Below, piece by piece: positions 1-64,000 of a DNA stretch of 64,000 nt. The number at the start of each line of letters is the position of its first letter. Positions within the stretch are counted from its first letter, which is position 1. This stretch comes from Desulfovibrionaceae bacterium (GTDB taxonomy: Bacteria > Desulfobacterota > Desulfovibrionia > Desulfovibrionales > Desulfovibrionaceae): NCBI GenBank assembly GCA_031082225.1, contig JAVHLG010000014.1, forward strand, positions 1 through 64,000, given 5' to 3'. A program made the position numbers and the translations under genes. Under the pieces are notes generated by a model. The model did no database searches and was not told the DNA's origin. It saw only the letters and a list, made by a program, of their open reading frames with translations.

Positions 1-1412
1 GCCTCCCGGGCCCGCAGGGACGGCAGCACCGAGAGCAGTCCGGCCGCGTTTTCCGGCATGGCCATGGTCACGAACCGCTGGTCGGCCTCGTTGCTCATGC
101 GCATGGAGAAAAGGGTGTTCATCTGGGACAGGATGGACTCGGAGATCTCCGACGGCCGCTGGGTCACAAGCCCCAGGGACACGCCGTACTTGCGGCCCTC
201 CTTGGCGATGCGGGCCACGGCCTTGCGCGTGGGCTCAAACCCCAGGCTGCGGTCGCGCGGCACGTAGCGGTGGGCCTCCTCGCACACCAGGAGCACCGGC
301 GCGCCCTGGCCACGTTTGGTCCACAGGGCGAAATCGAACACCAGCCGACATAACACCGAGACCACCACGTCCACGATCTCCGAGGGCACCCCGGCCAGGC
401 TGATGGCCGTCAGCGGCCTGCCCCCGGGCGGCAGGCGCAACAGCCGGGCCATGACCTCGGCCATGCAGTCCTCCACCCCCAGGCCCCCGAACATGAAGCC
501 GAACCGCCGGTCCTTGCGCAGGCTGTCGATGCGGGCCAAAAGCCGCAGAAAGGGGATGGAGCTTTCGGGCTTGTCCAGCCGCCCCATGCCCGTTTTGAGG
601 ATCTCCACCACCCGCAGGAGACGAAACGGGGCCGGGGTGTCGATGGTCAGGTTGTAGTCCTGGCCCCCGGCCGTGGTGATGAACTCATGTTTGGCGGCCA
701 GCACCGCCTCCTTGAGGATGTTGGCCTCCACCTCCCGGTAGGGCTGCCCGGAACTGCACAGCACATGGGTCATCTCCTCGAAGTCCAGCAGCCAGTACGG
801 CAGATGCAGATCGTCCGGGGTCACGGACAGGGCCATGTCCCCGAAGGCTGCGGCATATTCGTCGTGGGGGTCGAGCAGCACGATATGCCCATGGCGGTAT
901 TCGGACAGGATCGCGCCCAGGACCACGGCCACGGCGCAGGACTTGCCCGAACCCGTGGTGCCCAGGATGGCGAAGTGCTTGCCCAGAAGTTCGTCCACCA
1001 TCACCCGGGCCGCGATGTCCGCGTCCTGGTGCAGGGTTCCCACGGCCACGCTTGGCGAGGCGGGCCTGGCGTAGATCAGGGCCAGATCCCGGCCGCTGGC
1101 CTTGGCGGCGGCCGCCCCCAACACCGGAGAGACGGACACCCCGCGCTGAAAGACGAAATCCTCCGGGCGGTCCACGTCAAGGGTCTCGCCCAAAAGCACC
1201 ACCTCGGCCAGACGCCGTCCGGCCTCGGGCCTGTCCGCATCGACCCCCTCCCACCACAGCCGCCCGACCAGCCCGAAGCACAGGCTCGCACCGGTCTCGA
1301 TGCGAAGCATGTCCCCCAGCCGGACGCCGGGGGCGGCCCCGGGCGCAAGGCACACGGTCACCGTGGCCCCGGCCGCGGCGATGACGGAACCCAGTCGCGC
1401 CGTATCAGTCAT
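1..1412 (-). CDS. HerA-like FtsK/HerA-family ATPase, C-terminus beyond window
   Basis: Partial gene; about 470 residues are visible and the C-terminus runs off the left edge. It starts at an ATG preceded by GGAGG with good spacing. A beta-barrel-like N-terminal part is followed by a P-loop, GTTGSGKS, near residue 150 and a Walker B-like LLVCEEAHRYVP near residue 370. The later segment RIAKEGRKYGVSLGLVTQRP is typical of HerA/DUF87 ATPases, which are hexameric DNA translocases; many bacterial members have no known job. It lies 16 bp after the hybrid kinase at the end of the tad-locus transcription unit, so it may simply be co-transcribed. No nurA nuclease partner is visible here. The family call is firm; the role is open. 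Confidence 0.85.
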   Translation of the reverse strand, partial: MTDTARLGSVIAAAGATVTVCLAPGAAPGVRLGDMLRIETGASLCFGLVGRLWWEGVDADRPEAGRRLAEVVLLGETLDVDRPEDFVFQRGVSVSPVLGAAAAKASGRDLALIYARPASPSVAVGTLHQDADIAARVMVDELLGKHFAILGTTGSGKSCAVAVVLGAILSEYRHGHIVLLDPHDEYAAAFGDMALSVTPDDLHLPYWLLDFEEMTHVLCSSGQPYREVEANILKEAVLAAKHEFITTAGGQDYNLTIDTPAPFRLLRVVEILKTGMGRLDKPESSIPFLRLLARIDSLRKDRRFGFMFGGLGVEDCMAEVMARLLRLPPGGRPLTAISLAGVPSEIVDVVVSVLCRLVFDFALWTKRGQGAPVLLVCEEAHRYVPRDRSLGFEPTRKAVARIAKEGRKYGVSLGLVTQRPSEISESILSQMNTLFSMRMSNEADQRFVTMAMPENAAGLLSVLPSLRARE

Positions 1413-1428
1413 GTACGCCTCCAGCAGG

Positions 1429-3561
1429 TCATCCGGTCTCCTCCCCAAGGGCCCGGGACACGGCCCCGGCCAGATCCTTGCGCAGCACCGGTTTCAGCAG
1501 AAAGTCCCGTATCCCCATGGCCTTGGCCCGTTCCTTGGACAGGGATTCGCTGAATCCCGTGACCAGGACAATGGGCAGGTCCGGGCGGATCTGCAGCAGT
1601 TCCCGGCTTAAGTCCGTGCCCGAGAGCCCGGGCATGGTCTGATCCGTGACCACGGCGTCAAAGGCCCCGGGATCGGCCCGGAAACGCTCCAGGGCCTGCC
1701 TGGGATCGATCTCCGGCGTGACCTGGAACCCAAGGCCGGCCAGGAGTTCGGCCCCGATCTCGGCCAGGGATTCCTCGTCGTCCACATACAGGATGCGCCC
1801 CCGGCGCCGGGCAGGGCCCGGGGACTCTTCCTCGGCGTCCCGGGCGCGCAGATGGGACAGGGGCAGATAAACCTCGAAGCTTGTCCCCTGGCCCGGTTCG
1901 CTTTTGACCTTCACCTCGCCCCGGTACTTGCGCACGATGCCGTGCACCACGGAAAGCCCCATTCCCGTGCCCTCGCCGGGCTTCTTGGTGGTGAAAAAGG
2001 GGTCGAACACCCTGTCCAGAATGTCCTTGGCGATGCCGTGCCCGGTGTCGTGCACCACGAGCCGGGCATAATCCCCGGGGGGCGGCCCGGAGGCCTGGGG
2101 GCCCGGTCCGGGCAGGCTGACCGCGTCCAGGGTCACCGTCAGGGTTCCTCCGGATTCGCGCATGGCGTGGGCCGCGTTGGCGCACAGATTCATGACGATC
2201 TGCTGGATCTGGGCCGGTTCGGCCAACACCGTGTCCGGCCCCTTGGCGATGCGTTCCTCGATGGCCACGGTGTGGGGCAGGGTGGCCCGGATGAGCTTGA
2301 GGGTCTCCTTGACCAGGGGCGAGAGGCGAAGGGTGCTCGTCTCCTCCTCGGTCTGGCGGCTGAAGGTCAGGATCTGCAACACCAGTTCCTTTCCCCGGCG
2401 GCAGGCCTGCAGGATGTGCTCCACCCGGCGGCGCAGGGTGTCGTCCCCCGTCGCGCCGTCCAGGATCATCTCCGAAAAGCCCATGACGATGCCTAGAATA
2501 TTGTTGAAATCATGGGCGATGCCCCCGGCCAGGGTGCCGATGGCCTCCATCTTCTGGCTCTGGCGCAGCTTTTTCTCCAAAACCTTGCGCTCGGTCACGT
2601 CGTGGGCCACGAACACCGTCCCCAGGGGCTCGTCCTCGGCGAGGTAGATGGGCGAGGCGGTGATGAGAAACTCCCCATGCAGCCTGGGCACCGTCAGTTC
2701 CAGGGAATGGAAGCGGCCGTCGGTCAGGGTCTGCAGCCGCCGCGTCAACTCCTCCGCCAGCCCGGGCACATCGAAGACAAAGGAGGCCGGACGCCCCACC
2801 ACCTCCCGGGGCGACAACCCCAGGCGATGGGCCATGGCCATGTTCAGGCGCTTGATCATCATGTCCCGGTCGATGATGACCACCAGATCCTGCACCGAAT
2901 CGAAGGTGCCCTCCCATTCCCGTTTGGCCCCGGCGATGAGTTCCGCCACCCGCTCGCGCTCCCGGATCTCCCGGGTGAGGCGCTCGTTGGTCTCGGCCAG
3001 TTCCCTGGTGCGCTCGGCCACAATGGATTCCAGACGGGTCTGGAGGGTCAAAAAGTCGCGCTCGGAACTCCACTTGGAGCACAGCGACGCCGCAAACTGG
3101 CGTATCTCCTGGGGATGAAAGGGTTTTTGCTGATACAGAAGCCGGTCGGCGGGCGGCACGCGGCGGGCCATCTCCTCGGCGTCGATGTCGGAAAAGGCGG
3201 TCATGACCACGATCTGGACATACGGGTCCAGGCGGCGGATCTCGCTTGCGGCGAAAAGCCCTCCCCGCCCCGGGGGCATGCGCACGTCGAGAAAGGCCAC
3301 GGCATAGCGGCGGCCCGTTTTCAGGCCGTCGCGCACCGCCGCCACGGCTTCTTCCCCCTGGCGGCACAGGGTGACCTCATAGCGCGGGCCATCCGGCGAC
3401 GCAGCAGGGCCCGGCCCGGTTCCGGGGGGCAACAGGTCCAGGTCGTCCTCCGGGGCCAGGAGTTCCTTGAAAAGGGCCAGGATCTGCGGCTCGTCGTCCG
3501 CCACGAGCATGTGGTAGGGTTCGTTGTGGCCGACGCGTTGCGGGGCGGGCATGGCGGTCAT
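1429..3561 (-). CDS. Hybrid sensor histidine kinase (REC-PAS-HisKA-HATPase-REC)
   Basis: A soluble hybrid histidine kinase of 710 residues if translation starts at MTAMPAPQ; an in-frame ATG three codons later is an alternative. Domains in order: receiver (Asp92 in FLDVRM), coiled coil about 165-210, PAS about 215-325, HisKA with His350 in GGIAHDFNN, HATPase with N-box NLCANAAHAM, G-boxes DTGHGIA and GTGMGLS, and a C-terminal receiver with Asp640. No membrane segment is seen. The open frame extends further upstream, but that part is Arg/Pro-rich and overlaps tadD, so it was not used. The gene lies between tadD and the HerA-like ATPase on the same strand, which suggests that it monitors or controls pilus function. 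The signal is unknown. Confidence 0.9.
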   Translation of the reverse strand: MTAMPAPQRVGHNEPYHMLVADDEPQILALFKELLAPEDDLDLLPPGTGPGPAASPDGPRYEVTLCRQGEEAVAAVRDGLKTGRRYAVAFLDVRMPPGRGGLFAASEIRRLDPYVQIVVMTAFSDIDAEEMARRVPPADRLLYQQKPFHPQEIRQFAASLCSKWSSERDFLTLQTRLESIVAERTRELAETNERLTREIRERERVAELIAGAKREWEGTFDSVQDLVVIIDRDMMIKRLNMAMAHRLGLSPREVVGRPASFVFDVPGLAEELTRRLQTLTDGRFHSLELTVPRLHGEFLITASPIYLAEDEPLGTVFVAHDVTERKVLEKKLRQSQKMEAIGTLAGGIAHDFNNILGIVMGFSEMILDGATGDDTLRRRVEHILQACRRGKELVLQILTFSRQTEEETSTLRLSPLVKETLKLIRATLPHTVAIEERIAKGPDTVLAEPAQIQQIVMNLCANAAHAMRESGGTLTVTLDAVSLPGPGPQASGPPPGDYARLVVHDTGHGIAKDILDRVFDPFFTTKKPGEGTGMGLSVVHGIVRKYRGEVKVKSEPGQGTSFEVYLPLSHLRARDAEEESPGPARRRGRILYVDDEESLAEIGAELLAGLGFQVTPEIDPRQALERFRADPGAFDAVVTDQTMPGLSGTDLSRELLQIRPDLPIVLVTGFSESLSKERAKAMGIRDFLLKPVLRKDLAGAVSRALGEETG

Positions 3562-3616
3562 CCGTTCGCTGTGCAGCCGGGACTGGGGGTGGCCCCGCCC
3601 GCCCTGCCGGAGCGGG

Positions 3617-4834
3617 TCATGGGGTTGTGACGGCATCCGCAGGAGGGGCGTCCGGGCGTTGCGCCTCCGGCGGCGGCGAAGCGGTCGGGGCCGCCTGGAC
3701 GGCTGCTTTCTCCTGGGCCCTGGCGTCCCGCTCGTCCAAAGGCTCGGACGCGGCGGCCGGAGTCGTGTCCGGCGGCGCGGCTGACGGCGTGGCCTCGTCC
3801 TTGCTTTTTGGCGGCTTTTTGGCGGCAGGCTTTTTTTCGGACGCCGGACCGCCCCCGCCCGCCGGGGGGATGGTTCCGGCAGGGGCGGTTTTGCCCGTCT
3901 CTCCGGCCCCTGCGGCCGGGGGCGGGGACGCCGTCGGCGGGGAAGGCGGCGCAACGGGCGGCTGGCCGCCGCCTGCGGACAGCCTGCTCAAATTCTCCGA
4001 GGCCGTGCGGTAGAACCGGGGATTTCTGGCGATGGCCTTTTCGAATTCCTCGGCGGCCTTGTCGGTCATGCCCAGTTCCCGGTAGCACACCCCGAGATTA
4101 TTGTGGGCGGCGGCCTCGCCCCCGGCGGCAAGGAAGGCGGCGTAGGCCTCGTCGAAACGCTGGGTCCGGCACAGGGCCAGGCCAAGATTGTTGCGGGTTC
4201 GCGGGGAATCCTTGGCCGACAGGGAGGCCCGGAAGGCCCCTGCGGCCTCCTCGGACCGCCCCAGGGCCAGGAGGGACAGGCCGAGATTGTTGTGGGTGTC
4301 GGCGTCGGCCCCGCCGATCTGCAGGGCCTGTTCCAGGGCGGCCACGGCACGTTCGTGGTTTTGGGCCTGATAATGGGCCAGCCCCAGGGTCCGGGCCGCC
4401 GGGGCCATGTCCGGACGGGCCGCGAGGGCCTTCTCCAGATAGTCTGCGGCCGTGGCCGGGTCGTGCAGCATGAGGCTGGCGTATCCGGCCCCGTACAGGG
4501 CCCCGGGGTCGTCGGGCCACGCCTCGAGGCAGGCCCGGCAGGCATCCAGGGCGGCCTGGTAGGCGCGCCCGGCCAGATGCGCCCGGCACTGCCGCTCCCG
4601 CACCAGGGCCTCTTCGGCCCCGGCCTTTCCGGCCCGGTCATAGGCCTCCAGGGCCCGTTGCGTCTGCCCGGCGGCCAGGGCCGCGTCCCCGGTCCGCACC
4701 AGGGCCCCGGCCTCGCCGCCGGGGGCCTTGTCCGCCTTGTCGAAGCCGCCGGTCCCGGTTCCGCAGCCCAAAAGACCGGACACAGCGGCAAGACACGCCA
4801 AAACGGCAAAAAAACGGCCTGCGAGACCGACCAT
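3617..4834 (-). CDS. tadD: TadD-like TPR lipoprotein of the Tad pilus locus
   Basis: 405 residues. The start at MVGLAGRFF has a strong GGGAGG site and gives a lipoprotein signal with lipobox LLGC; the longer frame upstream lacks these features. The body holds about seven tetratricopeptide units (for example LGLAHYQAQNHERAVAALEQ and LGVCYRELGMTDKAAEEFEK). The last 110 residues are a low-complexity Pro/Ala/Glu tail. TadD proteins are periplasmic-facing TPR lipoproteins that help assemble the Tad secretin. The location next to TadE/TadG-like genes supports this role. The Pro/Ala tail is longer than in most TPR lipoproteins and may span periplasm or peptidoglycan. Confidence 0.8.
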   Translation of the reverse strand: MVGLAGRFFAVLACLAAVSGLLGCGTGTGGFDKADKAPGGEAGALVRTGDAALAAGQTQRALEAYDRAGKAGAEEALVRERQCRAHLAGRAYQAALDACRACLEAWPDDPGALYGAGYASLMLHDPATAADYLEKALAARPDMAPAARTLGLAHYQAQNHERAVAALEQALQIGGADADTHNNLGLSLLALGRSEEAAGAFRASLSAKDSPRTRNNLGLALCRTQRFDEAYAAFLAAGGEAAAHNNLGVCYRELGMTDKAAEEFEKAIARNPRFYRTASENLSRLSAGGGQPPVAPPSPPTASPPPAAGAGETGKTAPAGTIPPAGGGGPASEKKPAAKKPPKSKDEATPSAAPPDTTPAAASEPLDERDARAQEKAAVQAAPTASPPPEAQRPDAPPADAVTTP

Positions 4835-5010
4835 CGTCCCTCCCGTGGTTTGCGTCCCTGTCGTAGCGCAAAGCGCCGGGACGGTAAAGCCGGAGGGGAT
4901 ATCCGACGGACGCCACGGCAAAGGAACGAAAAAAGCCCCCGGAGACGGAGGCGAAAGGTTGATGACCAGGCCCCTGTCGGGAAACGGGGACGTCGCAGGG
5001 GGCAGGACGC

Positions 5011-5050
5011 AAGGCCGGTCCAGGCCGGTCCAGGCCGGTCCAGGCCGGTT
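5011..5050. repeat. Four tandem copies of a 10-bp unit
   Basis: Four head-to-tail copies of the decamer CAGGCCGGTC (first and last copies have one change each) lie in the 250-bp gap between the TadE-like gene and tadD. The period matches one DNA helical turn. No promoter could be assigned to it. It may be a simple replication-slippage repeat. Confidence 0.8.
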
Positions 5051-5084
5051 GACTGCTTCGGCCCACGGGCCGCCAACGAGGCGG

Positions 5085-5630
5085 CTAGTTGCAGGAGGCC
5101 CAGGGTTCGTTGAGCCGCCGTTCCGACCGGGACAAGGCCACGCTTGCGGGGGCCCCGCCCCCGAACAGGTCCATGGCGACCTGAAACGGCTCCAGGGTCG
5201 GATAGTTATAGTCCACCTTCACCTCCACGACATCGCACGGCCCGCCCAGGGAACCCGCCGTGCCGTCCCCAGAGGCGGCGCTGCCCGGCCAGCTCTTCAC
5301 CGAGACCACCGCCCCATCCTCCACAACCTGGCCCAGGGGCTTCAACTGGTTGCGCACCTCGCCCTCAACCATGCCCACGCTGCGCTCGTCCGTTTCCACC
5401 CCTGCCCCGGAAGAGGCCATGGCCACGCCCATGCGCACGGCATGCTGCATGCCCAGGCTGATGCGCATCATGTTGGCCACATCGAAGATGCCCATGATAA
5501 ACAGGATAAGCAGGGGCAAAACCAGGGCCAGTTCCACGACCGTCGTTCCCCGGCAGTCCGCGCCGAGCCCCAGGCCGCGGCGGCGCGGGGAAACCGGCGG
5601 CTGGCCTATTTGTCTATGATGTGCGTTCAT
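5085..5630 (-). CDS. TadE/TadF-like minor pseudopilin
   Basis: 181 residues. A short basic leader ends in GADCRG, followed by TTVVELALVLPLLILF, the TadE-type hydrophobic stretch with glutamate at position +5 after the likely prepilin-peptidase cut. The C-terminal domain is soluble. TadE-family pseudopilins are inner-membrane components needed for Flp pilus assembly. The leader of about 30 residues is long but normal for this family. The gene lies between the vWA TadG-like gene and tadD. The 143-bp gap upstream contains a copy of the type B repeat described at 5687-5777, so an mRNA spanning both genes would carry that hairpin. Confidence 0.8.
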   Translation of the reverse strand: MNAHHRQIGQPPVSPRRRGLGLGADCRGTTVVELALVLPLLILFIMGIFDVANMMRISLGMQHAVRMGVAMASSGAGVETDERSVGMVEGEVRNQLKPLGQVVEDGAVVSVKSWPGSAASGDGTAGSLGGPCDVVEVKVDYNYPTLEPFQVAMDLFGGGAPASVALSRSERRLNEPWASCN

Positions 5631-5686
5631 GGTGCGTTCCCGTCCTTGCCGCTTTGCGCCGACCCCGCCAGTGTTGCGCTGCGTTT

Positions 5687-5777
5687 TTCCCGTTATGCCC
5701 TGGCAAGCAGCAATACATTGAACTTATTATTTTTATTCACAAAAATGCATGTGTGTTATGTGTGAACGCCACACTAG
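5687..5777 (+). repeat. Type B intergenic repeat, copy 1, ending on tadG stop codon
   Basis: An AT-rich segment starting TTCCCGTTATG, with inverted arms ATTCAC and TGTGAA in its right half, and ending CGCCACACTAG. It aligns over its whole length with 8839-8929. The final CTAG contains the TAG stop of the minus-strand TadG-like gene (5774-5776). Its base composition differs sharply from the GC-rich neighbours. Confidence 0.75.
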
Positions 5778-7186
5778 GACGAGGTTCCCATGGCCTCGTC
5801 ATAGGGGATCAGCCGATGCCCGAGTTGGCGGCCGATGAGCTTGAACACCTTGAGGATGTCGGTGGCGCTCGGGGCGTCGAAGTAATGGTCCAGGGTGCCG
5901 GACTTGGAGGAGGCGATCTGCTTCATGAGGGAGACGTCCGTGGTGTCGGAAACGCCGAAGCGGATGGAGAAGATCTCGACGCCGAGATCCTTGGCCGTCT
6001 GGGCCTCGGTGAGCATGGCCGTGTTGAGGCCGCCGCCGTCCTTGCAGTCCGGGAAGTTGGCGGGGGCGGGATAGGTGGCGGACAGCCCCATGCCGAAGTA
6101 GGCGTTGGTCCAGTAGTTGTTCGGGGTATACGAGATGCCGTACGTGCCGCCGCACCGGCCGTCCTCGGTGTCGCCGTCGGTCAAAACGATCATGATCTTG
6201 CGGTACTTTTCATCCGAACTGCCCTCGGTGAACGGGGCCTCCGGGGTCAACACATGCCTGCCCCACTTGATGCCCTCGGAAATGAGCGTGCCCGAGCCCG
6301 AACCGTCGGCGCTTAAGGCCGAGATGCGCGACAGGATGGAGGCCCGGTCCGTGGTCAGGGCCTCGGCATAAGAGATGTTGCTGCAGGTGTCCGAGTCCAC
6401 ATTCAGGGACGATCCGGAGGGGTAGCGGTACTTGGTGGCCTTGTAGACATCAAGAAGCTTGCCCGTATTCAGGGTGCCGTTGGCATTGCGGCAGCCTGCG
6501 GCCACGCCGTCCACGCCCGCGCGCATCCGGACCATGCCCCGGAAGGGAACCATGCCGATCTTGGTGGAGGGGGTGGTGTTGGAGGGCAGGATCAGGTTCA
6601 CCAGATCCGTGGCCGCCGACTTGACGTTACTGATCGGCGTGCCCTTCATGCTGCCGGTGGTGTCCAAAACAAGGACGATCTCCAGGTTGTTGAACCCGGC
6701 GCAGGCCTGGGCCGTGACTTGGCCGCTGGTCAGACCGAGGACGCCCATGAGCAGGTAGTCCACGGTGGCCTGGCCCTTGATGCAGGCGCTGCGGACCTCG
6801 GACCCCGGACCGGCCGAGACCATGGTGGCCTCGGGATAGTTGGCCGTGAGCATCTCCTGGGCCGCAGCCACGGCGATGCCCTGGTCCATGTCCGGATCCT
6901 CGGGCAGGGCCATGCTCCCGGCCAGGGCCGCCGCGTCCACGGCGTTTTGCAGGTGGCGGTCGGCCAGATACATGCGCCCGCCGTCCACGGCCAGACCCGC
7001 CGCGCCGATGAGCGCGGGCAGGGCCAGGGCCAGAAGCGGGGCCACGGCGCCCCGGCGCCTGTCGTCTCTAGGGCAGCGGCATGACCGTTTGGGCCCCAAG
7101 CCTGCGATCCCACCCGCCAAGCATGTCCAGATCCGGGTAAGGAAGGTCGGCCTGGGACTGGGCCGCGATGACGGTCTGGTAGACAT
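5774..7186 (-). CDS. TadG-like protein with von Willebrand factor A domain
   Basis: 470 residues. The N-terminal RRGAVAPLLALALPALIGA is the membrane anchor typical of TadG/TadE pseudopilin-like proteins. It is followed by AVDAAALAGSMAL and then a vWA domain with MIDAS motif DTTGSM and IMIVLTDGD. TadG proteins act in the periplasm or at the outer membrane in pilus assembly; vWA domains bind ligands through a metal ion. The start is uncertain. The ATG used here overlaps the preceding TadE-like gene by 119 bp, and no other ATG lies in frame before the anchor; a TTG near 7105 is possible. The stop codon lies exactly at the edge of an intergenic repeat. Confidence 0.8.
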   Translation of the reverse strand: MSTRPSSRPSPRPTFLTRIWTCLAGGIAGLGPKRSCRCPRDDRRRGAVAPLLALALPALIGAAGLAVDGGRMYLADRHLQNAVDAAALAGSMALPEDPDMDQGIAVAAAQEMLTANYPEATMVSAGPGSEVRSACIKGQATVDYLLMGVLGLTSGQVTAQACAGFNNLEIVLVLDTTGSMKGTPISNVKSAATDLVNLILPSNTTPSTKIGMVPFRGMVRMRAGVDGVAAGCRNANGTLNTGKLLDVYKATKYRYPSGSSLNVDSDTCSNISYAEALTTDRASILSRISALSADGSGSGTLISEGIKWGRHVLTPEAPFTEGSSDEKYRKIMIVLTDGDTEDGRCGGTYGISYTPNNYWTNAYFGMGLSATYPAPANFPDCKDGGGLNTAMLTEAQTAKDLGVEIFSIRFGVSDTTDVSLMKQIASSKSGTLDHYFDAPSATDILKVFKLIGRQLGHRLIPYDEAMGTSS

Positions 7187-7514
7187 ACTCCACCTTCACT
7201 TTCACAGTGTTTTCCGTGTCCGACTCGGTCACGACGATCTCCACCTCCGGCGTCGGCCCATCCAGCCCGCTGGTCAGGCTCTGCACCAAGGGAACCGCAC
7301 CCGTGGTGTCGCCGTTTTCGCGCATCACCAGACGCGCCGCCTCCCGCGAGGCGGACAGGATCGTTGCATATTCCCCAAGAATCTTGGAGCCTTCCACAAG
7401 AAGCATCAACAGCGGGGCCAGGACCAAAGCGGCCAGCATGGCCATTTCCACGGCCGCGAATCCCCCCTGTGCATCCCGGATGGTCGCGTGTGCGCCGGGG
7501 ACCGTATTTTTCAT
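7068..7514 (-). CDS. TadE-like pseudopilin, first gene of second tad transcription unit
   Basis: 148 residues. The start at MKNTVPGAHATIRDAQ follows a strong AGGAGG. The segment GGFAAVEMAMLAALVLAPLL is a prepilin-type cleavage and hydrophobic region, with Glu shortly after the likely cut at GG/F. The remainder is a small periplasmic domain. It is a second TadE paralogue, distinct in sequence from the one at 5085-5630. It overlaps the start region of the vWA gene, which indicates translational coupling. A sigma-54 type promoter lies 60-86 bp upstream, so this gene probably opens the unit that continues to tadD and possibly to the HerA-like gene. Confidence 0.8.
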   Translation of the reverse strand: MKNTVPGAHATIRDAQGGFAAVEMAMLAALVLAPLLMLLVEGSKILGEYATILSASREAARLVMRENGDTTGAVPLVQSLTSGLDGPTPEVEIVVTESDTENTVKVKVEYVYQTVIAAQSQADLPYPDLDMLGGWDRRLGAQTVMPLP

Positions 7515-7585
7515 GATGGCCCCTCCTGTTTGCGTAGCGGATGACGCCCCCTGCCGGAAGTGACAGGGATGGCAAGGGGGAGTTA

Positions 7586-7600
7586 GCAACAACCGTGCTA
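7586..7600 (-). promoter_or_regulatory. Sigma-54 type -24/-12 promoter for tadE-tadG unit
   Basis: The minus strand reads TAGCACG-GTTG-TTGC, matching TGGCACG-N4-TTGC at all but one fixed position (the second base, A for G). Spacing is exact. Predicted transcription starts about 60 bases before the ATG at 7514. It lies in the 313-bp gap 7515-7827 between tadC and the TadE-like gene, where I see no gene and no clear terminator. Confidence 0.6.
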
Positions 7601-7827
7601 GAACCACCGCCGTGTTCAGATGTTCCCCACGGCCCCGGGGAGAACGAAGATCCCTTGCAAAAGATGCCATGTTCCATGGCGGTTGCGATGCTGCGGCAGG
7701 CTGGCGGGGTTCGGGACGGGGAGGGCCTTGCCGCCCCGGCCGGGGCAGGCGATCCACGATCCGTGGATTTGGCGGCAGAAAACCGCTCCACCACTCCATT
7801 TCCCGTGGAACGGCGAGACGGGCCGAC

Positions 7828-8787
7828 CTATTTGGCGGTTTGCGCGAACATGGCCATGAGCCGGATGGCGGCCGGGCCGAGGATGATCATCAAAAGCGTG
7901 GGAAAGATGAAAAAGACCAGGGGCAAAAGCAGCTTCACGGGCAGCTTGGCCGCGATCTCCTCGGCCCGCTGGAAGCGTTTGGTGCGCATGGCGTCGGCGT
8001 AGACCCGAAGCGTCTGGGCGATGCTCGTGCCGAACATGTCGGCCTGGATAAGAAGCGCCACGAGACTCCCCACATCCTCCAGCCCCACCCGGGTGGCCAG
8101 GTTCTTCAAGGCCTCGCGCCGGGACTTTCCGGCCCGAAGCTCCAGGGTCAAAAGCTTCAGTTCGGAACTTAAGACCGGCTCATTGTGGGCCAGTTCCATC
8201 CCCACCCGCTGCATGGCCCCGTCCAGGCCCATGCCCGCCTCCACGCAGACCACCAGGAGATCCAGGGCGTCTGGCAGGCCGTTTTGGATGGCCCGCTGCC
8301 GTTTGTTCACCAGGTGGTTGAGCACCAGCCCCGGGGCGTAGAAAAAGGCCGACACCGTGCCTGCGCCGATCAGAAACTTGTATTCCGGGCGCAACGTGGG
8401 CGCGACCACCAGGATGACGGCGGCGGCCAGTCCGATCCCGGCCAGGGCCATGCCGATTTTTATGCCCCAGTAGAACTCCACGGCGTTTTGGCCGCGAAAT
8501 CCGGCGTGCATGAGCGTGGCCCTGGTGGCGGAGATGTCCTCGGCCTTGGTGGGCTTCACCTTGCGCCCGAAGGAGACCGCCGCCGTGGTGAAAAAGGTCG
8601 CCAGCCAGCCCACCACACCGGGTCGCCGCAGGGTCTTGTCCTCCGGGGAAAGCCCCAGGGTGCGGCCCATGATCTCCCGGCGGCGGCGCAGTTCCTCCAG
8701 GTGGGCGAACACGCCGAGCACCAGGGCGAAGACCGAAAGATGGGCCAGCATGGCTACGGCCAGGGCGGCCAGGTACGTCGCGTCCAC
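7828..8787 (-). CDS. tadC: TadC-like inner-membrane protein
   Basis: 319 residues from a GTG start (VDATYLAAL) preceded by GGAAGCGAGG. An upstream TTG at 8838 would add 17 basic residues and is less likely. Hydrophobic segments lie near residues 5-30 and 110-165 and at the C-terminus, with the GspF/T2SS-F cytoplasmic domain between the second and third (LPDALDLLVVCVEAGMGLDGA). TadC pairs with TadB to form the platform that couples the TadA ATPase to pilin extraction. The 255-bp gap upstream holds two intergenic repeats, so tadB and tadC are separated although they are on the same strand. Confidence 0.88.
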   Translation of the reverse strand: MDATYLAALAVAMLAHLSVFALVLGVFAHLEELRRRREIMGRTLGLSPEDKTLRRPGVVGWLATFFTTAAVSFGRKVKPTKAEDISATRATLMHAGFRGQNAVEFYWGIKIGMALAGIGLAAAVILVVAPTLRPEYKFLIGAGTVSAFFYAPGLVLNHLVNKRQRAIQNGLPDALDLLVVCVEAGMGLDGAMQRVGMELAHNEPVLSSELKLLTLELRAGKSRREALKNLATRVGLEDVGSLVALLIQADMFGTSIAQTLRVYADAMRTKRFQRAEEIAAKLPVKLLLPLVFFIFPTLLMIILGPAAIRLMAMFAQTAK

Positions 8788-8838
8788 GGGATGGGGCCTC
8801 GCTTCCTTGCGCGGTTTTACGAGTGTTTTGTCCGGCAA

Positions 8839-8929
8839 TTCCCGTTATGGCTGAGAAAGAAGCAAGATCTTGAATTCACTATATTTATTCACAAAAAACA
8901 GCCAGGCATCTTTGTGAACGCCGCACTGG
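8839..8929 (+). repeat. Type B intergenic repeat, copy 2
   Basis: Starts TTCCCGTTATGGC, contains the perfect palindrome CAAGATCTTG and the inverted arms TTCACAAA (8888) and TTTGTGAA (8911), and ends CGCCGCACTGG. It aligns with 5687-5777 along its length. Its final tetranucleotide, CTGG, is also the first tetranucleotide of the type A element that follows. Confidence 0.75.
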
Positions 8930-9046
8930 CGCCATGTTGCACAAATACGAATGTACTTCGCTTGGCCGAAAGCCGTGTTTTTAAGCCATTGTTTGGTAGC
9001 CACGATCGCAATGTACTACCTCTTCATTTGCGGAACGCGACACTAG
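8926..9046 (+). repeat. Type A 121-bp inverted-repeat element, copy 1
   Basis: The ends are imperfect inverted repeats: the right end, read on the minus strand, is CTAGTGTCGCGTTCCGCAAA, and the left end is a diverged match (CTGGCGCCATGTTGCACAAA). The core contains CTTGGCCGAAAGCCGTG and AAGCCATTGTTTGGT. About nine in ten core positions match the copy at 50871-50992. The right-hand CTAG contains the TAG stop of tadB. Confidence 0.8.
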
Positions 9047-10008
9047 ACATTGATGCGGATCATCTTGCGCATCACCAGGATGCCGAACAGCATCATGCCG
9101 CTGCAGGTCCACAAAATCATCCGGCCTAAGGGGTCATCGACCAGAAGTCCGATGTAGCCGGGGTTGCTGACATAGATGGCCCCGGCCACGCCAAACGGCA
9201 TCAGCGACAGGATCAGCGCCGCGAAGCGGCCCTCGGCCGAGAGGATGCGGATGCGGCCGCGCAGCTTGAACCGCTCCCGGATAAGCGAGGCGATGTTCTC
9301 CACGATCTCGGCCAGATTACCGCCCGTCTCGCTCTGAATCTTGAGCGACACCACGAAAAAATTGAGATCCGGGCAGTCCACCCGGTCCATGATGTTGTCC
9401 AGGGCCTCCAGCAGGGTCACCCCGAAGTTGATCTCCTCCAGGGTCTTGCCGAACTCCTTGCGGATGGGATCCCCGAACTCCTGCCCCACCATGGCCATGC
9501 CGCTGTTGAAGGTGTGCCCGGCCTTGAGGGCCCGGGCCACCAGATCCAGGGCCTCGGGCAACTGCTTCTCGAAGTGGGCCATGCGCCGCCGGCGTTTGAG
9601 GCGGATCCACCAGAAGGGCAGCACGGCAAAAAAACCGGCCCCGATTCCGGCGATAAGCGTGCTTTTGGACAGAAACTGGATGAAGACCGCGCCGATAACC
9701 GCCAAGACCAGGGAGGACAGCACAAACACCCCGAGCGGGGCCTGGATGTCCGCCTGGGCCAGCATGCGGTCGGCGGCCGCAGTCCAATGCTGCCGGGAGA
9801 GCATGGTGTCCAGCCAGGGCACGGCGCTCAACTGGTGCTTTTTGACGATGTCCAGGGGGGCCGCGTCCGGCTCCCGGCCGGTCAATTCCCCCAGGCGGCG
9901 CGACAGGCGCTCCTTCTCGGCCCGGCCCCGGGAATGCCAGACCAGGACCGTGGCCACGGCCAGGTAGGCGAAGGCCGCAAGGACCAGAACGGACAAAACG
10001 AGCGGCAT
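9043..10008 (-). CDS. tadB: TadB-like inner-membrane protein
   Basis: 321 residues with a GGGAGGG ribosome site. An N-terminal membrane helix (VLSVLVLAAFAYLAVATVLV), two central helices about 90-135, a GspF-type cytoplasmic domain (LPEALDLVARALKAGHTFN) and C-terminal helices match TadB. TadB and TadC are the paired platform proteins of Tad/Flp systems. The gene lies 109 bp after tadA. Its TAG stop is the boundary of a type A intergenic repeat. Confidence 0.9.
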   Translation of the reverse strand: MPLVLSVLVLAAFAYLAVATVLVWHSRGRAEKERLSRRLGELTGREPDAAPLDIVKKHQLSAVPWLDTMLSRQHWTAAADRMLAQADIQAPLGVFVLSSLVLAVIGAVFIQFLSKSTLIAGIGAGFFAVLPFWWIRLKRRRRMAHFEKQLPEALDLVARALKAGHTFNSGMAMVGQEFGDPIRKEFGKTLEEINFGVTLLEALDNIMDRVDCPDLNFFVVSLKIQSETGGNLAEIVENIASLIRERFKLRGRIRILSAEGRFAALILSLMPFGVAGAIYVSNPGYIGLLVDDPLGRMILWTCSGMMLFGILVMRKMIRINV

Positions 10009-10117
10009 GTGGTCGGACCCTCCCGGCGCGGGGTTGGCGGTTTACAATCCAGGTCCGGGGTGCGGCGGCGGCCCCGGGGCCAGGGGAGCCATTCAAGATG
10101 CGTTCCGTGGCGGCGGC

Positions 10118-11485
10118 CTAGACCTCCACCACGTTTCGGGGATTGAAGATGGCCTCGGGAAGCCGGATGCCCTTGGCCTCGAACTTGGAGGCGAATTTGG
10201 GACGGATGCCCCGGGCCAGAAACGCGCCCTTGACCCGGGAATCGGCAGCCACCCCGCGCTGCTCGAAGGCGAATATCTCCTGCATGGTGATGACCTCGCC
10301 CTCCATGCCGGTGATCTCCTGGAAGCTCACGAGCTTGCGCGAGCCGTCGGAAAAACGGGCGATCTGCACGATCACGTCCACGGCCGAGGCGATGTAGCGC
10401 TTGAGCGACAGCGGCGAAATGGCCAGACCGGCCATGGCCACCAGGGTCTCCAGACGCATCAGCGCGTCGCGGGGGCTGTTGGCGTGGATGGTGGCCAGGG
10501 AGCCGTCGTGGCCGGTGTTCATGGCCTGGAGCATGTCCAGGGCCTCGGCCCCGCGCACCTCGCCCACGATGATCCGGTCCGGGCGCATGCGCAGGCAGTT
10601 TTTGACCAGGTCGCGCTGGGTGACCTCGCCCCGGCCCTCGATGTTGGGCGGCCGCGACTCCAGGCGCACCACATGCTCCTGCTTGAGCTGCAGTTCGGCC
10701 GCATCCTCCACGGTGACGATGCGTTCGTCGTGGGGGATGAACCCCGAGAGGCAGTTGAGCATGGTGGTTTTTCCGGTGCCGGTGCCGCCGGAGATCAGGA
10801 TGTTGAGCCGGGCCAGGACGATGCCCCGCAGGACCTCGGCGATGTCCGGGGTGATGGCCTTGAAGTTGATCAGGTCCTGGGCCGTGAGCTTGTCCTTGGA
10901 AAATTTGCGGATGGACAGGGCCGGGCCGTCGATGGCCAGGGGCGGGATGATGGCGTTGACCCGGGAGCCGTCGGGAAGGCGCGCGTCCACCATGGGGGCG
11001 GACTCGTCCACCCGGCGGCCCACCCGGGAGACGATGCGGTCGATGATCTTTTTTAAGTGCGAATTGTCCTTGAAGCGCGACCCCGTCAGGACCAGCTTGC
11101 CTTTGCGCTCCACGTAGATCTGGCGAAAGGAGTTGACCAGGATGTCGTTGACGGAATCGTCCTTGAGAAAGGGTTCAAGGGGCCCAAGGCCCAGCATCTC
11201 GTCCTTGACCTCGCTGATGAGGCGTTCCCGCTCCCCCAGATTGAGCGGGGTCTGCACGAACTCCTCGCGCAAAAGCTTTTCCACCAGCCGGGCGATCTCG
11301 GCCGCCAGGGCCTCGGGATCCAGGGAATCGAGCAGGGAGAGGTCGATCAGGTCGATCAGCCGGTCGTGGATGCGGGTCTTGACCTCGTAGTATTCATCCC
11401 CGGCCATGCCCGGATCCTTGGACGCGGCGGGCGTCTCGAAGCGGGGGGGCATGCCCCGGATGGAGCGGCGGGGTGCGTTGTCCAT
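10118..11485 (-). CDS. tadA: TadA/CpaF secretion ATPase
   Basis: 455 residues. This is the hexameric ATPase that powers Flp pilus extension and, in some bacteria, retraction. Walker A GGTGTGKT is at 233-240, followed by VEDAAELQL (Asp-box region) and the Walker B/His-box stretch [20 protein letters not shown] with [12 protein letters not shown]. The N-terminal 100 residues match the CpaF all-alpha domain. Start: an ATG after AAGGA, 6 bp after tadZ. Confidence 0.95.
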
Positions 11486-11491
11486 GAGCCG

Positions 11492-12685
11492 TTATCCTTG
11501 GCGTTTTCCTGCCGACAGGAAAGGAAGGCCGAAGAGCCCGCGTCCCTTCCTGGCCTCTCCGGCCGGGACCAGGGCCCTGGCCAGTTCACCGATGGACCGG
11601 GCGACCTCGGTCCTGGGGGCGATTTCGGCCAGGGTCTTGCCCTGGTTGATGGCCGCCAGCGTGGTCTTGTAGTCGTTTTGGATCCTGCGGAAGACCTTGA
11701 TGCCCAGGGCCTTTTCCATGTCCTCCACGGCCAGGTCGCTCTCGGGCAGGTGCCGGTTGACCACCACCTTGAGCTTTTGGGTCAGGTCGCCCTCGACGCC
11801 CCGCACGTTTTCCATGAACCGGCGTACATTGGCCAGGCAGGGCAGGTTCTGGACGCAGACCAGGATGATGTCGTCGGAGATGTCCATGACCTTGAGGGTG
11901 ATCTCGTCCAGGTACATGCCCAGGTCGATGACCACGGTGTCGAACAGCGAGCGCATGCAGGTCAAAAGCGCGGTGATGTTCTCCGGGGTGGCCATCTGCA
12001 AGTCCTCCAGGCGGCTGGGGGGCGGCAGGAGGTAGAGCCCCGAGGCGTGCCGGGAGATGATGCTCATGAGGTAGGTGGCGTCCAGGCGGGAGATGTTGCC
12101 GATGATCTCGCCCCAGTGGTAGCGCGGATGCAGATCCAGGAAAAGCTGCACCTCGCCGAACGGCAGGTTCATGTCCATGAGCGAGACCATGGCCCCTTCC
12201 CTGCCGGACAAAAAGGAGGCGGCCAGGTTGACGGCCAGGGTGGTGGTGCCCACCCCGCCCTTGGCCCCGAAGACGTTGATGATCCGGCCCTGGCGCGTGG
12301 CTGCGCCGTTTTGGCCATGACGCTCGGCCAGGCGTTTTTCGTGGCGCTCCTTGAAGCGCCAAAGGGCCATGCGGATGTCGTCCTCGGAGGAATCGGCCTC
12401 AAAGACCTCGCGCACCCCGGCCCGCATGGCCTGCATGAGGGTGTCCGTGGACAGGCGCGGGGCCACCAGAAAGACCTCGACCCCCTGCGACGCGTCAAGG
12501 GCGGGGCGCAGGTCGTCGAGCACCGGGCCGATATCCTCGGAAGCGGTCTCGCGCACCACCAGTTCGGCCATGCCCGTGGTGGCCCCGAGCACCTCGAATT
12601 CGGCGAATTCGGCCAACCGCCGCTCGAAGACGGCGCGTACGCCGGGGTCGGCGACATCAAGGACGACGGCGATCTTTTCCTGCAT
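11492..12685 (-). CDS. tadZ: TadZ/CpaE MinD-like ATPase
   Basis: 397 residues. The N-terminal 110 residues form an atypical receiver-like domain. This is followed by a MinD/ParA-type ATPase with deviant Walker A GAKGGVGTTTLAV (about 140-152) and DLGMYLDEITLKVMD. TadZ/CpaE places the Tad machinery at its cellular site, often a pole. The ribosome site is weak. The gene lies directly before tadA and shares its transcript. A 231-bp gap without a visible gene separates it from the upstream small lipoprotein gene. Confidence 0.9.
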   Translation of the reverse strand: MQEKIAVVLDVADPGVRAVFERRLAEFAEFEVLGATTGMAELVVRETASEDIGPVLDDLRPALDASQGVEVFLVAPRLSTDTLMQAMRAGVREVFEADSSEDDIRMALWRFKERHEKRLAERHGQNGAATRQGRIINVFGAKGGVGTTTLAVNLAASFLSGREGAMVSLMDMNLPFGEVQLFLDLHPRYHWGEIIGNISRLDATYLMSIISRHASGLYLLPPPSRLEDLQMATPENITALLTCMRSLFDTVVIDLGMYLDEITLKVMDISDDIILVCVQNLPCLANVRRFMENVRGVEGDLTQKLKVVVNRHLPESDLAVEDMEKALGIKVFRRIQNDYKTTLAAINQGKTLAEIAPRTEVARSIGELARALVPAGEARKGRGLFGLPFLSAGKRQG

Positions 12686-12916
12686 GGGAGCCTAAAGGAA
12701 CCGTCGCGCCGACAGGCCATGGCCCTTTGCCGGGGCGGCGATCCGCGTTGATTCGTTGGCGGCGCTGCGCCGCGTGCGCGACACCGGAAGGGGCTTGTCC
12801 CGCACCGGGCGGGTCCGCCGACATGCGGCGCGGTGCGGCGTACAACCAGGTCGCGTGAATGCAACATACGCCGTTTCCGGGGGGATGGAAACCGCTGCCC
12901 GGCCCGGAAGGCTGGC

Positions 12917-13246
12917 TTAATTCTCGGACTTTCCGCTATCCTTGGGGGTAAAAAGCACGGCGTCGGTCATGCCCGATCCCCCTTCGCTTTTGCCCCCGCT
13001 TTTGGGCGGGGCAGGCTTGTTTTGGTAATTGCCCATGGTATTGGACGCCTTTTGTCCGTCGAAGCCGGTGACCGGCGTGCCCTCGGCCCCGGCATCGGGG
13101 TTGAGCCTCTGGTTGGCGAAGACCTTGTGGAAGGACTCCCCGAAATGCATGTCGCTGTTGCGCGTCACCTCGTTGCAGCCGGACAGGCCGCAGACGGCGG
13201 ACAGAACCAGGGCCGCGACGAGGGGAAATGTTCTGCCTGGGGGCAT
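12917..13246 (-). CDS. Small lipoprotein in tad operon, CpaD-like position
   Basis: 109 residues with an AAGGAG site. A signal sequence with lipobox LSGC is followed by NEVTRNSDMHFGESFHKVF and a low-complexity Gly/Lys/Ser C-terminus. CpaD/TadD-type pilotin lipoproteins often follow the secretin in Tad loci and share a short motif around N..R..HFGxAV; HFGESFHKV here resembles it. The protein is only about half the usual CpaD length, so it may be a reduced CpaD. The outer-membrane lipoprotein call is firm; CpaD homology is an inference. Confidence 0.7.
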   Translation of the reverse strand: MPPGRTFPLVAALVLSAVCGLSGCNEVTRNSDMHFGESFHKVFANQRLNPDAGAEGTPVTGFDGQKASNTMGNYQNKPAPPKSGGKSEGGSGMTDAVLFTPKDSGKSEN

Positions 13247-13272
13247 GGGGCGCTCCTTGGCCGGGCGGCCGC

Positions 13273-14832
13273 TCAGTCGCTCAGATCCCGGGCCTGGGCC
13301 ACGGGAGGCAGGGCCGCGCCGAACTGGCCGTCCAGGCCGCTGGCCGAGGCGTTCTTGGCCGGGACGGCCGACCGGCCGGTGACGGGATCCGGGGCGATGT
13401 TGAGGAAAAATTCCAGGTCATCCGGCGGGACATACCCGTCCGTGGGCAGGCTGATGGCCGATTTGTCGAGCGGCTTGGCCAGATGCGCGGTGATGATGAT
13501 GACCAGTTCGGTTTCCTTGTTGCGGAACTGGGTGCTCTTAAACAGGCTGCCCAGGATGGGAATGTCGCCCAACCCCGGGAACTTGTCCATGCTCTCGCCC
13601 GAGACCTGCTTGAGCATGCCCGCGATGGCGAAGCTTTGGCCATCGCCGAGTTCGATGGTGGTGGATGCCTTGCGGGACAAAAGCGCCGGCCCGGCTGACG
13701 TGCTGATGCTGTCGTCGATCTCCGACACCTCCTGCTGCATGACCAGATTGATGCGGTCGTCGGCCAGGACCGTGGGGGAAAACTCCAGCTTCACGCCGTA
13801 GTCCTTCCATTCGATGCCCTGGTTGAAGGCGCTGGAGATGGCGTAGGGGATCTGGCCGCCGGCGTTGAAATAGGCCTTTTGCCCGTCCAGGCACACCAGG
13901 GTGGGCTCGGCCAGGATCTTGGCCAGGCCGTTTTTCTTGAGGATGTCCACCACGCCGGTCCAGGTGACGTTGTTGGGATTGCCGTAGTTGGTGTTGTAGC
14001 GCACCACGCCCGTGGCGTTGTTGACGACCGCCGTGCCCTGCTCCTGCCGGGGCTGGAAGGTGGAGGACTTGGCCGAGATGGGCGGGAAGACGATATTATC
14101 CCCATCGGACTGGTAGAAATAATCGTACTGGGTATTGATGATGTCCATGATGGAGCCGTCGAGGGAGGTCAGGCCCCCGAGCAGGGAATAGGCGAAATCC
14201 CCCTGGGAGATGGCGTTGATGTTGATGCCCATGCGGTTGGCGATGTCCTTGGACATCTCGGCCACCCGCACCTCCAGCATGACCTGATGCACGCCGCCCA
14301 CGGTGACCAGGTTTATCACCTTCTTTGGGGCATAGACTTCGGCCAGGGTCAGGGCCTTTTTCAGGCTCTCGGAATTGCGCATGGTGCCGGACAGGGTGAT
14401 GGAATCGTGGGAGGCCATGACCGCAAGTCCGGTTTCCTCGGGCAGGATGTCATGCAGCATGCGCTTTAAGCGCGACACGTCCGGGGCCACGTCCAGGTCG
14501 TAGACGTCCATGACCCTGTCGGAACGGTCCCAGACGGTCAGCGAGGTCACGCCCGGGGCCTCGCCCGTGATGTAGACCTGTTTGCCCGAGAGCATGACGA
14601 AGTTGGCGATCTCCGGCTTGGCCACGGACACCCGGCCGATGTCGCCCCGGGTGCTGGTGTAGATGATCGACTTGCCCATGGCCAGTTCCAGGCGCTGGGC
14701 CGGGCGCACCGAGGCCGGGGCGGCGCTGATGACCCCGGCTGTGGCCGGACCGGAAAAAACCACGAGCCAGGCCAATGTCCAGACCGTCATGGCCCGGAGC
14801 CGGGAAATGGTGCGTGGCGTGGCGGATGTCAT
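13273..14832 (-). CDS. RcpA/CpaC secretin of Tad system
   Basis: 519 residues with a signal peptide. The N-terminal pilus/secretin domain (GKSIIYTSTRGDIGRVSV) is followed by a BON-like segment (ITLSGTMRNSESLKKALTLA) and the secretin core with ILAEPTLVCLDGQKAYFNAG and LGDIPILGSLFKSTQFRNKE. Secretins form the outer-membrane ring through which the pilus passes. The gene lies 16 bp after rcpC and 26 bp before the small lipoprotein. The start ATG follows AGGAG. Confidence 0.93.
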   Translation of the reverse strand: MTSATPRTISRLRAMTVWTLAWLVVFSGPATAGVISAAPASVRPAQRLELAMGKSIIYTSTRGDIGRVSVAKPEIANFVMLSGKQVYITGEAPGVTSLTVWDRSDRVMDVYDLDVAPDVSRLKRMLHDILPEETGLAVMASHDSITLSGTMRNSESLKKALTLAEVYAPKKVINLVTVGGVHQVMLEVRVAEMSKDIANRMGININAISQGDFAYSLLGGLTSLDGSIMDIINTQYDYFYQSDGDNIVFPPISAKSSTFQPRQEQGTAVVNNATGVVRYNTNYGNPNNVTWTGVVDILKKNGLAKILAEPTLVCLDGQKAYFNAGGQIPYAISSAFNQGIEWKDYGVKLEFSPTVLADDRINLVMQQEVSEIDDSISTSAGPALLSRKASTTIELGDGQSFAIAGMLKQVSGESMDKFPGLGDIPILGSLFKSTQFRNKETELVIIITAHLAKPLDKSAISLPTDGYVPPDDLEFFLNIAPDPVTGRSAVPAKNASASGLDGQFGAALPPVAQARDLSD

Positions 14833-14848
14833 GGTCCGTGCTCCTGGG

Positions 14849-15850
14849 TTACGGAATGACCGGCGTGGGGCCGAGGTCCATGTCCTGCGCCGATGTGCCG
14901 CCCTCGCCGTCCATGGCCGGGAGCTGCGCGTCGGGCAAGGCCCCGGCCGCCTCGCGGCTGCCCGGGGCCACCCTGCGCTCCACAGTGTCCTGCCTGGGCT
15001 GACGATACCGCTTGGACAATCCCCGGATGACCTCCACCGGCGGTTCCTCGATCATGGCCGGGGCCGCGCCGGGCTCGGCGGGACGCTCCAGGACTGCGGT
15101 CAGGTCCGCGCCGGAGGTGGCCACGGCCGTGGTGTCCAGGGGGGCGCGCAGGGCAAAGGACAGCACGTGGTTATTGGCGGCGTAGGCCAGCCTTTCGGCC
15201 TCGGCCGGGGTGACCTGAAGGGTGAAATAGTCCGTGGGGGAGAGTTCCTCCCGGCCGTCCTTGCCGATTTTGGGCTCCATCTCCGTGCCTGCAGCCAGGA
15301 CCGGGATATTCGTCAGGATGAGCTTGCTCTCCTTGACGTCGGGGGCGTCCGGATCGGGCTTCTCCCCGCTTTGCATGGTCATGATCACATCCACCCGGCT
15401 GCCCGGGACGATGAGCCCTCCGGCCCCCAATTCCTTGGAGCCCTTGACCGTGACCGCGCGCTTGCCCTGCTCCACCATCTGTTCCAGGCCCGCCGAGAGC
15501 GCGCCCTTGGGGAACAGCTTGTCCTCGGTGAGGGGGTCCCCCTGGGACAGTCGGCGCGAGAGCGTGCGGCCCGCCAGATCGTCGGGATTGGAAAACGACT
15601 GGGGGGGCACGATCCCGGCGTCGTAGGGCACGACCTTGAGCATGTCCGGAGTCAGGCGCAGGCCCCGTTCCAGGCCCTTGGCGGCGACCACCAGATCCTG
15701 GGTTTTCACGGGGGCCACGACCTGGGCCGGGACCGGTTCGGTCTGCCTGAGGGCGGATTTCTGTCCGGACAGCCAGCGCAGGGTGAGCCCCCCGGCCACG
15801 GTGGCCAGGAGAATCGCCAGCAACAGATGGAGTGCGGCCTTGGATTTCAT
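14849..15850 (-). CDS. RcpC/CpaB pilus assembly protein, first gene of tad operon
   Basis: 333 residues. An N-terminal membrane segment (LHLLLAILLATVAGGLTLRW) is followed by a SAF domain (VVAAKGLERGLRLTPDMLKV) and the CpaB domain with VPGSRVDVIMTMQ. CpaB/RcpC binds the periplasmic face of the secretin. It is the first gene of the left-reading operon; a sigma-54 type promoter lies about 100 bp upstream. No flp pilin and no TadV/CpaA prepilin peptidase gene is present before it, so these must be encoded elsewhere. Confidence 0.9.
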   Translation of the reverse strand: MKSKAALHLLLAILLATVAGGLTLRWLSGQKSALRQTEPVPAQVVAPVKTQDLVVAAKGLERGLRLTPDMLKVVPYDAGIVPPQSFSNPDDLAGRTLSRRLSQGDPLTEDKLFPKGALSAGLEQMVEQGKRAVTVKGSKELGAGGLIVPGSRVDVIMTMQSGEKPDPDAPDVKESKLILTNIPVLAAGTEMEPKIGKDGREELSPTDYFTLQVTPAEAERLAYAANNHVLSFALRAPLDTTAVATSGADLTAVLERPAEPGAAPAMIEEPPVEVIRGLSKRYRQPRQDTVERRVAPGSREAAGALPDAQLPAMDGEGGTSAQDMDLGPTPVIP

Positions 15851-15949
15851 GCCCTTTCGCCCTTTTGGTCTCCCGGTGCGCCGGAAATGCCCGCCGCCGC
15901 CGGATCACGGCCTGCCACGCAGTCGGCCTGCCTCGGCAGTCACAGGGAA

Positions 15950-15964
15950 GCAAAAGCCGTGCCC
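15950..15964 (-). promoter_or_regulatory. Sigma-54 type promoter of tad operon
   Basis: The minus strand reads GGGCACG-GCTT-TTGC. It matches TGGCACG-N4-TTGC except for the first base, with exact GG-N10-GC spacing. The expected start is about 85 bases before the rcpC ATG. The gene next upstream encodes a sigma-54 activator. The gap 15851-16319 holds this promoter, a terminator and a direct repeat pair; no gene is seen. Confidence 0.7.
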
Positions 15965-16122
15965 AGGGGGGTTCTCCCGGGCCAGGCCCCCGGCAGGGCG
16001 CGCCGTGGGCCGATCCGCGCCGTCCGGACGGCATGCCCCGCCGTGTTTTTCCGAGCTGCCCGGGCCAGGGAAAAGGCCGCGTGTTTCATGGGATGAACGA
16101 GGATGTGTTTAAGAAAATGAAA

Positions 16123-16146
16123 CAAAAAAACCGTCCACAGGGACGG
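16123..16146 (-). terminator. Intrinsic terminator after sigma-54 response regulator
   Basis: On the minus strand CCGTCC-CTGT-GGACGG forms a 6-bp GC stem with a tetraloop, followed directly by seven T. It ends the transcript of the regulator gene at 16320-17735 before the tad promoter. Confidence 0.8.
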
Positions 16147-16207
16147 CATTCAGGACTCGCGCCGGAGGGTGCGGGCGGGCAGGCACCCGATCCCCGGAAG
16201 GGGATCA

Positions 16208-16300
16208 CCCCCGGCCCCAGGCAGGTGCGGTCACGGGGGTGTCTGGCCCGCTCCACTTCCAACAGGTCCCCCCCGGCCCCAGGCAGGTGCGGTCACGGGG
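16208..16300. repeat. Pair of 31-bp identical direct repeats upstream of tad promoter
   Basis: Positions 16208-16238 and 16270-16300 are identical. Each begins CCCCCGGCCCCAGG and ends GGTCACGGGG. Their starts are 62 bp apart, close to six helical turns. They lie about 245-350 bp upstream of the sigma-54 promoter, a distance at which activator-binding sites often occur. Activator binding is an inference. Confidence 0.7.
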
Positions 16301-16319
16301 TCAACCCGACAGGCCGGGA

Positions 16320-17735
16320 TCAGGCCACCTGGCCGGAGAACCGGGCCGGGTCGATGCCGTGCTTCTGGAGCTTGTTCCACAGGTTTTTGGGGCTGATCCC
16401 CAAAAGCGCCGCCGCGTCCTTCTGCACCCCGTCCTTTTTGGCCAGGGCCGACTCGATCATGCTGCGCTCCACGTCCTCCAGGGTCTGGCGCAGGGAGGCC
16501 ACATGCCCCCCGCCTGCCTCGGCCGCCCCGGGGAGGCAATCCCCCTGCCCGGCCGCCCGGGGCCGGGCCTGGAAGGCGTCGCGAAAATGTTCGGCCTCCA
16601 GCACCTCGCCCGTGCTCATGATGGCCGCCCGCTCCAGCACGTTGGCCAACTGGCGCACGTTGCCCGGCCAGTCGTGCGCATACAAAAGCCCCATGGCCTC
16701 CCGGGTCACCCCGCGCAGGTCAAGCCCCAGCTTGACGTTGATCCGGGACAGGAAATGCTCCACCAGAAGGGGCAGATCCTCCTTGCGTTCGCGCAGGGGC
16801 GGGATGCGGATGACGGCCACGCTTAGGCGGTAGTACAGGTCGGCGCGAAACTTCTTCTCCGCCACAAGCTGGGGGAGTTCCTGGTTGGTGGCGGCGATGA
16901 TCCGGATGTCGATGTCGATGGGCCTGGCCCCGCCCACCCGCTCGATCTGCTTCTGCTCCACGGCCCGCAACAGCTTGGGCTGCAAAAAAAGAGGCATGTC
17001 GCCCAGTTCGTCGAGCATGAGCGAGCCGCCCTGGGCCAGCTCGAACTTGCCTTTTTTCAAGGCCAGGGCCCCGGTGAAGGCCCCTTTCTCGTGGCCGAAC
17101 AGCTCGCTTTCCAGCAGGTTTTCCGGGATGGCCGCGCAGTTGACCTTGACAAACGGCCCCGTCGCCCGCTTGGACAGGGCGTGCACGGCGTCGGAGACCA
17201 CCTCCTTGCCCGTTCCCGATTCGCCCGTGACCAGGACCGTGGTGTCCAGGCCCGCCACCCGGTGGATCAGCTCCACCACCCGGCGCATGCCCTCGCTTTG
17301 GCCCACGATGGCGGGCGCGCCCCGGGCCGTGCGCAGACGGGTGCGCAGGGAGGCCAGCTCCGCCCGCAGCCCCCGGCGTTCCACGGCCCGGCGGATGACG
17401 ATCTCAAGCTCCGTCAGGCTGAAAGGCTTGGAAAAAAAGTCGTAGGCCCCGCGTCGCACGGCCTCCAGGGCCTTTTCCCGGGTGGAATAGCCGGTCATGA
17501 CGATGACGTCGGTGGCCGGGGCCATGTCCCGGATGAGGCTTATGGCCTCGATGCCGCTTTTGCCCGGCAGCATGACGTCGGTCAGGACCAGATCGAAGGG
17601 GGCCTCTCCCAGCCGTTGCAGGCCTTCCTCCACAGACCCGGCGCACTGGGTTTCGAAGCCCTTGGCGGTCAGGGCCTCCACCAGCATCTCGCGAAACGCC
17701 GCGTCGTCTTCGATCACCAGGATGTTTTCGCCCAT
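16320..17735 (-). CDS. NtrC-family sigma-54 dependent response regulator
   Basis: 471 residues, starting MGENILVIEDD after GAGGCGG. Receiver domain with acidic pair ED/D and phospho-acceptor Asp53 (LTDVMLPGKSG); AAA+ domain with Walker A GESGTGKE, GAFTGA loop (EKGAFTGALALKKGKF) and DELGDMP; C-terminal Fis-type helix-turn-helix (KDAAALLGISPKNLWNKLQK). All parts needed to activate sigma-54 polymerase are intact. The gene is monocistronic by its terminator and lies directly upstream of the tad operon, whose promoter is of sigma-54 type, so it is the leading candidate for the Tad activator. The hybrid kinase at 1429 or the sensor at 19322 could be its partner. Confidence 0.95.
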   Translation of the reverse strand: MGENILVIEDDAAFREMLVEALTAKGFETQCAGSVEEGLQRLGEAPFDLVLTDVMLPGKSGIEAISLIRDMAPATDVIVMTGYSTREKALEAVRRGAYDFFSKPFSLTELEIVIRRAVERRGLRAELASLRTRLRTARGAPAIVGQSEGMRRVVELIHRVAGLDTTVLVTGESGTGKEVVSDAVHALSKRATGPFVKVNCAAIPENLLESELFGHEKGAFTGALALKKGKFELAQGGSLMLDELGDMPLFLQPKLLRAVEQKQIERVGGARPIDIDIRIIAATNQELPQLVAEKKFRADLYYRLSVAVIRIPPLRERKEDLPLLVEHFLSRINVKLGLDLRGVTREAMGLLYAHDWPGNVRQLANVLERAAIMSTGEVLEAEHFRDAFQARPRAAGQGDCLPGAAEAGGGHVASLRQTLEDVERSMIESALAKKDGVQKDAAALLGISPKNLWNKLQKHGIDPARFSGQVA

Positions 17736-17885
17736 CGTCCGCCTCGGCTGGCGTTTCTCACGCATGTTCACGGCGGCGTTCCCCGCCCCTGGACGCCCCC
17801 GTCCTGCGTCCCCGAAATCCGGGCCCCTGCCCTCGTCGCGAACAGCCTGGAATGCTTCTTTTTTCTTGACACTCCCGGCGTATCG

Positions 17886-19238
17886 TCAAGGGGCGCCGCG
17901 CAAGGCTTCCCCATCGCCCGGGAAAAAGCTGGCGAAGACCTCTTCGATGCGCTCCTCGACGCCCGCCAGCACTTTTTTGAGGTCGGTCCCCGTCAGAGAC
18001 AGGGCCTCCACGGCTGCGGGCAAGAGGGCCGGGACGCGCCATTCCCCGCTGGTCCCGATCTCCAGGGCGTTGACCAAAAAATCCGCCACATGGATCACGG
18101 CCGGTTCCTCGATGAACAGGGGTTCGCCCAGGTCGTGGTGGTAGCGCACCATCTTTTCCAGGGCCGCCGGATACTGCCATTTGCGCAGAAGCAATCCGCC
18201 CAGGTGGCCGTGGTCGAACCCGAAGATCTCCCCCTCGGCCTGGGTCAGGGTGATGAACTCCTCCCGTGACCGGCGAAGCGACGCCCCGGACGGACCGGGG
18301 AGATGCTTGTAGAGCACCAGGCGGCCGATGTCGTGCAAAAGCCCGGCCACGAAAGAGCTTTCCCCGGCGCTTGATCCGGCGTGTTCGGCCAGGGCCCGGG
18401 CGATCATCCCGCAGCCGATGCTGTGCTTCCAGAAGGCCTTCATGTTGATGTATTCCGGGGGGATGTCCCGGAAGATGGGCAGCACGGACACGCCCAGGGC
18501 CAGGGTGGCCAGTTGTTTGCCGCCCACGATCATCACCGCCCGGGTCAGGCTGTCCACCTTGGCCGGAAACCGTTTCTCCACGGCCCGGGAGGCCCGGCGG
18601 TAGAAGGCGCTGTTGACGAGCTTCAACAGTTTGGCCGAAAGGCTGGCGTCCGTGCCGATGATCCGCGCGGCGTCCTCCACGCTGCTTCTCGGGTCGTGCA
18701 GCACCTCGTTGATGCGCGTAAACACCTCGGGCAGGGACACCAGTTGCGGATCCTCGCGCAGCAGATCCTCGGGGGTGGGGATGGGCTCGGCCGCCGCCCC
18801 GGCCGGGGGTTTGGGCACGGGCCGGGCCTGGGGCTTCGGGGCCGGAGCGCCTTTCCCGGACGCCTCCAGGGCGGCCCGGGCCAGCCGTTTGGCGGTTCTG
18901 GCCACGCTTAAGCGAAAAACCGTGGCCGCCACCTCCTCCCGCAGGTCCACGAACACGAAACGGCCCCTGGCCGCCTCCATGGCCTGTTCAAAAAAATCGG
19001 CAGGCTTGGGCCCCTCGGGCGCGGGAGGCGTCTCCCTGTCGGCGCTGGGCGGCCCGGGCGGGGCTTTGGGCCGGGCGACGACGACATCCACATCCCCGAC
19101 CCCCCAGCCGGCCAGCATGGTCAGGTGCGAGCGCTCCAGGCGCGTGCCCCGGGGCATGAGGAACCGTCCCCCCGGGGTCTTGACGTCCTCGGCGAGTTCC
19201 ATGCCCGGAGACAGATCGGAAACACTGACTTTGACCAT
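17886..19238 (-). CDS. HDOD-domain signalling protein
   Basis: 450 residues with a perfect AGGAGG start. The N-terminal 60 residues form a small SAF/beta-clip-like domain (SPGMELAEDVKTPGGRFLMP). A Pro-rich linker follows, then an HDOD domain about 165-370 (VLHDPRSSVEDAARIIGTDA, AGLLHDIGRLVLYK). HDOD proteins resemble HD-GYP enzymes, but most lack phosphodiesterase activity. Here HDIGR keeps HD, though the GYP motif is absent. They act in chemotaxis, type IV pili or c-di-GMP circuits. The location between a membrane sensor and the tad activator suggests a surface-behaviour role. Confidence 0.85.
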   Translation of the reverse strand: MVKVSVSDLSPGMELAEDVKTPGGRFLMPRGTRLERSHLTMLAGWGVGDVDVVVARPKAPPGPPSADRETPPAPEGPKPADFFEQAMEAARGRFVFVDLREEVAATVFRLSVARTAKRLARAALEASGKGAPAPKPQARPVPKPPAGAAAEPIPTPEDLLREDPQLVSLPEVFTRINEVLHDPRSSVEDAARIIGTDASLSAKLLKLVNSAFYRRASRAVEKRFPAKVDSLTRAVMIVGGKQLATLALGVSVLPIFRDIPPEYINMKAFWKHSIGCGMIARALAEHAGSSAGESSFVAGLLHDIGRLVLYKHLPGPSGASLRRSREEFITLTQAEGEIFGFDHGHLGGLLLRKWQYPAALEKMVRYHHDLGEPLFIEEPAVIHVADFLVNALEIGTSGEWRVPALLPAAVEALSLTGTDLKKVLAGVEERIEEVFASFFPGDGEALRGAP

Positions 19239-19321
19239 GTCCTCCTCGTTGTTCGCGGCACTGGACCCTGCGCCTGACGGCGGCTTCTTTCACCGGATAT
19301 GGAGACAAACACGGGGGGGTG

Positions 19322-20887
19322 TCAAGGAGCGGGCTGCGCCCCCGCCCATTCCTGGATGGGCATGTCTCCCAGCTCCACTTCCACGCAAAATCCTTCGCTG
19401 TCGCGCACGATGCCGAACACGCCGTGGTTCTCGTTGAGATAGTTGATGAAGGCCAGAAGCTCGGGATCCTCCCGGGAGGGGTCGGCCTCCACGAAGGCCG
19501 GGCCCCGGGCCCGCATGACCAACAGCATCCGGCCGTCCGGGCCGCGCGCCGCCTGGCAGGCGATCTCCCCCGGACGTCCCGGCCGGGCCGCGTCCCGGAC
19601 CATGGCCAGACACCGCGAAACCCCATGGCTGACCGTGCGCCTGGCCGCCTGGACCACGAGGCCAGGGGAGTCCTTGGCGACAAGGGACAGTCCCCGGGCG
19701 GCGCATTCCGGCCGGGCCTGTTCCACGGCGTCGGCCAGCAGACGCCCGAGGTCCACGGCCTGATGCAGCCGTCCCCGGTTCTTGCGGGCGTCGAACAGGG
19801 TCCGCCTGCCCTCAAGCTCGGCGATCATCCGGGCCTTGACCTCGCCCATCTCGGCCAGAATCGCCTCCAGGCGGGGCACGGCGCGGCCCAGAAGGGCCGT
19901 CTCCAGGGCGGCGATGTCGTCCACCACCGGACCGTCCGGCCGCCCCAGGGCCGTTTCGGCAGCCTGGCGTGCGGCGGCGAAGGCCTCCCCGGTGCGGGCC
20001 GCCGCCTCCAGGGTGCGGCGCATCTTAAGAAAAAGCCCCTCCAGGGAGGTCAGGGCGTTGCCCGTGGTGTGCAGGTAGGCGCCAGCCGACTGCACCAGCC
20101 CGGCCTGGAAGGCGATTTCCGCCTCCTTTTCGCTCAGGCGCTCCCGCAGGCGCGACTCCATGAGGGCCTTGGTCTTGGCCGCCAATTCCTCGGTGCGGCT
20201 GGCCACCCGGACCTCGAGGTCGGCATTGGCCCTGGCCAGTTCGATCTCGGCCCGGCGGCGGCGCACGATGTTCCCGGCGGACAGGATGACCAGCCCAAGC
20301 CCGCCCAGGGTCATCAGCCCCATCATGACCATGGCGCTTCGCGACTGGCGCACGACCCCGGTGACCGCCAGAAGATCCGTGAACGAGGCGGTCACCCCCA
20401 CCACCACGAACATCCCGCCCGCCCGCACCGGGGCCCAGGCGATGATCTCCTGCCGGTTTCCGCCCTTGAAGACGAAACGGCCCGCGCCCTCCCGGCCGGT
20501 GGAGGCCTCCGCCAAAAGCCGCTCCATGCCCGAGGCCAGATCGTTCCCGTCGCCAGCGGAGGATGCGTCCGACAACCCGCCGCACCAGGGCAGTCCGGGG
20601 TCGCCCTGGCAATCGGACCGGCCCGGGGCGAACATCCAGGCCCCTCCGCCCAAAAGACTCACCGGATCAAGGATGCGCTGACGTATCTCGGATTCGATGA
20701 CCGGGGGGGCATCGACGCCATGCCGGGACTCGATGAGTTGTTCCGCGTTCCGGGCCAGGCTGCGGGCCATTTCGAGCTGGGTCCTGCAAAAGGCGGCAGA
20801 GGTTCCGGCGCGCAGGGCCCCCTCGTAATTGAACACCAGGTACCAGCCCAGCACAATGCCAAGCGCGGCCACGATGGGCAGGGTCAT
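19322..20887 (-). CDS. Membrane sensor with LHxxGN-type H-box and degenerate kinase core
   Basis: 521 residues, starting MTLPIVAALG after GGGAGG. A first membrane helix, an extracytoplasmic sensor domain about 25-180 and a second helix about 186-207 are followed by a coiled coil. Then comes YLHTTGNALTSL with His273, a form of the LHNxGNxL phosphorylation motif of a less common kinase class. The following 230 residues keep the length of an ATPase domain, but I cannot find the usual DxGxG or GxGxG boxes. It may be a kinase with a diverged ATPase or an inactive sensor. It lies upstream of the HDOD gene on the same strand. Confidence 0.7.
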   Translation of the reverse strand: MTLPIVAALGIVLGWYLVFNYEGALRAGTSAAFCRTQLEMARSLARNAEQLIESRHGVDAPPVIESEIRQRILDPVSLLGGGAWMFAPGRSDCQGDPGLPWCGGLSDASSAGDGNDLASGMERLLAEASTGREGAGRFVFKGGNRQEIIAWAPVRAGGMFVVVGVTASFTDLLAVTGVVRQSRSAMVMMGLMTLGGLGLVILSAGNIVRRRRAEIELARANADLEVRVASRTEELAAKTKALMESRLRERLSEKEAEIAFQAGLVQSAGAYLHTTGNALTSLEGLFLKMRRTLEAAARTGEAFAAARQAAETALGRPDGPVVDDIAALETALLGRAVPRLEAILAEMGEVKARMIAELEGRRTLFDARKNRGRLHQAVDLGRLLADAVEQARPECAARGLSLVAKDSPGLVVQAARRTVSHGVSRCLAMVRDAARPGRPGEIACQAARGPDGRMLLVMRARGPAFVEADPSREDPELLAFINYLNENHGVFGIVRDSEGFCVEVELGDMPIQEWAGAQPAP

Positions 20888-21210
20888 GTCCGCCTCCCAT
20901 CGAAATCGCGAAAAAAAAGCTGTACGACCGGACGGTCTCCCGTCCGCCCCCTCCTCCCGACTGGTCATCGCTCTCCCTCACGCCGGTTCCGTGCCCGGTT
21001 CAAAGCCGCGTCGAACAGGCCTCCCCCCGTTCGACCGGGACATGTCCGGACGCGCCGCACATGACCGGGTGGCCGCCCTGCGACGGCCGTTTGCAATCCT
21101 ACCGGAATCGCGGCCTGCCGCCAAACAAAAAGCGCGGCCGCTCCGGGCGACACCCGGCCCGGACGCGGCGGCGCAGTGCAGCGTGCCGCCTTGCTTCCAA
21201 CGAACCTGGT

Positions 21211-21242
21211 CCCTGAGCCTTATAAAGGGAAACGGCTCAGGG
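21211..21242. other. 9-bp stem inverted repeat downstream of glycosyltransferase
   Basis: CCCTGAGCC and GGCTCAGGG are separated by 14 AT-rich bases, about 50 bp after the stop of the minus-strand gene at 21290. No T-run follows, so it is a weak or Rho-assisted end signal at best. The rest of the 402-bp gap 20888-21289 shows no gene. Confidence 0.5.
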
Positions 21243-21289
21243 CGGCCCGTATGTCGCGCCATGCCGCCAAACGCGACGGCTCGAATAGC

Positions 21290-22906
21290 TCACCCGCCCA
21301 GGCTGATGGAATCCAGGCGACGCACCTCGTCGATCCGTTCCAGCCACTTGTAGTGGAACTTCACGTCGTTGCCCATGATGCTGCCCTGGGCCGCATATCC
21401 CAGTTGGCTTCGCAGGGAGGTGCCGGAATTCTGCCGATGTACGCAGGTCACCGTACCACAGTACATCACCTTCCAACCTGCCAGACACAATTGCAGATCA
21501 TGGTCCGTATCGTCGATCTGGGAAGGGCTGTAACGGATGTCGAACCAGGGGGCGTCGCGCAGGGACGCCACGCGCAACAGGTGCTGACATCCCATGACCA
21601 CCCTGGTCTCCCGGATGACGTCATAGAGTCCGATGTCGTATTGCATATACGGGGTGGGCAGGCTGACCCGGATGGCGTCATCGGTGCAGAAGGAGACGTG
21701 GCGATACAGATATTGCAGAAGGGGAAATTCCCCGGGAAAGACGATCTTGCAGCCCACATTGCCGATGGCCGGATCGCCCTCGGCCACGGTGAGCATGTGG
21801 GACAGCCAGTCGGGCTGCAGATAGATGTCGTCGTCCAGGAAGGCCACGTAGTCGCTCTCCCGCACGGCGGATTGGGCGAGTAGCCAGTTGCGGGCTGCCG
21901 GGGCCCCGATGTTCACGGGCAGTTCGATGATCTCGAAGGGATTGTCCGGGAAAAGACCCCGGGCCTTGGCCACCACGGCGGCGCTGTCGTCGGTGCAGCC
22001 GTTTAAGAGCACCAGGATGCGGGCCGGGCCGATCCGGGTGGCGGCCAGGCTTTCCAGGGTTTCGCCCAGGATCGTGGCCTTGTTGAAACTGTAAAGCGCG
22101 ATGCACACCTTTTTGCGGTCCATCAGGCCGGGATCGGGCGTAAAGGGCCGCCGCAGGGCCTCAGCGCGCAGGGCGAAGGGACGCTGCAGCGGATCCAGGG
22201 CCGAGGCCCGCTCATAGAGCGCCACGGCCTCGTCGGTCCGTCCGGCGCGACGATGCATTTCCGCCGCCCGGGCCAGGAAAAAGGGGTCGTTGACATGGGT
22301 TTTGAGAGCCTCCCACAGGGGCCAGGCCCCGGCGTCGTCGCCCAGGGTGGCGTGATGGTCGAAAAGCCGCTTGTTCCAGAGCCCGCGCAGGGCCTTGGGG
22401 CAGTTGAAGCGGGCCAGTTCCGGGCAGGGACGCGATCCCACGAAGAGATCCAGGTTCAAAAGCAGGTCGGCGTACCGGACGGCCATGGGATGCTTGGATA
22501 ACACGGCAATGCAGGCCCGACGCAGATCCTCATGGCACTGTTTGAAGGGCAGGGCGCGCATTTCATTGAGGACTTCGGGCTTAGCATGGGTGGCCTCGAT
22601 GATCTTGACCACCATGTCAGCCCCGGGGGCCACGCCGGTGTCGCATCCCAGACGCAGGATGTCGGGATCCAGGGGGGACAGATTGACCGCCGCCTTGAGG
22701 GCCTGCTCCAGAAAAGGTCGGATATCCGGGGACTGCACCCCGCCGGGTTCGGCAAAGACCCGGTTGACGAAACTCACGGCCAGCGGCGAATCCACCTGAA
22801 AATTATGCAGATAATTCCGGTAGTAGTCTTTTGCGTCCGGCATGGCCAGGGCCTGCATCTCGCCCAGTATGCCCGGTCTTATCCCGTTTCCCACGGCCTG
22901 CGTCAT
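21290..22906 (-). CDS. Family 2 glycosyltransferase with N-terminal helical repeat region
   Basis: 538 residues, starting MTQAVGNGIRPG after AAGGAG. The N-terminal 240 residues are helical, with one clear TPR-like unit (GRTDEAVALYERASALDPLQ). The GT-A domain begins at KKVCIALYSFNKATILGETL, with NIGAPAARNWLLAQS, the metal-binding motif FLDDDIYLQPDW, and IDDTDHDLQLCLAG near the end. This is an inverting GT2-type enzyme that moves a sugar from a nucleotide-sugar; the acceptor is unknown. A sigma-54 type promoter at 22949-22963 suggests co-regulation with surface appendages, such as flagellin or pilin glycosylation. That role is inferred from the promoter only. Confidence 0.85.
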   Translation of the reverse strand: MTQAVGNGIRPGILGEMQALAMPDAKDYYRNYLHNFQVDSPLAVSFVNRVFAEPGGVQSPDIRPFLEQALKAAVNLSPLDPDILRLGCDTGVAPGADMVVKIIEATHAKPEVLNEMRALPFKQCHEDLRRACIAVLSKHPMAVRYADLLLNLDLFVGSRPCPELARFNCPKALRGLWNKRLFDHHATLGDDAGAWPLWEALKTHVNDPFFLARAAEMHRRAGRTDEAVALYERASALDPLQRPFALRAEALRRPFTPDPGLMDRKKVCIALYSFNKATILGETLESLAATRIGPARILVLLNGCTDDSAAVVAKARGLFPDNPFEIIELPVNIGAPAARNWLLAQSAVRESDYVAFLDDDIYLQPDWLSHMLTVAEGDPAIGNVGCKIVFPGEFPLLQYLYRHVSFCTDDAIRVSLPTPYMQYDIGLYDVIRETRVVMGCQHLLRVASLRDAPWFDIRYSPSQIDDTDHDLQLCLAGWKVMYCGTVTCVHRQNSGTSLRSQLGYAAQGSIMGNDVKFHYKWLERIDEVRRLDSISLGG

Positions 22907-22948
22907 GACCTGCTCCTTTTTTCGTCGGGTGCGACGCGAGGACTTTAT

Positions 22949-22963
22949 GCAAACATCGCACCA
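22949..22963 (-). promoter_or_regulatory. Sigma-54 type promoter of glycosyltransferase gene
   Basis: The minus strand reads TGGTGCG-ATGT-TTGC followed by A. Nine of eleven fixed positions of TGGCACG-N4-TTGC match, including GG and GC with correct spacing. Predicted start is about 31 bases before the ATG at 22906. Confidence 0.6.
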
Positions 22964-23064
22964 CAACCAGGTCACGACCACAACACAAAACCCGGCGCCA
23001 CAAGCATGCCAGGCCATGCCCGTGACGCCGGGTTGCGCACGAGGCGTCCGCCCCGCGATCCGGC

Positions 23065-23862
23065 CTATTCGGAGACGGAAATCCCGTATTCGATGCGTTC
23101 CAGGCCGTCCACGCCGTCGGCCATGCCCTGGTCGTCGCCCTCTTCCACGATGCGCGGCTGAAACACCTTGGCCTTACGCCGCTTCTTGGCCATGATCTCC
23201 TTGAGCAGTTCGTCGCGCCCCATGTAGCAGTCCAGGCACATGTCGTCGCGGGGGCTGAATTCCTGTACCCGCTTTTTCAGATTGCACACCTTGCAGGTAC
23301 GCACCTCGCGGCTTTCCGTGATCAGGTCGTCGTCCTCCTCCTCTTCCCGGACATCGAGAAGGGGGTCGAATCCCACTTTTTCCTCGTCTTCAAACGCCTC
23401 CCGGCCGCCGGGCTCAGCCTGCTCCGGCTTGGCCGCCCGGGCGGGTTTCTCTCCGCCCCGCACCGACACGGCAGTCCCCTCGCCCTTGCCGCCGACCTTG
23501 GCCACCCGGGCCTTGGGTTTTTCCCGGGCCCCCGCGTTCTCGACGCGTCCGCGCTTGCCCGTCTCTCCCGACAGCGGCCACGGCCCCTTGCGGGTTTCGA
23601 TGACCACCTCGGTCAGGCACACCTCGGGAAACAGGTCGGCCAGGATGCGGGTCAACTGGAACTTCTTGTCCAGCCCTTTTCGCCGGATACGGATATAGGC
23701 CCGGTTGCCCTGCACGGTCGGCCAGATGGCCTTTTCCAGATTCGGATCGGCCTCGCCCAAAAACCTGCCCTCAATGACCAACCCCCGTTGGCAGATGAAA
23801 TATTCCTCGTCGACGTCGCCTGCAAAATAGTCCGCGTCACGCGGGATTCTCTTCCAATCCAT
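23065..23862 (-). CDS. Hypothetical zinc-ribbon protein
   Basis: 265 residues, starting MDWKRIPRDADYF after GGGGGAAGGG. The N-terminal 115 residues look globular (ICQRGLVIEGRFLGEADPN; RAYIRIRRKGLDKKFQLTRI). A charged, low-complexity linker follows about 115-185. A C-terminal zinc ribbon has CKVC and CLDC (about 200-225), then a Lys/Arg-rich helix KKRRKAK. The ribbon and basic tail suggest nucleic-acid or ribosome contact. I do not recognise the family. It is a single gene with a gap on both sides. Confidence 0.75.
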   Translation of the reverse strand: MDWKRIPRDADYFAGDVDEEYFICQRGLVIEGRFLGEADPNLEKAIWPTVQGNRAYIRIRRKGLDKKFQLTRILADLFPEVCLTEVVIETRKGPWPLSGETGKRGRVENAGAREKPKARVAKVGGKGEGTAVSVRGGEKPARAAKPEQAEPGGREAFEDEEKVGFDPLLDVREEEEDDDLITESREVRTCKVCNLKKRVQEFSPRDDMCLDCYMGRDELLKEIMAKKRRKAKVFQPRIVEEGDDQGMADGVDGLERIEYGISVSE

Positions 23863-24101
23863 GACCCTTCCCCCTTGTGAAAACGCCTGCGGGCCACGCC
23901 CCGGGCGCTCCCGCAGCCCCGGCGCAGGCGCCGCATTGCAACCCGGAGACCGGCCCGGTCCGGCGGGTTCATCCATGACAAAACGCCCTTTCGAAAAAAC
24001 CGCCTCCCGGATCGCGCCCGGCCGCCTGACTCTCGTCCCGGTCCTCCCCGCCCGGGAAGGCCGGGTATCGCCCGCATGGCCTCTCGTGGTTCTTCCCTTA
24101 A

Positions 24102-24119
24102 AAAATACGCCCGTATTTT
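24102..24119. promoter_or_regulatory. Palindrome AAAATAC-GCCC-GTATTTT
   Basis: A perfect 7+7 bp AT-rich palindrome with a 4-base spacer in the 369-bp gene-free gap 23863-24231. It sits upstream of the minus-strand gene at 23065-23862 and downstream of the LUD gene, so it could be a repressor operator for the former. Nothing else clear is seen in this gap except the hairpin at 24160-24182. Confidence 0.4.
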
Positions 24120-24159
24120 GAAGAACAAAACGTCAAAAAAATGGTTGCGCGCGAATTTC

Positions 24160-24182
24160 GTGTCCGTCGATTTCGCGGACAC
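24160..24182 (-). terminator. Possible terminator hairpin after LUD-domain gene
   Basis: GTGTCCG and CGGACAC form a 7-bp stem about 50 bp after the minus-strand stop at 24232. Only AT-rich sequence, not a clean T-run, follows at once; a T-run lies about 20 bases further on. Confidence 0.4.
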
Positions 24183-24231
24183 GGCGCTGGCGCATCCAGG
24201 GAACCCGCCGCATCCGCAGAGGCGACTCCCG

Positions 24232-24885
24232 TCAGATGCCCAGATCCTGATCGATCAGGACGACCTTGATCCGGCCGGGCGGATAGGATTTTTCGGTGAT
24301 GGTCCATACGTTGCAAATACGTTCCGGGCTGTTGCAGTCCTGGCAAAACGAGGTCTTGACGCAGGGCGTCTTCTTGTCCAGGCGCATGGCGTTGGCCGGT
24401 GCGGCGAACTGCCGGATCCGGCTTGTGCCTTCGGCAACGCCGGGGACGATCTTGTTGCGCCCGGCCAGGACGATCACATGCCTGGGACCGAAATGCATGG
24501 CCCCCACCCGGTTGCCGATCATGTCCAGGTTGACCAGCTGCCCGGCCTCGGTGACGGCGTTGGTTCCGGTGAGAAAACAGTCCACCAGCAGGGCCTTTCG
24601 CCGCAGTTCGTACATCTTTGCCGGGGCCAGGCTTTTGTCCGTGGTGTTGAGCACGGCGTAATCGGGATTGTCCAAAAGCGCCGACACCAACCCCAAGGCC
24701 GCCACCGTGCCCGATCCGCCGAAGGAAACGCTTCCAGCCCCGGTCTCGGGAATAAGCTGCGTCAAAACCAATTCCGCCGCCGCCGCAGCGTCCGCCGCCA
24801 CATGGGCCTCGAAGTTGTTCGCCGCCAGGGCCTTCCTGACCGCCTCCAGGCGCTTGGCGGTGAATGCGGCCATGAAATCATCCAT
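24232..24885 (-). CDS. LUD-domain protein (lactate utilisation / DUF162 family)
   Basis: 217 residues, starting MDDFMAAFTAKRLEAVRKAL; a second ATG four codons on is also possible and the ribosome site is weak. It has the LUD fold signature VSFGGSGTVAALGLVSAL, TGTNAVTEAGQLVNLDMIGN and MHFGPRHVIVLAGRNKIV. A cysteine cluster near the C-terminus (CVKTSFCQDCNSPERIC) is typical of the stand-alone members common in anaerobes. LutC and related proteins act in lactate oxidation with iron-sulfur partners. Here no lutA or lutB is adjacent, so the substrate is unclear. The upstream frame extension is antisense-like and was rejected. Confidence 0.85.
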   Translation of the reverse strand: MDDFMAAFTAKRLEAVRKALAANNFEAHVAADAAAAAELVLTQLIPETGAGSVSFGGSGTVAALGLVSALLDNPDYAVLNTTDKSLAPAKMYELRRKALLVDCFLTGTNAVTEAGQLVNLDMIGNRVGAMHFGPRHVIVLAGRNKIVPGVAEGTSRIRQFAAPANAMRLDKKTPCVKTSFCQDCNSPERICNVWTITEKSYPPGRIKVVLIDQDLGI

Positions 24886-25004
24886 ATTTATCAACACTTT
24901 CAATTGGTTACCCCAACAAAGGGGCCTTCCCGGCGTCGGCCGGGCGCATACTGAAACGGGGCATGGAAAAAAGCAAGCCAAATGCCGTCCAAAAACCGGA
25001 TTTT

Positions 25005-25436
25005 CTACCGGTACAGGGTGCGCAACTCCTGGAGGAACTTGCCTACGGTGCGGTCTTTTTTGTCCTGGCGGGCCACCACCCACACCCCCCAGGAGATGGG
25101 GATGGAACGGTTTTTCGCGTCGGCGTACAGGGCGTTTAAGCCCTCGACGATGCTCCCCACGGTGAGGCCCTCGAAGAACATGTCGGTCTGACGGGCGATG
25201 CTGGTGAGGATGTCGCTGCACATGGTGTATTCGTTTTGCAAAATGATGTGCAGGATGCTTTCGCTCAGATTGAGCCCTTCCAGGATGCCGATGACCAGAT
25301 CGGTCTTTTCCGATCCCTCCAGGCGGTTCCAGTATCTGCCGTCCCGGCTGTCCTCGGCCCTGGCCCGGTCCGCGCACACGGCGCTGGCGGCCAGGACGCA
25401 CACCAGGGCAAGTCCGGGAAAAAAAGCTGTTCGCAT
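25005..25436 (-). CDS. Small exported protein of unknown function
   Basis: 143 residues. A clear signal peptide (FFPGLALVCVLAASAVCADR) is followed by a compact domain, RDGRYWNRLEGSEKTDLVIG and so on, with one Cys. The W..L...K...V.G...G pattern is reminiscent of Rap1a/Tai-type small periplasmic proteins, but this is weak. Single gene between the LUD gene and a phosphatase; no secretion-toxin gene is nearby. Periplasmic location is likely; the function is unknown. Confidence 0.7.
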   Translation of the reverse strand: MRTAFFPGLALVCVLAASAVCADRARAEDSRDGRYWNRLEGSEKTDLVIGILEGLNLSESILHIILQNEYTMCSDILTSIARQTDMFFEGLTVGSIVEGLNALYADAKNRSIPISWGVWVVARQDKKDRTVGKFLQELRTLYR

Positions 25437-25604
25437 GGATGATGGCCCCCGTGACCGTCAGACGCCGTTTCGGACGTGGAAAGGCTTCATTCGCCGCGTG
25501 CAAAGGCCCACGAAACCCTCCTACGCCACTGCCTCGCGCAATTCAACACGTCTTGACCGGTCACCCGGGAAAAAACGTCCGTGCGGCCCCGGACGGGCGT
25601 CGGC

Positions 25605-26270
25605 TCAATACGTCACCAGGCGGGGCGGCAGATGCGAGACGTCAAAACCCCCTACGCGTGGCCGCCCCCCCACGCTCAGACCTGCGATGGCCCCGTTGGG
25701 CACGGCAAAGGCCGCGCGGAACCCCCGGAAGCGGGCCATGGCCTGGGGGTCGGCGGCGGATTTTGCCCCGATGCCGCCGAAAAACCGCAACAGGACCGCC
25801 CGGATGAACTGGCCGTGACTGCACACCACGGTAAGTCCCGGCGGCACGTCGGGCCCTTCCACATAACGGCGATAAAACGCCTCCACCCGGACCACCAGTT
25901 CGGCAAAGGTCTCAGCCCCCGCGCCCTGGCGGTGGAGGGGGTCGCAACGCGCCCAGTAGCTGTCGATCATGGGGCGGCGCAGATCCCGGGTGGTTCCCTG
26001 GTAGCTCTCCGGGCCCAGATAGGTGAACTCCTGGACGGCCTCGACGGTCACGGGCACGTCCGGAAAGCGGTCCATGATGGGCCTGGCCGTATCCATGGCC
26101 CGGGAATAGGGCGAGACCACCAGACGATCCGGGGCCCGGGGCAGGGCCCCGGCCACGTGTGCGGCCTGTTGTCGGCCGACATCGGTCAGGGCCGACAGGC
26201 TGGGATGGCCGGTGGGCAACCCGGCGTTGGAGACGCTTTGCCCATGCCGGATGAGCCACAGTTCACTCAT
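25605..26270 (-). CDS. Histidine phosphatase (phosphoglycerate mutase superfamily)
   Basis: 221 residues, starting MSELWLIRHGQ after GGGAG. The catalytic phospho-His motif is LIRHGQSVSN at the N-terminus, with VSPYSRAMDTARPI and the second His in VVCSHGQFIRAV. Both core histidines and the Arg residues are present, so it should be an active phosphatase or mutase. The substrate cannot be read from sequence. It is divergent from serB with 83 bp between starts. Confidence 0.85.
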   Translation of the reverse strand: MSELWLIRHGQSVSNAGLPTGHPSLSALTDVGRQQAAHVAGALPRAPDRLVVSPYSRAMDTARPIMDRFPDVPVTVEAVQEFTYLGPESYQGTTRDLRRPMIDSYWARCDPLHRQGAGAETFAELVVRVEAFYRRYVEGPDVPPGLTVVCSHGQFIRAVLLRFFGGIGAKSAADPQAMARFRGFRAAFAVPNGAIAGLSVGGRPRVGGFDVSHLPPRLVTY

Positions 26271-26353
26271 GATCGCTCCCGTACCGCGCAACAGGACGGC
26301 AAGGCCGCCATCCGGCTTGCGCGCCCGGCGCGGGGTCTGTATAACCCCGGCCC

Positions 26354-27568
26354 ATGCAGCAGATCATCCTGATCCGCATCACCGGCGACGACAAGCCCGG
26401 GCTCACCGCCACCCTGGCCGGGCAACTGGCCCAGACCCGGGTGGACATCCTGGACATCGGACAGGCCGTCATCCACGACACCCTGTCGCTTGGCATCCTC
26501 ATCCGCATTCCCCGCGAATCCGAGTCCGCGCCCATCATCAAAGACCTTCTTTTCACCGCCCACGAACTCGGCGTCAACCTCACGTTCACGCCCATCCCCC
26601 CCAAGCGGTACGAAAAATGGGTCGCCGCCCAGGGCAAGGCCCGGCACATCGTGACCCTTCTGGCCCGGGCCATCACCGCCGAACAGGTGGCGGCCATAAG
26701 CCGGGTCATCGCTGAAAACGGCCTGAACATCGACGTCATCACCCGCCTCTCGGGCCGCGCCTCCTTAAGCGACACCGCCCCCCCGCGTCAGGCCTGCGTG
26801 GAATTTTCCGTGCGCGGCACGCCGACCGATCCGGCCCGCATCAAGGGCCAGTTCCTGGCCATCGCCGCCGAGCTTGGCGTGGACATCGCCTTCCAGGAGG
26901 ACGGGGCCTTCCGCCGCAACCGCCGCCTGGTGGCCTTCGACATGGACTCCACCCTGATCGCCGCCGAGGTCATCGACGAACTGGCCAAGGAGGCCGGGGT
27001 GGGCCACGAGGTGGCCGCCATCACCGAATCGGCCATGCGCGGGGAGATCGACTTCAAGCAGAGCCTGCGCAGGCGTCTGGCGCTCTTGCGCGACCTGCCC
27101 GCCGACACCCTTGAGGCCGTGGCCCGGCGCATCCCCATGACCGACGGGGCCGAACGGCTCATCAACAACCTCAAGCGCTTCGGCTACAAAATCGCCATCA
27201 TCTCCGGCGGGTTCACCTATTTCGGACGCCGTCTGCAGGACCGCCTGGGTATCGATTTCCTTTTCGCCAACGAACTCGAGATCGAAAACGGCCGCCTCAC
27301 CGGGAACGTGGTGGGCGATATCGTGGACGCCGCGAAAAAGGCGGAAATTTTAAGAGACATCGCGGCCCGCGAAGGGTTAAGCCTGCAACAGGTCATCGCC
27401 GTGGGCGACGGGGCCAACGACCTGCCCATGCTCAATCTGGCCGGGCTGGGCATCGCCTTCCACGCTAAGCCCGTGGTCAAGCAGGGGGCCAAGCAGGCCA
27501 TTTCCACCCTGGGTCTGGACAGCATCCTGTATCTTATCGGCATGCGCGACAGGGACACTGTCACGTAA
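26354..27568 (+). CDS. serB: Phosphoserine phosphatase SerB with N-terminal ACT domains
   Basis: 404 residues. Last step of serine synthesis: hydrolysis of phosphoserine to serine. Two ACT-type regulatory domains about 1-85 and 95-180 (ITGDDKPGLTATLAGQLAQT) precede a HAD domain with catalytic DMDST (Asp196, Asp198), ISGGFTYF and VGDGANDLPML. The double-ACT form matches larger SerB proteins in which serine binding feeds back on activity. No clear Shine-Dalgarno is present. phoU follows after 30 bp on the same strand. Confidence 0.95.
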   Translation: MQQIILIRITGDDKPGLTATLAGQLAQTRVDILDIGQAVIHDTLSLGILIRIPRESESAPIIKDLLFTAHELGVNLTFTPIPPKRYEKWVAAQGKARHIVTLLARAITAEQVAAISRVIAENGLNIDVITRLSGRASLSDTAPPRQACVEFSVRGTPTDPARIKGQFLAIAAELGVDIAFQEDGAFRRNRRLVAFDMDSTLIAAEVIDELAKEAGVGHEVAAITESAMRGEIDFKQSLRRRLALLRDLPADTLEAVARRIPMTDGAERLINNLKRFGYKIAIISGGFTYFGRRLQDRLGIDFLFANELEIENGRLTGNVVGDIVDAAKKAEILRDIAAREGLSLQQVIAVGDGANDLPMLNLAGLGIAFHAKPVVKQGAKQAISTLGLDSILYLIGMRDRDTVT

Positions 27569-27598
27569 ACGAAAGGCCCAAACCGCAAGGAGAATCTC

Positions 27599-28258
27599 GT
27601 GGAGACCGCGCTGCAACAAGAACTGACGACCCTGCGGGTCAACATCTTAAAAATGCTGCACATGGCCTCCGACGCCGTGCACATGGCCACCCAGGCCGTT
27701 TTCGACAACAACGCCGCCCTGGCCCGGCAGGTCATCGACGACGACCGCCACATCAACTCCCTGGAATGCCTCATCGACTCCGAAAGCCTGCGCATCCTGG
27801 CCCTGCACCAGCCCGTGGCCAAGGATCTGCGCTTTATCGTGGGCTGCATGCGCATGATCGTGAACATCGAACGCCTAGGCGACGAGGGGGCCAACATCGC
27901 CGAGCGGGTGCTCATCCTGCACGAACGGCCGCGCATGGAGATCAACCCGGCCCTGCGGCAGTTGTCCGAGATGGCGCTCGATTTGGTGCGCAAGACCATC
28001 ACGTCGTTTATGGAACTCGACGCCGAACTGGCCAAGGAAATTTTTGACCGCAACATGGACGCCATGAATTTGAACGTGCGCATCTTCAAGGACACCACGG
28101 ACTACATGATCCGCGAGTCGCGCACCGTGGAACGGGCCGTGCAGTATTCCTTCATCGCCCACAGCTTAAAGCGCATCTGCGACCAGTCGGCCAACATCGC
28201 CGAGAGCATCATCTTCATCAAGGAAGGCGAGAACTACAAGCACAAGTGCGGGCAATAA
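27599..28258 (+). CDS. phoU: PhoU-family phosphate signalling regulator
   Basis: 219 residues from a GTG start with a perfect AAGGAG. It contains two PhoU three-helix repeats: one with NSLECLIDSESLRILALHQP and VGCMRMIVNIERLGDEGANI, and a second with AHSLKRICDQSANIAESIIF. The conserved E/DxxxD metal-binding clusters are seen. PhoU restrains PhoR and the Pst transporter when phosphate is plentiful. No pst or phoBR genes are adjacent, so this is a detached copy. Two type A repeat elements follow its stop. Confidence 0.92.
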   Translation: METALQQELTTLRVNILKMLHMASDAVHMATQAVFDNNAALARQVIDDDRHINSLECLIDSESLRILALHQPVAKDLRFIVGCMRMIVNIERLGDEGANIAERVLILHERPRMEINPALRQLSEMALDLVRKTITSFMELDAELAKEIFDRNMDAMNLNVRIFKDTTDYMIRESRTVERAVQYSFIAHSLKRICDQSANIAESIIFIKEGENYKHKCGQ

Positions 28259-28280
28259 CGGAAAAAGCACAACCCGCCTT

Positions 28281-28401
28281 CTCGTGTGGTGTTCTACAAA
28301 TACGCGTATGTTTCATTGGGCTGGAAGCTCTGGGTTTATGAGGTCTTATGGCCGCCATTACTTCACTATAATGCGTACTTATTTGCGGAACATGATACTA
28401 G
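28281..28401 (+). repeat. Type A inverted-repeat element, copy 2a
   Basis: 121 bp from CTCG to CTAG. The left end CTCGTGTGGTGTTCTACAAA and the right end read on the minus strand, CTAGTATCATGTTCCGCAAA, are imperfect inverted repeats. The core is the most diverged of the four type A copies. Its last four bases are shared with the next element. It occupies the gap 28259-28612 after phoU. Confidence 0.7.
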
Positions 28402-28517
28402 CGTGCTGTTCCGCAATCAAGCATGTACTTCGTTTGGCCGAAAGCAGCGTTTTAAGCCATTGCTTGGTGGCCACGACCGCAAGATAATACCTGGCTATTT
28501 GCGGAACGCGACACGAG
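28398..28517 (+). repeat. Type A inverted-repeat element, copy 2b
   Basis: 120 bp from CTAG to CGAG, head-to-tail with copy 2a and sharing its CTAG. The core CGTTTGGCCGAAAGCAGCG and GCCATTGCTTGGTGGCCACG matches copies at 8926 and 50871. The right end is ATTTGCGGAACGCGACACGAG. Confidence 0.8.
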
Positions 28518-28612
28518 CCACCCGACTGTCGCCAGGATCGGCTTTCCGTACGTGCGACTCCAAAACCCGTGAACACCGGGCGAAAGATTTTTTCTCTCGC
28601 AGGGGCCATTGC

Positions 28613-29923
28613 ATGGCGTACAACATTGACTTTGATCTCATTGAAGCGTGCAATCTCTCTTGCGCCTGCTGCCTCCAGGGCATCAAAGGGAGCACGGGCA
28701 AATGCATATCGCTTTCGACCCTGAAGGATTGCCTACAGCATTTGATAACACACTTTGACGTTGAATATATCGCCCCCTTCAATTGGTCTGAGCCGACTCT
28801 CTCCCCGAACATCTTCGAATTCCTCGATCTGGCCGATTCCTTCTCCAACGTTCAGACGGCCTTTTCGTCAAACATGAATACCACGTTGAGCGACACACTC
28901 CTGGACCGTCTTGTCAGGACTGTTCAGTTTTTCATTCTTTCCGTGAGCGGCCTGGAACAGGACATCTACCAGCGGTACCACCGCAAGGGAAACATCCGCA
29001 ACGTCATCGCAAACATCGACAGATTGGTTCAGAAAGCAAAACTTGCAGAGCCCGGTCCACACCTGACTCTCACATACGGAATACACAGATACAATCTGGG
29101 AGAATTCCCCAAGCTGGTCAATTTTACCATCCAGAGGAACATCGATCTTGTTCCTTCGAGATATTATATCACGGATATGGAAGACGCACATGCCATACTG
29201 CGCGGAGAGAACATCCCAAAGGAACGATATGAGCTTCTTTACGAGACGCTTGATGATGCCCGTTCAGACATATGCAGTCACCTGACGCCGCATAAATGCT
29301 TCCTGATGAGTCGGAATCTCGTTTTTGACACCAATGGGCACCTTATGCTCTGCTGCGGAACACGGATTTCTACCGGTCGCAGCGTACTCGACATCATAAA
29401 TGAGCAGGATCTGCTCGAAGCCCGGCTTGGAAATACCTTTTGCCAGGAATGCTTCAGGCTTGGCCTTCCAGGATATTATACCTTCACCACCGCCAGGCAA
29501 GAAAAGCTTCTTGGCGATTTGTACAATTATTCCCCTGAAAATGCGGAGGCCTGCACCGAAAGCGCATGGTTCCATACCCAGACGGCGACCGTCCACGTAG
29601 CCCGGGAAGATTTCGACTCTGCGGAGTCCGCGCTCGAAAGGGCCGTTCATCTTGATCCGGGATCGGCCCCGCTGCGCTGTCGGCTCGCGAACATCCATGC
29701 CAGACGAAAGAACCCGACAGCAGCCATCTTAGCCGTTCGCGAGGCGATTGATCGCGACGACGACAACCCAGGGTACCATCATTTTCTTGGGGTGTTGCTC
29801 ATGCGCACGGGCGACCTTGACGGGGCCGAACACGCCCTGCACAGGGCTCTTTCCCTGCACCCCGGCCATGCCCCTTCGGGAAACGCCCTGCGCGCCCTGC
29901 ATGCCCTGCGCGCCAAGGCGTAG
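28613..29923 (+). CDS. Radical SAM protein with C-terminal TPR region
   Basis: 436 residues, starting MAYNIDFDLIEACNLSC after AGGGG. The cluster-binding motif CxxxCxxC (Cys13, Cys17, Cys20) is at the very N-terminus of a radical SAM barrel. A SPASM/Twitch-like cysteine set follows (HKCFLMS, MLCCGT, FCQECFRLGL). The last 115 residues form about three TPR units. The frame extends upstream through the repeats, but that part is not coding. GC content is visibly lower than in its neighbours in the first two-thirds, which suggests transfer. It could modify a peptide or another macromolecule; no precursor peptide gene is obvious next to it. Confidence 0.8.
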   Translation: MAYNIDFDLIEACNLSCACCLQGIKGSTGKCISLSTLKDCLQHLITHFDVEYIAPFNWSEPTLSPNIFEFLDLADSFSNVQTAFSSNMNTTLSDTLLDRLVRTVQFFILSVSGLEQDIYQRYHRKGNIRNVIANIDRLVQKAKLAEPGPHLTLTYGIHRYNLGEFPKLVNFTIQRNIDLVPSRYYITDMEDAHAILRGENIPKERYELLYETLDDARSDICSHLTPHKCFLMSRNLVFDTNGHLMLCCGTRISTGRSVLDIINEQDLLEARLGNTFCQECFRLGLPGYYTFTTARQEKLLGDLYNYSPENAEACTESAWFHTQTATVHVAREDFDSAESALERAVHLDPGSAPLRCRLANIHARRKNPTAAILAVREAIDRDDDNPGYHHFLGVLLMRTGDLDGAEHALHRALSLHPGHAPSGNALRALHALRAKA

Positions 29924-30160
29924 CCCTCCCCCCCCGTAGCCGCTCCCGGGCGGCCCGCTCATGTCCCCTGCCGCGCCATGTCGGGCGTTTCGGGTCACAA
30001 CGGCGTCATTGCGTTTCGCCGACGACCGCCTCCCCTGGCCCCTTCCCCCGGTCGCTGCGACCACCTCACACCGGTCAGCAAGACGCCGCCCCGTCGCAAC
30101 TCGCCCCACAGGCCGCCCATGCGGACTCGCGGCGGTTTCCGGTCGCAGGGCCGCCCCTGT

Positions 30161-31171
30161 TCAGGGCTTGCGGTTTCTCTGATAGCGGTTGACGGCGTTG
30201 ATGTGGTCGTTCAGGTTTCTGCTGAACTGGTGGGTGCCGTCGCCCATGGACACGAAATAATAGTAGTTATGGATCTCCGGCGCGGTCACGGCCAGAAGCG
30301 AGGCCAGCCCCGGGGAACAGATGGGGCCCGGGGGCAGCCCCGGGCGCTGGTAGGTGTTGTAGGGGTTTTTCGGGTCGTCCAGATGCACCCGGCGCAGGTT
30401 GCCGTCAAAGGTCTCGCCCAGGCCGTAGATCACCGTGGGATCGGTCTGGAGCAGCATGTTTTTGGCCAGCCGGTTGAGGAACACCCCGGCCACCCGGGCC
30501 CGCTCGGCAGGCGCGCCCGTCTCCTTCTCCACGATGGAGGCCAGGGTCACGGCCCGGAACAGATCCCCGCCTGCAAGCGGTTTTCCCGGCCAGACGTTTT
30601 GGATCTGCCGCCGGAACTCCTTGAGCATGGCCTCCACCACGTAGGCCGCGTCCGTGTCCGGACGACGCGCAAACAGGTAGGTCTCGGGGAAGAGGAATCC
30701 CTCGGCCGTGTCCGCCGGGATGTCGTATTTTTGAAGAAGCTCCTTGTCCCTGGCGGCCCGAAGGAAACTCTCGGCCGTGCCGAAACCCGAGTCCTCCACC
30801 ACCCTGGCGATCTGGCGCATGGTCAGGCCCTCGGCCACGGCCAGTTTGCGCTGGATGCCCGCCGAGGTGGTCAGTTCCTCCAGAACGCGGCCCGGGGTCC
30901 AGCCCGTGGACAAGGCGAACTCCCCGGCCTTCACCTTGCCGCCAAGGTCCGTATATTTGGCGTAAAGCCGAAAGAGCAGGGCGTCGGCCACGACCCCCTG
31001 CTCCGCCAGCCGGTCCGCCACGTCGCCGAAGCGCTGCCCGGGCTCGATGACGAACACCACCTCGCGGCCCGGATCTTCGGGCGGCACGGTCAGAAAGGTC
31101 CAGGCGTGGTAGCCGGCCGCTCCGGCCGCCGCCAGGACGGCCAACAACACGGTCAGGATCACGTAGCGCAT
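30161..31171 (-). CDS. mltG: Endolytic murein transglycosylase MltG
   Basis: 336 residues. An N-terminal membrane helix (VILTVLLAVLAAAGAAGYHA) is followed by a LysM-like region (FVIEPGQRFGDVADRLAEQG) and the YceG domain with ASIVEKETG (catalytic Glu), LLQTDPTVIYGLG and NPYNTYQRPGLPPGPICSPG. It cuts nascent glycan strands and ends their growth. Its start overlaps the ruvX stop by 13 bp, so the two are translationally coupled; this ruvX-mltG pairing recurs in related bacteria. Confidence 0.95.
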   Translation of the reverse strand: MRYVILTVLLAVLAAAGAAGYHAWTFLTVPPEDPGREVVFVIEPGQRFGDVADRLAEQGVVADALLFRLYAKYTDLGGKVKAGEFALSTGWTPGRVLEELTTSAGIQRKLAVAEGLTMRQIARVVEDSGFGTAESFLRAARDKELLQKYDIPADTAEGFLFPETYLFARRPDTDAAYVVEAMLKEFRRQIQNVWPGKPLAGGDLFRAVTLASIVEKETGAPAERARVAGVFLNRLAKNMLLQTDPTVIYGLGETFDGNLRRVHLDDPKNPYNTYQRPGLPPGPICSPGLASLLAVTAPEIHNYYYFVSMGDGTHQFSRNLNDHINAVNRYQRNRKP

Positions 31172-31605
31172 GGGTCACCGGTTCCCGGCCGCAGGGCCGT
31201 CAGATAGGTGTTGAGAATGTGGACCGCCGCCTGGGCGTCCAGGGCCTGCCGCAGACGCCTGCCCGAAAGTCCGGCGGCGCGCAAGTCGCCTGTGGCCTGG
31301 GCCGAGGACAGGGTCTCGTCCGCGAAGACGATGGGCAGGGGCGTGCGCCGGGCCAGGCTTTTGGCGAAGTTCTCGATCTGGCGCACGGTCTCGGCCTCCC
31401 GGCCGGGAACGCCGTCCATGGGTTCGGGCCTGCCGATGACGATCCGCTCCACGCCCTCGGCCGCAATGACGGCCGAAAGTTCGTCGAAAAGGGCCGCCCG
31501 GGTGGTGCGCGTGATGACCCCGCGCGGGAAGGCCATGCGCCCGTCCGGGTCGGTGACGGCCAGTCCCACGCGGGCCAGCCCGAAGTCGATGCCCAGGATC
31601 TTCAT
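31159..31605 (-). CDS. ruvX: RuvX/YqgF Holliday-junction resolvase-like nuclease
   Basis: 148 residues, starting MKILGIDFGLARVGLAV (RNase H-like fold, first Asp in GIDFG). IVIGRPEPMDG, FADETLSSAQA and the C-terminal LDAQAAVHILNTYL complete the YqgF signature. YqgF processes the 5-prime end of pre-16S rRNA and is also annotated as a Holliday-junction resolvase. The ribosome site is weak. Confidence 0.93.
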   Translation of the reverse strand: MKILGIDFGLARVGLAVTDPDGRMAFPRGVITRTTRAALFDELSAVIAAEGVERIVIGRPEPMDGVPGREAETVRQIENFAKSLARRTPLPIVFADETLSSAQATGDLRAAGLSGRRLRQALDAQAAVHILNTYLTALRPGTGDPCAT

Positions 31606-31828
31606 GGAATGCGCCGGGGACGTGGGATGCCGGGGCGCGACAACCGCCCCGCTGGCTCCGTTTCCCGTTTTTTGTGGTGTGCATATCCGGCTTTGCCCCG
31701 GGCGAAAAGCAAAAAACCCACCCGGCCGGAGGCGGCGGATGACCAGGACTGCGGCCGGGCCGTTCGGCCTGGTCATGCCGCCAGCCGACCGCGCCCGTCC
31801 GGCAAAGGGCTGGACAGAAACGATCTGG

Positions 31829-33394
31829 TCAGACAGCCGATTCCCGCGCCCGTCCCCGCTCCAGCCGCAGCACCCGGCCGATGCCGGGCAGGATGTCCCG
31901 CACCCGGTGGGTGACCAGGATCACGGCCGCGCCCCGGACCATGATCCCCTGTACGGCGGAGGCGGCCGCGTCCCGGGCGGCGGCGTCCAGGCTGGAAAAC
32001 GGCTCGTCCAAAATGAGCAACCGGGGAATGTGGACCACGGCCCGGGCCAGAAACGCCAGCCGCCGCTGCCCCGTGGACAGGCTGGCCAGGGGGCGCGAGG
32101 CCAGTTCGGCCAGGCCGAACCCGGCCAGGGTGGTCCGGACGGCCTCGGCCTGGGCCTGCGATGGCGTGAAAAAAAGCCCCACCCCGGCGAAAAAGCCGCT
32201 GGCCACCACGTCACAGACCGGCGCGTGCGGCGGATAGGCCGACTCCAGGTCGGCGGACACGTGGCCCACCCGGGCCTTGATGTCGCGCAGATCGGTTCCC
32301 GCCAGTTTCACCAGTCCCGGGCGACGGATGGTCCCTCCCAGGGCCGGATGGATCTCGCCCAGGATCAGGCGCAAAAGCGTGGTCTTGCCCGCGCCGTTTG
32401 GGCCGAGCACGGCCCAGCCCTCCCCGGGCATGACCCGCCAGGACACGTCCGCGAGCACCCGCCTCCCGGCATACAAAACGTCGGCGGCTTCGATCTCGAA
32501 AAGCGGCGGCTCCCCATCTGGTCGGGCAGGTCCGGCTGGCGCTGCGGACGCGGCGGACGCGACCCCAGGCCTCGGCCCGTCGCCCGCCATCCCGAAAACG
32601 GGCATGTCCGACAGCGCGCCGCAGGCCACAATGCGCCCCTGTTCGAGGACCACGGCCCGGGTCACGCCAGGCGGAACATCCTCGGCCCGGTGGGCCGTGG
32701 CCAACAGGGCCGCCCCCGAGGCGGCGGCCGCCGTCATGGCCCAAAGCACCCGGGCCCGGTTGTCCGCGTCCAGGCCGTCCACAACCTCGTCCAGGAGCAG
32801 CAGCAGGGGCCACGGGGCCAAGGCCCGGGCCACCAGCGCCGCCCGAAGCCGCCCCTCGGACAGGGCGGCCATGGGGGCATCCTCCAGGTCCGCCAGCCCC
32901 ACCTGTCCGATCACCTCCCTGGCCCGGCGGCGCTCTTTTTGCGTCGTCGCCTGATGCAGCAGGCGGGTGTCGAAAAATCCGGCGCACACGGCATCAAAAA
33001 CCGTGACCGTCCCTTCGAACCCGCGCCAGAAATCCCAGTCCGGGCGGCTGACCGATCCGAAACGCTGGCGCAGCCCGAGCGGCGAGGACTGGTCGCGGCC
33101 GTCGGCCACATAGCGGCGCTGACCCGTGCCGTCCCGGTCCGGCGGGATGTCGCCGCGCACCAGGCGCAAAAAGGTGGTCTTGCCTGCCCCGTTTGGCCCC
33201 AGGACCGCCCAGCCCTGCCCGGGAAAAAGGCGAAAGGACACGGCATCAAGGATGCGGAGGCCGCCGAGACTGACGCTGGCCCGGTCAAGGGCGACCAAGG
33301 GATCGGCGCCGGGCCTGGGAACCGAAGACGCAGAGGGGGGACATGATTGGGGCATGGTGGAAGAACCGGCTCTCGCTGCATGCTTCCTGGTCAT
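31829..33394 (-). CDS. Double ABC ATPase, ModF-like
   Basis: 521 residues with two complete ABC modules. The first has Walker A GPNGAGKTT near residue 68, a diverged signature LSEGRLRAAL and LLLLDEVVDGLDADN. The second has GPNGAGKTT again, signature LSTGQRRLAFLARAV and LLILDEPFSSLDAAA. No membrane segments. The pattern resembles ModF/PhrA of molybdate loci or other soluble tandem ATPases. The ATG overlaps the ParE stop as ATGA, indicating translational coupling; a second ATG at 33355 is possible. An ABC protein coupled to a toxin-antitoxin pair is unusual. Confidence 0.85.
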   Translation of the reverse strand: MTRKHAARAGSSTMPQSCPPSASSVPRPGADPLVALDRASVSLGGLRILDAVSFRLFPGQGWAVLGPNGAGKTTFLRLVRGDIPPDRDGTGQRRYVADGRDQSSPLGLRQRFGSVSRPDWDFWRGFEGTVTVFDAVCAGFFDTRLLHQATTQKERRRAREVIGQVGLADLEDAPMAALSEGRLRAALVARALAPWPLLLLLDEVVDGLDADNRARVLWAMTAAAASGAALLATAHRAEDVPPGVTRAVVLEQGRIVACGALSDMPVFGMAGDGPRPGVASAASAAPAGPARPDGEPPLFEIEAADVLYAGRRVLADVSWRVMPGEGWAVLGPNGAGKTTLLRLILGEIHPALGGTIRRPGLVKLAGTDLRDIKARVGHVSADLESAYPPHAPVCDVVASGFFAGVGLFFTPSQAQAEAVRTTLAGFGLAELASRPLASLSTGQRRLAFLARAVVHIPRLLILDEPFSSLDAAARDAAASAVQGIMVRGAAVILVTHRVRDILPGIGRVLRLERGRARESAV

Positions 33395-33687
33395 TGCAGG
33401 GCGGCGGCCAGATCGCGCGCGCCGTGCAGCACCCGGACAACCTCGACGCCGTCCGGTATCTCGCGATACAGGACGAGGTAACTCCCGACGACAAAATAGC
33501 GCAGGCCCGGGGCGATGTCTTCCCGTGCAGGTCCAAGCCTGGCGTTTCCGGCGAGGAGACGAAACGCGTCCTCGATGGATTGCAGGACTCGCGTTGCGGC
33601 CTGCTGATCCTCATCCGCAATATACAGCCATATTCCGATCAGATCCTCTTCAGCGGCCCGAAGCAGCGTGCATTCCGCCATGGCCAC
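33391..33687 (-). CDS. parE: ParE/RelE-family toxin
   Basis: 98 residues. The fold pattern matches the ParE/RelE superfamily: LLRAAEEDLIGIWLYIADED at the start, ARLGPAREDIAPGLRYFVVG, then YLVLYREIPDGVEVVRVLHG and the terminal DLAAAL. ParE toxins poison DNA gyrase. It follows the antitoxin gene by 3 bp, and its stop overlaps the start of the ABC ATPase gene. Confidence 0.88.
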   Translation of the reverse strand: MAMAECTLLRAAEEDLIGIWLYIADEDQQAATRVLQSIEDAFRLLAGNARLGPAREDIAPGLRYFVVGSYLVLYREIPDGVEVVRVLHGARDLAAALQ

Positions 33688-33690
33688 GCC

Positions 33691-33972
33691 TTACGGCACG
33701 TCACGCCGGGCATCGGAAAAACGCCGCCATGCCTCTTCCCGGATCGCATCCATGCCGGAAAAGCGTCCCGGCCCGCTGCCAAGCCCTTCCGTCCACAGGC
33801 GGCGCAGCTCTTCCATTTGCTGCCGCTGCATGGCCCGCTTGTGCTTCCAATCGCGCAGAGCGTCGCGGATGACCTCGCTGCTCGATGCATAGTCGCCGTT
33901 TTCAACGGCCTGACGCACCAGGGCCGCCAAGTCCGGCGTCAAGGCGATACTGATTTTTTCCACCGCGGGCAT
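33691..33972 (-). CDS. parD: ParD-family antitoxin
   Basis: 93 residues. The N-terminal ribbon-helix-helix domain (EKISIALTPDLAALVRQAVE, YASSSEVIRDALRDW) binds DNA; the C-terminal helix (RRLWTEGLGSGPGRFSGMD) is the usual toxin-binding part. Start ATG follows GGGGGAG. Antitoxin first, toxin second, is the standard order. A partial inverted repeat upstream could be its own operator. Confidence 0.9.
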   Translation of the reverse strand: MPAVEKISIALTPDLAALVRQAVENGDYASSSEVIRDALRDWKHKRAMQRQQMEELRRLWTEGLGSGPGRFSGMDAIREEAWRRFSDARRDVP

Positions 33973-33986
33973 GGGCTCCCCCTTTC

Positions 33987-34009
33987 ACGGTATGACTCAT
34001 TCCTACCAT
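33987..34009. promoter_or_regulatory. Putative ParD operator
   Basis: An imperfect inverted repeat, with ends ACGGTA and TACCAT around ATGACTCATTCC, 15 bp before the antitoxin start. ParD-type RHH proteins bind such sites to repress their own operon. Confidence 0.45.
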
Positions 34010-34057
34010 ATCGCCCGGCCCGATTCATGGCAAGCCCCACTGCCGGGCGCACAAGCC

Positions 34058-34086
34058 AAAAAAAGGGCCTCCCGGAAGGAAGACCC
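34058..34086 (-). terminator. Intrinsic terminator of dapA
   Basis: On the minus strand GGGTCTTCC-TTCC-GGGAGGCCC pairs over 9 positions (with G-U pairs) and is followed by seven T. It lies 30 bp after the dapA stop. Confidence 0.8.
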
Positions 34087-34115
34087 TTTGGGGTGTCGTG
34101 TTCGGCCGCGTCCTA

Positions 34116-34994
34116 TCAGACAAGCCCGGCGGCGGCCAGGATGGCCCGCAGCTTGTCCTGGTTGGCCGGGAGCATCTCCACCATGGGCAGCCGCGTCTCG
34201 AAGTCGAGTCTGCCCATCCAGTCCAGGGCCGTCTTGGCCGGGACCGGGTTGGTCTCCAGGAACATGCCCCGGCACAGGGGGGCCATGCCATAGTGCAGCT
34301 CCCTGGCCTTGGCCAGGTCGCCCGCGAAAAAGGCGGTGCACATCCCGGCCATCATCCCGGGCACGATGTTGGAGACCACGGAGATGACCCCCACCCCGCC
34401 CACGGCCAGGGTGGGCAGCACCGTGAAGTCGTCGCCCGAGAGCACGGCGAAGTCCGGGCCGCAATATTCGACGATGTCCGAGATCTGGGTCAGGTTGCCC
34501 GTGGCCTCCTTGACGCCGACCACCTGGGGCACGCGCTTTTTGATCTTCACCAGGGTCTCGGGCAGGACATTGACCGAGGTCCGTCCGGGTACGTTGTAGA
34601 CCACAAAGGGCAACGCCACCTCGGCGGCGATGGCCGCGAAATGCTCCACCAGCCCGTGCTGGGTGGGCTTGTTGTAATAGGGGGTGATGAGCAGCGCGCC
34701 GTCGGCCCCGGCCTCCTTGGCCTCCCGGGTCAGGTCCACGGCCTCCCGGGTGTTGTTGGAGCCGGCCCCGGCCAAAACCGGAACGCGGCTATTGACCTGC
34801 TCGACGCAGATGCGGATGACCCGTTTATGCTCGGCATGGGACAGGGTGGCGGACTCGCCGGTGGTGCCGCAGGGCACCAGTCCGTGAATTCCTTGCTCGA
34901 TCTGCCATTCGATGAGGGCGCGGTAGCGGTCCTCGTCAACCTCGCCGCCGGAAAAAGGCGTCACCAAGGCGGTAAAGGCTCCCCGAAACTCCAT
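34116..34994 (-). CDS. dapA: 4-hydroxy-tetrahydrodipicolinate synthase
   Basis: 292 residues, starting MEFRGAFTALVTPF after GGAGGA. It condenses pyruvate with aspartate semialdehyde in lysine and diaminopimelate synthesis. The Schiff-base lysine is Lys162 (VVGVKEATGNL), the catalytic tyrosine is in FVVYNVPGRTS, and GTTGES is the substrate loop. Length is normal. It is a single gene ending in an intrinsic terminator. The upstream frame extension is not coding. Confidence 0.97.
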   Translation of the reverse strand: MEFRGAFTALVTPFSGGEVDEDRYRALIEWQIEQGIHGLVPCGTTGESATLSHAEHKRVIRICVEQVNSRVPVLAGAGSNNTREAVDLTREAKEAGADGALLITPYYNKPTQHGLVEHFAAIAAEVALPFVVYNVPGRTSVNVLPETLVKIKKRVPQVVGVKEATGNLTQISDIVEYCGPDFAVLSGDDFTVLPTLAVGGVGVISVVSNIVPGMMAGMCTAFFAGDLAKARELHYGMAPLCRGMFLETNPVPAKTALDWMGRLDFETRLPMVEMLPANQDKLRAILAAAGLV

Positions 34995-35144
34995 GACTGT
35001 CCTCCTTGCCGAAAAAAGTGGGTCCGTCCCATTGTCTAGCCCGTTTCCCGGAAAACGGCAAGGCGCAGCACGGCTTCCAGGCGCGCCACGCCGCCCCTGG
35101 GCATGGCCCGGGTGATCGGTCAATCTTTACGCCGCGACATCCTG

Positions 35145-37910
35145 TCATTTCGATGAAACAACACGTCCCTTCCCAGCCCTGGCAAGCATAACCCGCAGTT
35201 CGTCCATATCCACGGGCTTGGCCAGATAGCCGTCCATGCCGGAGCCCAGGAAGGCCTCCCGGTCCCCCTTGAGGGCGTGGGCCGTGACCGCCACGACGAA
35301 CAGGCCGGACACCTGGGGACGCCCATGGGCCCGGATGCGCCGGGTGGTCTCCATGCCGTCCATGCCGGGCATCTGGATATCCATGAGCACGATGTCGAAA
35401 TCCGTCGTCTCGAGCAAGGCCAGGGCCTCTCCGCCGCCCTGCACCCCAACGGTCATGCAGCCGAGCCGCTCCAGAAGTTTGACCGCCGTCAACCGGTTCA
35501 GGTCGTCGTCTTCCACGACCAGCACGCGAAGCCCTGTCGGGCTGTCCATATCCTGCGCCGGGAGCGGGGCGCGAGGCGTCGCCGCCTCCCCGGGCGGCGG
35601 CAGGGACGGAACCGGACGGCGCGCAGAGGCCTGCGGGGGAGGAGGCGTCCCGGCGGGGGCTTCGTCGGCGGGAGGGCCAGAAGACTGCAGAAGGCGGACC
35701 CGGACGGTGAACCGGGCCCCCTCGCCCTCCCGGCTGTGCAGGCTGATGGTGCCGCCCATGGCCGCCGCCAGACGCTTGACGATGGACAACCCCAGGCCCG
35801 TCCCCTGGCGGCGGTGCTCCATGGAGGCTCCGACCTGCCGGAACGGCTCGAAAATCCGCCCCTGGACCTCCTCGGGGATGCCCACGCCCGTGTCCGCAAC
35901 CACCAGTTCAAGGACCGTCTCGCCCGGGCGTTCCCCTGCGGCGTCCCGCCCGATGCCCACCCGCACCCCGCCGGAATCCGTAAATTTGAGGGCGTTGCCC
36001 ACCAGATTGAACAGGATCTGCTTGAGGCGCGCCGCATCGCCCCGCACCCACGGCGGGACGTCCGGCGCGATCTCGACCGACAGTTCAAGCCCCTTGGCCT
36101 CCATCTGGGCCCCGAAAAGCCCCCGAACGGCATCCGCCAGATCGGCGACCCGGAAGTCCCGCTGCACAAGGTCGATGCGCCCGGCCTCGATCTTGGAGAA
36201 GTCCAGCACCTCCCCGATGACCTGCAAAAGGGTCCGCGCCGCGCCCAAGGCGGCTTCCAGATATTGGCGATGCTTTGGATCCAGAGTCTCGCCGTACAGG
36301 ATCTGCAACATGCCCAACACGCCGTTTAAGGGCGTGCGAATCTCGTGGCTCATGCTGGCCAGGAAATCGCTCTTGCCCCGGCTGGCCTCCTCGGCCTTTT
36401 CCTTGGCCGCCACAAGCTCGGCCTGGGCCGTCGCAAGCGCCGTGACGTCCACCAAAAGGCCCACAAGACCCGCCACCTCGCCTGCGGCGTCGCGGTAGGC
36501 GGCCTTGTGGAAAATCATCTGGCGCTCTCCCTCCGAGGCGGACCAGGCCGTCGCCTCGTAAAGCTGACGCCCCCCCCGGATCATGAGTTCCTCGTCGTTG
36601 GCGACGTTGTGCGCGGCGGCCTCGGGCGGGAAGATATCGAAACACGTTTGGCCGATGATCTCCCCTTCGTCCTTGCCCGCAAATTCGGCGAAGGCCCGGT
36701 TGCAGCCCACAAACCGGCCGAAACGGTCCTTGTGGTAGATGGGGATGGGGGCGGCCTCGATCAGGGCGCTGACAAAGGAAAACTGGCGTTCAAGCTCCTT
36801 TTTCGCCGTGTCGCGCTCCTGCTCGCGCCGGGCCAGGGCCTCGGCCATGGCATCGAAATCCCGGGCCAGCGCCCCGATCTCCCCCCCGGTCCGGATACCG
36901 GTCCTGGAGGTGGAATCGCCCTCCTTGACCCGTTTTGCCGCCCGGGTCAGGGACTGGAGCGGATCGAGGATGGTGCGGCGGGCGAAGATCCAGGCGGCGG
37001 CCAAGGCCGCACAGGCGGCCAGAAGCAACCCCAGCACGTGCTGAACCAGAATCCGCCGGGATTTTTCCAGGGCCTGCGCCTCGGGGATGCCCACGATGGC
37101 CGTCATGAACCGGCCGGGATCGTCGGCATCGCCGACCGCCAGGCGTTTGTAGGCATAGATGCGCCGGTCGCCCCCGATGCCCGGGGCCGTGAAGACGCCC
37201 TCCTCCAGGCCGTTGTTGATATGTTCCTGCAGACGTTCGGGCAGGGATTTGCCCACCCAGTCCACGGCGTCCCGGTTGCGGAAAAGGACCGTGCCCCCGG
37301 CATCGGCCAGGGTCAAGGTGGCGTCGGGGGGCAGGCTGGCCCTGGCGTAGAGGCTGCCGTAATGCTCCAGATCCAGGGCCGCGCCCAGGATGAAGTCCAC
37401 CCGGCCCTGGGCGTCGAGCGCCGGAAAGGCCATGGGCAGCGAGGCTTTGCGCGCCGAACGGCTGACCAGGAACCGGCCCACGGTGAACGCCTTGCTCCTT
37501 GTGACCTCGGCAAACCACTCCCGGTCGGCCACGCTTATGGGCTTGGTCTCGGGCAGGGCGCATCCGAAGACCTCGCCCGACGGATCCACGGCCACCAGGG
37601 TGGAATAAAACGGTGTGTGGGCATGCAGCTCCGCCAGGATGCGGTCCGTGGCGGCCACGTTGCGGGCCTTGATTTCGGGAATGTGGGCCAGGGTGTTCAA
37701 GACGTGCCGGGTGGTCTCCACCAGCCGGTCCTGCTCGTGGCCGAAAAGCCGCACCAGCCCTACGACCTGCTGCTTGGCCTCCTCGACGGCCGCCTGACGC
37801 TGCTGCAGACCGGAATACACAGCCAGGGCCAGGGCCGGGAGCAGCACCAGCAGGACCAGGATGACCAGTTGGTCGCGAAGCCTGAGAGACCAGAGTCGAC
37901 GAAAACCCAT
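35145..37910 (-). CDS. Large membrane hybrid histidine kinase (dCACHE-HAMP-PAS-HisKA-REC)
   Basis: 921 residues, starting MGFRRLWSLRLRDQ. A first membrane helix (LVILVLLVLLPALALAVYSG), an extracytoplasmic double-CACHE sensor about 40-290 (VADREWFAEVTRSKAFTVGR), a second helix about 300-325 and HAMP are followed by a PAS domain (AAPIPIYHKDRFGRFVGCNR), HisKA (MSHEIRTPLNGVLG), HATPase (NLVGNALKFTD, GTGLGLSIVKRL) and, after a Pro-rich linker, a receiver (DIVLMDIQMPGMDG). CACHE domains bind small ligands such as amino acids or carboxylates. No cognate output gene is adjacent. Confidence 0.92.
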   Translation of the reverse strand: MGFRRLWSLRLRDQLVILVLLVLLPALALAVYSGLQQRQAAVEEAKQQVVGLVRLFGHEQDRLVETTRHVLNTLAHIPEIKARNVAATDRILAELHAHTPFYSTLVAVDPSGEVFGCALPETKPISVADREWFAEVTRSKAFTVGRFLVSRSARKASLPMAFPALDAQGRVDFILGAALDLEHYGSLYARASLPPDATLTLADAGGTVLFRNRDAVDWVGKSLPERLQEHINNGLEEGVFTAPGIGGDRRIYAYKRLAVGDADDPGRFMTAIVGIPEAQALEKSRRILVQHVLGLLLAACAALAAAWIFARRTILDPLQSLTRAAKRVKEGDSTSRTGIRTGGEIGALARDFDAMAEALARREQERDTAKKELERQFSFVSALIEAAPIPIYHKDRFGRFVGCNRAFAEFAGKDEGEIIGQTCFDIFPPEAAAHNVANDEELMIRGGRQLYEATAWSASEGERQMIFHKAAYRDAAGEVAGLVGLLVDVTALATAQAELVAAKEKAEEASRGKSDFLASMSHEIRTPLNGVLGMLQILYGETLDPKHRQYLEAALGAARTLLQVIGEVLDFSKIEAGRIDLVQRDFRVADLADAVRGLFGAQMEAKGLELSVEIAPDVPPWVRGDAARLKQILFNLVGNALKFTDSGGVRVGIGRDAAGERPGETVLELVVADTGVGIPEEVQGRIFEPFRQVGASMEHRRQGTGLGLSIVKRLAAAMGGTISLHSREGEGARFTVRVRLLQSSGPPADEAPAGTPPPPQASARRPVPSLPPPGEAATPRAPLPAQDMDSPTGLRVLVVEDDDLNRLTAVKLLERLGCMTVGVQGGGEALALLETTDFDIVLMDIQMPGMDGMETTRRIRAHGRPQVSGLFVVAVTAHALKGDREAFLGSGMDGYLAKPVDMDELRVMLARAGKGRVVSSK

Positions 37911-38238
37911 GGATGGCAACCCCTCCTGGGGAACCGCACGAAACCATGCGGAACCGGGCCGCCGGAAAAAGACTCCGGTGGACCATGCCGCCGCCCGTCC
38001 CCATTGGCTTCCCGGGCAGCATGAAACACCGCTCCTGTTGTCTCGCTGCAACGTCCTGCAACAAACAAATCAACGAGTTACCCATAATTCGTATCCTTTT
38101 CGGACAGATTGCGCAACTGCGTCTGACCCGTTGTCGCGCCCGGTCGTCCGCCGGTTTGCCCACAGCCGCGATTTGGGCTACATCAGGCCATCGTCCGACA
38201 TCTTCACAGCGCGTCCCCCGCATCCCAAGGAGTCGCCC
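37911..38238. other. Divergent intergenic region between kinase and trxB-like gene
   Basis: 328 bp without a gene. It must hold the start signals of both flanking genes. The middle part (38030-38110) is AT-richer. A weak candidate for the plus-strand gene is TTGCCC-N17-TACATC near 38154-38182. I see no repeat element here. Confidence 0.4.
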
Positions 38239-39990
38239 ATGAGTCCTTTTTTCGGAAAAAAAACCGAGGAGAATGCCCCGTCCACCCTCTCCCAGGCCGC
38301 CGACGGACCCGTCGCCACGCCGGACACGCCCGCCCCGGCCGACGACTGGTTTCTGCCCGAGGACACCCGGCGCGACGTGGTCCGGCTTTTCGAGCGCCTG
38401 GCCGGTCCCGTGGCCCTTGAGGTCTTCACCGCGCCGGACCACAATGCCCCTTACAACGACTATCTCCTCACGTTCCTTCGCGACCTGTCGCGCCTGGACG
38501 ACCGCATCCAGGTGAAGGCCTTCGCTGTGTCCGACGACGCGGCCAAAACCCGGGGCGTGGACTTCTCCCCCACCCTGCTCTTTTCCCCGGACGATCTGTC
38601 CATCCGCTACCTGGGCGCGCCGCTTGGCGAGGAGGTACGCACCTTCATGGAGGTCCTTTTGCGCGTCTCGGCCCGGCAAAGCGGCCTGTCCGAGACCTCG
38701 AAGAAAACCTTGGCCGCCCTCAAAGATCCGCGCCGGGTCACGGTGTTCGTCAATCCGGCCTGCCCCTATTGCCCGGGCCAGGTCTTAAACGCCTTCCGCT
38801 GCGCCATTGAGCGCCCGGACCTGGTCGCCGCCACGTGCATCGACGCCGCCCAGCACACCGAAGCGGCCACGGCGCGCGGCGTGGGGTCCGTGCCCCACAC
38901 CATCATCGAAGACCCCGACGGCAGCCTGGCCCCGCTCGCCATCCTGGGCCTTGAGCCCGAGGACCGGTTCGTGGCCGGGCTCACGACCATGCAGTCCGCG
39001 CCCATCCGGACCGACGACCCGGACGCCGCCCATGACCATGCCCACGGCCATGCCGGGGACGTGGCGGTCAAGGAGGTGGACGTGGTGGTCATCGGGGCGG
39101 GACCGGCCGGGCTCACGGCCGGGATGTACGCCGCCCGGGGCGGGTTGACCGCCGTGGTCCTGGAGAAGGCCATGGTCGGCGGCCAGGTGGCCGTGACCCC
39201 GCAGGTGGAGAACTATCCCGGATTCGCCACGGTGGCCGGGACCAAGCTCATGGAGATGGTGGCGGCCCAGACGAGGCAGTACGTGCCCGTCATCGAGGGC
39301 GCGGGGGTGGACGAGATCAAGATCGGCAGGCGCATCGAGGTGGACTCAGGCGACACGGTCTACCTGTGCCGGGCGCTGATCCTGGCCACCGGGGCCACCT
39401 GGCGCAAGCTCGGCATCCCGGGAGAGGACCGCTATTTCGGGCGCGGGGTGAGCGCCTGCGCGGCCTGTGACGGCTACCTCTACAAGGACGCGGCCGTGGC
39501 CGTGGTGGGCGGCGGCAACACCGCGCTCACCGAGGCCCTGCATCTGGCCAGACTGGGCTCGAACGTCACGATCATCCACCGCCGGGACGCATTCCGGGCC
39601 GAAAAGCATCTGGTGGACGCGCTGGAGACAGAAGGCGTGGAGGTGGTCTGGAACTCGGTTGTCGAGGAGGTTCTGGGCGACGACGCGGGCGTGACCGCGG
39701 TGCGGCTGAAAAATACGGCCGACGGGAGCACCCGGGAGCTTGCTGTCCGGGCGCTCTTCGTGGCCGTGGGGTACATCCCGGTGACCGGGCTGGCCCAGGA
39801 CATTGGCCTGACCCTGGACGAGGCGGGCTATATCAAGGTGGATGCGGGCATGCGCACGAGCATCCCCAGGGTCTATGCCTGCGGCGACGTGACCGGCGGG
39901 GTGCGACAGATCGTCACGGCGGTCGGGCAGGGGGCCACGGCGGCGCTGTCGGCGTTTGAGGATATTTCGCATCCGTATTGGAAGAAGTGA
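38239..39990 (+). CDS. Fusion of glutaredoxin-like disulfide oxidoreductase and thioredoxin reductase
   Basis: 583 residues with an AAGGAG start. Residues 45-255 are a double thioredoxin fold (PDO/AhpF-N type); the first half has lost its CxxC, the second has CPYC at 175-178. A His/Asp-rich linker (about 259-274) joins it to a TrxB-like flavoprotein: FAD motif VVIGAGPAGLTAG, redox centre CAAC at 407-410, NADPH motif VVGGGNTALTEAL, and YACGDVTGG. Layout mirrors AhpF, but the reductase comes second with a TrxB-type active site. It may pass electrons from NAD(P)H to CPYC and on to a peroxiredoxin or ribonucleotide reductase. No ahpC is adjacent. Confidence 0.9.
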   Translation: MSPFFGKKTEENAPSTLSQAADGPVATPDTPAPADDWFLPEDTRRDVVRLFERLAGPVALEVFTAPDHNAPYNDYLLTFLRDLSRLDDRIQVKAFAVSDDAAKTRGVDFSPTLLFSPDDLSIRYLGAPLGEEVRTFMEVLLRVSARQSGLSETSKKTLAALKDPRRVTVFVNPACPYCPGQVLNAFRCAIERPDLVAATCIDAAQHTEAATARGVGSVPHTIIEDPDGSLAPLAILGLEPEDRFVAGLTTMQSAPIRTDDPDAAHDHAHGHAGDVAVKEVDVVVIGAGPAGLTAGMYAARGGLTAVVLEKAMVGGQVAVTPQVENYPGFATVAGTKLMEMVAAQTRQYVPVIEGAGVDEIKIGRRIEVDSGDTVYLCRALILATGATWRKLGIPGEDRYFGRGVSACAACDGYLYKDAAVAVVGGGNTALTEALHLARLGSNVTIIHRRDAFRAEKHLVDALETEGVEVVWNSVVEEVLGDDAGVTAVRLKNTADGSTRELAVRALFVAVGYIPVTGLAQDIGLTLDEAGYIKVDAGMRTSIPRVYACGDVTGGVRQIVTAVGQGATAALSAFEDISHPYWKK

Positions 39991-40222
39991 TATCGCGCCG
40001 CGCCTGGGGCGAAAGCCCTCCGGGCACGGCCGCCTCGCCGTTTTCCGCCGTCCTGTCCTGGACACCACAGGGTGGCTTTACTTTTTTATCCGCTATCTGT
40101 TATTCATCGCGAATGGCGTTTCACCATGCCACCGCCTCGGTGCGGGCGGCGTCTCAAACCTGCCCTATGGCCTTGGACCGTGCGACATCAGGTCTGGAAC
40201 TCTTTCACCATGGCGAGGCGTC

Positions 40223-40837
40223 GTGCAGTCCCAGGACAGTCCGGATCTTGACGGCGACGACACCGAACAGCGAAACGACTTCCGGGTAGCCGCACCGCCC
40301 GAATTTCTTTTGGCCTGCGCCGTCTGGTTTCGCACCGATCCGGGGCGAAACGACCGCATATCCCTCGAACAACTGGGAACTCCGGACATCGCCACGCGCA
40401 AGCCCTGCGACACCACACTGCGCATCACGGACATCAGCACCAAGGGTATGGGCCTGCGCCTGCGAACCGCGTCGCATCATCAGGCTGCATGTGTGTCCGC
40501 AGGCAGCGTATACGTCTATTTCAAGCTCCATGATCCCCAGGGACTAAGCCCAAGCCGACACCTCCCCATGTTTCTCGAAGCCAGGATCGTCAAGGCCGAA
40601 CCCCACGACGGCGAACTGGCCATGAATCTGCATTTCGTCTCCATCATCCTCCCTGATCCGCATGAAAAGTCCTTCACGTTCTTCCACATCCGTCAATACG
40701 GTGTGACGGAACTCGGCAGGTGGTGCGACGCCATCAACCGGATGCACATGAACCGCGACGCCATGGAACAAACCGCCTCGCCAGGGCTGCATCTGGAGAC
40801 CCTGCTCGATGCCATCGACGACGCACAGGAGGGATGA
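40223..40837 (+). CDS. PilZ-domain c-di-GMP-binding protein
   Basis: 204 residues from a GTG start after GGCGAGG; the longer frame upstream is unlikely. The PilZ signature is present: RNDFR (RxxxR) near residue 25 and DISTKGMG (D/NxSxxG) about 70. The stop lies directly at the motA start (4-base junction TGAATGA). PilZ proteins next to motAB often act as c-di-GMP brakes on the flagellar motor, like YcgR. The pairing is seen; the brake role is inferred. Confidence 0.8.
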   Translation: MQSQDSPDLDGDDTEQRNDFRVAAPPEFLLACAVWFRTDPGRNDRISLEQLGTPDIATRKPCDTTLRITDISTKGMGLRLRTASHHQAACVSAGSVYVYFKLHDPQGLSPSRHLPMFLEARIVKAEPHDGELAMNLHFVSIILPDPHEKSFTFFHIRQYGVTELGRWCDAINRMHMNRDAMEQTASPGLHLETLLDAIDDAQEG

Positions 40838-41683
40838 ATGATCGCCGTCCTTGGCATCCTCATCGTGTTCGGCGCCATCATCGGCGGCTATCTTCTGGAA
40901 CAGGGCGTCCTGAGCGTCCTGTTCCAGCCTGCGGAGTTTCTCATCATCTTCGGTGCGGCCATCGGCTCCCTGCTCATCGGTTCGTCGCGGTTCGTCCTGC
41001 GGCAGATCGCCCGCAACATCGGGGGCGTCTTCACCTCCAGGCATACGACCAGGGAGGACTACATCGCCGTCCTTGCGGCCTTGTCGAAGATTTTCAGCAA
41101 GATACGCCGCGAAGGGCTGGCCGCAGTGGAAGGCGACATCGAACGCCCGCAACAGAGCCCCATCTTCACGGCGCATCCCAAAATGGCCAGGGATGCGGAA
41201 CTGGTGGCATTTATCTGCGACACCTTCCGGGTCTACCTCGTCTCCGGCGATCCCCATGAAATCGAGCATCTCATGTCCCTGGACATAGAGGTCAGCCACA
41301 CCCAGGGCATGGCCCCGGCCATGAACATCAGCCGTCTGGCCGAGGCCCTGCCGGGACTGGGCATCGTGGCGGCGGTCCTGGGCGTGGTCCTGACCATGGG
41401 CAAGATCACCCAGCCTCCCGAGATTCTTGGCCATTCCATCGGCGCGGCTCTGGTCGGCACGTTTCTTGGGGTGCTTGGGTGCTATGGATTCGTCGGGCCC
41501 ATGGCCGCCAACCTGGAGAACCAGACCCGGGAACGGGAGATGCTCTTCAACGTGGTCAAGGCGGCGGTCAGCGCCTCGGTACGGGGCGCGCCTCCCATGA
41601 TCGCCGTGGAATCCGGGCGGCGGTCCGTGCCCAGCGACTACCGCCCGAGCTTCGAAGAACTTGAGACCGCTTTCAGGAACTAG
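40838..41683 (+). CDS. motA: Flagellar motor stator protein MotA
   Basis: 281 residues. Four membrane helices: two at the N-terminus (IAVLGILIVFGAIIGGYLLE and PAEFLIIFGAAIGSLLIG) and two near 175-235 (LPGLGIVAAVLGVVLTMGKI, LVGTFLGVLGCYGFVGPMAA). Between them is the cytoplasmic loop with the charged residues that touch FliG. The helix 3 and 4 motifs PGLGIVAAVLGVV and GTFLGVL are typical of proton-type LafT/MotA. It is coupled to motB, which starts 3 bp after its stop. Confidence 0.95.
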   Translation: MIAVLGILIVFGAIIGGYLLEQGVLSVLFQPAEFLIIFGAAIGSLLIGSSRFVLRQIARNIGGVFTSRHTTREDYIAVLAALSKIFSKIRREGLAAVEGDIERPQQSPIFTAHPKMARDAELVAFICDTFRVYLVSGDPHEIEHLMSLDIEVSHTQGMAPAMNISRLAEALPGLGIVAAVLGVVLTMGKITQPPEILGHSIGAALVGTFLGVLGCYGFVGPMAANLENQTREREMLFNVVKAAVSASVRGAPPMIAVESGRRSVPSDYRPSFEELETAFRN

Positions 41684-41686
41684 GCC

Positions 41687-42472
41687 ATGACCGTCGAGAA
41701 ACCCGCACTCCAAAGGCCCTCGCCGCCGTCGAAGCCGGGCCGCCGGAACCAGAATTTCCATGGCGGAAGCTGGAAGGTCGCCTATGCGGACTTCGTCACG
41801 GCCATGATGGCCTTTTTCCTGCTCATGTGGATATTGAACATGGTGCCGCCGGAACAAAAGGCGATCATCTCAGGCATGTTCCAGGGAAAGGAGCACGGCG
41901 GGGCCACGGCGGCCGCCCTGTCCGCCACGCCGTTCGTCACGCCCTCGGTCAGCCCGGACGCCAAAAGTCCGGAACAGGCCCGGGACCAGGCCACCAACGC
42001 CAGCATAGCCCTGAAGCTGCGCCAGATGGTCATGGATGATCCCATGTTGCAAACCAGCTCGGGGATCAGTTCGGATGACGTGGGGGTGCTGTTGCGGGTC
42101 AACAATGACGCCATGTTTGCGTCGGGCTCGACCGCCCTGACGCGTGAGGCCAAAAAGGTGCTGGACAATGTCACCGACATCCTGGCCGACTACAACCTCT
42201 ATCTGGTGGTGCGCGGCCATGCCGGGATCGACGAGTCCGGCGGCCAGAAATTCCCGGGGAGCTGGGAACTGGCCGGGTCGCGGGCTGCCACCGCCGTGCA
42301 GTACATCCTCGCCAAGGATCCCCGCATCCTGCCGTCGCGGCTGCGGGCCGTGGCCTACGGGGATTCGCGCCCGATCATGCCCGACACCACGCCGGAGAAC
42401 ATCTCCAAAAACCGACGCACCGAGTTCTATTTCCACCGGCCCGAGGTCATGTCGCACCAGGTGGTGTATTAG
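41687..42472 (+). CDS. motB: Flagellar motor stator protein MotB
   Basis: 261 residues. A single N-terminal membrane helix carries the proton-carrying aspartate in WKVAYADFVTAMMAFFLLMW. A plug/linker region is followed by an OmpA-like peptidoglycan-binding domain (FASGSTALTREAKKVLDNVT, VRGHAGIDESGG, NRRTEFYFHR). It anchors the MotA ring to the cell wall. Gene order PilZ-motA-motB forms one operon. Confidence 0.95.
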   Translation: MTVEKPALQRPSPPSKPGRRNQNFHGGSWKVAYADFVTAMMAFFLLMWILNMVPPEQKAIISGMFQGKEHGGATAAALSATPFVTPSVSPDAKSPEQARDQATNASIALKLRQMVMDDPMLQTSSGISSDDVGVLLRVNNDAMFASGSTALTREAKKVLDNVTDILADYNLYLVVRGHAGIDESGGQKFPGSWELAGSRAATAVQYILAKDPRILPSRLRAVAYGDSRPIMPDTTPENISKNRRTEFYFHRPEVMSHQVVY

Positions 42473-42693
42473 GGAATGCATCATCCCTTCCGTGGGATGG
42501 AAACCGACGCCGCTACGCCGACCGGCTCGGACTCTCCCATCGGCCGCAGGCCTCGTGGCGGGGCAGGTTGCACGGTTGCATCCCGACGCCCCCGGCATCG
42601 CCGACACCGCACGCCACGTTTTGCCGCTCGGCGGCCGCACGGGACCGCCACGGCTGGACAGCCGCGCCTGACGCCTTCGCCACGCCACGCACC

Positions 42694-42721
42694 TTGACTT
42701 CGCTCTTTCATCATGTATTTC
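42694..42721 (+). promoter_or_regulatory. Putative sigma-70 promoter of DsrE-like selenoprotein gene
   Basis: TTGACT-N16-TATTTC, 28 bp before the ATG at 42749, followed by a leader with AAAAGGACAGGAG. The -35 box is good; the -10 box is fair. The rest of the 276-bp gap after motB shows no other signal. Confidence 0.5.
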
Positions 42722-42748
42722 TATTCAAAAGGACAGGAGCGATAGCCC

Positions 42749-43069
42749 ATGCAAATACTTCTCATTCTTTCCAGTCCCGACCCGGAAATCAAATGGAACG
42801 CCGTGCGGTTCGGCAATTTCCTTTTGAACGAAGGCGAAGAGGTGACGCTGTTTTTGAACGGCCCGGCCGTGGACCTGTACGCCGGGGACTCGGAGGCGTT
42901 CCCCATCGCCGAGCAGGCCAAGGTGTTCGCCCTAAGCGACGGCAAACTCGCGGCCTGAGGCAAGTGCATGGGCGTCCACGGTGTGGAGGCCTCCCAGTAC
43001 GTGCCCCTGTCGAATATGAAGTTTCTCTATGAGCAGGTGAAGCTGGCGGAGAGGATCATCAACTTCTAG
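42749..43069 (+). CDS. DsrE-like selenoprotein with in-frame UGA (Sec70)
   Basis: 106 residues if the TGA at 42956-42958 is read as selenocysteine; a conventional reading stops at 69. The start MQILLILSSPDPEIK follows AGGAG. After the TGA the same frame goes on as GKCMGVHGVEASQYVPLSNM and ends NF, TAG. This tail completes a DsrE/DsrF-type fold, including a final helix. The redox site is then Sec-Gly-Lys-Cys (U70, C73), replacing the CxxC of cysteine homologues. A SECIS-like hairpin follows the TGA. selA is encoded 3.8 kb away. DsrE-like proteins act in sulfur transfer or thiol redox, and Sec-containing DsrE-like families have been reported. It is a single gene. Confidence 0.82.
42971..42991 (+). 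promoter_or_regulatory. Bacterial SECIS element
   Basis: GGC-G-TCCAC-GGT-GTGGA-G-GCC: a 5-bp upper stem, a G/G mismatch, a 3-bp lower stem and a GGU apical loop, as in known bacterial SECIS loops bound by SelB. The loop lies 22-24 bases after the UGA, within the normal distance. It is entirely inside the coding region. Confidence 0.75.
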
Positions 43070-43083
43070 AGCCCACGCGGTGT

Positions 43084-43728
43084 TCACCCCACACACCGCG
43101 CCACCAGCACCTCGAACGTCCCGGTCTCGGACAGGTAGCTTAAGAGCTCCCCCGTGGCCATGTCGAAGTACCAGCCGTGGATGTACAGCGCCTTGGCCTC
43201 AATGCGCTCCCTGATCCACGGAAACGTCAGCAGGTTCCCGATCGACACCAATATAGCCGCCATCTCGCAGCCGCGCTGCCGCACCGCCTCGGGCTTGTCC
43301 CGGAACTCCTCCTGTATCTCCGCCACAGCCTCCCGGGCGATCCCCACCCACGGGCCGATGAACTCCCCCAGCTCCCCGCCGTCCGACTGCGCCAGCGCCC
43401 CGATGCCGCCGCACGACGAATGCCCGAGCACGATGATGTGCTCGACCAAAAGGTGCTTCACGCCGTATTCCAGGGCCGCGCTCACGCCGTGCAGGCCGCT
43501 TCCGGCGTCGTACGGCGGCACAAGGTTGGCCACGTTGCGCACCACGAAGATGTCCCCCGGCTCGCAGCCCATTAAAAGCGCCGGGTCCACCCGCGAATCG
43601 CTGCAGGCCACCACCAGCGCCCTGGGACTCTGCCGCTTCCGCAGGCGCGCGAAATATTCGTTCTCGGCGCAGAAATAATGCTGCTGGAACGTCCGAAAGC
43701 CCGACAAAAACCGCGCGATATCCTGCAT
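43084..43728 (-). CDS. Beta-class carbonic anhydrase
   Basis: 214 residues, starting MQDIARFLSGFRTFQ with GGGGGAG upstream. Zinc ligands Cys42 and His103-x2-Cys106 are in CSDSR (with the Asp44-Arg46 pair) and GHSSCGG. It interconverts carbon dioxide and bicarbonate, useful for anaplerosis and pH control. It is convergent with the DsrE-like gene; their ends share a 7-bp stem hairpin at 43076-43100 (CGCGGTG / CACCGCG) whose loop holds the carbonic anhydrase stop codon. Confidence 0.95.
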   Translation of the reverse strand: MQDIARFLSGFRTFQQHYFCAENEYFARLRKRQSPRALVVACSDSRVDPALLMGCEPGDIFVVRNVANLVPPYDAGSGLHGVSAALEYGVKHLLVEHIIVLGHSSCGGIGALAQSDGGELGEFIGPWVGIAREAVAEIQEEFRDKPEAVRQRGCEMAAILVSIGNLLTFPWIRERIEAKALYIHGWYFDMATGELLSYLSETGTFEVLVARCVG

Positions 43729-43929
43729 CGTAACATCTCCCCCGCGTCCGGCGCACAAAAATAGCGGCCACACGGCATCCGGCATGGAATTGGATGCGTG
43801 GGAAAATCCTTGCCGCGCCCAACCGGACCAACCGGCCCGGCCAGATCAACCGGCCCGGTCTCCTCGGCGACGGCCCGGGGGCGGACGCCAGGCCCGCAAA
43901 CCGCGCAGCCTGGGCGCGGCACCAAAAAA

Positions 43930-44041
43930 TTGCCTGGGTCAGGCCGCACGATCCCCGCTGACCGCCCGGCCCCGGCGCGCCACCCCGGAATTGGCCTGGG
44001 TCAGGCCGGGCATCCCTTCTAACCGCCCGGCCGGGGCCCGG
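43930..44041. repeat. Imperfect tandem repeat of about 60 bp
   Basis: Two imperfect copies, 43930-43975 and 43991-44041. Both begin TTG(G)CCTGGGTCAGGCCG and share ACCGCCCGGCC with GG-rich ends. They fill much of the 326-bp gap 43729-44054 between carbonic anhydrase and the sulfatase gene; another short imperfect repeat of ACCGGCCCGG lies at 43826-43860. No gene is seen. The copies could fold into strong hairpins after the sulfatase stop. Confidence 0.55.
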
Positions 44042-44054
44042 CCTGGGCGCGGCC

Positions 44055-45824
44055 CTACTGTCTATCGGAATATTTCGCCCCGAAAAGCAGATCGTACTGG
44101 AGCACTTCCAGGTCGCAGAAATACCGTTCCCGGCGCATGGCGTCAAAGGGCGTCAACGCGCCCTCCCGGTCCAGGACGAACTTGCGGTGCACCACAGGAT
44201 AGTTCATAAGCCCCTGTCGCAGGTAAAACATGTGCGGCGGCAGGGGAATACCCATCTGGTGCAGGAGGATGGCCGGAAGATACGAAGGGCTGATCCTTTC
44301 CGGGATGTCCCCGGCGTCGAGCATGTCCGGGTGGTTGGCCCAGACAAGCCCCGGCGTGTCCGCCAGAAACATGTCCTCGCCCACCTCGTTCGCAATGACG
44401 GCCCCGGCCAGCCGGTACGGGGCCAGATCCTTGGCGATGGAGGGCTGGTGGTCCCCGAAAAAAAGGCAGATCACCGGTTCCGGCCGCGTCTCCAGATACC
44501 GGAGCAGGCGGCCCAGTTCCCGGTCCGCGTCGCGCACGCCGCTTAAGTACGTGCCCAACACCCGCCCGACATCCTCGGGGAAATCTCCCTGGACCGCGAT
44601 TTCGTCCTCGCCGAAGCGCCCCGGGATGTACGGCCCGTGGTTCTGCATGGACACGGCATGGATAAAAAAAGGCCCATCCCCGGCCTCGATCACCTCGATG
44701 ATCTTGTCCACCAGGGCCGCATCCGAGATGAAATAGCCACGCGTGGCCCATTCGTCGAAGTCCGACAGGGCGTGATAAGCGCTAAATCCCATGTTGGGAT
44801 ACACCACGTCGCGGCTCCAGAACCAGTCGTGATAGGGATGCACGGCTGCGGTACGGTATCCCCTGCCGCCCAGGACCGAGGCCAGCGACGGCGTGGGGCG
44901 GCGCAGGTAATGCTGGTAGGGGACGACCCCCTGGGGCAGAAAGGCGTTGGACAGACCGGTCAGGGCCTCGAACTCCACCAGGCTGGTATCGCCGCCGAAA
45001 GAAGGCGACACCAGCCGGAAACTCGGAAAGTGCGCCGCCAGCCGCTGAAAGTTTTCCAGCGGATTTTCGTCCGTCGTAAAAAGCACCCCGGGCAGGTCGG
45101 AGAAGGATTCGCTCATGAGCACGACGAGGCTGACCGGGGCCGCCGGGGCTTCGCGCTGATCCTGCCGCAGTTCGGCGTTGTGGGCCAGAAGCCGGGTCAC
45201 CAACTCCTCGTCGTATTTGTCCGGTCTGGAGACGAAAAGCGGCGAGGCGTTCATGGAGAAGGCCAGTAGAAATCCGTTCTGGGCATGGTTTTCGGTCTGA
45301 TTCCAGATCTTGTTTTCGATGCCCAGGTGTCCGGCGGGACTGGTTTCCTCAAAGGCAAAAAGCGCCGCCAACCCGGCGACCACCCCAAACATGGCGGCCC
45401 GGGCCGCGAGCGGCAGCCTGTCCCGGCCTCCCCGGCAGCACCAGACCACGACGCCCGCCGCGAACAGTCCCACGGCCAGGATGGTCCGCCCCGAAACCAT
45501 GGCCTCGCCCAGGGCGTACATCTGCCGCAGATAGATCAGATCCCAGGCAAAAAAGGGCGTATTGAGCATGCCCAGCTTGACCGAGTTGGTCAGGGCCATG
45601 AGTCCCAGAAGGCCGCATCCGAGTCCGAGCCCGGCCCGCCATTTTCCGGCCAGGGCCATCACACCGGCCAGCACCATGCCCGACAGCAGCAGATTGAGCA
45701 GCGCGGCGGCGGGATGTTCGCCGATCCACGACACGGCCCCGACCAGGCTCCTGCGGGCCAGGATCTCCTGAAACAGAAGGGCGGCCACGGCGGCCAGAAA
45801 AAAAAGTGCGGTCTTGCGTCTCAT
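44055..45824 (-). CDS. LTA-synthase-like membrane sulfatase
   Basis: 589 residues. Five N-terminal membrane helices within the first 170 residues are followed by a large extracytoplasmic alkaline-phosphatase-fold domain. Motifs include VVLMSESFSDLPG (metal/nucleophile region), SPSFGGDTSLVEFEALTGL, AVHPYHDWFWSRDVVYPNMG, SMQNHGPYIPGRF and LFFGDHQPSI. This is the LtaS/OpgB-like family, which transfers phosphoglycerol or phosphoethanolamine to glycans or lipids. In a Gram-negative, modification of periplasmic glucans or LPS is the likely job. The substrate is not known from sequence. Confidence 0.88.
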   Translation of the reverse strand: MRRKTALFFLAAVAALLFQEILARRSLVGAVSWIGEHPAAALLNLLLSGMVLAGVMALAGKWRAGLGLGCGLLGLMALTNSVKLGMLNTPFFAWDLIYLRQMYALGEAMVSGRTILAVGLFAAGVVVWCCRGGRDRLPLAARAAMFGVVAGLAALFAFEETSPAGHLGIENKIWNQTENHAQNGFLLAFSMNASPLFVSRPDKYDEELVTRLLAHNAELRQDQREAPAAPVSLVVLMSESFSDLPGVLFTTDENPLENFQRLAAHFPSFRLVSPSFGGDTSLVEFEALTGLSNAFLPQGVVPYQHYLRRPTPSLASVLGGRGYRTAAVHPYHDWFWSRDVVYPNMGFSAYHALSDFDEWATRGYFISDAALVDKIIEVIEAGDGPFFIHAVSMQNHGPYIPGRFGEDEIAVQGDFPEDVGRVLGTYLSGVRDADRELGRLLRYLETRPEPVICLFFGDHQPSIAKDLAPYRLAGAVIANEVGEDMFLADTPGLVWANHPDMLDAGDIPERISPSYLPAILLHQMGIPLPPHMFYLRQGLMNYPVVHRKFVLDREGALTPFDAMRRERYFCDLEVLQYDLLFGAKYSDRQ

Positions 45825-46013
45825 GCGTGGCGAAGGTGCTTCGTGGTGCGATAAAGAGGTTGGAACGGCTCCATCCGGCGTCGCGGCCTTACAGCATCGG
45901 TTCCAGCCCTATAGCCCGGAAGCACCAGAGGCGCAACATGGCGCGGACCGTTTTTTTTCGCCCTGCCACGACGACGCGTGACCCTCCGGCGTCATATGAC
46001 GGCCGCCGCCCTC

Positions 46014-46748
46014 CTACATCCCCGCCTCGGCCGCCGCGATCTCGCCGATGTTGCCGGACGGATACTTGAGGCGTAAAAAGAAATAGCGATCCACCACCCG
46101 CAGCACGTAATCCTTGGTCTCATCATACGGCGGCACGCCGTTATGCCGGGCCACGGCCTCCGGCCCAGCATTGTACGCCGCCAGGGCCATGACCTCGGTC
46201 TGAAAGCGGTCCAGCATGGCCTTTAAGTACCGCACCCCGGCGTCGATGTTTTTTTCCTCGTCAAACGGGTCCGAAAGGCCCAGAAACCGCTGCGTGTCCG
46301 GCATGATCTGCATCAGCCCCTGCGCCCCCTTGGGAGAGACGGCCATCCTGTTGAACCGCGACTCCTGCTCGATGAGCGAATACACCAGCCGCGCATCCAC
46401 CCCGTATTTCGTGCTGTAGCGGTTCACCAGCTCGATCAGCCGCCCGGACTGGACCAATTCCGGATAGCGCCGGGGCACCGTGGCGGTCGTCTTCACCGGT
46501 CCCGGTGCGCTGCCGCGCCTGCCACGTCTGCTCTCCCGGATGGCCGCCGCCTTGCCCGCCCCGGGCGCGGTCACAAGCGACCCCCGAATCTCCGTGGCCG
46601 CAACCGGCGCGCTGGATATCTTCGGCCCTGCGGCGAAAACCCCGGCAGCGCCGCACGGCATAAGCCACACGACCGCCCACACGGCCGCCGCAACGCACAT
46701 GCGAAACGCACGCCGCGTCGCCTTTCCGGTCATCATTTTCTCGTCCAT
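46014..46748 (-). CDS. Lytic transglycosylase (SLT domain)
   Basis: 244 residues from MDEKMMTGKATRR; the ATG at 46733 is an alternative. A signal sequence (VAAAVWAVVWLMPCGAAGVF) and a basic linker are followed by an SLT domain about 110-235: RLVYSLIEQESRFNRMAVSP with catalytic Glu in IEQES, KGAQGLMQIMP, and ALAAYNAGPEAVARHNGVPP. It cleaves peptidoglycan with 1,6-anhydro ring formation. It is divergent from selA with 148 bp between starts. It could serve an envelope-spanning machine or general turnover. Confidence 0.92.
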   Translation of the reverse strand: MDEKMMTGKATRRAFRMCVAAAVWAVVWLMPCGAAGVFAAGPKISSAPVAATEIRGSLVTAPGAGKAAAIRESRRGRRGSAPGPVKTTATVPRRYPELVQSGRLIELVNRYSTKYGVDARLVYSLIEQESRFNRMAVSPKGAQGLMQIMPDTQRFLGLSDPFDEEKNIDAGVRYLKAMLDRFQTEVMALAAYNAGPEAVARHNGVPPYDETKDYVLRVVDRYFFLRLKYPSGNIGEIAAAEAGM

Positions 46749-46896
46749 GCCGCCCCCATACCGCGTCGTCGCACGTTCGGCAATGCGTCCCAGGCCATGC
46801 CCGCGCCGGGAAAATTGCCTTGGGCCCCGTTGTGCGCTATGCCACGCACGCGCAACTTCCGGCGCGACCATACAAAACAGCCCCCGGGACCACGCC

Positions 46897-48297
46897 ATGA
46901 CCACGCTCTTCCGCCATCTGCCGTCCATGGACGCCATTTTGGCCCATCTCGTCAGCCAAAAACCCTTCGACAGCCTGCCCCGGCCGCTTGTGCGCCAGGC
47001 CGCCGACCGCTTCCTGGACGTGGTGCGCGAGGAGATACGCGCCGGGCTCGTCCCCGGCCCCGAGGCCCTGGCCCTTCCCGCCCTGGCCCCGCGCCTGTGC
47101 GCCTTCGCCGCCGCCCACACCAGGCCGCGCTTCCGGCGCGTCATAAACGCCACGGGCGTGGTGGTGCATACCAACCTGGGCCGCTCGCTTCTGGCCGACG
47201 CCGCCGTAGCCGCCGTGGCCGAGGCCGCCGCCCGCTATTCCAACCTGGAGTTCGACCTGGCCACGGGCGAACGCGGCAGCCGCTATTCCCATGTCGAAGA
47301 CCTCTTAAAAACCCTGACCGGGGCCGAAGCCGCCCTGGTGGTCAACAACAACGCCGCCGCCGTGCTCATCATCCTGGACACCCTGGCCAGGGGCCGCGAG
47401 GTCATCGTCTCCCGGGGCCAGTTGGTCGAAATCGGCGGCTCCTTCCGCATCCCCGAGGTCATGGCCAAAAGCGGCGCGATCTTAAAGGAAGTCGGAGCCA
47501 CCAACCGCACCCACCGCCGCGACTACGAAAATGCCATCACCGACGCCACCGCCGCCCTGCTCAAGGTCCACACCTCCAATTTCAAGATCATCGGCTTCAC
47601 CAAGGAAGTCCCCCTCAAGGAACTCAAAGAGATCGGCCAGGCCCACGGCCTGCCGGTCATCGAAGACCTGGGCTCGGGCAACCTCTTTGACTTCTCCACC
47701 CTGGCCATGGGCCACGAACCCACGGTGCAGCGCGTGGTGGCCGACGGCGCGGACGTGGTCAGCTTCAGCGGCGACAAGGTGCTGGGCGGCCCCCAGGCCG
47801 GGATCATCGTCGGCAAAAAGCACTACATTGACCGCATCAAGAAAAATCCCCTGAACCGGGCGCTGCGCATCGACAAGATGACCCTGGCCGCCCTGGAGGC
47901 CACCCTGCGCCTGTACCTCGATCCGGCCCTGGCTGCCGCCAAAGTCCCCACCCTGGCGCTCATCGCCCAGTCGCCCGACACCCTGCGCAAAAAGGCCCGC
48001 CGCCTGGCCGCCATCCTGCGCAAGACCGCGCCAGGCCTCCTGACCGCCACAACACGGCCCGGCGCGTCACGCGTGGGCGGCGGCGCGTTCCCCGAGGAAG
48101 ACCTGCCAACCACCCTGGTGGCAATAACCCCCACCGACGCCGCCGTCACCGCCGACGCCCTGCGCGAACGGCTGCTGGCCGCCACGCCGCCCCTGGTAGC
48201 GCGCATCGAACACGATACCCTGTGCCTCGACCCGCGCACCCTGGCCGATGATGAACTGGCGGTTGCGGCTCAAGCGTTGGTGCAGGCCCTGGAGTAA
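46897..48297 (+). CDS. selA: L-seryl-tRNA(Sec) selenium transferase SelA
   Basis: 466 residues. PLP enzyme that turns seryl-tRNA(Sec) into selenocysteyl-tRNA(Sec) with selenophosphate. The PLP lysine is Lys294 in FSGDKVLGGPQAG; RVINATGVVVHTNLGRSLLA, NNNAAAVLIIL and VEIGGSFRIPEVM are hallmark segments. Length equals that of the E. coli enzyme. The ribosome site is weak (GGGAC). selB often follows selA, but here a photolyase gene follows, so selB, selC and selD lie elsewhere. Its presence supports selenocysteine reading of the DsrE-like gene. Confidence 0.96.
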   Translation: MTTLFRHLPSMDAILAHLVSQKPFDSLPRPLVRQAADRFLDVVREEIRAGLVPGPEALALPALAPRLCAFAAAHTRPRFRRVINATGVVVHTNLGRSLLADAAVAAVAEAAARYSNLEFDLATGERGSRYSHVEDLLKTLTGAEAALVVNNNAAAVLIILDTLARGREVIVSRGQLVEIGGSFRIPEVMAKSGAILKEVGATNRTHRRDYENAITDATAALLKVHTSNFKIIGFTKEVPLKELKEIGQAHGLPVIEDLGSGNLFDFSTLAMGHEPTVQRVVADGADVVSFSGDKVLGGPQAGIIVGKKHYIDRIKKNPLNRALRIDKMTLAALEATLRLYLDPALAAAKVPTLALIAQSPDTLRKKARRLAAILRKTAPGLLTATTRPGASRVGGGAFPEEDLPTTLVAITPTDAAVTADALRERLLAATPPLVARIEHDTLCLDPRTLADDELAVAAQALVQALE

Positions 48298-48355
48298 GAT
48301 GCGGAAAGGCAGGACTGTCGACAACGTCGACGGTCCCGAAAATTGCGAACAGGCT

Positions 48356-48551
48356 GCGGCTTCGCCGCGCCGTCAGTGAGCCATTTTCGTGCCTCTCCGC
48401 CCGACGGCTGCAAGCCGTCGTTGGCGGCGCAAAGCCCGCAGGGCTTTGTCATTTGAGGGGAGGTTTCACCTCCCCCCGCGCCCCCCGCCACCAGGGGGCC
48501 AGCGCCCCCTGGCGGTAGAGGGGTTTGGGGAGGAGGCAGCGCCTCCTCCCC
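48356..48551. repeat. Array of six perfect GC-rich hairpins
   Basis: In the 305-bp gap between selA and the photolyase gene, six palindromes follow each other: 48356-48368, 48402-48420, 48430-48448, 48457-48475, 48491-48512 and 48527-48551. Stems are 5, 8, 8, 8, 9 and 11 bp, and loops only 3-4 bases (TTC, GCA, GCA, TTC, CAGC, AGC). All stems are perfect. No T-run follows any of them. No gene is seen here. Confidence 0.85.
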
Positions 48552-48602
48552 AACATCGTCCCTTCGCTTGCCGCCGCCGTACTTCCGCACTACACCTGTC
48601 CC

Positions 48603-49994
48603 ATGGACATCAATCCCTCACGTTCCCACCTCTGGCGCACCGGCCCGGGCGGCCGGGGGCCGGTGGTCTACTGGATGAGCCGCGACCAGCGCGTCCGCGA
48701 CAATTGGGCCCTGCTGCACGCCTTTGCCCTGTCCGTGGCGCACCGGGTTCCGCTTCGGGTGGTGTTTTGCCTGGCGGACGGTTTTTTAGGCGCGGGCCTG
48801 CGGCACTATGCCTTCATGCTGACGGGACTGGGGGAGGTGGCGGCCGGGTGCGCCGCGCGCGGCATACGGTTCGAGCTTTTGCGCGGTGACCCGGGCGAGA
48901 AGGTGGCGGAGTATTGCCGGGAGGTGGACGCACGGGCGGTGGTGACGGATTTCGACCCCCTGCGGGTGAAACAGGAATGGATGCGGCGGGTCGTGGCGGC
49001 GGTGGACGCGGACTTGTATGAGACGGACGCCCACAACGTGGTTCCCTGCCGGGTGGCGTCGCACAAGCGGGAATACGGAGCGCGGACGCTACGGCCGAGG
49101 ATCGGGAGGCTTTTGCCGGAATATCTGGAGGATTTCCCCGAGGTTCCGGAGCATCCCTTCGCCGAGCGGGGGCCTGGGCTGGAGCTTGACGTGTCGACGC
49201 TGCTTGCCGGGCGTGGCGCGGATAGCGGCGTGCCGCTGGTGACGGACATTCTTCCCGGGGAACAGGCGGCCGGGGCGGCGCTGAGGGAGTTCATCGAAAT
49301 GCGCCTGCCGGGCTATGCACAGGGCAGAAACGACCCGAACGCGGGCATGGTCTCGGGGCTGTCGCCATATTTTCATTTCGGGCAGCTTGCGCCCCAGCGG
49401 GCGGTGCTTTCGGTCATGGCGGCGCGGCAGGAGGTCGGCGGAGAGAACGTGGACGCCTTTGTGGAGGAGGCCGTGGTACGGCGGGAGCTGTCGGACAATT
49501 TCTGCCTGTATTGCCCGGACTATGACCGCTTCGAGGGCCTGCCGGACTGGGGCAAAAGGACGCTTGCGGCCCATGCCGGGGACCGGCGGGAATATACGTA
49601 CGACCGGGAGACGTTTGCGCGGGGTCTGACGCATTCGGGGTTGTGGAACGCGGCCCAGGCCCAGCTTCGGGAAACGGGCCGGATGCACGGCTACATGCGC
49701 ATGTATTGGGCCAAGAAGATACTGGAGTGGTCGCCGGACCCCAGGCAGGCCCTTGAGACGGCGGTGTGGCTCAACGACCGGTATGCCCTGGATGGCCGCG
49801 ATCCCAACGGCTATGTCGGGGTGTTGTGGTCCGTGGGCGGCCTGCACGACCGGCCCTGGACCGAGCGTCCGGTCTACGGCCAGGTGCGGTACATGAACGA
49901 GCGCGGCTGCCGTCGCAAATTTGACGTGGAGGCCTACATCCGGACCTGGCTTCCGCCGGACGGGCCATCGGCCGGACCCGCACCCCGGTCATGA
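48603..49994 (+). CDS. Class II CPD photolyase
   Basis: 463 residues. Light-driven repair of cyclobutane pyrimidine dimers using FADH. Class II hallmarks: VVYWMSRDQRVRDNWALLHA at the start, VTDFDPLRVKQEW, SGLSPYFHFGQLAPQRAVL, MHGYMRMYWAKKILEW, and CRRKFDVEAYI at the end. Full length for the class. No good Shine-Dalgarno is present before the ATG. The hairpin array lies directly upstream. Confidence 0.93.
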   Translation: MDINPSRSHLWRTGPGGRGPVVYWMSRDQRVRDNWALLHAFALSVAHRVPLRVVFCLADGFLGAGLRHYAFMLTGLGEVAAGCAARGIRFELLRGDPGEKVAEYCREVDARAVVTDFDPLRVKQEWMRRVVAAVDADLYETDAHNVVPCRVASHKREYGARTLRPRIGRLLPEYLEDFPEVPEHPFAERGPGLELDVSTLLAGRGADSGVPLVTDILPGEQAAGAALREFIEMRLPGYAQGRNDPNAGMVSGLSPYFHFGQLAPQRAVLSVMAARQEVGGENVDAFVEEAVVRRELSDNFCLYCPDYDRFEGLPDWGKRTLAAHAGDRREYTYDRETFARGLTHSGLWNAAQAQLRETGRMHGYMRMYWAKKILEWSPDPRQALETAVWLNDRYALDGRDPNGYVGVLWSVGGLHDRPWTERPVYGQVRYMNERGCRRKFDVEAYIRTWLPPDGPSAGPAPRS

Positions 49995-50027
49995 CCGGAA
50001 GGCCCCGGCTGGCCGGTTGGTTCCGGG

Positions 50028-50648
50028 TTATTCCGAGTCGAACCAGACCGAGAGGCTGTTCCCCATCATGCTGGCGTAAAAGCTGTCGGTATCGGAGGAC
50101 GACGAGGTCAGGGAGGCGTTGACGTAGGCCGCCATCCCCCCGGACCGGGAGAAAATGACGTTGCGTTCGGCCTTGATCTTGCGGGCCAGTTCGGACTGGT
50201 CGGCGATGGCGTTGAAGGCCTCGGCCAGGACCGGTTCTTCGGTAAAAAGGGCCTCGATGGCCTCCTTGTCCGGGTGGTCGTTGGCCACTTCGATGGACCC
50301 GTCGGCGTTGCGCTTGAGGGTGATGGGGATTTCGGCGTCGATGCCCGCCTCTTCGAGCTTGGTGTTCATGGCCCCCAGAAAATGCTGCTGCAGCAGGGTG
50401 GTTTTCTCCTCCAGGGAGGTCAGCACGCTCTGGTTGGGGGTGACGGTTCCCAAAAGTCCGCTGACGCCGTAGCCGTTTGCGGACAGCGACACCAGATCGC
50501 CGGAAGAGGATTCGGAATCGGTCTTGGTCGAGGAGGCGGTGGTGGTGTGGGAATTTTTTGTGGTTTCGGATTTCTCCGCCTCGTCGGAGGAAGAGCCGAC
50601 AAGGCTCATAAGCCGGGTGATGTCGTTGTAGGTTCCGGTGATTTCCAT
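50028..50648 (-). CDS. Hypothetical protein, Ser/Thr-rich N-terminus
   Basis: 206 residues, starting MEITGTYNDITRLMSLV after GCGAGG. A Ser/Thr/Lys/Glu-rich stretch (about 20-55) is followed by a likely helical domain: EEKTTLLQQHFLGAMNTKLE, DGSIEVANDHPDKEAIEALF and ELARKIKAERNVIFSRSGG. No signal peptide or membrane helix. The layout resembles hook-length-control or other secreted appendage-associated proteins, but I do not recognise the family. A sigma-54 type promoter candidate upstream would fit flagellar or pilus control. Confidence 0.7.
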   Translation of the reverse strand: MEITGTYNDITRLMSLVGSSSDEAEKSETTKNSHTTTASSTKTDSESSSGDLVSLSANGYGVSGLLGTVTPNQSVLTSLEEKTTLLQQHFLGAMNTKLEEAGIDAEIPITLKRNADGSIEVANDHPDKEAIEALFTEEPVLAEAFNAIADQSELARKIKAERNVIFSRSGGMAAYVNASLTSSSSDTDSFYASMMGNSLSVWFDSE

Positions 50649-50704
50649 GTGCTGCCTCGCTGGGGTGGATTTTTCCGCACGGAGGACCGTTTCCGTTGCC
50701 ATAT

Positions 50705-50719
50705 GCAAAAAATGCGCCG
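50705..50719 (-). promoter_or_regulatory. Candidate sigma-54 promoter of hypothetical gene
   Basis: The minus strand reads CGGCGCA-TTTT-TTGC followed by A. The invariant GG and GC have exact spacing, and eight of eleven fixed positions match. Start would be about 45 bases before the ATG at 50648. Confidence 0.45.
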
Positions 50720-50802
50720 CCAGAAAGTTCGGACGGCGCGCGGGCAGTCAACACATCACCGGACCAGTGTCCTGCCCCGGAAACCGGGCACAGGCGAATC
50801 TC

Positions 50803-50874
50803 GAAAACAACGTCCTGAGATGCTTACTTTTTCATACAAATAGCGGCCTGATTCTCACGAAACGCACCCAATCG
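50803..50874 (+). repeat. Diverged type B repeat, copy 3
   Basis: GAAAACAACGTCCTGAGATG and TTTTTCATACAAATAGCGGC align with the 3-prime two-thirds of 8839-8929. The end ACGAAACGCACCCAATCG matches the end of the adjacent type A copy. It forms a B-A tandem like 8839-9046. With the next element it fills the 340-bp gap 50649-50988, where no gene is seen. A small CCCGG-AAA-CCGGG hairpin lies at 50777-50789. Confidence 0.5.
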
Positions 50875-50992
50875 TGTACTGTTCCACAAGGAAACATGTA
50901 CTTCGTTAGGCCGAAAGCCGTGTTTGTAAGCCATTGTTTGGTGGCCACGACCGCAATATAATGCCTCTCTATTTACGAAACGCACCCACTAG
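50871..50992 (+). repeat. Type A inverted-repeat element, copy 3
   Basis: 122 bp from ATCG to CTAG. Left end ATCGTGTACTGTTCCACAAG; right end TATTTACGAAACGCACCC then ACTAG. The core GTTAGGCCGAAAGCCGTG and GCCATTGTTTGGTGGCCACG is close to copy 1. The final CTAG contains the TAG stop of the LysM lipoprotein gene (50989-50991). Confidence 0.8.
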
Positions 50993-52059
50993 GGCTTGGA
51001 GGTGACGGTGCTGTCCTCGAACACGATGCGCGGCGAACCATTCTCCGTGACCACCTCGAACACGAACAGGGCCTCGCCCGTGGCGGATTTGTCGCTGTTT
51101 TTAACCTGATAGCGCACCGGGGCGTCGATGCGGGTGCGGTTTGTCCCCGGCACAGCCGCCACCGTGGGTTTCCCGACCAGGGTATAGGCCCTGTGGGGCC
51201 AGCGCTCGAAGTAGCGGACCTTGTCCTCCAAGACGAAATCCTTCTTGACGACGCCTTTTTTATAGAAGTCCACCTCTTCGGCGTACAGGGCCACCAGTTC
51301 GTCCGGGGACGCCGCCCCGCTTTTCACGAAAAACGCCTCCACGAAGGCCGCCATGTCCCCTGCGGCGAGGCCCGCCGCCCCGCCGTCGGCCGCCGCGCCC
51401 TCGTGCAGGGGGATGTCCAGAACCTGCCCGGCGGCCACCTTGTCGGGGTTGTCGATCTTGTTCCGGGTCATGATGTCCTTGACGTCCACCTTGAACTTGC
51501 GGGCGATCTTGTTCAGGGTGTCGCCGCGCTGGACGGTATAGGCGATCTCCGACGGCCCGGCGGGCTTTTTCTCCGGTTCGGGCGTGATGGATGTGGAAAT
51601 GACCTCCACGCTTTGCACCGGGGCCGCCGACTGGGGAGGCGTGGCCTGCGGCGCGAGGATCGGCGGCGCGTCAGGCTGGGCCGGTGCGGCGGTTTGGGCC
51701 GGTTCCGGCTGGGTCGCGCCGTCCGGGCCGGGCGTCGCCCCGGGTGACGGGGCCTGAACGGCCTGGGCCGGTGGCGCGGGCGCGGGTTCGGCCACGGACT
51801 TGGCCGGCGGCGGCGTGCCCGATTTGCGGGCGATTACGAAGACCTCATATTCCTCGCCGCTTAATGCCCCGCCGCCGTCCTTGTCGTACAGGCGGAATTC
51901 CTCGACGGTCAGGTCCGGATAGGCGATGACGCCCTCCTCGAAAATGACCTTGCCGTCCTTGTTCAGATCCACCCGGCCGAAGGATTTCCGGTCATCCTCG
52001 CCGCATCCCGCCGCCATCACGAGCAGAAGCAGCATGACAGGGAACATGATTTTCGACAT
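50989..52059 (-). CDS. Lipoprotein with EF-hand pair, LysM domain and NTF2-like C-terminus
   Basis: 356 residues with an AGGAG start. Lipobox MAAGCGED. Two EF-hand-like calcium loops, DLNKDGKVIFEEG (about 33-45) and DKDGGGALSGEEY (about 59-71), are followed by a Pro/Ala/Gln linker, a LysM domain (YTVQRGDTLNKIARKFKVDV to LDIP, about 178-222) and a C-terminal SnoaL/NTF2-like domain (VALYAEEVDFYKKGVVKKDF). It is likely anchored in the outer membrane and bound to peptidoglycan, with calcium sensing possible. It lies 9 bp after the PP2C phosphatase gene, so both are co-transcribed. Its stop abuts a type A repeat. Confidence 0.82.
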   Translation of the reverse strand: MSKIMFPVMLLLLVMAAGCGEDDRKSFGRVDLNKDGKVIFEEGVIAYPDLTVEEFRLYDKDGGGALSGEEYEVFVIARKSGTPPPAKSVAEPAPAPPAQAVQAPSPGATPGPDGATQPEPAQTAAPAQPDAPPILAPQATPPQSAAPVQSVEVISTSITPEPEKKPAGPSEIAYTVQRGDTLNKIARKFKVDVKDIMTRNKIDNPDKVAAGQVLDIPLHEGAAADGGAAGLAAGDMAAFVEAFFVKSGAASPDELVALYAEEVDFYKKGVVKKDFVLEDKVRYFERWPHRAYTLVGKPTVAAVPGTNRTRIDAPVRYQVKNSDKSATGEALFVFEVVTENGSPRIVFEDSTVTSKP

Positions 52060-52068
52060 GTCGCACTC

Positions 52069-53415
52069 CTAGGTTTCCGTGGTCCTGATGACCACCACGG
52101 TTTCGTCGTCGCGCCGCGCCACGCCGCACCGGTAGGCGGCCAGATCGGCCATGACGGCCTCGGCGATCTCCACCGCCGGACGGTCGTGTTGAATCCGCAC
52201 CACGTTTTTCAAACGCGTCTTGCCGTACATCTCGCCATCGGGATTGCGGGCCTCCCAAATGCCGTCCGTGCCGAGCACCACCACGCAGTCAGGCGGCAAG
52301 GCCGTCCGCTGGTCCCAGGTGAAGACCCAATCCCTGTCGATTCCCAGGGGGATGCCCTTGCCGCCGAGTTCTGCAAAGGCGTCCGAGGCCGGATCGTACA
52401 CCAGGGCCGGGTCGTGCCCGGCCCGGGACCAGCGGATGTTCCGGGAGGGCAGCTCCACCTCCAGGAGGAACAGTGTCATGAACCGGCCGGTCATGCCCAA
52501 GTCGTCGGACAACAGGCGGTTGACGTCGCACAGGGCCTGGGGGATGTCGCCGGGGGCCAGAAGCCTGGCCCGCAAAAAGGCGCGGGTGCTGGCCATGAGC
52601 AGGGCGGCCGGGATGCCGTGCCCGCTGACGTCGCCCACCATCACCACCAGATGGGACGGCGCGCCGTCGTCATGCCTGCGGATCACGAAATCGTAGTAAT
52701 CCCCGCCCGTCTCGTCGCAACTGTGGTTGAGCCCGGCCACGTCCAGGCCGGGAATCTGCGGCATGCGCCTGGGGATAAATCCCTGCTGGACGTTCGCCGC
52801 CAGTTCCATGTCGAAATCCATGCGCTGTTTCTTGAGCATCTCGCCGTGCAGCCGGGCGTTGTCGATGGCCACGGCGGCCTGGTCGCAGATCAGGGAGAAC
52901 ATCTCCAGGTCAGACGCGTTGAAGGGGGAACCGTCAACCTTGTTGATGAGCTGGGAAACGCCGATGATCCGCCCGCGCACCGCCAGGGGCACGGTGAGGA
53001 TGGTCCTGGTCCGGTAGCCGGTGCGGCGGTCCACCTCGGGGTTGAAGCGCGAATCGGAATAGGCGTCCTCGATCAGAAGCGGCCGACCGTGCTCGCAGGC
53101 CCATCCCGCCAAGCCCTCGCCGCGCTTGAGTCGGAAGCCCTGGCGCAGGCTGTCGCTCATGGGCCCCTGGGCCACCTGGAACACCAGTTCCCCGCGCCCT
53201 GGTCCGGGGGATTCGTCCACCAGGAGCAGGCTGCAGGTTTCCGCACCCATGGCCCGCCGCGAGGTGCTCATGATCCGGTCCAAGACCTCGGGCAGGTCCA
53301 ATGTGGAATTGATGACCCCGCACAGGGCGAAACACTGCTTGAGCTTTTCCAGGCGTCTGGTCAGCTGCGTGATGTCCTCGGCCGCGTTGCCGCCGGAAGA
53401 GGGAGTTACGGGCAT
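52069..53415 (-). CDS. GAF-domain PP2C-type phosphatase (RsbU/SpoIIE-like)
   Basis: 448 residues from MPVTPSSGG; a TTG at 53454 would add 13 residues. After an N-terminal helix comes a GAF domain about 55-195 (AMGAETCSLLLVDESPGPGR, GYRTRTILTVPLAVRGRIIG). A short coiled coil leads to a PPM-type phosphatase domain with metal residues in GGDYYDF, VGDVSGHGIPAALLMA and VVVLGTDGIWEARNPDG. Such proteins dephosphorylate anti-sigma antagonists in partner-switch pathways. No STAS or kinase partner gene is adjacent. Confidence 0.9.
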   Translation of the reverse strand: MPVTPSSGGNAAEDITQLTRRLEKLKQCFALCGVINSTLDLPEVLDRIMSTSRRAMGAETCSLLLVDESPGPGRGELVFQVAQGPMSDSLRQGFRLKRGEGLAGWACEHGRPLLIEDAYSDSRFNPEVDRRTGYRTRTILTVPLAVRGRIIGVSQLINKVDGSPFNASDLEMFSLICDQAAVAIDNARLHGEMLKKQRMDFDMELAANVQQGFIPRRMPQIPGLDVAGLNHSCDETGGDYYDFVIRRHDDGAPSHLVVMVGDVSGHGIPAALLMASTRAFLRARLLAPGDIPQALCDVNRLLSDDLGMTGRFMTLFLLEVELPSRNIRWSRAGHDPALVYDPASDAFAELGGKGIPLGIDRDWVFTWDQRTALPPDCVVVLGTDGIWEARNPDGEMYGKTRLKNVVRIQHDRPAVEIAEAVMADLAAYRCGVARRDDETVVVIRTTET

Positions 53416-53554
53416 GCGCACGTCCAGATGGATATTTGCCTTTTGGTAATACAAATTTTTACGTCAGGCAAACGGGCCGGGCAAGAGAGTCCCGTCATCC
53501 GGCAAGAACGTGTTTTCGCGTCATATCCGACTTTGGAGAAACGGCGCGCGTGTG

Positions 53555-53656
53555 GTGCTCACAAAATAACATCCCTTTTTCTTTGTGAATACACAGCACA
53601 CATCCAGGGTCTTGCTGTTTTTCAAGCGGAACGGAAATTCCCGCAGGCGACACTAG
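53555..53656 (+). repeat. Type B-like hairpin and repeat terminus after muramidase gene
   Basis: GTGCTCACAAA and TTTGTGA...AGCAC form a hairpin (53555-53599) like the core of the type B repeats. After 45 further bases the segment ends GGCGACACTAG, the common terminus. The CTAG contains the TAG stop (53653-53655) of the muramidase gene. Confidence 0.6.
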
Positions 53657-54942
53657 GCGGCGGTTTGGTTGAGCATGGCGATGGCGGAACTCTTCTCGTC
53701 CTGGAAGCGGGCCGTGACCGCCTCGCGGATGCGTCGGCCGTGGCTGCCGAACTGGCGTTGGCGGATGGAGTAGACCTCTTCGATGACCGCCTTGTCAAAA
53801 TCCTGACCGGTCTTGGAGGCCTGGGCCGTGTCGATGGCCTTGCTGAAAATACGCTCCGCGCCGCTTGGGCCGTGCTGCACGGCCGTGCTCCACAGCACCT
53901 CGCGCAGGGCGTGGGAGCGGCTGCTCACGTCCACCCCGGAGGTCAGCACAATGCTCTTGGCCGCCGGGGAATAGTTGTTGACCCGGATGAATTCGTGCTG
54001 CAGGGCCTCGAACCGCTTGGGATCCTCAGCCGCGATCTGCTTCCATTCCTCGGGCATGCGGCCGGTCTTGCCGCCGGTATCCGAGGGCCCGGCGCTCTTT
54101 AAGCGCGTGGCGATATCCGGGGCGTTCGTGTCGAGAAACTTGATGAACGCATCCATGGTCCCGGTCTTGGCCGCGATCTGGTATTGTCCGTAGGAGGTGC
54201 CGCCCTTTTTGTCGTAGCCGATGCAGTCGATAGCCCCGCCCGACTCGTAACGGGAACTCAATGAACCTGCCGACCGCTCCAGGCTGGAAGCCAGCACCGG
54301 GCCGACCCCGGCGCCCTGCCCGGCCGTGTCCGCCATCATCCGCTCTTCCAGACGGCTTTCGGCCTTGGCGGCGGCCATGAGCAGTTCTTCCTCGCTTTGG
54401 GTGAATCCGGTCTCGCCGCCCGAGGCCACCTTGCTCAGATGTCCCAGGTCGTCAGGATGCCTGGCCCCGGGATTGACCACCATGCGCACGGCGTTTTTCA
54501 CCACGCTGCGCCGCACCTCGCTGCCGCCGGACACGCCGTCGGTCTGACCCGCCGCATTCGCTGCCACGGGCGTTGCGTCGGCAATCTTGGCCAGGGTGTG
54601 CAGGGCATTGTACTTGAGCATGTTCATGCCGCCCAGGCCATCTCCGAAGGCCTCATCGCCGCCCAGACCGGAAAGCCCCGCGCCAAGGCCCGACAGTCCC
54701 AAAACGGCGTCATCCGTGGACGCGCCGTCTCCAAGCCCGAGCCCGGACAAGTCCTGCATCATGGACTTCCCGGCAAAGGCCTCCCCCGCCCCGAGCATCT
54801 CGCCGTCAATGCCCAGCCGACTGGACAGCATGGCCCGAAACTTGAGGGGATCGCCCGACGTGGACTTTCCCAGACCGGCCATGGCCCCGTCCAGATCCTG
54901 GCGGGCGCGCATGAGGGTGAGTTGGGAAAGGTCGAGGGACAT
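53653..54942 (-). CDS. Secreted-type muramidase-like protein, probably appendage-associated
   Basis: 429 residues, starting MSLDLSQLTLMRARQDLDGA after AAGGA. No signal peptide is seen. The N-terminal third is Gly/Ala/Asp-rich. About residue 235 a lysozyme-like domain begins (SSRYESGGAIDCIGYDKKGG, SYGQYQIAAKTGTMDAFIKF) with the likely catalytic Glu in YESGG. This pattern is known from chitosanase/lysozyme-like domains of phage and VgrG-type proteins. Missing signal plus a perfect sigma-54 promoter suggests export by a flagellar or similar apparatus, in the way FlgJ is used for rod penetration. The export route is inferred. Its stop codon abuts a repeat. Confidence 0.72.
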   Translation of the reverse strand: MSLDLSQLTLMRARQDLDGAMAGLGKSTSGDPLKFRAMLSSRLGIDGEMLGAGEAFAGKSMMQDLSGLGLGDGASTDDAVLGLSGLGAGLSGLGGDEAFGDGLGGMNMLKYNALHTLAKIADATPVAANAAGQTDGVSGGSEVRRSVVKNAVRMVVNPGARHPDDLGHLSKVASGGETGFTQSEEELLMAAAKAESRLEERMMADTAGQGAGVGPVLASSLERSAGSLSSRYESGGAIDCIGYDKKGGTSYGQYQIAAKTGTMDAFIKFLDTNAPDIATRLKSAGPSDTGGKTGRMPEEWKQIAAEDPKRFEALQHEFIRVNNYSPAAKSIVLTSGVDVSSRSHALREVLWSTAVQHGPSGAERIFSKAIDTAQASKTGQDFDKAVIEEVYSIRQRQFGSHGRRIREAVTARFQDEKSSAIAMLNQTAA

Positions 54943-54989
54943 GTCGGACGGTCCTTTTTTCCTGGTTGGGTGCTGTCGTGGAATATTAA

Positions 54990-55004
54990 GCAAACCACGT
55001 GCCA
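54990..55004 (-). promoter_or_regulatory. Sigma-54 promoter with perfect consensus
   Basis: The minus strand reads TGGCACG-TGGT-TTGC, a full match to the -24/-12 consensus. Transcription should start about 36 bases before the muramidase ATG at 54942. Confidence 0.85.
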
Positions 55005-55072
55005 ACCCCATGGCCGTTTGCGGCTTCCAGACCCGGGCCGCATGGCGTAGACAGAAGCGGGAGGATCAGCCC

Positions 55073-55357
55073 ATGAAGCCAAGTCACCGCTATTTTTGCA
55101 ACGAGCAGTGCGAATATTTCCCCTGCCATCAGGGTGTCGCACCGCAGGATTTCAACTGCCTGTTCTGCTTCTGTCCCCTGTATTTTCTGCCTGCCTGCGG
55201 CGGCGACTTCGTGCTGCGCCAGGGCGTCAAGGACTGCACGGGCTGCACCCGGCCCCACCGCCCCGGCGGCTATGAGGAAATCATCGCCCGCCTGCGCCAG
55301 GAGGCCGACCGGACCCGGGATGCAGGCCATTCCAGCAGCGGCTCAGGGTCGGCATGA
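55073..55357 (+). CDS. Cysteine-rich small-domain protein
   Basis: 94 residues with a GGGAGGATC start. Eleven cysteines lie in the first 64 residues: FCNEQCEYFPC, NCLFCFCPLYFLPAC, DCTGC. The pattern matches the cysteine-rich small domain found alone or fused to cobalamin-related proteins in anaerobes. It probably binds zinc or an iron-sulfur cluster. It is a lone gene divergent from the muramidase; no cobalamin genes are nearby. Confidence 0.85.
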   Translation: MKPSHRYFCNEQCEYFPCHQGVAPQDFNCLFCFCPLYFLPACGGDFVLRQGVKDCTGCTRPHRPGGYEEIIARLRQEADRTRDAGHSSSGSGSA

Positions 55358-55450
55358 GAAAGACGCCACGGCGACTGCCGTGCAAACTCGCGCAGGTCAT
55401 CAGACCTTGCCGTGAAAAATCGTGCTATTTCCATATCCCCTTAAAAGGGT

Positions 55451-56494
55451 TCAGGGCCCTCCAGGAAGGACTTTCCCTGTATTCAACGATGATTCATCCT
55501 GAAATAACAGCAACAACGAGACCCCAGGATTATAAGAACCTCGTCCTCCGCGAACACATCTGGCGTACCATTGGCTGTTCTTGAGTGGACTCATCGTGGT
55601 TCCGAAGTACGTATTCAACATCCAGGCGTTGTCCCATGCCCCTGAAAGGCTTGTACTGGACCAATACAATTCTAACGGTCCTGAAAAGATTGGGTCAAAG
55701 GCAGGATAATACCGAGAATAGGCTACAAGGCTTTCCAACTCTCGTATATTTGGCAACCTCCAATCATCATACCCACCAGTAGTGGCGTTTTCGCACCATG
55801 CCAGCACCGATTCCCAACTCATCTTCGGGGCACTTACATCCTTCTCCCAAATCAATCCAGTGGTTTGATCAATGACCGTTGTTCCATAGTCAGTAAACAC
55901 GGATTCAGGCAACGGCTCTCCACGAACACACCGAACGTTATACGTAAAGCTCTTGAGGCTATAGTCCGAATAGCCGTGGCTGAAGATCACGTGCCACGCA
56001 AAGATCTCAGGATGAGGAAAAACCGTGTCTGACCAAAAGTATGCGTCTGGATGAGAACATGAAAAAACGGGGTTGATCGCGGGGGAATCTCGCCCGTTAT
56101 CCACTATCGTCAAGAGTTCAACGACTGATGGCAGACGCCAATCTTCATGCCCCCCCAGGGACAAGTTCTCGCAATAACTCACGGAATCGTCCCAAATCCT
56201 TACAATACCGTCGTCGGCCAACTGCCACATGAGATTGGTCACCCGATCCGTGACCGTCCCGTTGCCATTATCGTGGTAGGATGGCTGAACCCCCTTGTAG
56301 TTCCCATCCTGTCCGTAAAATGGCTGGCCCGGTTGTGGGCAGATGATCTCTGTGGCGTTGTTATAACATCTCGTCTGTCCAGTGCCAGGCAAAATATATG
56401 CAAACGCAGGAGTTACCGATATAGCACACATAAGGACGAAAATACGTATATCAATAAAAAATGATCGACTATACGTCAGAATGTGATTTTGCAT
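55451..56494 (-). CDS. Secreted protein with two DUF1566 (Lcl C-terminal) domains
   Basis: 347 residues, starting MQNHILTYSRSFF after AGAGGAAG; an upstream ATG at 56512 lacks such a site. A signal peptide (IFVLMCAISVTPAFA) is followed by two DUF1566 units: one with GTVTDRVTNLMWQLADD, GHEDWRLPSVVELLTIVDNG and NVRCVRG, and one with TTGLIWEKDVS, GYDDWRLPNIRELESLVAYS and YARCVRG. The conserved DWRLP and CVRG motifs are present twice. Base composition is much lower in GC than the neighbours, which suggests transfer. The role of the family is unknown; it is often found on the surface. Confidence 0.82.
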   Translation of the reverse strand: MQNHILTYSRSFFIDIRIFVLMCAISVTPAFAYILPGTGQTRCYNNATEIICPQPGQPFYGQDGNYKGVQPSYHDNGNGTVTDRVTNLMWQLADDGIVRIWDDSVSYCENLSLGGHEDWRLPSVVELLTIVDNGRDSPAINPVFSCSHPDAYFWSDTVFPHPEIFAWHVIFSHGYSDYSLKSFTYNVRCVRGEPLPESVFTDYGTTVIDQTTGLIWEKDVSAPKMSWESVLAWCENATTGGYDDWRLPNIRELESLVAYSRYYPAFDPIFSGPLELYWSSTSLSGAWDNAWMLNTYFGTTMSPLKNSQWYARCVRGGRGSYNPGVSLLLLFQDESSLNTGKVLPGGP

Positions 56495-56682
56495 TTTTCT
56501 TCCTCTGCGCATTGATATGCCAGTGTTCTGTCAAACCTGGAATGACTTATAACTCATTACCAGATTCGGCTCTACAGCATATTCCATCAAACTGCATTTG
56601 ATCGCAATCGTAGCAAAAACGCGATTCTGGATCTGATTTCTGGAAAGAGGGCATGATCAAAGGAAACCGTCTTGCCCACGCC

Positions 56683-56721
56683 AAAAAACATCGCGCGGCC
56701 GTAATAAACGACCGCGCGATG
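56683..56721 (-). terminator. Intrinsic terminator of apr-qmo region
   Basis: On the minus strand CATCGCGCGG and CCGCGCGATG form a perfect 10-bp stem with a 13-base loop, followed by six T. It lies 76 bp after qmoD. The gap 56495-56796 holds no gene. Confidence 0.85.
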
Positions 56722-56796
56722 TCTGACATACCATGGGCCTGTGAGCCCGCTATGAAAGCCGGTGGACCGGTTCCGCAAGCGGCGCCGGGATGCGGC

Positions 56797-57477
56797 CTAC
56801 CACTTGTCCGTGGCGAAGGCGTCGCTGCCGAAGCCGAAGTCGGCCGACGGCTCGCCGCCCACATCCGGGGTGCCGGTACCGCCGCCTGCCGCCGGGGCCG
56901 CGCCGCCGCCGGAGACGGTGACCACGCCGTGCTTTTTCACGTCCTCGATCATCTTCAAAAGTTCATCCACCTTGCCGATGTATTCCACAACCTTGGCCTC
57001 GGAGGCCACGATGACCTTGTCGCCGGCGCTCTGCAGGGAGGCCTCCAGGGACTTGACCTTGGTCTCGGCGGCCTTCATGCGGGTGTCGGTGTCTTTGAGG
57101 ATGGCGGTCTTCTCGGCCAGTTCCTTCTCGACCTTCTCAAGCTTGGCGGCCTGCTCACAGATGGTCTTCTTGTCGGCGGCCAGCTTGGCGAACAGCGTGT
57201 TCACCTCGGCGGTGACGTCCGGCGGCAGGATGGCCACGGACACGTTCTGCCCCTGGGCGGACAGGTCGCCGCTGGTCATCTTCACCAGTTCGGGATGCTG
57301 CTCATAAATCCAGGCCTTGGCCAGGGCCGCGGCGAAGGGGGCCAGTTCCTCGTCGATCTCGGCCTGGGTCATGTACCCGACCATCTCCACGACGCCCTTC
57401 TTGTTGCCTTCCTTGTCCACACCTTTGAGATACGACACGAACGTGTTCATGGGGAACACTTTGCGAGCTTCAGCCAT
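56797..57477 (-). CDS. qmoD: Qmo-associated protein QmoD
   Basis: 226 residues with an AGGAGGATG start. The N-terminal 90 residues are globular (YLKGVDKEGNKKGVVEMVGY). A long coiled coil about 95-150 (AAKLEKVEKELAEKTAILKD) and a Gly/Ala-rich C-terminus follow. Position directly after qmoC matches the promoter-distal gene of the Desulfovibrio qmo operon, which was shown to matter for sulfate respiration. Its molecular role is unsettled; no cofactor motif is seen. It is followed by a strong terminator. Confidence 0.85.
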   Translation of the reverse strand: MAEARKVFPMNTFVSYLKGVDKEGNKKGVVEMVGYMTQAEIDEELAPFAAALAKAWIYEQHPELVKMTSGDLSAQGQNVSVAILPPDVTAEVNTLFAKLAADKKTICEQAAKLEKVEKELAEKTAILKDTDTRMKAAETKVKSLEASLQSAGDKVIVASEAKVVEYIGKVDELLKMIEDVKKHGVVTVSGGGAAPAAGGGTGTPDVGGEPSADFGFGSDAFATDKW

Positions 57478-57495
57478 GGTATCATCCTCCTTTCA

Positions 57496-58695
57496 TTAAA
57501 CCATGAAAATTTTTTCTTCTTCACGGGCCAGGGGCAGACGACCGACCTGATGGGCATACACCAATGCCGTGGTGCGATAGACCAGATGCCCGAGCTTGGA
57601 CCAGGGCAGGTAGGCGAACAGCATGAACACGGCCACAAGGTGCAGGTAATAGACCGGATAGGCAAGGGTCGCCACACCGGACAAGCGGAACAGTTCCGAA
57701 CCGATGCCCGTCAAGGCCACGGCCCAGATGACGCCAAGCAAGTACCAGTCGTAGAACGACGACGTGGATTTCGAGGGATCGGCGTTGAGGCGGCGCCGGG
57801 TCAGGTAGGTCAGGCCCACCAGGAGCATCACCGCGCCCACGTTGGCCAGAAGCTTCACCGGACTCCACAGGGGCATGGGGGTGTGCCCGAGCGGCGCGAT
57901 GAACTCAATGATCTTGCCGCCCCAGTGGCTGACGGCCACGACGCTGGTGACGATGGCCAGGGCCACGAAGCCGTAAAACAAGGTCAGGTGGCCTTTGAAA
58001 CGCTCGGTGTTGTCGTTGCCGCACTCGTTCCACTTCACGTGGGTGGCGATCTCGCCCAAAAGCACGGCCTTGATGGACTCGATAAGCGTCGGCTTGACGC
58101 GCTGCGTCCCGATGACCAGGGTTTTTGGCAGGGCCTTGTCAAAGGACTTCCACAAGGTGATCACCCCCTTGAAGAAGGTGAAGGCCACGAACATGGTCAG
58201 AAGGACGAACGGCGGATCGATGTAGTAATCCCCGTAAAACACCTTGCCGTAGATGATCTCGCCCTCGGGGATGGTCAATCCGGTGCTGATGTACCACAGG
58301 ATGAGGAACAGCACGGCCGGGATGCCGATGAGAATGGGCAGGTACTTGCTCGAACTCATCCATTCGCCCACGATGGAAGGCTTGACCAGCTTGCGATAGG
58401 TCATGTTGCGAAGGGCGCTGATCAGGTCGCCGGGGCGCGCCCCGCGCGGACACAACTCCGAGCAGGTCTGGCAGTTGTGGCACAGCCAGATGTCGATGTC
58501 GCCCTCGAAACGGTCCTTGAGGCCCCACTGGGCCCAGACCATCTCCTTGCGGGGGAAGGGATTCTCAGGCGGCGCCAGGGGGCAGGCCACGCTGCACGTG
58601 GCGCACTGATAGCACTTCTTGAGGGATTCCCCGCCGACGGCCTGCAATTCCTTGACGAACTGCAGATCGGGTTGGATCTTTGCAACTTGCGACAT
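57496..58695 (-). CDS. qmoC: QmoC, membrane subunit of quinone-interacting oxidoreductase
   Basis: 399 residues. The N-terminal HdrC-like part has two [4Fe-4S] motifs, CYQCATCSVACP and CHNCQTCSELCP. The C-terminal half has about six membrane helices (YLPILIGIPAVLFLILWYIS, GFVALAIVTSVVAVSHWGGK) with histidines for heme b, like HdrE/NarI. It draws electrons from menaquinol and passes them through QmoAB to adenylylsulfate reductase. It starts after AGGAGGGG, 9 bp from qmoB. Confidence 0.96.
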   Translation of the reverse strand: MSQVAKIQPDLQFVKELQAVGGESLKKCYQCATCSVACPLAPPENPFPRKEMVWAQWGLKDRFEGDIDIWLCHNCQTCSELCPRGARPGDLISALRNMTYRKLVKPSIVGEWMSSSKYLPILIGIPAVLFLILWYISTGLTIPEGEIIYGKVFYGDYYIDPPFVLLTMFVAFTFFKGVITLWKSFDKALPKTLVIGTQRVKPTLIESIKAVLLGEIATHVKWNECGNDNTERFKGHLTLFYGFVALAIVTSVVAVSHWGGKIIEFIAPLGHTPMPLWSPVKLLANVGAVMLLVGLTYLTRRRLNADPSKSTSSFYDWYLLGVIWAVALTGIGSELFRLSGVATLAYPVYYLHLVAVFMLFAYLPWSKLGHLVYRTTALVYAHQVGRLPLAREEEKIFMV

Positions 58696-58704
58696 TGTCC
58701 CCTC

Positions 58705-61008
58705 CTAGTATCCTTTGAACGGGTTCGGTCCGATTTTCAGGACCATCTCGATAAACGAATCGATCATGTCCGGGACCTTGTCGTACTCGTCGATGGACAC
58801 CTGGTATTGCTCCACGCGCTCGGGCTCCACACCCAGGCGCTTGAGCGACTCCGCGATGTTTTCCTTGCGGCGGTTGCAGATCTCCGAACCCTTGACGAAG
58901 TGGCACTGATAGTCGTCGCCGTATTTGCAGCCGAGCATCATCACCCCGTCCACACCCTTGGACATGGCGTCAGCCACCCAGATGGCGTTGACCGAACCCA
59001 GGCAGCGCACCGGGATGATGCGCACGTAGGGGCTCCAGTGCCTGCCGCGCAGCGCCGCCATATCCAGGGCCGGATAGGCGTCGTTTTCGCAGGCCAGGAT
59101 CAGCACCCGGGGGCCGCCCTCGTCGATCTTGGGCGGGATGTCCATTTCGCGGATCATGGAACCGATCATGTCCACGTTGTAGTTGTCAAAGGAGATGACC
59201 CGCTCCGGACACGCGCCCATGCAGGTGCCGCAACGGCGGCAACGCGTGGGATTGGGCTTGGGCGTGCCCTTCTCGTCGTCGTCCAGGGCCCCGAAGGGAC
59301 ATTCCTCGGTGCAGCGCTTGCACTGGGTGCAACGCACGAAGTTGAACACCGGGAAGGACCGGTCGCCCGACCGGGGATGCACGGCCACGCCCCGGTTGGA
59401 CGAGGTGATGCACTGGATGGCCTTCAAGACCGCTCCGTCGGCGTCGTCCTTGGCCTGGGCCATGGTCATGGGCTGGCGCACGCACCCGGCGGCGTAGATG
59501 CCCGTGCGGCGGGTTTCATAGGGGAAACAGATGTAGTTCGAATCGGCGTAGCCGTCGAAGAGATCCAGGTCCGGGAAGGCCGGTCCCTGGCGATATACCA
59601 GGTTGATGGTGGGGTCGGTGGCCGTGGCCGGAACCAGGCCCGTGGGCAGGACCAGCAGGTCTGCGGAAAACTCCGCCTCGGCCCCGAGCAGGGTGCCCGT
59701 GGCGCTGACCTTGAGCGTGCCGCCAGGGCCTTCCTTGACGCCGGTGATGGTTCCCTTGGTGAGCATCACCCCGGGCTTGTCCTGGGCGGCGCGGTAGTAG
59801 CGCTCGTTGATGCCCGGGACCATCATGGAATCGTACACGATCATGGCCACGGAACCGGGCAGCATCTCGTCCACGTAGCCGGCCTGCTTCAGCGCCACCA
59901 GGCTGGTCAGTTCGGAGCTGTAAATGAGGTGCTTGGCGGTCTTGACTTCCGTGAAGTTGGTCTTGGCCTCGGCTTCCTCTGCAGCAGCGGGCGCAGCGGC
60001 GGGCGCAGCCTCGCCCTCAGCCGGGGCCTCGGGCTGGGGGGCCTCGATCTCTTTGATGAGCGCTGCCACATCCACGGCGAACAGCACGCTCCCCGGGGCC
60101 TTGCCGTCCGAGGGGCGCTTGATGCCGCCGTTTTTGGCCATGGCCTCGAATTCGGCCGAGGTGATGACGTTTTTCAGGGAGCCGTAGCCGAAGGGCTTCA
60201 GGTATTCGGTATCCTGGGGGGTCCACCCGGCGGCCAGGACCACGGCCCCCACGGGCTCGGAGGTCTCGCCGCCCGGGCCGGTGAACACGGCGGTGTAGTT
60301 GCCGGGCGCGCCTTGAAGCTCTTTGAGGGTGGTTGCGGTCAACACCTTGATTTTGGCGTTGCCCGTGACCTCGGCGATGAGCTTTTCGATGCCGATGGCG
60401 TGGGCCTCGGCATAGGGATAGGCCATGGGAAAGGTCTTGTACTGGGTGGCGGCCTTGCCGCCCAGGGCGTCGGTCTTTTCGGCCAGCACCACGTCGAAGC
60501 CGCCCTTGACGGCGGACAGGGCCGCATTCAGGCCGGTGAAGCCGCCGCCGATGACCAGCACGGTCTTGACGGACTCGACCATCTCGGGATCGGGGGCCTT
60601 CATCTTGGTGAGCTTCATCACGCCCATCTTGATGTAGTCCCGGGCCACCATCTTGAGCAGATCCGGGGCCGGTTCGTCCTTGCCGATCTCGCTGCCGTCG
60701 GGATTCTTGTAGGCCAGCACGCCGAATTCGCGCAGGTTGACCCGGTCCACAAGCACCTTGTCGCCGAAGTCGAAGACGTCCCAATCCACCCGGGGCGAGG
60801 TGCCGCACAATAAGACGGCGTCAATGCCGCCGGTCTCGATGTCGGCTTTGATGTCGGCCACGGCGGCGGGGCTCGAAAGGCGCTTGTGGGTCTTGATGAC
60901 CGGACACGTGCCGCCGAGCTTTTCCTTGACGAAGGCGGCCAGCTCTCCCGCGTCCAGATGCGGGGCGACGCTGGACTCATCTATATACACACCGATTTTT
61001 TCGGCCAT
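58705..61008 (-). CDS. qmoB: QmoB, HdrA-like flavoprotein subunit
   Basis: 767 residues. FAD motif VLVIGGGFTGLNAALSA near 150, an Ala/Pro/Glu-rich insert about 315-335, two [4Fe-4S] ferredoxin motifs (CTQCKRCTEECP and CRRCGTCMGACP, about 565-605) and a C-terminal MvhD-like domain (VLILACENDAYPALDMAALR; CLGSVNAIW; GCKYGDDYQCHF). It is the larger of the two HdrA-like Qmo subunits. It may take part in electron confurcation in some models. It lies 6 bp after qmoA. Confidence 0.96.
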   Translation of the reverse strand: MAEKIGVYIDESSVAPHLDAGELAAFVKEKLGGTCPVIKTHKRLSSPAAVADIKADIETGGIDAVLLCGTSPRVDWDVFDFGDKVLVDRVNLREFGVLAYKNPDGSEIGKDEPAPDLLKMVARDYIKMGVMKLTKMKAPDPEMVESVKTVLVIGGGFTGLNAALSAVKGGFDVVLAEKTDALGGKAATQYKTFPMAYPYAEAHAIGIEKLIAEVTGNAKIKVLTATTLKELQGAPGNYTAVFTGPGGETSEPVGAVVLAAGWTPQDTEYLKPFGYGSLKNVITSAEFEAMAKNGGIKRPSDGKAPGSVLFAVDVAALIKEIEAPQPEAPAEGEAAPAAAPAAAEEAEAKTNFTEVKTAKHLIYSSELTSLVALKQAGYVDEMLPGSVAMIVYDSMMVPGINERYYRAAQDKPGVMLTKGTITGVKEGPGGTLKVSATGTLLGAEAEFSADLLVLPTGLVPATATDPTINLVYRQGPAFPDLDLFDGYADSNYICFPYETRRTGIYAAGCVRQPMTMAQAKDDADGAVLKAIQCITSSNRGVAVHPRSGDRSFPVFNFVRCTQCKRCTEECPFGALDDDEKGTPKPNPTRCRRCGTCMGACPERVISFDNYNVDMIGSMIREMDIPPKIDEGGPRVLILACENDAYPALDMAALRGRHWSPYVRIIPVRCLGSVNAIWVADAMSKGVDGVMMLGCKYGDDYQCHFVKGSEICNRRKENIAESLKRLGVEPERVEQYQVSIDEYDKVPDMIDSFIEMVLKIGPNPFKGY

Positions 61009-61014
61009 CGCCCT

Positions 61015-62256
61015 CTACCTCCCTCTCACCGTTTGAATCGCTTTCATGGCCGCGCCGGTCGCGGATTGGGCCGACTTCATGACATCAAGCGGCGACTTGG
61101 CGCACCCAGCGGCGAATATGCCTTTCTCCTCGCCGCCCACGAGAAATCCCATCTCGTCCAGGGCCACGTCCACCGGCAGCTTCTGCCCGGCCAGGCTGGG
61201 CTGCATGCCCGTGGCCAGGACCGCCATCTCAAACCGGTTCTCGGACTTGATCCCGGTCACGGCGTCCTCCACGGTGAGCAGCACGTCCCCGGTTCCGGAG
61301 TCCTCGGCTACCGCCGCGACCTTGCCCTTGACGGTTGCGATCTTGTCGTCGGCCAGGATCTTTTTGGCGAAGTTCTCGTAGCGGCCGGGGGTGCGCAGGT
61401 CGATATAATAGATGGTGATGCGCGCGCTCGGATACTGCTCTCGGACGTAGGCCGCCTGCTTGAGGGAAGCCATGCAGCAGATATAGGAACAGTAGTTCAG
61501 GTGATTCTCGTCGCGGGAGCCGGCGCACTGCACGAAGGCGATGGAGCGCGGGGCGCGTCCGTCGGAGGGACGCAGGATGCAGCCGTTCGTGGGGCCGCTG
61601 GGGGAGGCCAGGCGCTCGAGCTGCATGTTGGAGACGCAATTCTTGATGGTTCCGGCGCCCAGGTTGGTCAGGCGGGTGACGTCGTAGGGCTTCCAGCCCG
61701 TGGCGTAGATGATGCTGCCGACCTTGACCGTCACGTCCTTGGGGGCGTCGCCCATGTTGATGATGTCGGTTCCGGCAAGCGAGGCCAGATCCTCTTTCGA
61801 ACAGTTGTCCTTGTCCAGGACATAGCGATTGGGGAAGGCGAAGGGCACGTCCATGTACAGGGCCTTGCGGCTGCCCATGCCCAGTTCGAAGTCGCTTGGC
61901 ACGTCCTTGGACAGCGCCTCGGCCGCATCGGACAGGTCAAGACTGCCGGGCTCCACGAAGCGGGGTCTGATGGCGATGGTCACGTCGTAGTCGCCGGGCT
62001 TTCCGGTGACCTTGGTCACCTCGGCCATGGTGAAAAACTTGACGTTCTTGTTGTTCTTGATGCGTTGGAACTGGATTTCCAGTCCGCAGGACGGGGGGCA
62101 CAGCTTGGGGAAATACTTGTTGAGCTGCATCACCCGGCCGCCCAGAAAAGGGTTTTTTTCCACAATGTACACTTCGTGGCCGACTTCAGCGGCTTCCAGG
62201 GCGGCAGTGATACCGCTGAAGCCGCCGCCGACGACGAGTATCGCGCTGCTCGACAT
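61015..62256 (-). CDS. qmoA: QmoA, HdrA-like flavoprotein subunit
   Basis: 413 residues, starting MSSSAILVVGGGFSGITA after GGGAGG; the longer frame upstream is excluded by this site. FAD-binding motif VVGGGFSGITAALEA, KNPFLGGRVMQLN, PPSCGLEIQ, and a cysteine-rich YCSYICCMASLKQA segment match HdrA-like proteins. Works with QmoB and QmoC to link the quinone pool to ApsR. A sigma-70 promoter lies upstream. Confidence 0.96.
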   Translation of the reverse strand: MSSSAILVVGGGFSGITAALEAAEVGHEVYIVEKNPFLGGRVMQLNKYFPKLCPPSCGLEIQFQRIKNNKNVKFFTMAEVTKVTGKPGDYDVTIAIRPRFVEPGSLDLSDAAEALSKDVPSDFELGMGSRKALYMDVPFAFPNRYVLDKDNCSKEDLASLAGTDIINMGDAPKDVTVKVGSIIYATGWKPYDVTRLTNLGAGTIKNCVSNMQLERLASPSGPTNGCILRPSDGRAPRSIAFVQCAGSRDENHLNYCSYICCMASLKQAAYVREQYPSARITIYYIDLRTPGRYENFAKKILADDKIATVKGKVAAVAEDSGTGDVLLTVEDAVTGIKSENRFEMAVLATGMQPSLAGQKLPVDVALDEMGFLVGGEEKGIFAAGCAKSPLDVMKSAQSATGAAMKAIQTVRGR

Positions 62257-62307
62257 CGCAACCTCCCGGCAGTGGTTATAGCCCGCATGCAAACGGCCTG
62301 ATCCGCG

Positions 62308-62336
62308 ACGATAGACCCCGCGGACGGCTCCGTCAA
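62308..62336 (-). promoter_or_regulatory. Sigma-70 type promoter of qmoABCD
   Basis: The minus strand reads TTGACG-N17-TATCGT with ideal spacing. The start would be about 45 bases before the qmoA ATG. It follows the aprA terminator, so qmo can be expressed separately from apr. Confidence 0.6.
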
Positions 62337-62367
62337 CGCCCGGTCGGTCGTCCCGGATAAGACCGTT

Positions 62368-62401
62368 AAAAAACGGCCGCGGGCGTTACGCCCGCGGCCG
62401 T
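62368..62401 (-). terminator. Intrinsic terminator of aprA
   Basis: On the minus strand CGGCCGCGGGCG-TAA-CGCCCGCGGCCG is a perfect 12-bp stem with a 3-base loop, followed by TTTTTTAA. It lies 12 bp after the aprA stop. Confidence 0.92.
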
Positions 62402-62412
62402 CATGCGCATCT

Positions 62413-64000
62413 TTAGTCCGGAATGATCTGGTGGTAGGTCTTCTTGAAGACCTTGGTTTCCTTGGTTTCCGGATCGTAGACGGAGTTGACGAAGCACTTC
62501 CACTTGCTGTCGTCCAGGCCCAGGAAGTCGCCGCGATAGTAGAAGCCCGGGTAGCGGGTTTCTTCGCGGAACATGATGTGGGTCATGTGCAGACGGACGG
62601 TCCACAGGCGGTGGTACTGCTCCCAGCAGCGCATCAGTTCGTGCAGGTCGCGGGCGGCCAGCTTCTGGCTGTCCTCTTCCAGCATCTGCAGCAACTTGAA
62701 GCCGGTGTCCAGCAGGGTCTTGGACGTGGTGTACAGGGTGGCGCAGCCTCCGCCGTACTCGTCCGTGCACTTCACCAGGCGCATCATGAAGTTGTGCGGG
62801 CTGATGTAGTTGGGGTTGACGATGGGATCCGTCGAAGCGGCCTTGCCTTCCTGGAAGGTGTGCCACGGCTGGTAGATTTCCTTGGCCAGCTCGGCGGCGC
62901 TCTGCTTCAGGGCCGGCTTGAAGTCCTTGTGGTCCACCACCCAGCGCACCATCTGCTTGCCGACGATGCGGCCTTCAGCATGGGAACCGGAGGAGAACTT
63001 GTGGCCGGAGGCGCCAACGCCGTCAGCGCAGGTCCACAGGCCGTTGACCGTGGTCATGCGGTTGTAGACTTTGCCGTTGTCGGCCTTGACTTTGTAGTCG
63101 TCCGGAACCCACTTCTCGTCGGGGCCGGAAACCCAGATGCCGCAGCAGCCGGAGTGGGAGCCGAGCAGGTACGGCTCGGTGGGCATGATCTCGGAGCCGC
63201 TGACTTCGGGCTCGATGTTCATGCAGGCCCACAGGTTGGCCTGACCGACGCACATGTCGAGGAAGTCTTCCCAGGCCTCGGCTTCCAGGTGCTTCTGCTG
63301 CTCGGGGGTCAGCTTGGCGAAGGTGGTCTGCAGCGCGGTGGCGGTGTCCATGTAGATGGGGCCGCGACCTTCGCGCATTTCGCGAAGCATCATGTGGTTA
63401 CGCAGACAGGTCGGGATGACGTGACCCTTGGCGTAGCCGCGATCCTCGTAGGGCTTGAGCATGGCGCGGTTGGTGACGCAGTAGTCTTCGCCCTTGGCGT
63501 TGGTGGCTTTGGCCTTGAACAGCAGGAACCAGGCGCCGACCGGGCCGTAACCGTCCTTGAAACGGGCGGGGACGAAGCGGTTTTCCATCATGGTCATCTC
63601 AGCGCCGACCTGGGCGCACATGGTGTAGGTGGAACCGGAGTTCCACACCGGGTACCAGGCGCGACCCATGCCTTCACCAGTGGACCGGGGGCGGTACACG
63701 TTGACCGCGCCGCCGCAGGCCACGACCATGGCGTTGGTCTTGAACACGTACACCTTGTTTTCGCGGGTGGAGAAGCCCACGGCGCCGGCGATGCGGTTCT
63801 TCTCGTTGGCGTCCAAGAGCAGCTTCACGATGAACACGCGCTCCAGGTAGCGATCCTGACCCAGGGCGTTTTTCGCCGCCTCGGCCACGATGCACTTGTA
63901 GGACTCACCGTTGATCATGATCTGCCAACGGCCGGAGCGGACAGGGGCCGCGCCGGTGCGAAGCGACAGGCCCTTGGCCTTGGCCGCAGCGCCGTCCAGG
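62413..64000 (-). CDS. aprA: Adenylylsulfate reductase alpha subunit AprA, 5-prime end beyond window
   Basis: About 528 C-terminal residues are visible; the N-terminal part (the first FAD motif) lies past the right edge. It reduces adenosine 5-phosphosulfate to sulfite and AMP in the cytoplasm. Seen: SGRWQIMINGESYKCIVAEA at the right edge, VVACGGAVNVYRPRSTGEGM, NRFVPARFKDGYGPVGAWFL, GCCGIWVSG, RMTTVNGLWTCADGVGASGH, HMTHIMFREETRYPGFYYRG, all hallmark AprA segments. The product likely pairs with AprB, encoded upstream outside the window. Confidence 0.97.
   Translation of the reverse strand, partial: LDGAAAKAKGLSLRTGAAPVRSGRWQIMINGESYKCIVAEAAKNALGQDRYLERVFIVKLLLDANEKNRIAGAVGFSTRENKVYVFKTNAMVVACGGAVNVYRPRSTGEGMGRAWYPVWNSGSTYTMCAQVGAEMTMMENRFVPARFKDGYGPVGAWFLLFKAKATNAKGEDYCVTNRAMLKPYEDRGYAKGHVIPTCLRNHMMLREMREGRGPIYMDTATALQTTFAKLTPEQQKHLEAEAWEDFLDMCVGQANLWACMNIEPEVSGSEIMPTEPYLLGSHSGCCGIWVSGPDEKWVPDDYKVKADNGKVYNRMTTVNGLWTCADGVGASGHKFSSGSHAEGRIVGKQMVRWVVDHKDFKPALKQSAAELAKEIYQPWHTFQEGKAASTDPIVNPNYISPHNFMMRLVKCTDEYGGGCATLYTTSKTLLDTGFKLLQMLEEDSQKLAARDLHELMRCWEQYHRLWTVRLHMTHIMFREETRYPGFYYRGDFLGLDDSKWKCFVNSVYDPETKETKVFKKTYHQIIPD

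Follow-up and report, generated by a model that had tools for sequence, protein, structure and literature searches.

Selenoproteins of the DsrE-like family, with a UxxC site in which U is selenocysteine (Sec), were described from the Sargasso Sea in 2005 (PMC1088965), and a DsrE-like selenoprotein was listed for D. vulgaris in 2006 (PMC1794560). The 2008 GOS paper split the family into DsrE 1 and DsrE 2 (PMC2398784), a DsrE-like selenoprotein also figures in reviews of 2022 and 2026 (PMC9312934, PMC13188914), and the table entry WP_014524487.1 is given as a DsrE-like selenoprotein in two later reviews. In the table passages of these publications the family is entered as a UxxC redox motif and in no other form, and the functions of the group that contains it are called largely uncharacterised where the 2026 review treats them (PMC13188914). 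For DsrE itself, PMC3397948 reports that sulfur is bound at Cys78 and handed to DsrC, that this residue is the one persulfurated in A. vinosum, and that a single Cys is needed for sulfur transfer by characterised DsrE and TusD.

The window that we analysed is a stretch of 64,000 nucleotides from a Desulfovibrionaceae bacterium (contig JAVHLG010000014.1). The preliminary description of this DNA pointed to a frame that ends after residue 69 under a standard reading and stays open for 36 codons past a TGA, and this is what we found (Table 1). The frame runs from ATG to TAG with the TGA as its single internal stop, so that 69 residues, the TGA and 36 further residues follow one another (MQILLILSS...GKLAA-TGA-GKCMGVHGV...AERIINF-TAG). 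The full 106-residue product matched Pfam DsrE (PF02635; E 1.9e-06, 28.5 bits with a cut-off of 22.7) over profile positions 2-116 of 116, in agreement with the DsrE-like assignment made earlier; the 69-residue truncation gave no Pfam match with an E of 1 or less. An NCBIfam scan of the protein matched no family, and a search of the genome with the protein as query returned the gene itself as the sole match. Purine-rich stretches like the one upstream of the ATG also precede the starts of many homologues, as judged by eye. The promoter scan found none, and the terminator scan a single site on the opposite strand.

Table 1. Features of the DsrE-like locus, in coordinates of the window
Feature	Position	Strand	Basis
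Predicted DsrE-like selenoprotein gene, 106 residues, Sec at 70, TAG stop	42749..43069	+	Pfam DsrE, homologues, pN/pS, model
In-frame TGA, codon 70, putatively read as Sec (U of UGKC)	42956..42958	+	TGA/Cys column in homologues; Sec machinery in genome
Shine-Dalgarno-like AGGAG, 9 nt 5' of ATG	42735..42739	+	Sequence reading
SECIS-like hairpin	42970..42992	+	Folding; covariation in relatives; published model
selA, selenocysteine synthase	46909..48279	+	609 bits to TIGR00474; Sec machinery component

We compared the gene with homologues in three samples. Among 59 genomes, 23 (the window's own included) had a match and 36 had none; these gave 25 homologous places, 22 with an internal TGA (one of them also with a TAA), two with Cys (G025, G034) and one decayed fragment (G002). 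A scan of named genomes yielded 15 loci, mostly from Desulfovibrionales and other Deltaproteobacteria by title, and 105 of 395 genomes matched in a sample of the phylum. There, 62 of the 74 rows of at least 90 bits carried a TGA (two also a TAG) and 12 had no stop, the position being checked in fetched loci. The collected set held 93 rows; three were without the codon-70 column, and the remaining 90 reduced to 84 distinct homologues covering it, with TGA in 68, Cys in 15 and another codon in one. The last comes from a gene with a frameshift, being its row in the other frame, and TGA or Cys thus stands at this position in 83/84. Since 20 of the fetched places were picked partly for their tandem or Cys appearance, the ratio of Sec to Cys should not be read as a census. 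The 15 Cys homologues fit the earlier proposal of a UxxC site (here UGKC) with Cys counterparts, and homologues lacking Cys/Sec at this position or lacking the downstream tail, which had been named as grounds for calling the gene a pseudogene, were not seen. Three residues on, at the position of Cys73, Cys is found in 56 of the 68 Sec members and Leu, Ser or Ala in 12, two of which are incomplete genes. We note that the terminal stop is also TGA in 30/70 TGA rows, so that the same codon would there mean Sec inside the gene and stop at its end.

For the part 3' of the TGA, we compared the window gene with 27 relatives and obtained a pN/pS of 0.16-0.72 in 26 cases; only L028 gave a higher ratio (1.35), and an inserted codon puts it out of register. 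The set was filtered by length and TGA, which omitted L012, L015, L016, L031-L038 and L040, and it counts L023 and L039, identical copies from one genome. These values indicate purifying selection on the sequence beyond the TGA. A tree of 77 rows (short rows and copies omitted) required six Sec/Cys changes, at least five of them forced by supported branches, and many of its forks are unsure because the columns are few. One gene on the Sec side of this tree, that of G205 (L056/L090, the same gene), reads CGKC yet retains, 20 nt further downstream, a hairpin of 6 bp (-4.9 kcal/mol); it may have switched from Sec to Cys and kept a relic of the SECIS. In G002 the intact gene is closely followed by a decayed duplicate of its tail that does not include the Sec codon (L017/L040, G002:C1:4107134-4107241).

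The hairpin downstream of the TGA has an upper stem of 5 bp (42975-42979/42983-42987, UCCAC/GUGGA) and a GGU loop at 42980-42982, that is, 22-24 nt after the TGA, as described earlier, with 21 nt between UGA and loop. A G.G mismatch (42974/42988) separates it from a lower stem of 4 bp (42970-42973/42989-42992). The 27-nt piece with both stems had an energy of -14.4 kcal/mol, and the upper stem alone, not crossing the G.G, one of -4.1 kcal/mol. In the model given in PMC13188914, the bacterial element has a loop of 3-9 nt with a G in the first two, an upper stem of 4-16 bp, a distance of 16-37 nt from the UGA and an MFE of at most -7.5 kcal/mol; the window hairpin lies within these bounds when the lower stem is counted. 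Shuffled sequences folded as well in 11/200, 10/200 and 31/200 cases for three pieces and in 41/200 for a 61-nt piece. The energy alone is weak evidence, and it is conservation and covariation that carry the hairpin. Rfam, at gathering thresholds, gave no match in the 40-50 kb part of the window.

Two alignments were made from the homologues: A1 with 31 of 40 homologue loci (L001 being the window itself; L015, L016, L017, L021, L022, L031, L038, L039 and L040 left out) and A2 with 27 TGA genes (Cys, UQKS and UGVC types and decayed and near-duplicate loci left out). For 27 aligned genes, RNAalifold returned, unprompted, a single helix of 7 bp with a loop of 3 nt. Its cells were paired in 98.4% of cases compared to 91.4% in shuffles (0/500 as high), and pairing fell to 26.5-55.6% when the partner strand was slid. 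Three pairs had changed on both sides, a number reached by 2/500 shuffles; further pair types showed no excess (6 versus 5.5 in shuffles). In a larger set of 50 sequences, which leaves aside 17 of the 67 TGA stretches because their loops are of other types (UGVC, UGTC, UGSC, UGAC, ULTC) and still has a few decayed genes, 342/350 helix cells were paired. Covariation in the relatives and the published constraints both agree with the SECIS suggested at the outset. The best allowed ungapped hairpin averaged -8.6 kcal/mol over 67 Sec stretches compared to -2.2 over 15 Cys stretches, with a missing hairpin counted as 0 (none in 1/67 TGA and 3/15 Cys stretches); the two ranges overlap, and 5/15 Cys members have a stronger hairpin than the -4.1 kcal/mol of the window's upper stem.

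To the variable pair of the helix, codon 76 contributes its first base and codon 80 its last. This position was paired in 47 of the 50 sequences, with ATC/GAT in 16, CTC/GAG in 15 and GTC/GAC in three, and none of 20000 permutations, which ignore relatedness, gave pairing as high. Even the choice of Asp codon followed: Asp80 was encoded by GAT in 16/16 genes whose codon 76 starts with A, and by GAC in 3/4 whose codon 76 starts with G. Because codons 76 and 80 pair in the stem, residues 76 and 80 co-vary through the RNA (Ile-Asp, Leu-Glu), a compact case of RNA structure steering protein sequence. The window and G002, both G.G, are exceptions at this pair.

We further investigated the Sec machinery. 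Absence of selB or selC had been named as an argument for a pseudogene, and no such absence appeared: the window's own genome has tRNA-Sec (84.2 bits), selB (380 bits) and selD (331 bits, itself with a TGA), as well as selA (609 bits) and two formate dehydrogenases with TGA. It also has dsrA (633 bits) and dsrC (118 bits), which makes the earlier view of the host as a sulfate reducer reasonable. Because the tRNA-Sec model weakly matches other tRNAs as well (14/14 control genomes match, 5 of them over the cut-off of 47), we counted only matches of at least 75 bits, clear ones scoring 75-88. Such matches were present in 54/59 genomes, while 56/59 pass the cut-off, and 18 of 21 genomes with a TGA homologue had both selB over its cut-off and tRNA-Sec of at least 75 bits. 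G016 (430 contigs) has tRNA-Sec and selA with selB and selD below cut-off, and G032 (64% complete) has selA alone over cut-off. G008 (100% complete) is without selA, selB or selD over cut-off and has no homologue. G010 (3 contigs, 95% complete) has a TGA gene with an intact hairpin (L026, G010:C2:796176-796493); there, selA gave no match and selB one below cut-off, the SelD gene has no TGA, no formate dehydrogenase with a TGA was found, and the best tRNA-Sec match, 47.9 bits, is just over the cut-off of 47. By eye, the gene lies beside a transposase-like frame and ∼1.8 kb from a contig end, so that recent import, loss of the machinery and an assembly gap are all possible.

The preliminary description had also placed selA nearby, and it lies 3.8 kb from the gene in the window. 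In G002, of the same genus, the distance is <3 kb, and selB, selA and the DsrE-like gene fall within 8 kb. A tblastn search with the window's SelA recovered the window (positive control) and none of the other loci examined, 8 of the 15 named loci extending at least 4 kb downstream, and the linkage is therefore not general. The neighbours in the window are, by eye, motB-like and carbonic-anhydrase-like. Clustering of neighbours, where shadow frames of this same gene make up many of the clusters, gave no conserved partner gene for the window's clade. Elsewhere the gene sits, again by eye, between ilv-like genes at six loci, which represent about four distinct genomes since the proteins are identical within two pairs, and by a pyrR-like gene at four. 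Upstream in the window, at a distance of 2.8 kb, is a frame that resembles thioredoxin reductase and whose N-terminal part is glutaredoxin-like and contains CPYCPG (37861-39990, by eye). Adjoining DsrE paralogues were seen at some loci, a Cys copy beside a Sec copy in L075, L076 and L085 (the Cys copy of L085 seems cut short) and two Sec copies in L086, an arrangement suggestive of heteromers. A cysteine-rich neighbour recurs near UGKL, UKKA and UGKS members (L038, L076, L079, L085); we take it to be DUF5714-like.

A predicted model of the protein (pLDDT 96.5, pTM 0.88) has a strand at 66-70 that is ended by Sec70 and followed by a helix at 71-77. The claim of a typical C-terminal helix was roughly right, in that the part after the TGA is modelled as helices 71-77 and 90-99, but a strand, 102-105, is present as well. 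A 69-aa product would be without Sec70, the two helices and the last strand; the standard reading loses the reactive residue and about one-third of the fold, which is corrected here. As modelled, the fold is YchN/DsrE/TusD-like: the best matches are YchN (Z 16.2), practically level with an archaeal DsrE/F-like protein (3mc3, 16.1), and 2hy5_A of DsrEFH and 2d1p_A of TusBCD (Z 14.2, 2.0 Å over 106 residues of the predicted model), and the entries at rank 11 and below (Z 7.0 or lower) are apparently unrelated folds. In a profile alignment Sec70 stands opposite the first Cys of the YchN CKTC. An hhalign comparison with TusD, weak (E 0.041, probability 1.3%), put TusD Cys78 opposite Cys73, whereas the spacing to the following RG of TusD (HG here) favours, by eye, Sec70 opposite Cys78.

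Taken together, the comparative evidence indicates that the frame is almost certainly a real selenoprotein gene. We infer Sec insertion at codon 70 from the frame, its conservation, the RNA helix in relatives, the machinery and the fold: SelB and Sec-tRNA would read the UGA as Sec, guided by the hairpin just downstream. That the TGA is instead an ordinary stop, ending a 69-residue protein or a pseudogene with a downstream frame arising by chance, seems to us extremely improbable. Although the standard reading does end there, the hairpin energy alone is weak and G010 keeps a TGA with no detectable selA or selB, such a stop would have to recur in 22/25 homologous places, and it sits poorly with the low tail pN/pS, the compensatory RNA changes, the Cys homologues, the Pfam match for the full length only and the presence of the machinery. 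A pseudogene or chance frame was rejected on the full-length Pfam match, the TGA of the homologues, the tail pN/pS and the RNA covariation. The protein might also handle selenium, in delivery or detoxification for the Sec pathway as suggested for YedF, rather than carry sulfur. We think this unlikely. The selA gene 3.8 kb away, the selB, selA and DsrE-like genes within 8 kb in G002, and the DsrE-like domain of YedF, which is linked to SelD in the relevant passage of PMC5322559, speak for such a role, but selA was not found in the other loci examined. The family is also not needed for Sec use, since 36/59 genomes lack a match and 54/59 have tRNA-Sec of at least 75 bits.

The choice then lies between two kinds of chemistry. 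UGKC could be a dithiol-type redox centre, that of a disulfide, peroxide or selenium-compound reductase in which Cys73 resolves Sec70, and we regard this as a serious though less probable reading: Cys at +3 in 56/68 Sec members, the YchN CxxC in the same place and the UxxC redox motif of the published table passages all agree with it. Against it, 12/68 Sec members have lost the Cys at +3 and kept Sec, and DsrE and TusD transfer sulfur with a single Cys in the account of PMC3397948. Because Cys73 is replaced by Leu, Ser or Ala in those 12 members, we lean to a sulfur carrier with one reactive site rather than a reductase of the dithiol type. The family has been listed as a selenoprotein for about 20 years, and the lineages that have dropped the second Cys but kept Sec tilt the balance, in a way that can be tested, towards one-site sulfur transfer. 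Sec70 ends the modelled strand 66-70 at the position of the first Cys in the YchN CKTC, and its selenolate would most likely bind sulfane sulfur, either as Se-SH or in a mixed selenylsulfide, and hand this on to a second thiol, the role that Cys78 plays in DsrE; Cys73 would assist in most members and be dispensable across the family. We give the sulfur-carrier function itself about an even chance, and the combined reading as selenoprotein and sulfur carrier, with both parts weighted, is fairly probable. A wider proposal is more speculative and, in our estimate, rather doubtful: a phylum-wide DsrE-fold group in which a single Sec would serve as a selenium-based sulfur carrier with or without a second Cys, sometimes encoded next to a paralogue that has Cys or a Sec of its own (G306, G438, G365, G185) as if the two made up a mixed complex like that of DsrE and DsrF, and in which protein sequence would be dictated by the SECIS helix (Ile76-Asp80, Leu76-Glu80).

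Among known systems, E. coli YchN (1jx7) is the only clear PDB sequence match (E 5.5e-05) and aligns its CKTC with UGKC, but YchN has Cys where the window protein has the predicted Sec, and identity is 18-19%. DsrE of DsrEFH and TusD of TusBCD share the whole-length fold, chain A being taken as DsrE or TusD from its length; unlike the apparently lone gene with predicted Sec described here, they are heterohexamer subunits with a reactive Cys. YedF, for which PMC5322559 describes a DsrE-like domain containing CGxC and a connection to selenium, carries in addition an N-terminal SirA-like domain, whereas the DsrE domain stands alone here. Compared by description, the closest likeness is to the published DsrE-like selenoprotein, which shares PF02635, UxxC, a bacterial SECIS-like hairpin and relatives among Deltaproteobacterial sulfate reducers in the passages that describe it; the relatives collected here differ in showing that UxxC is not strict. 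UxxL/S/A forms and the coupling of residues 76 and 80 had no report in the passages of the open-access literature searched. On the comparative evidence the gene is a further member of the established DsrE-like UxxC selenoprotein family published in 2005-2008, and our additions to this family are modest: the 76/80 coupling through the RNA stem and the loss of the second Cys in 12/68 Sec members.
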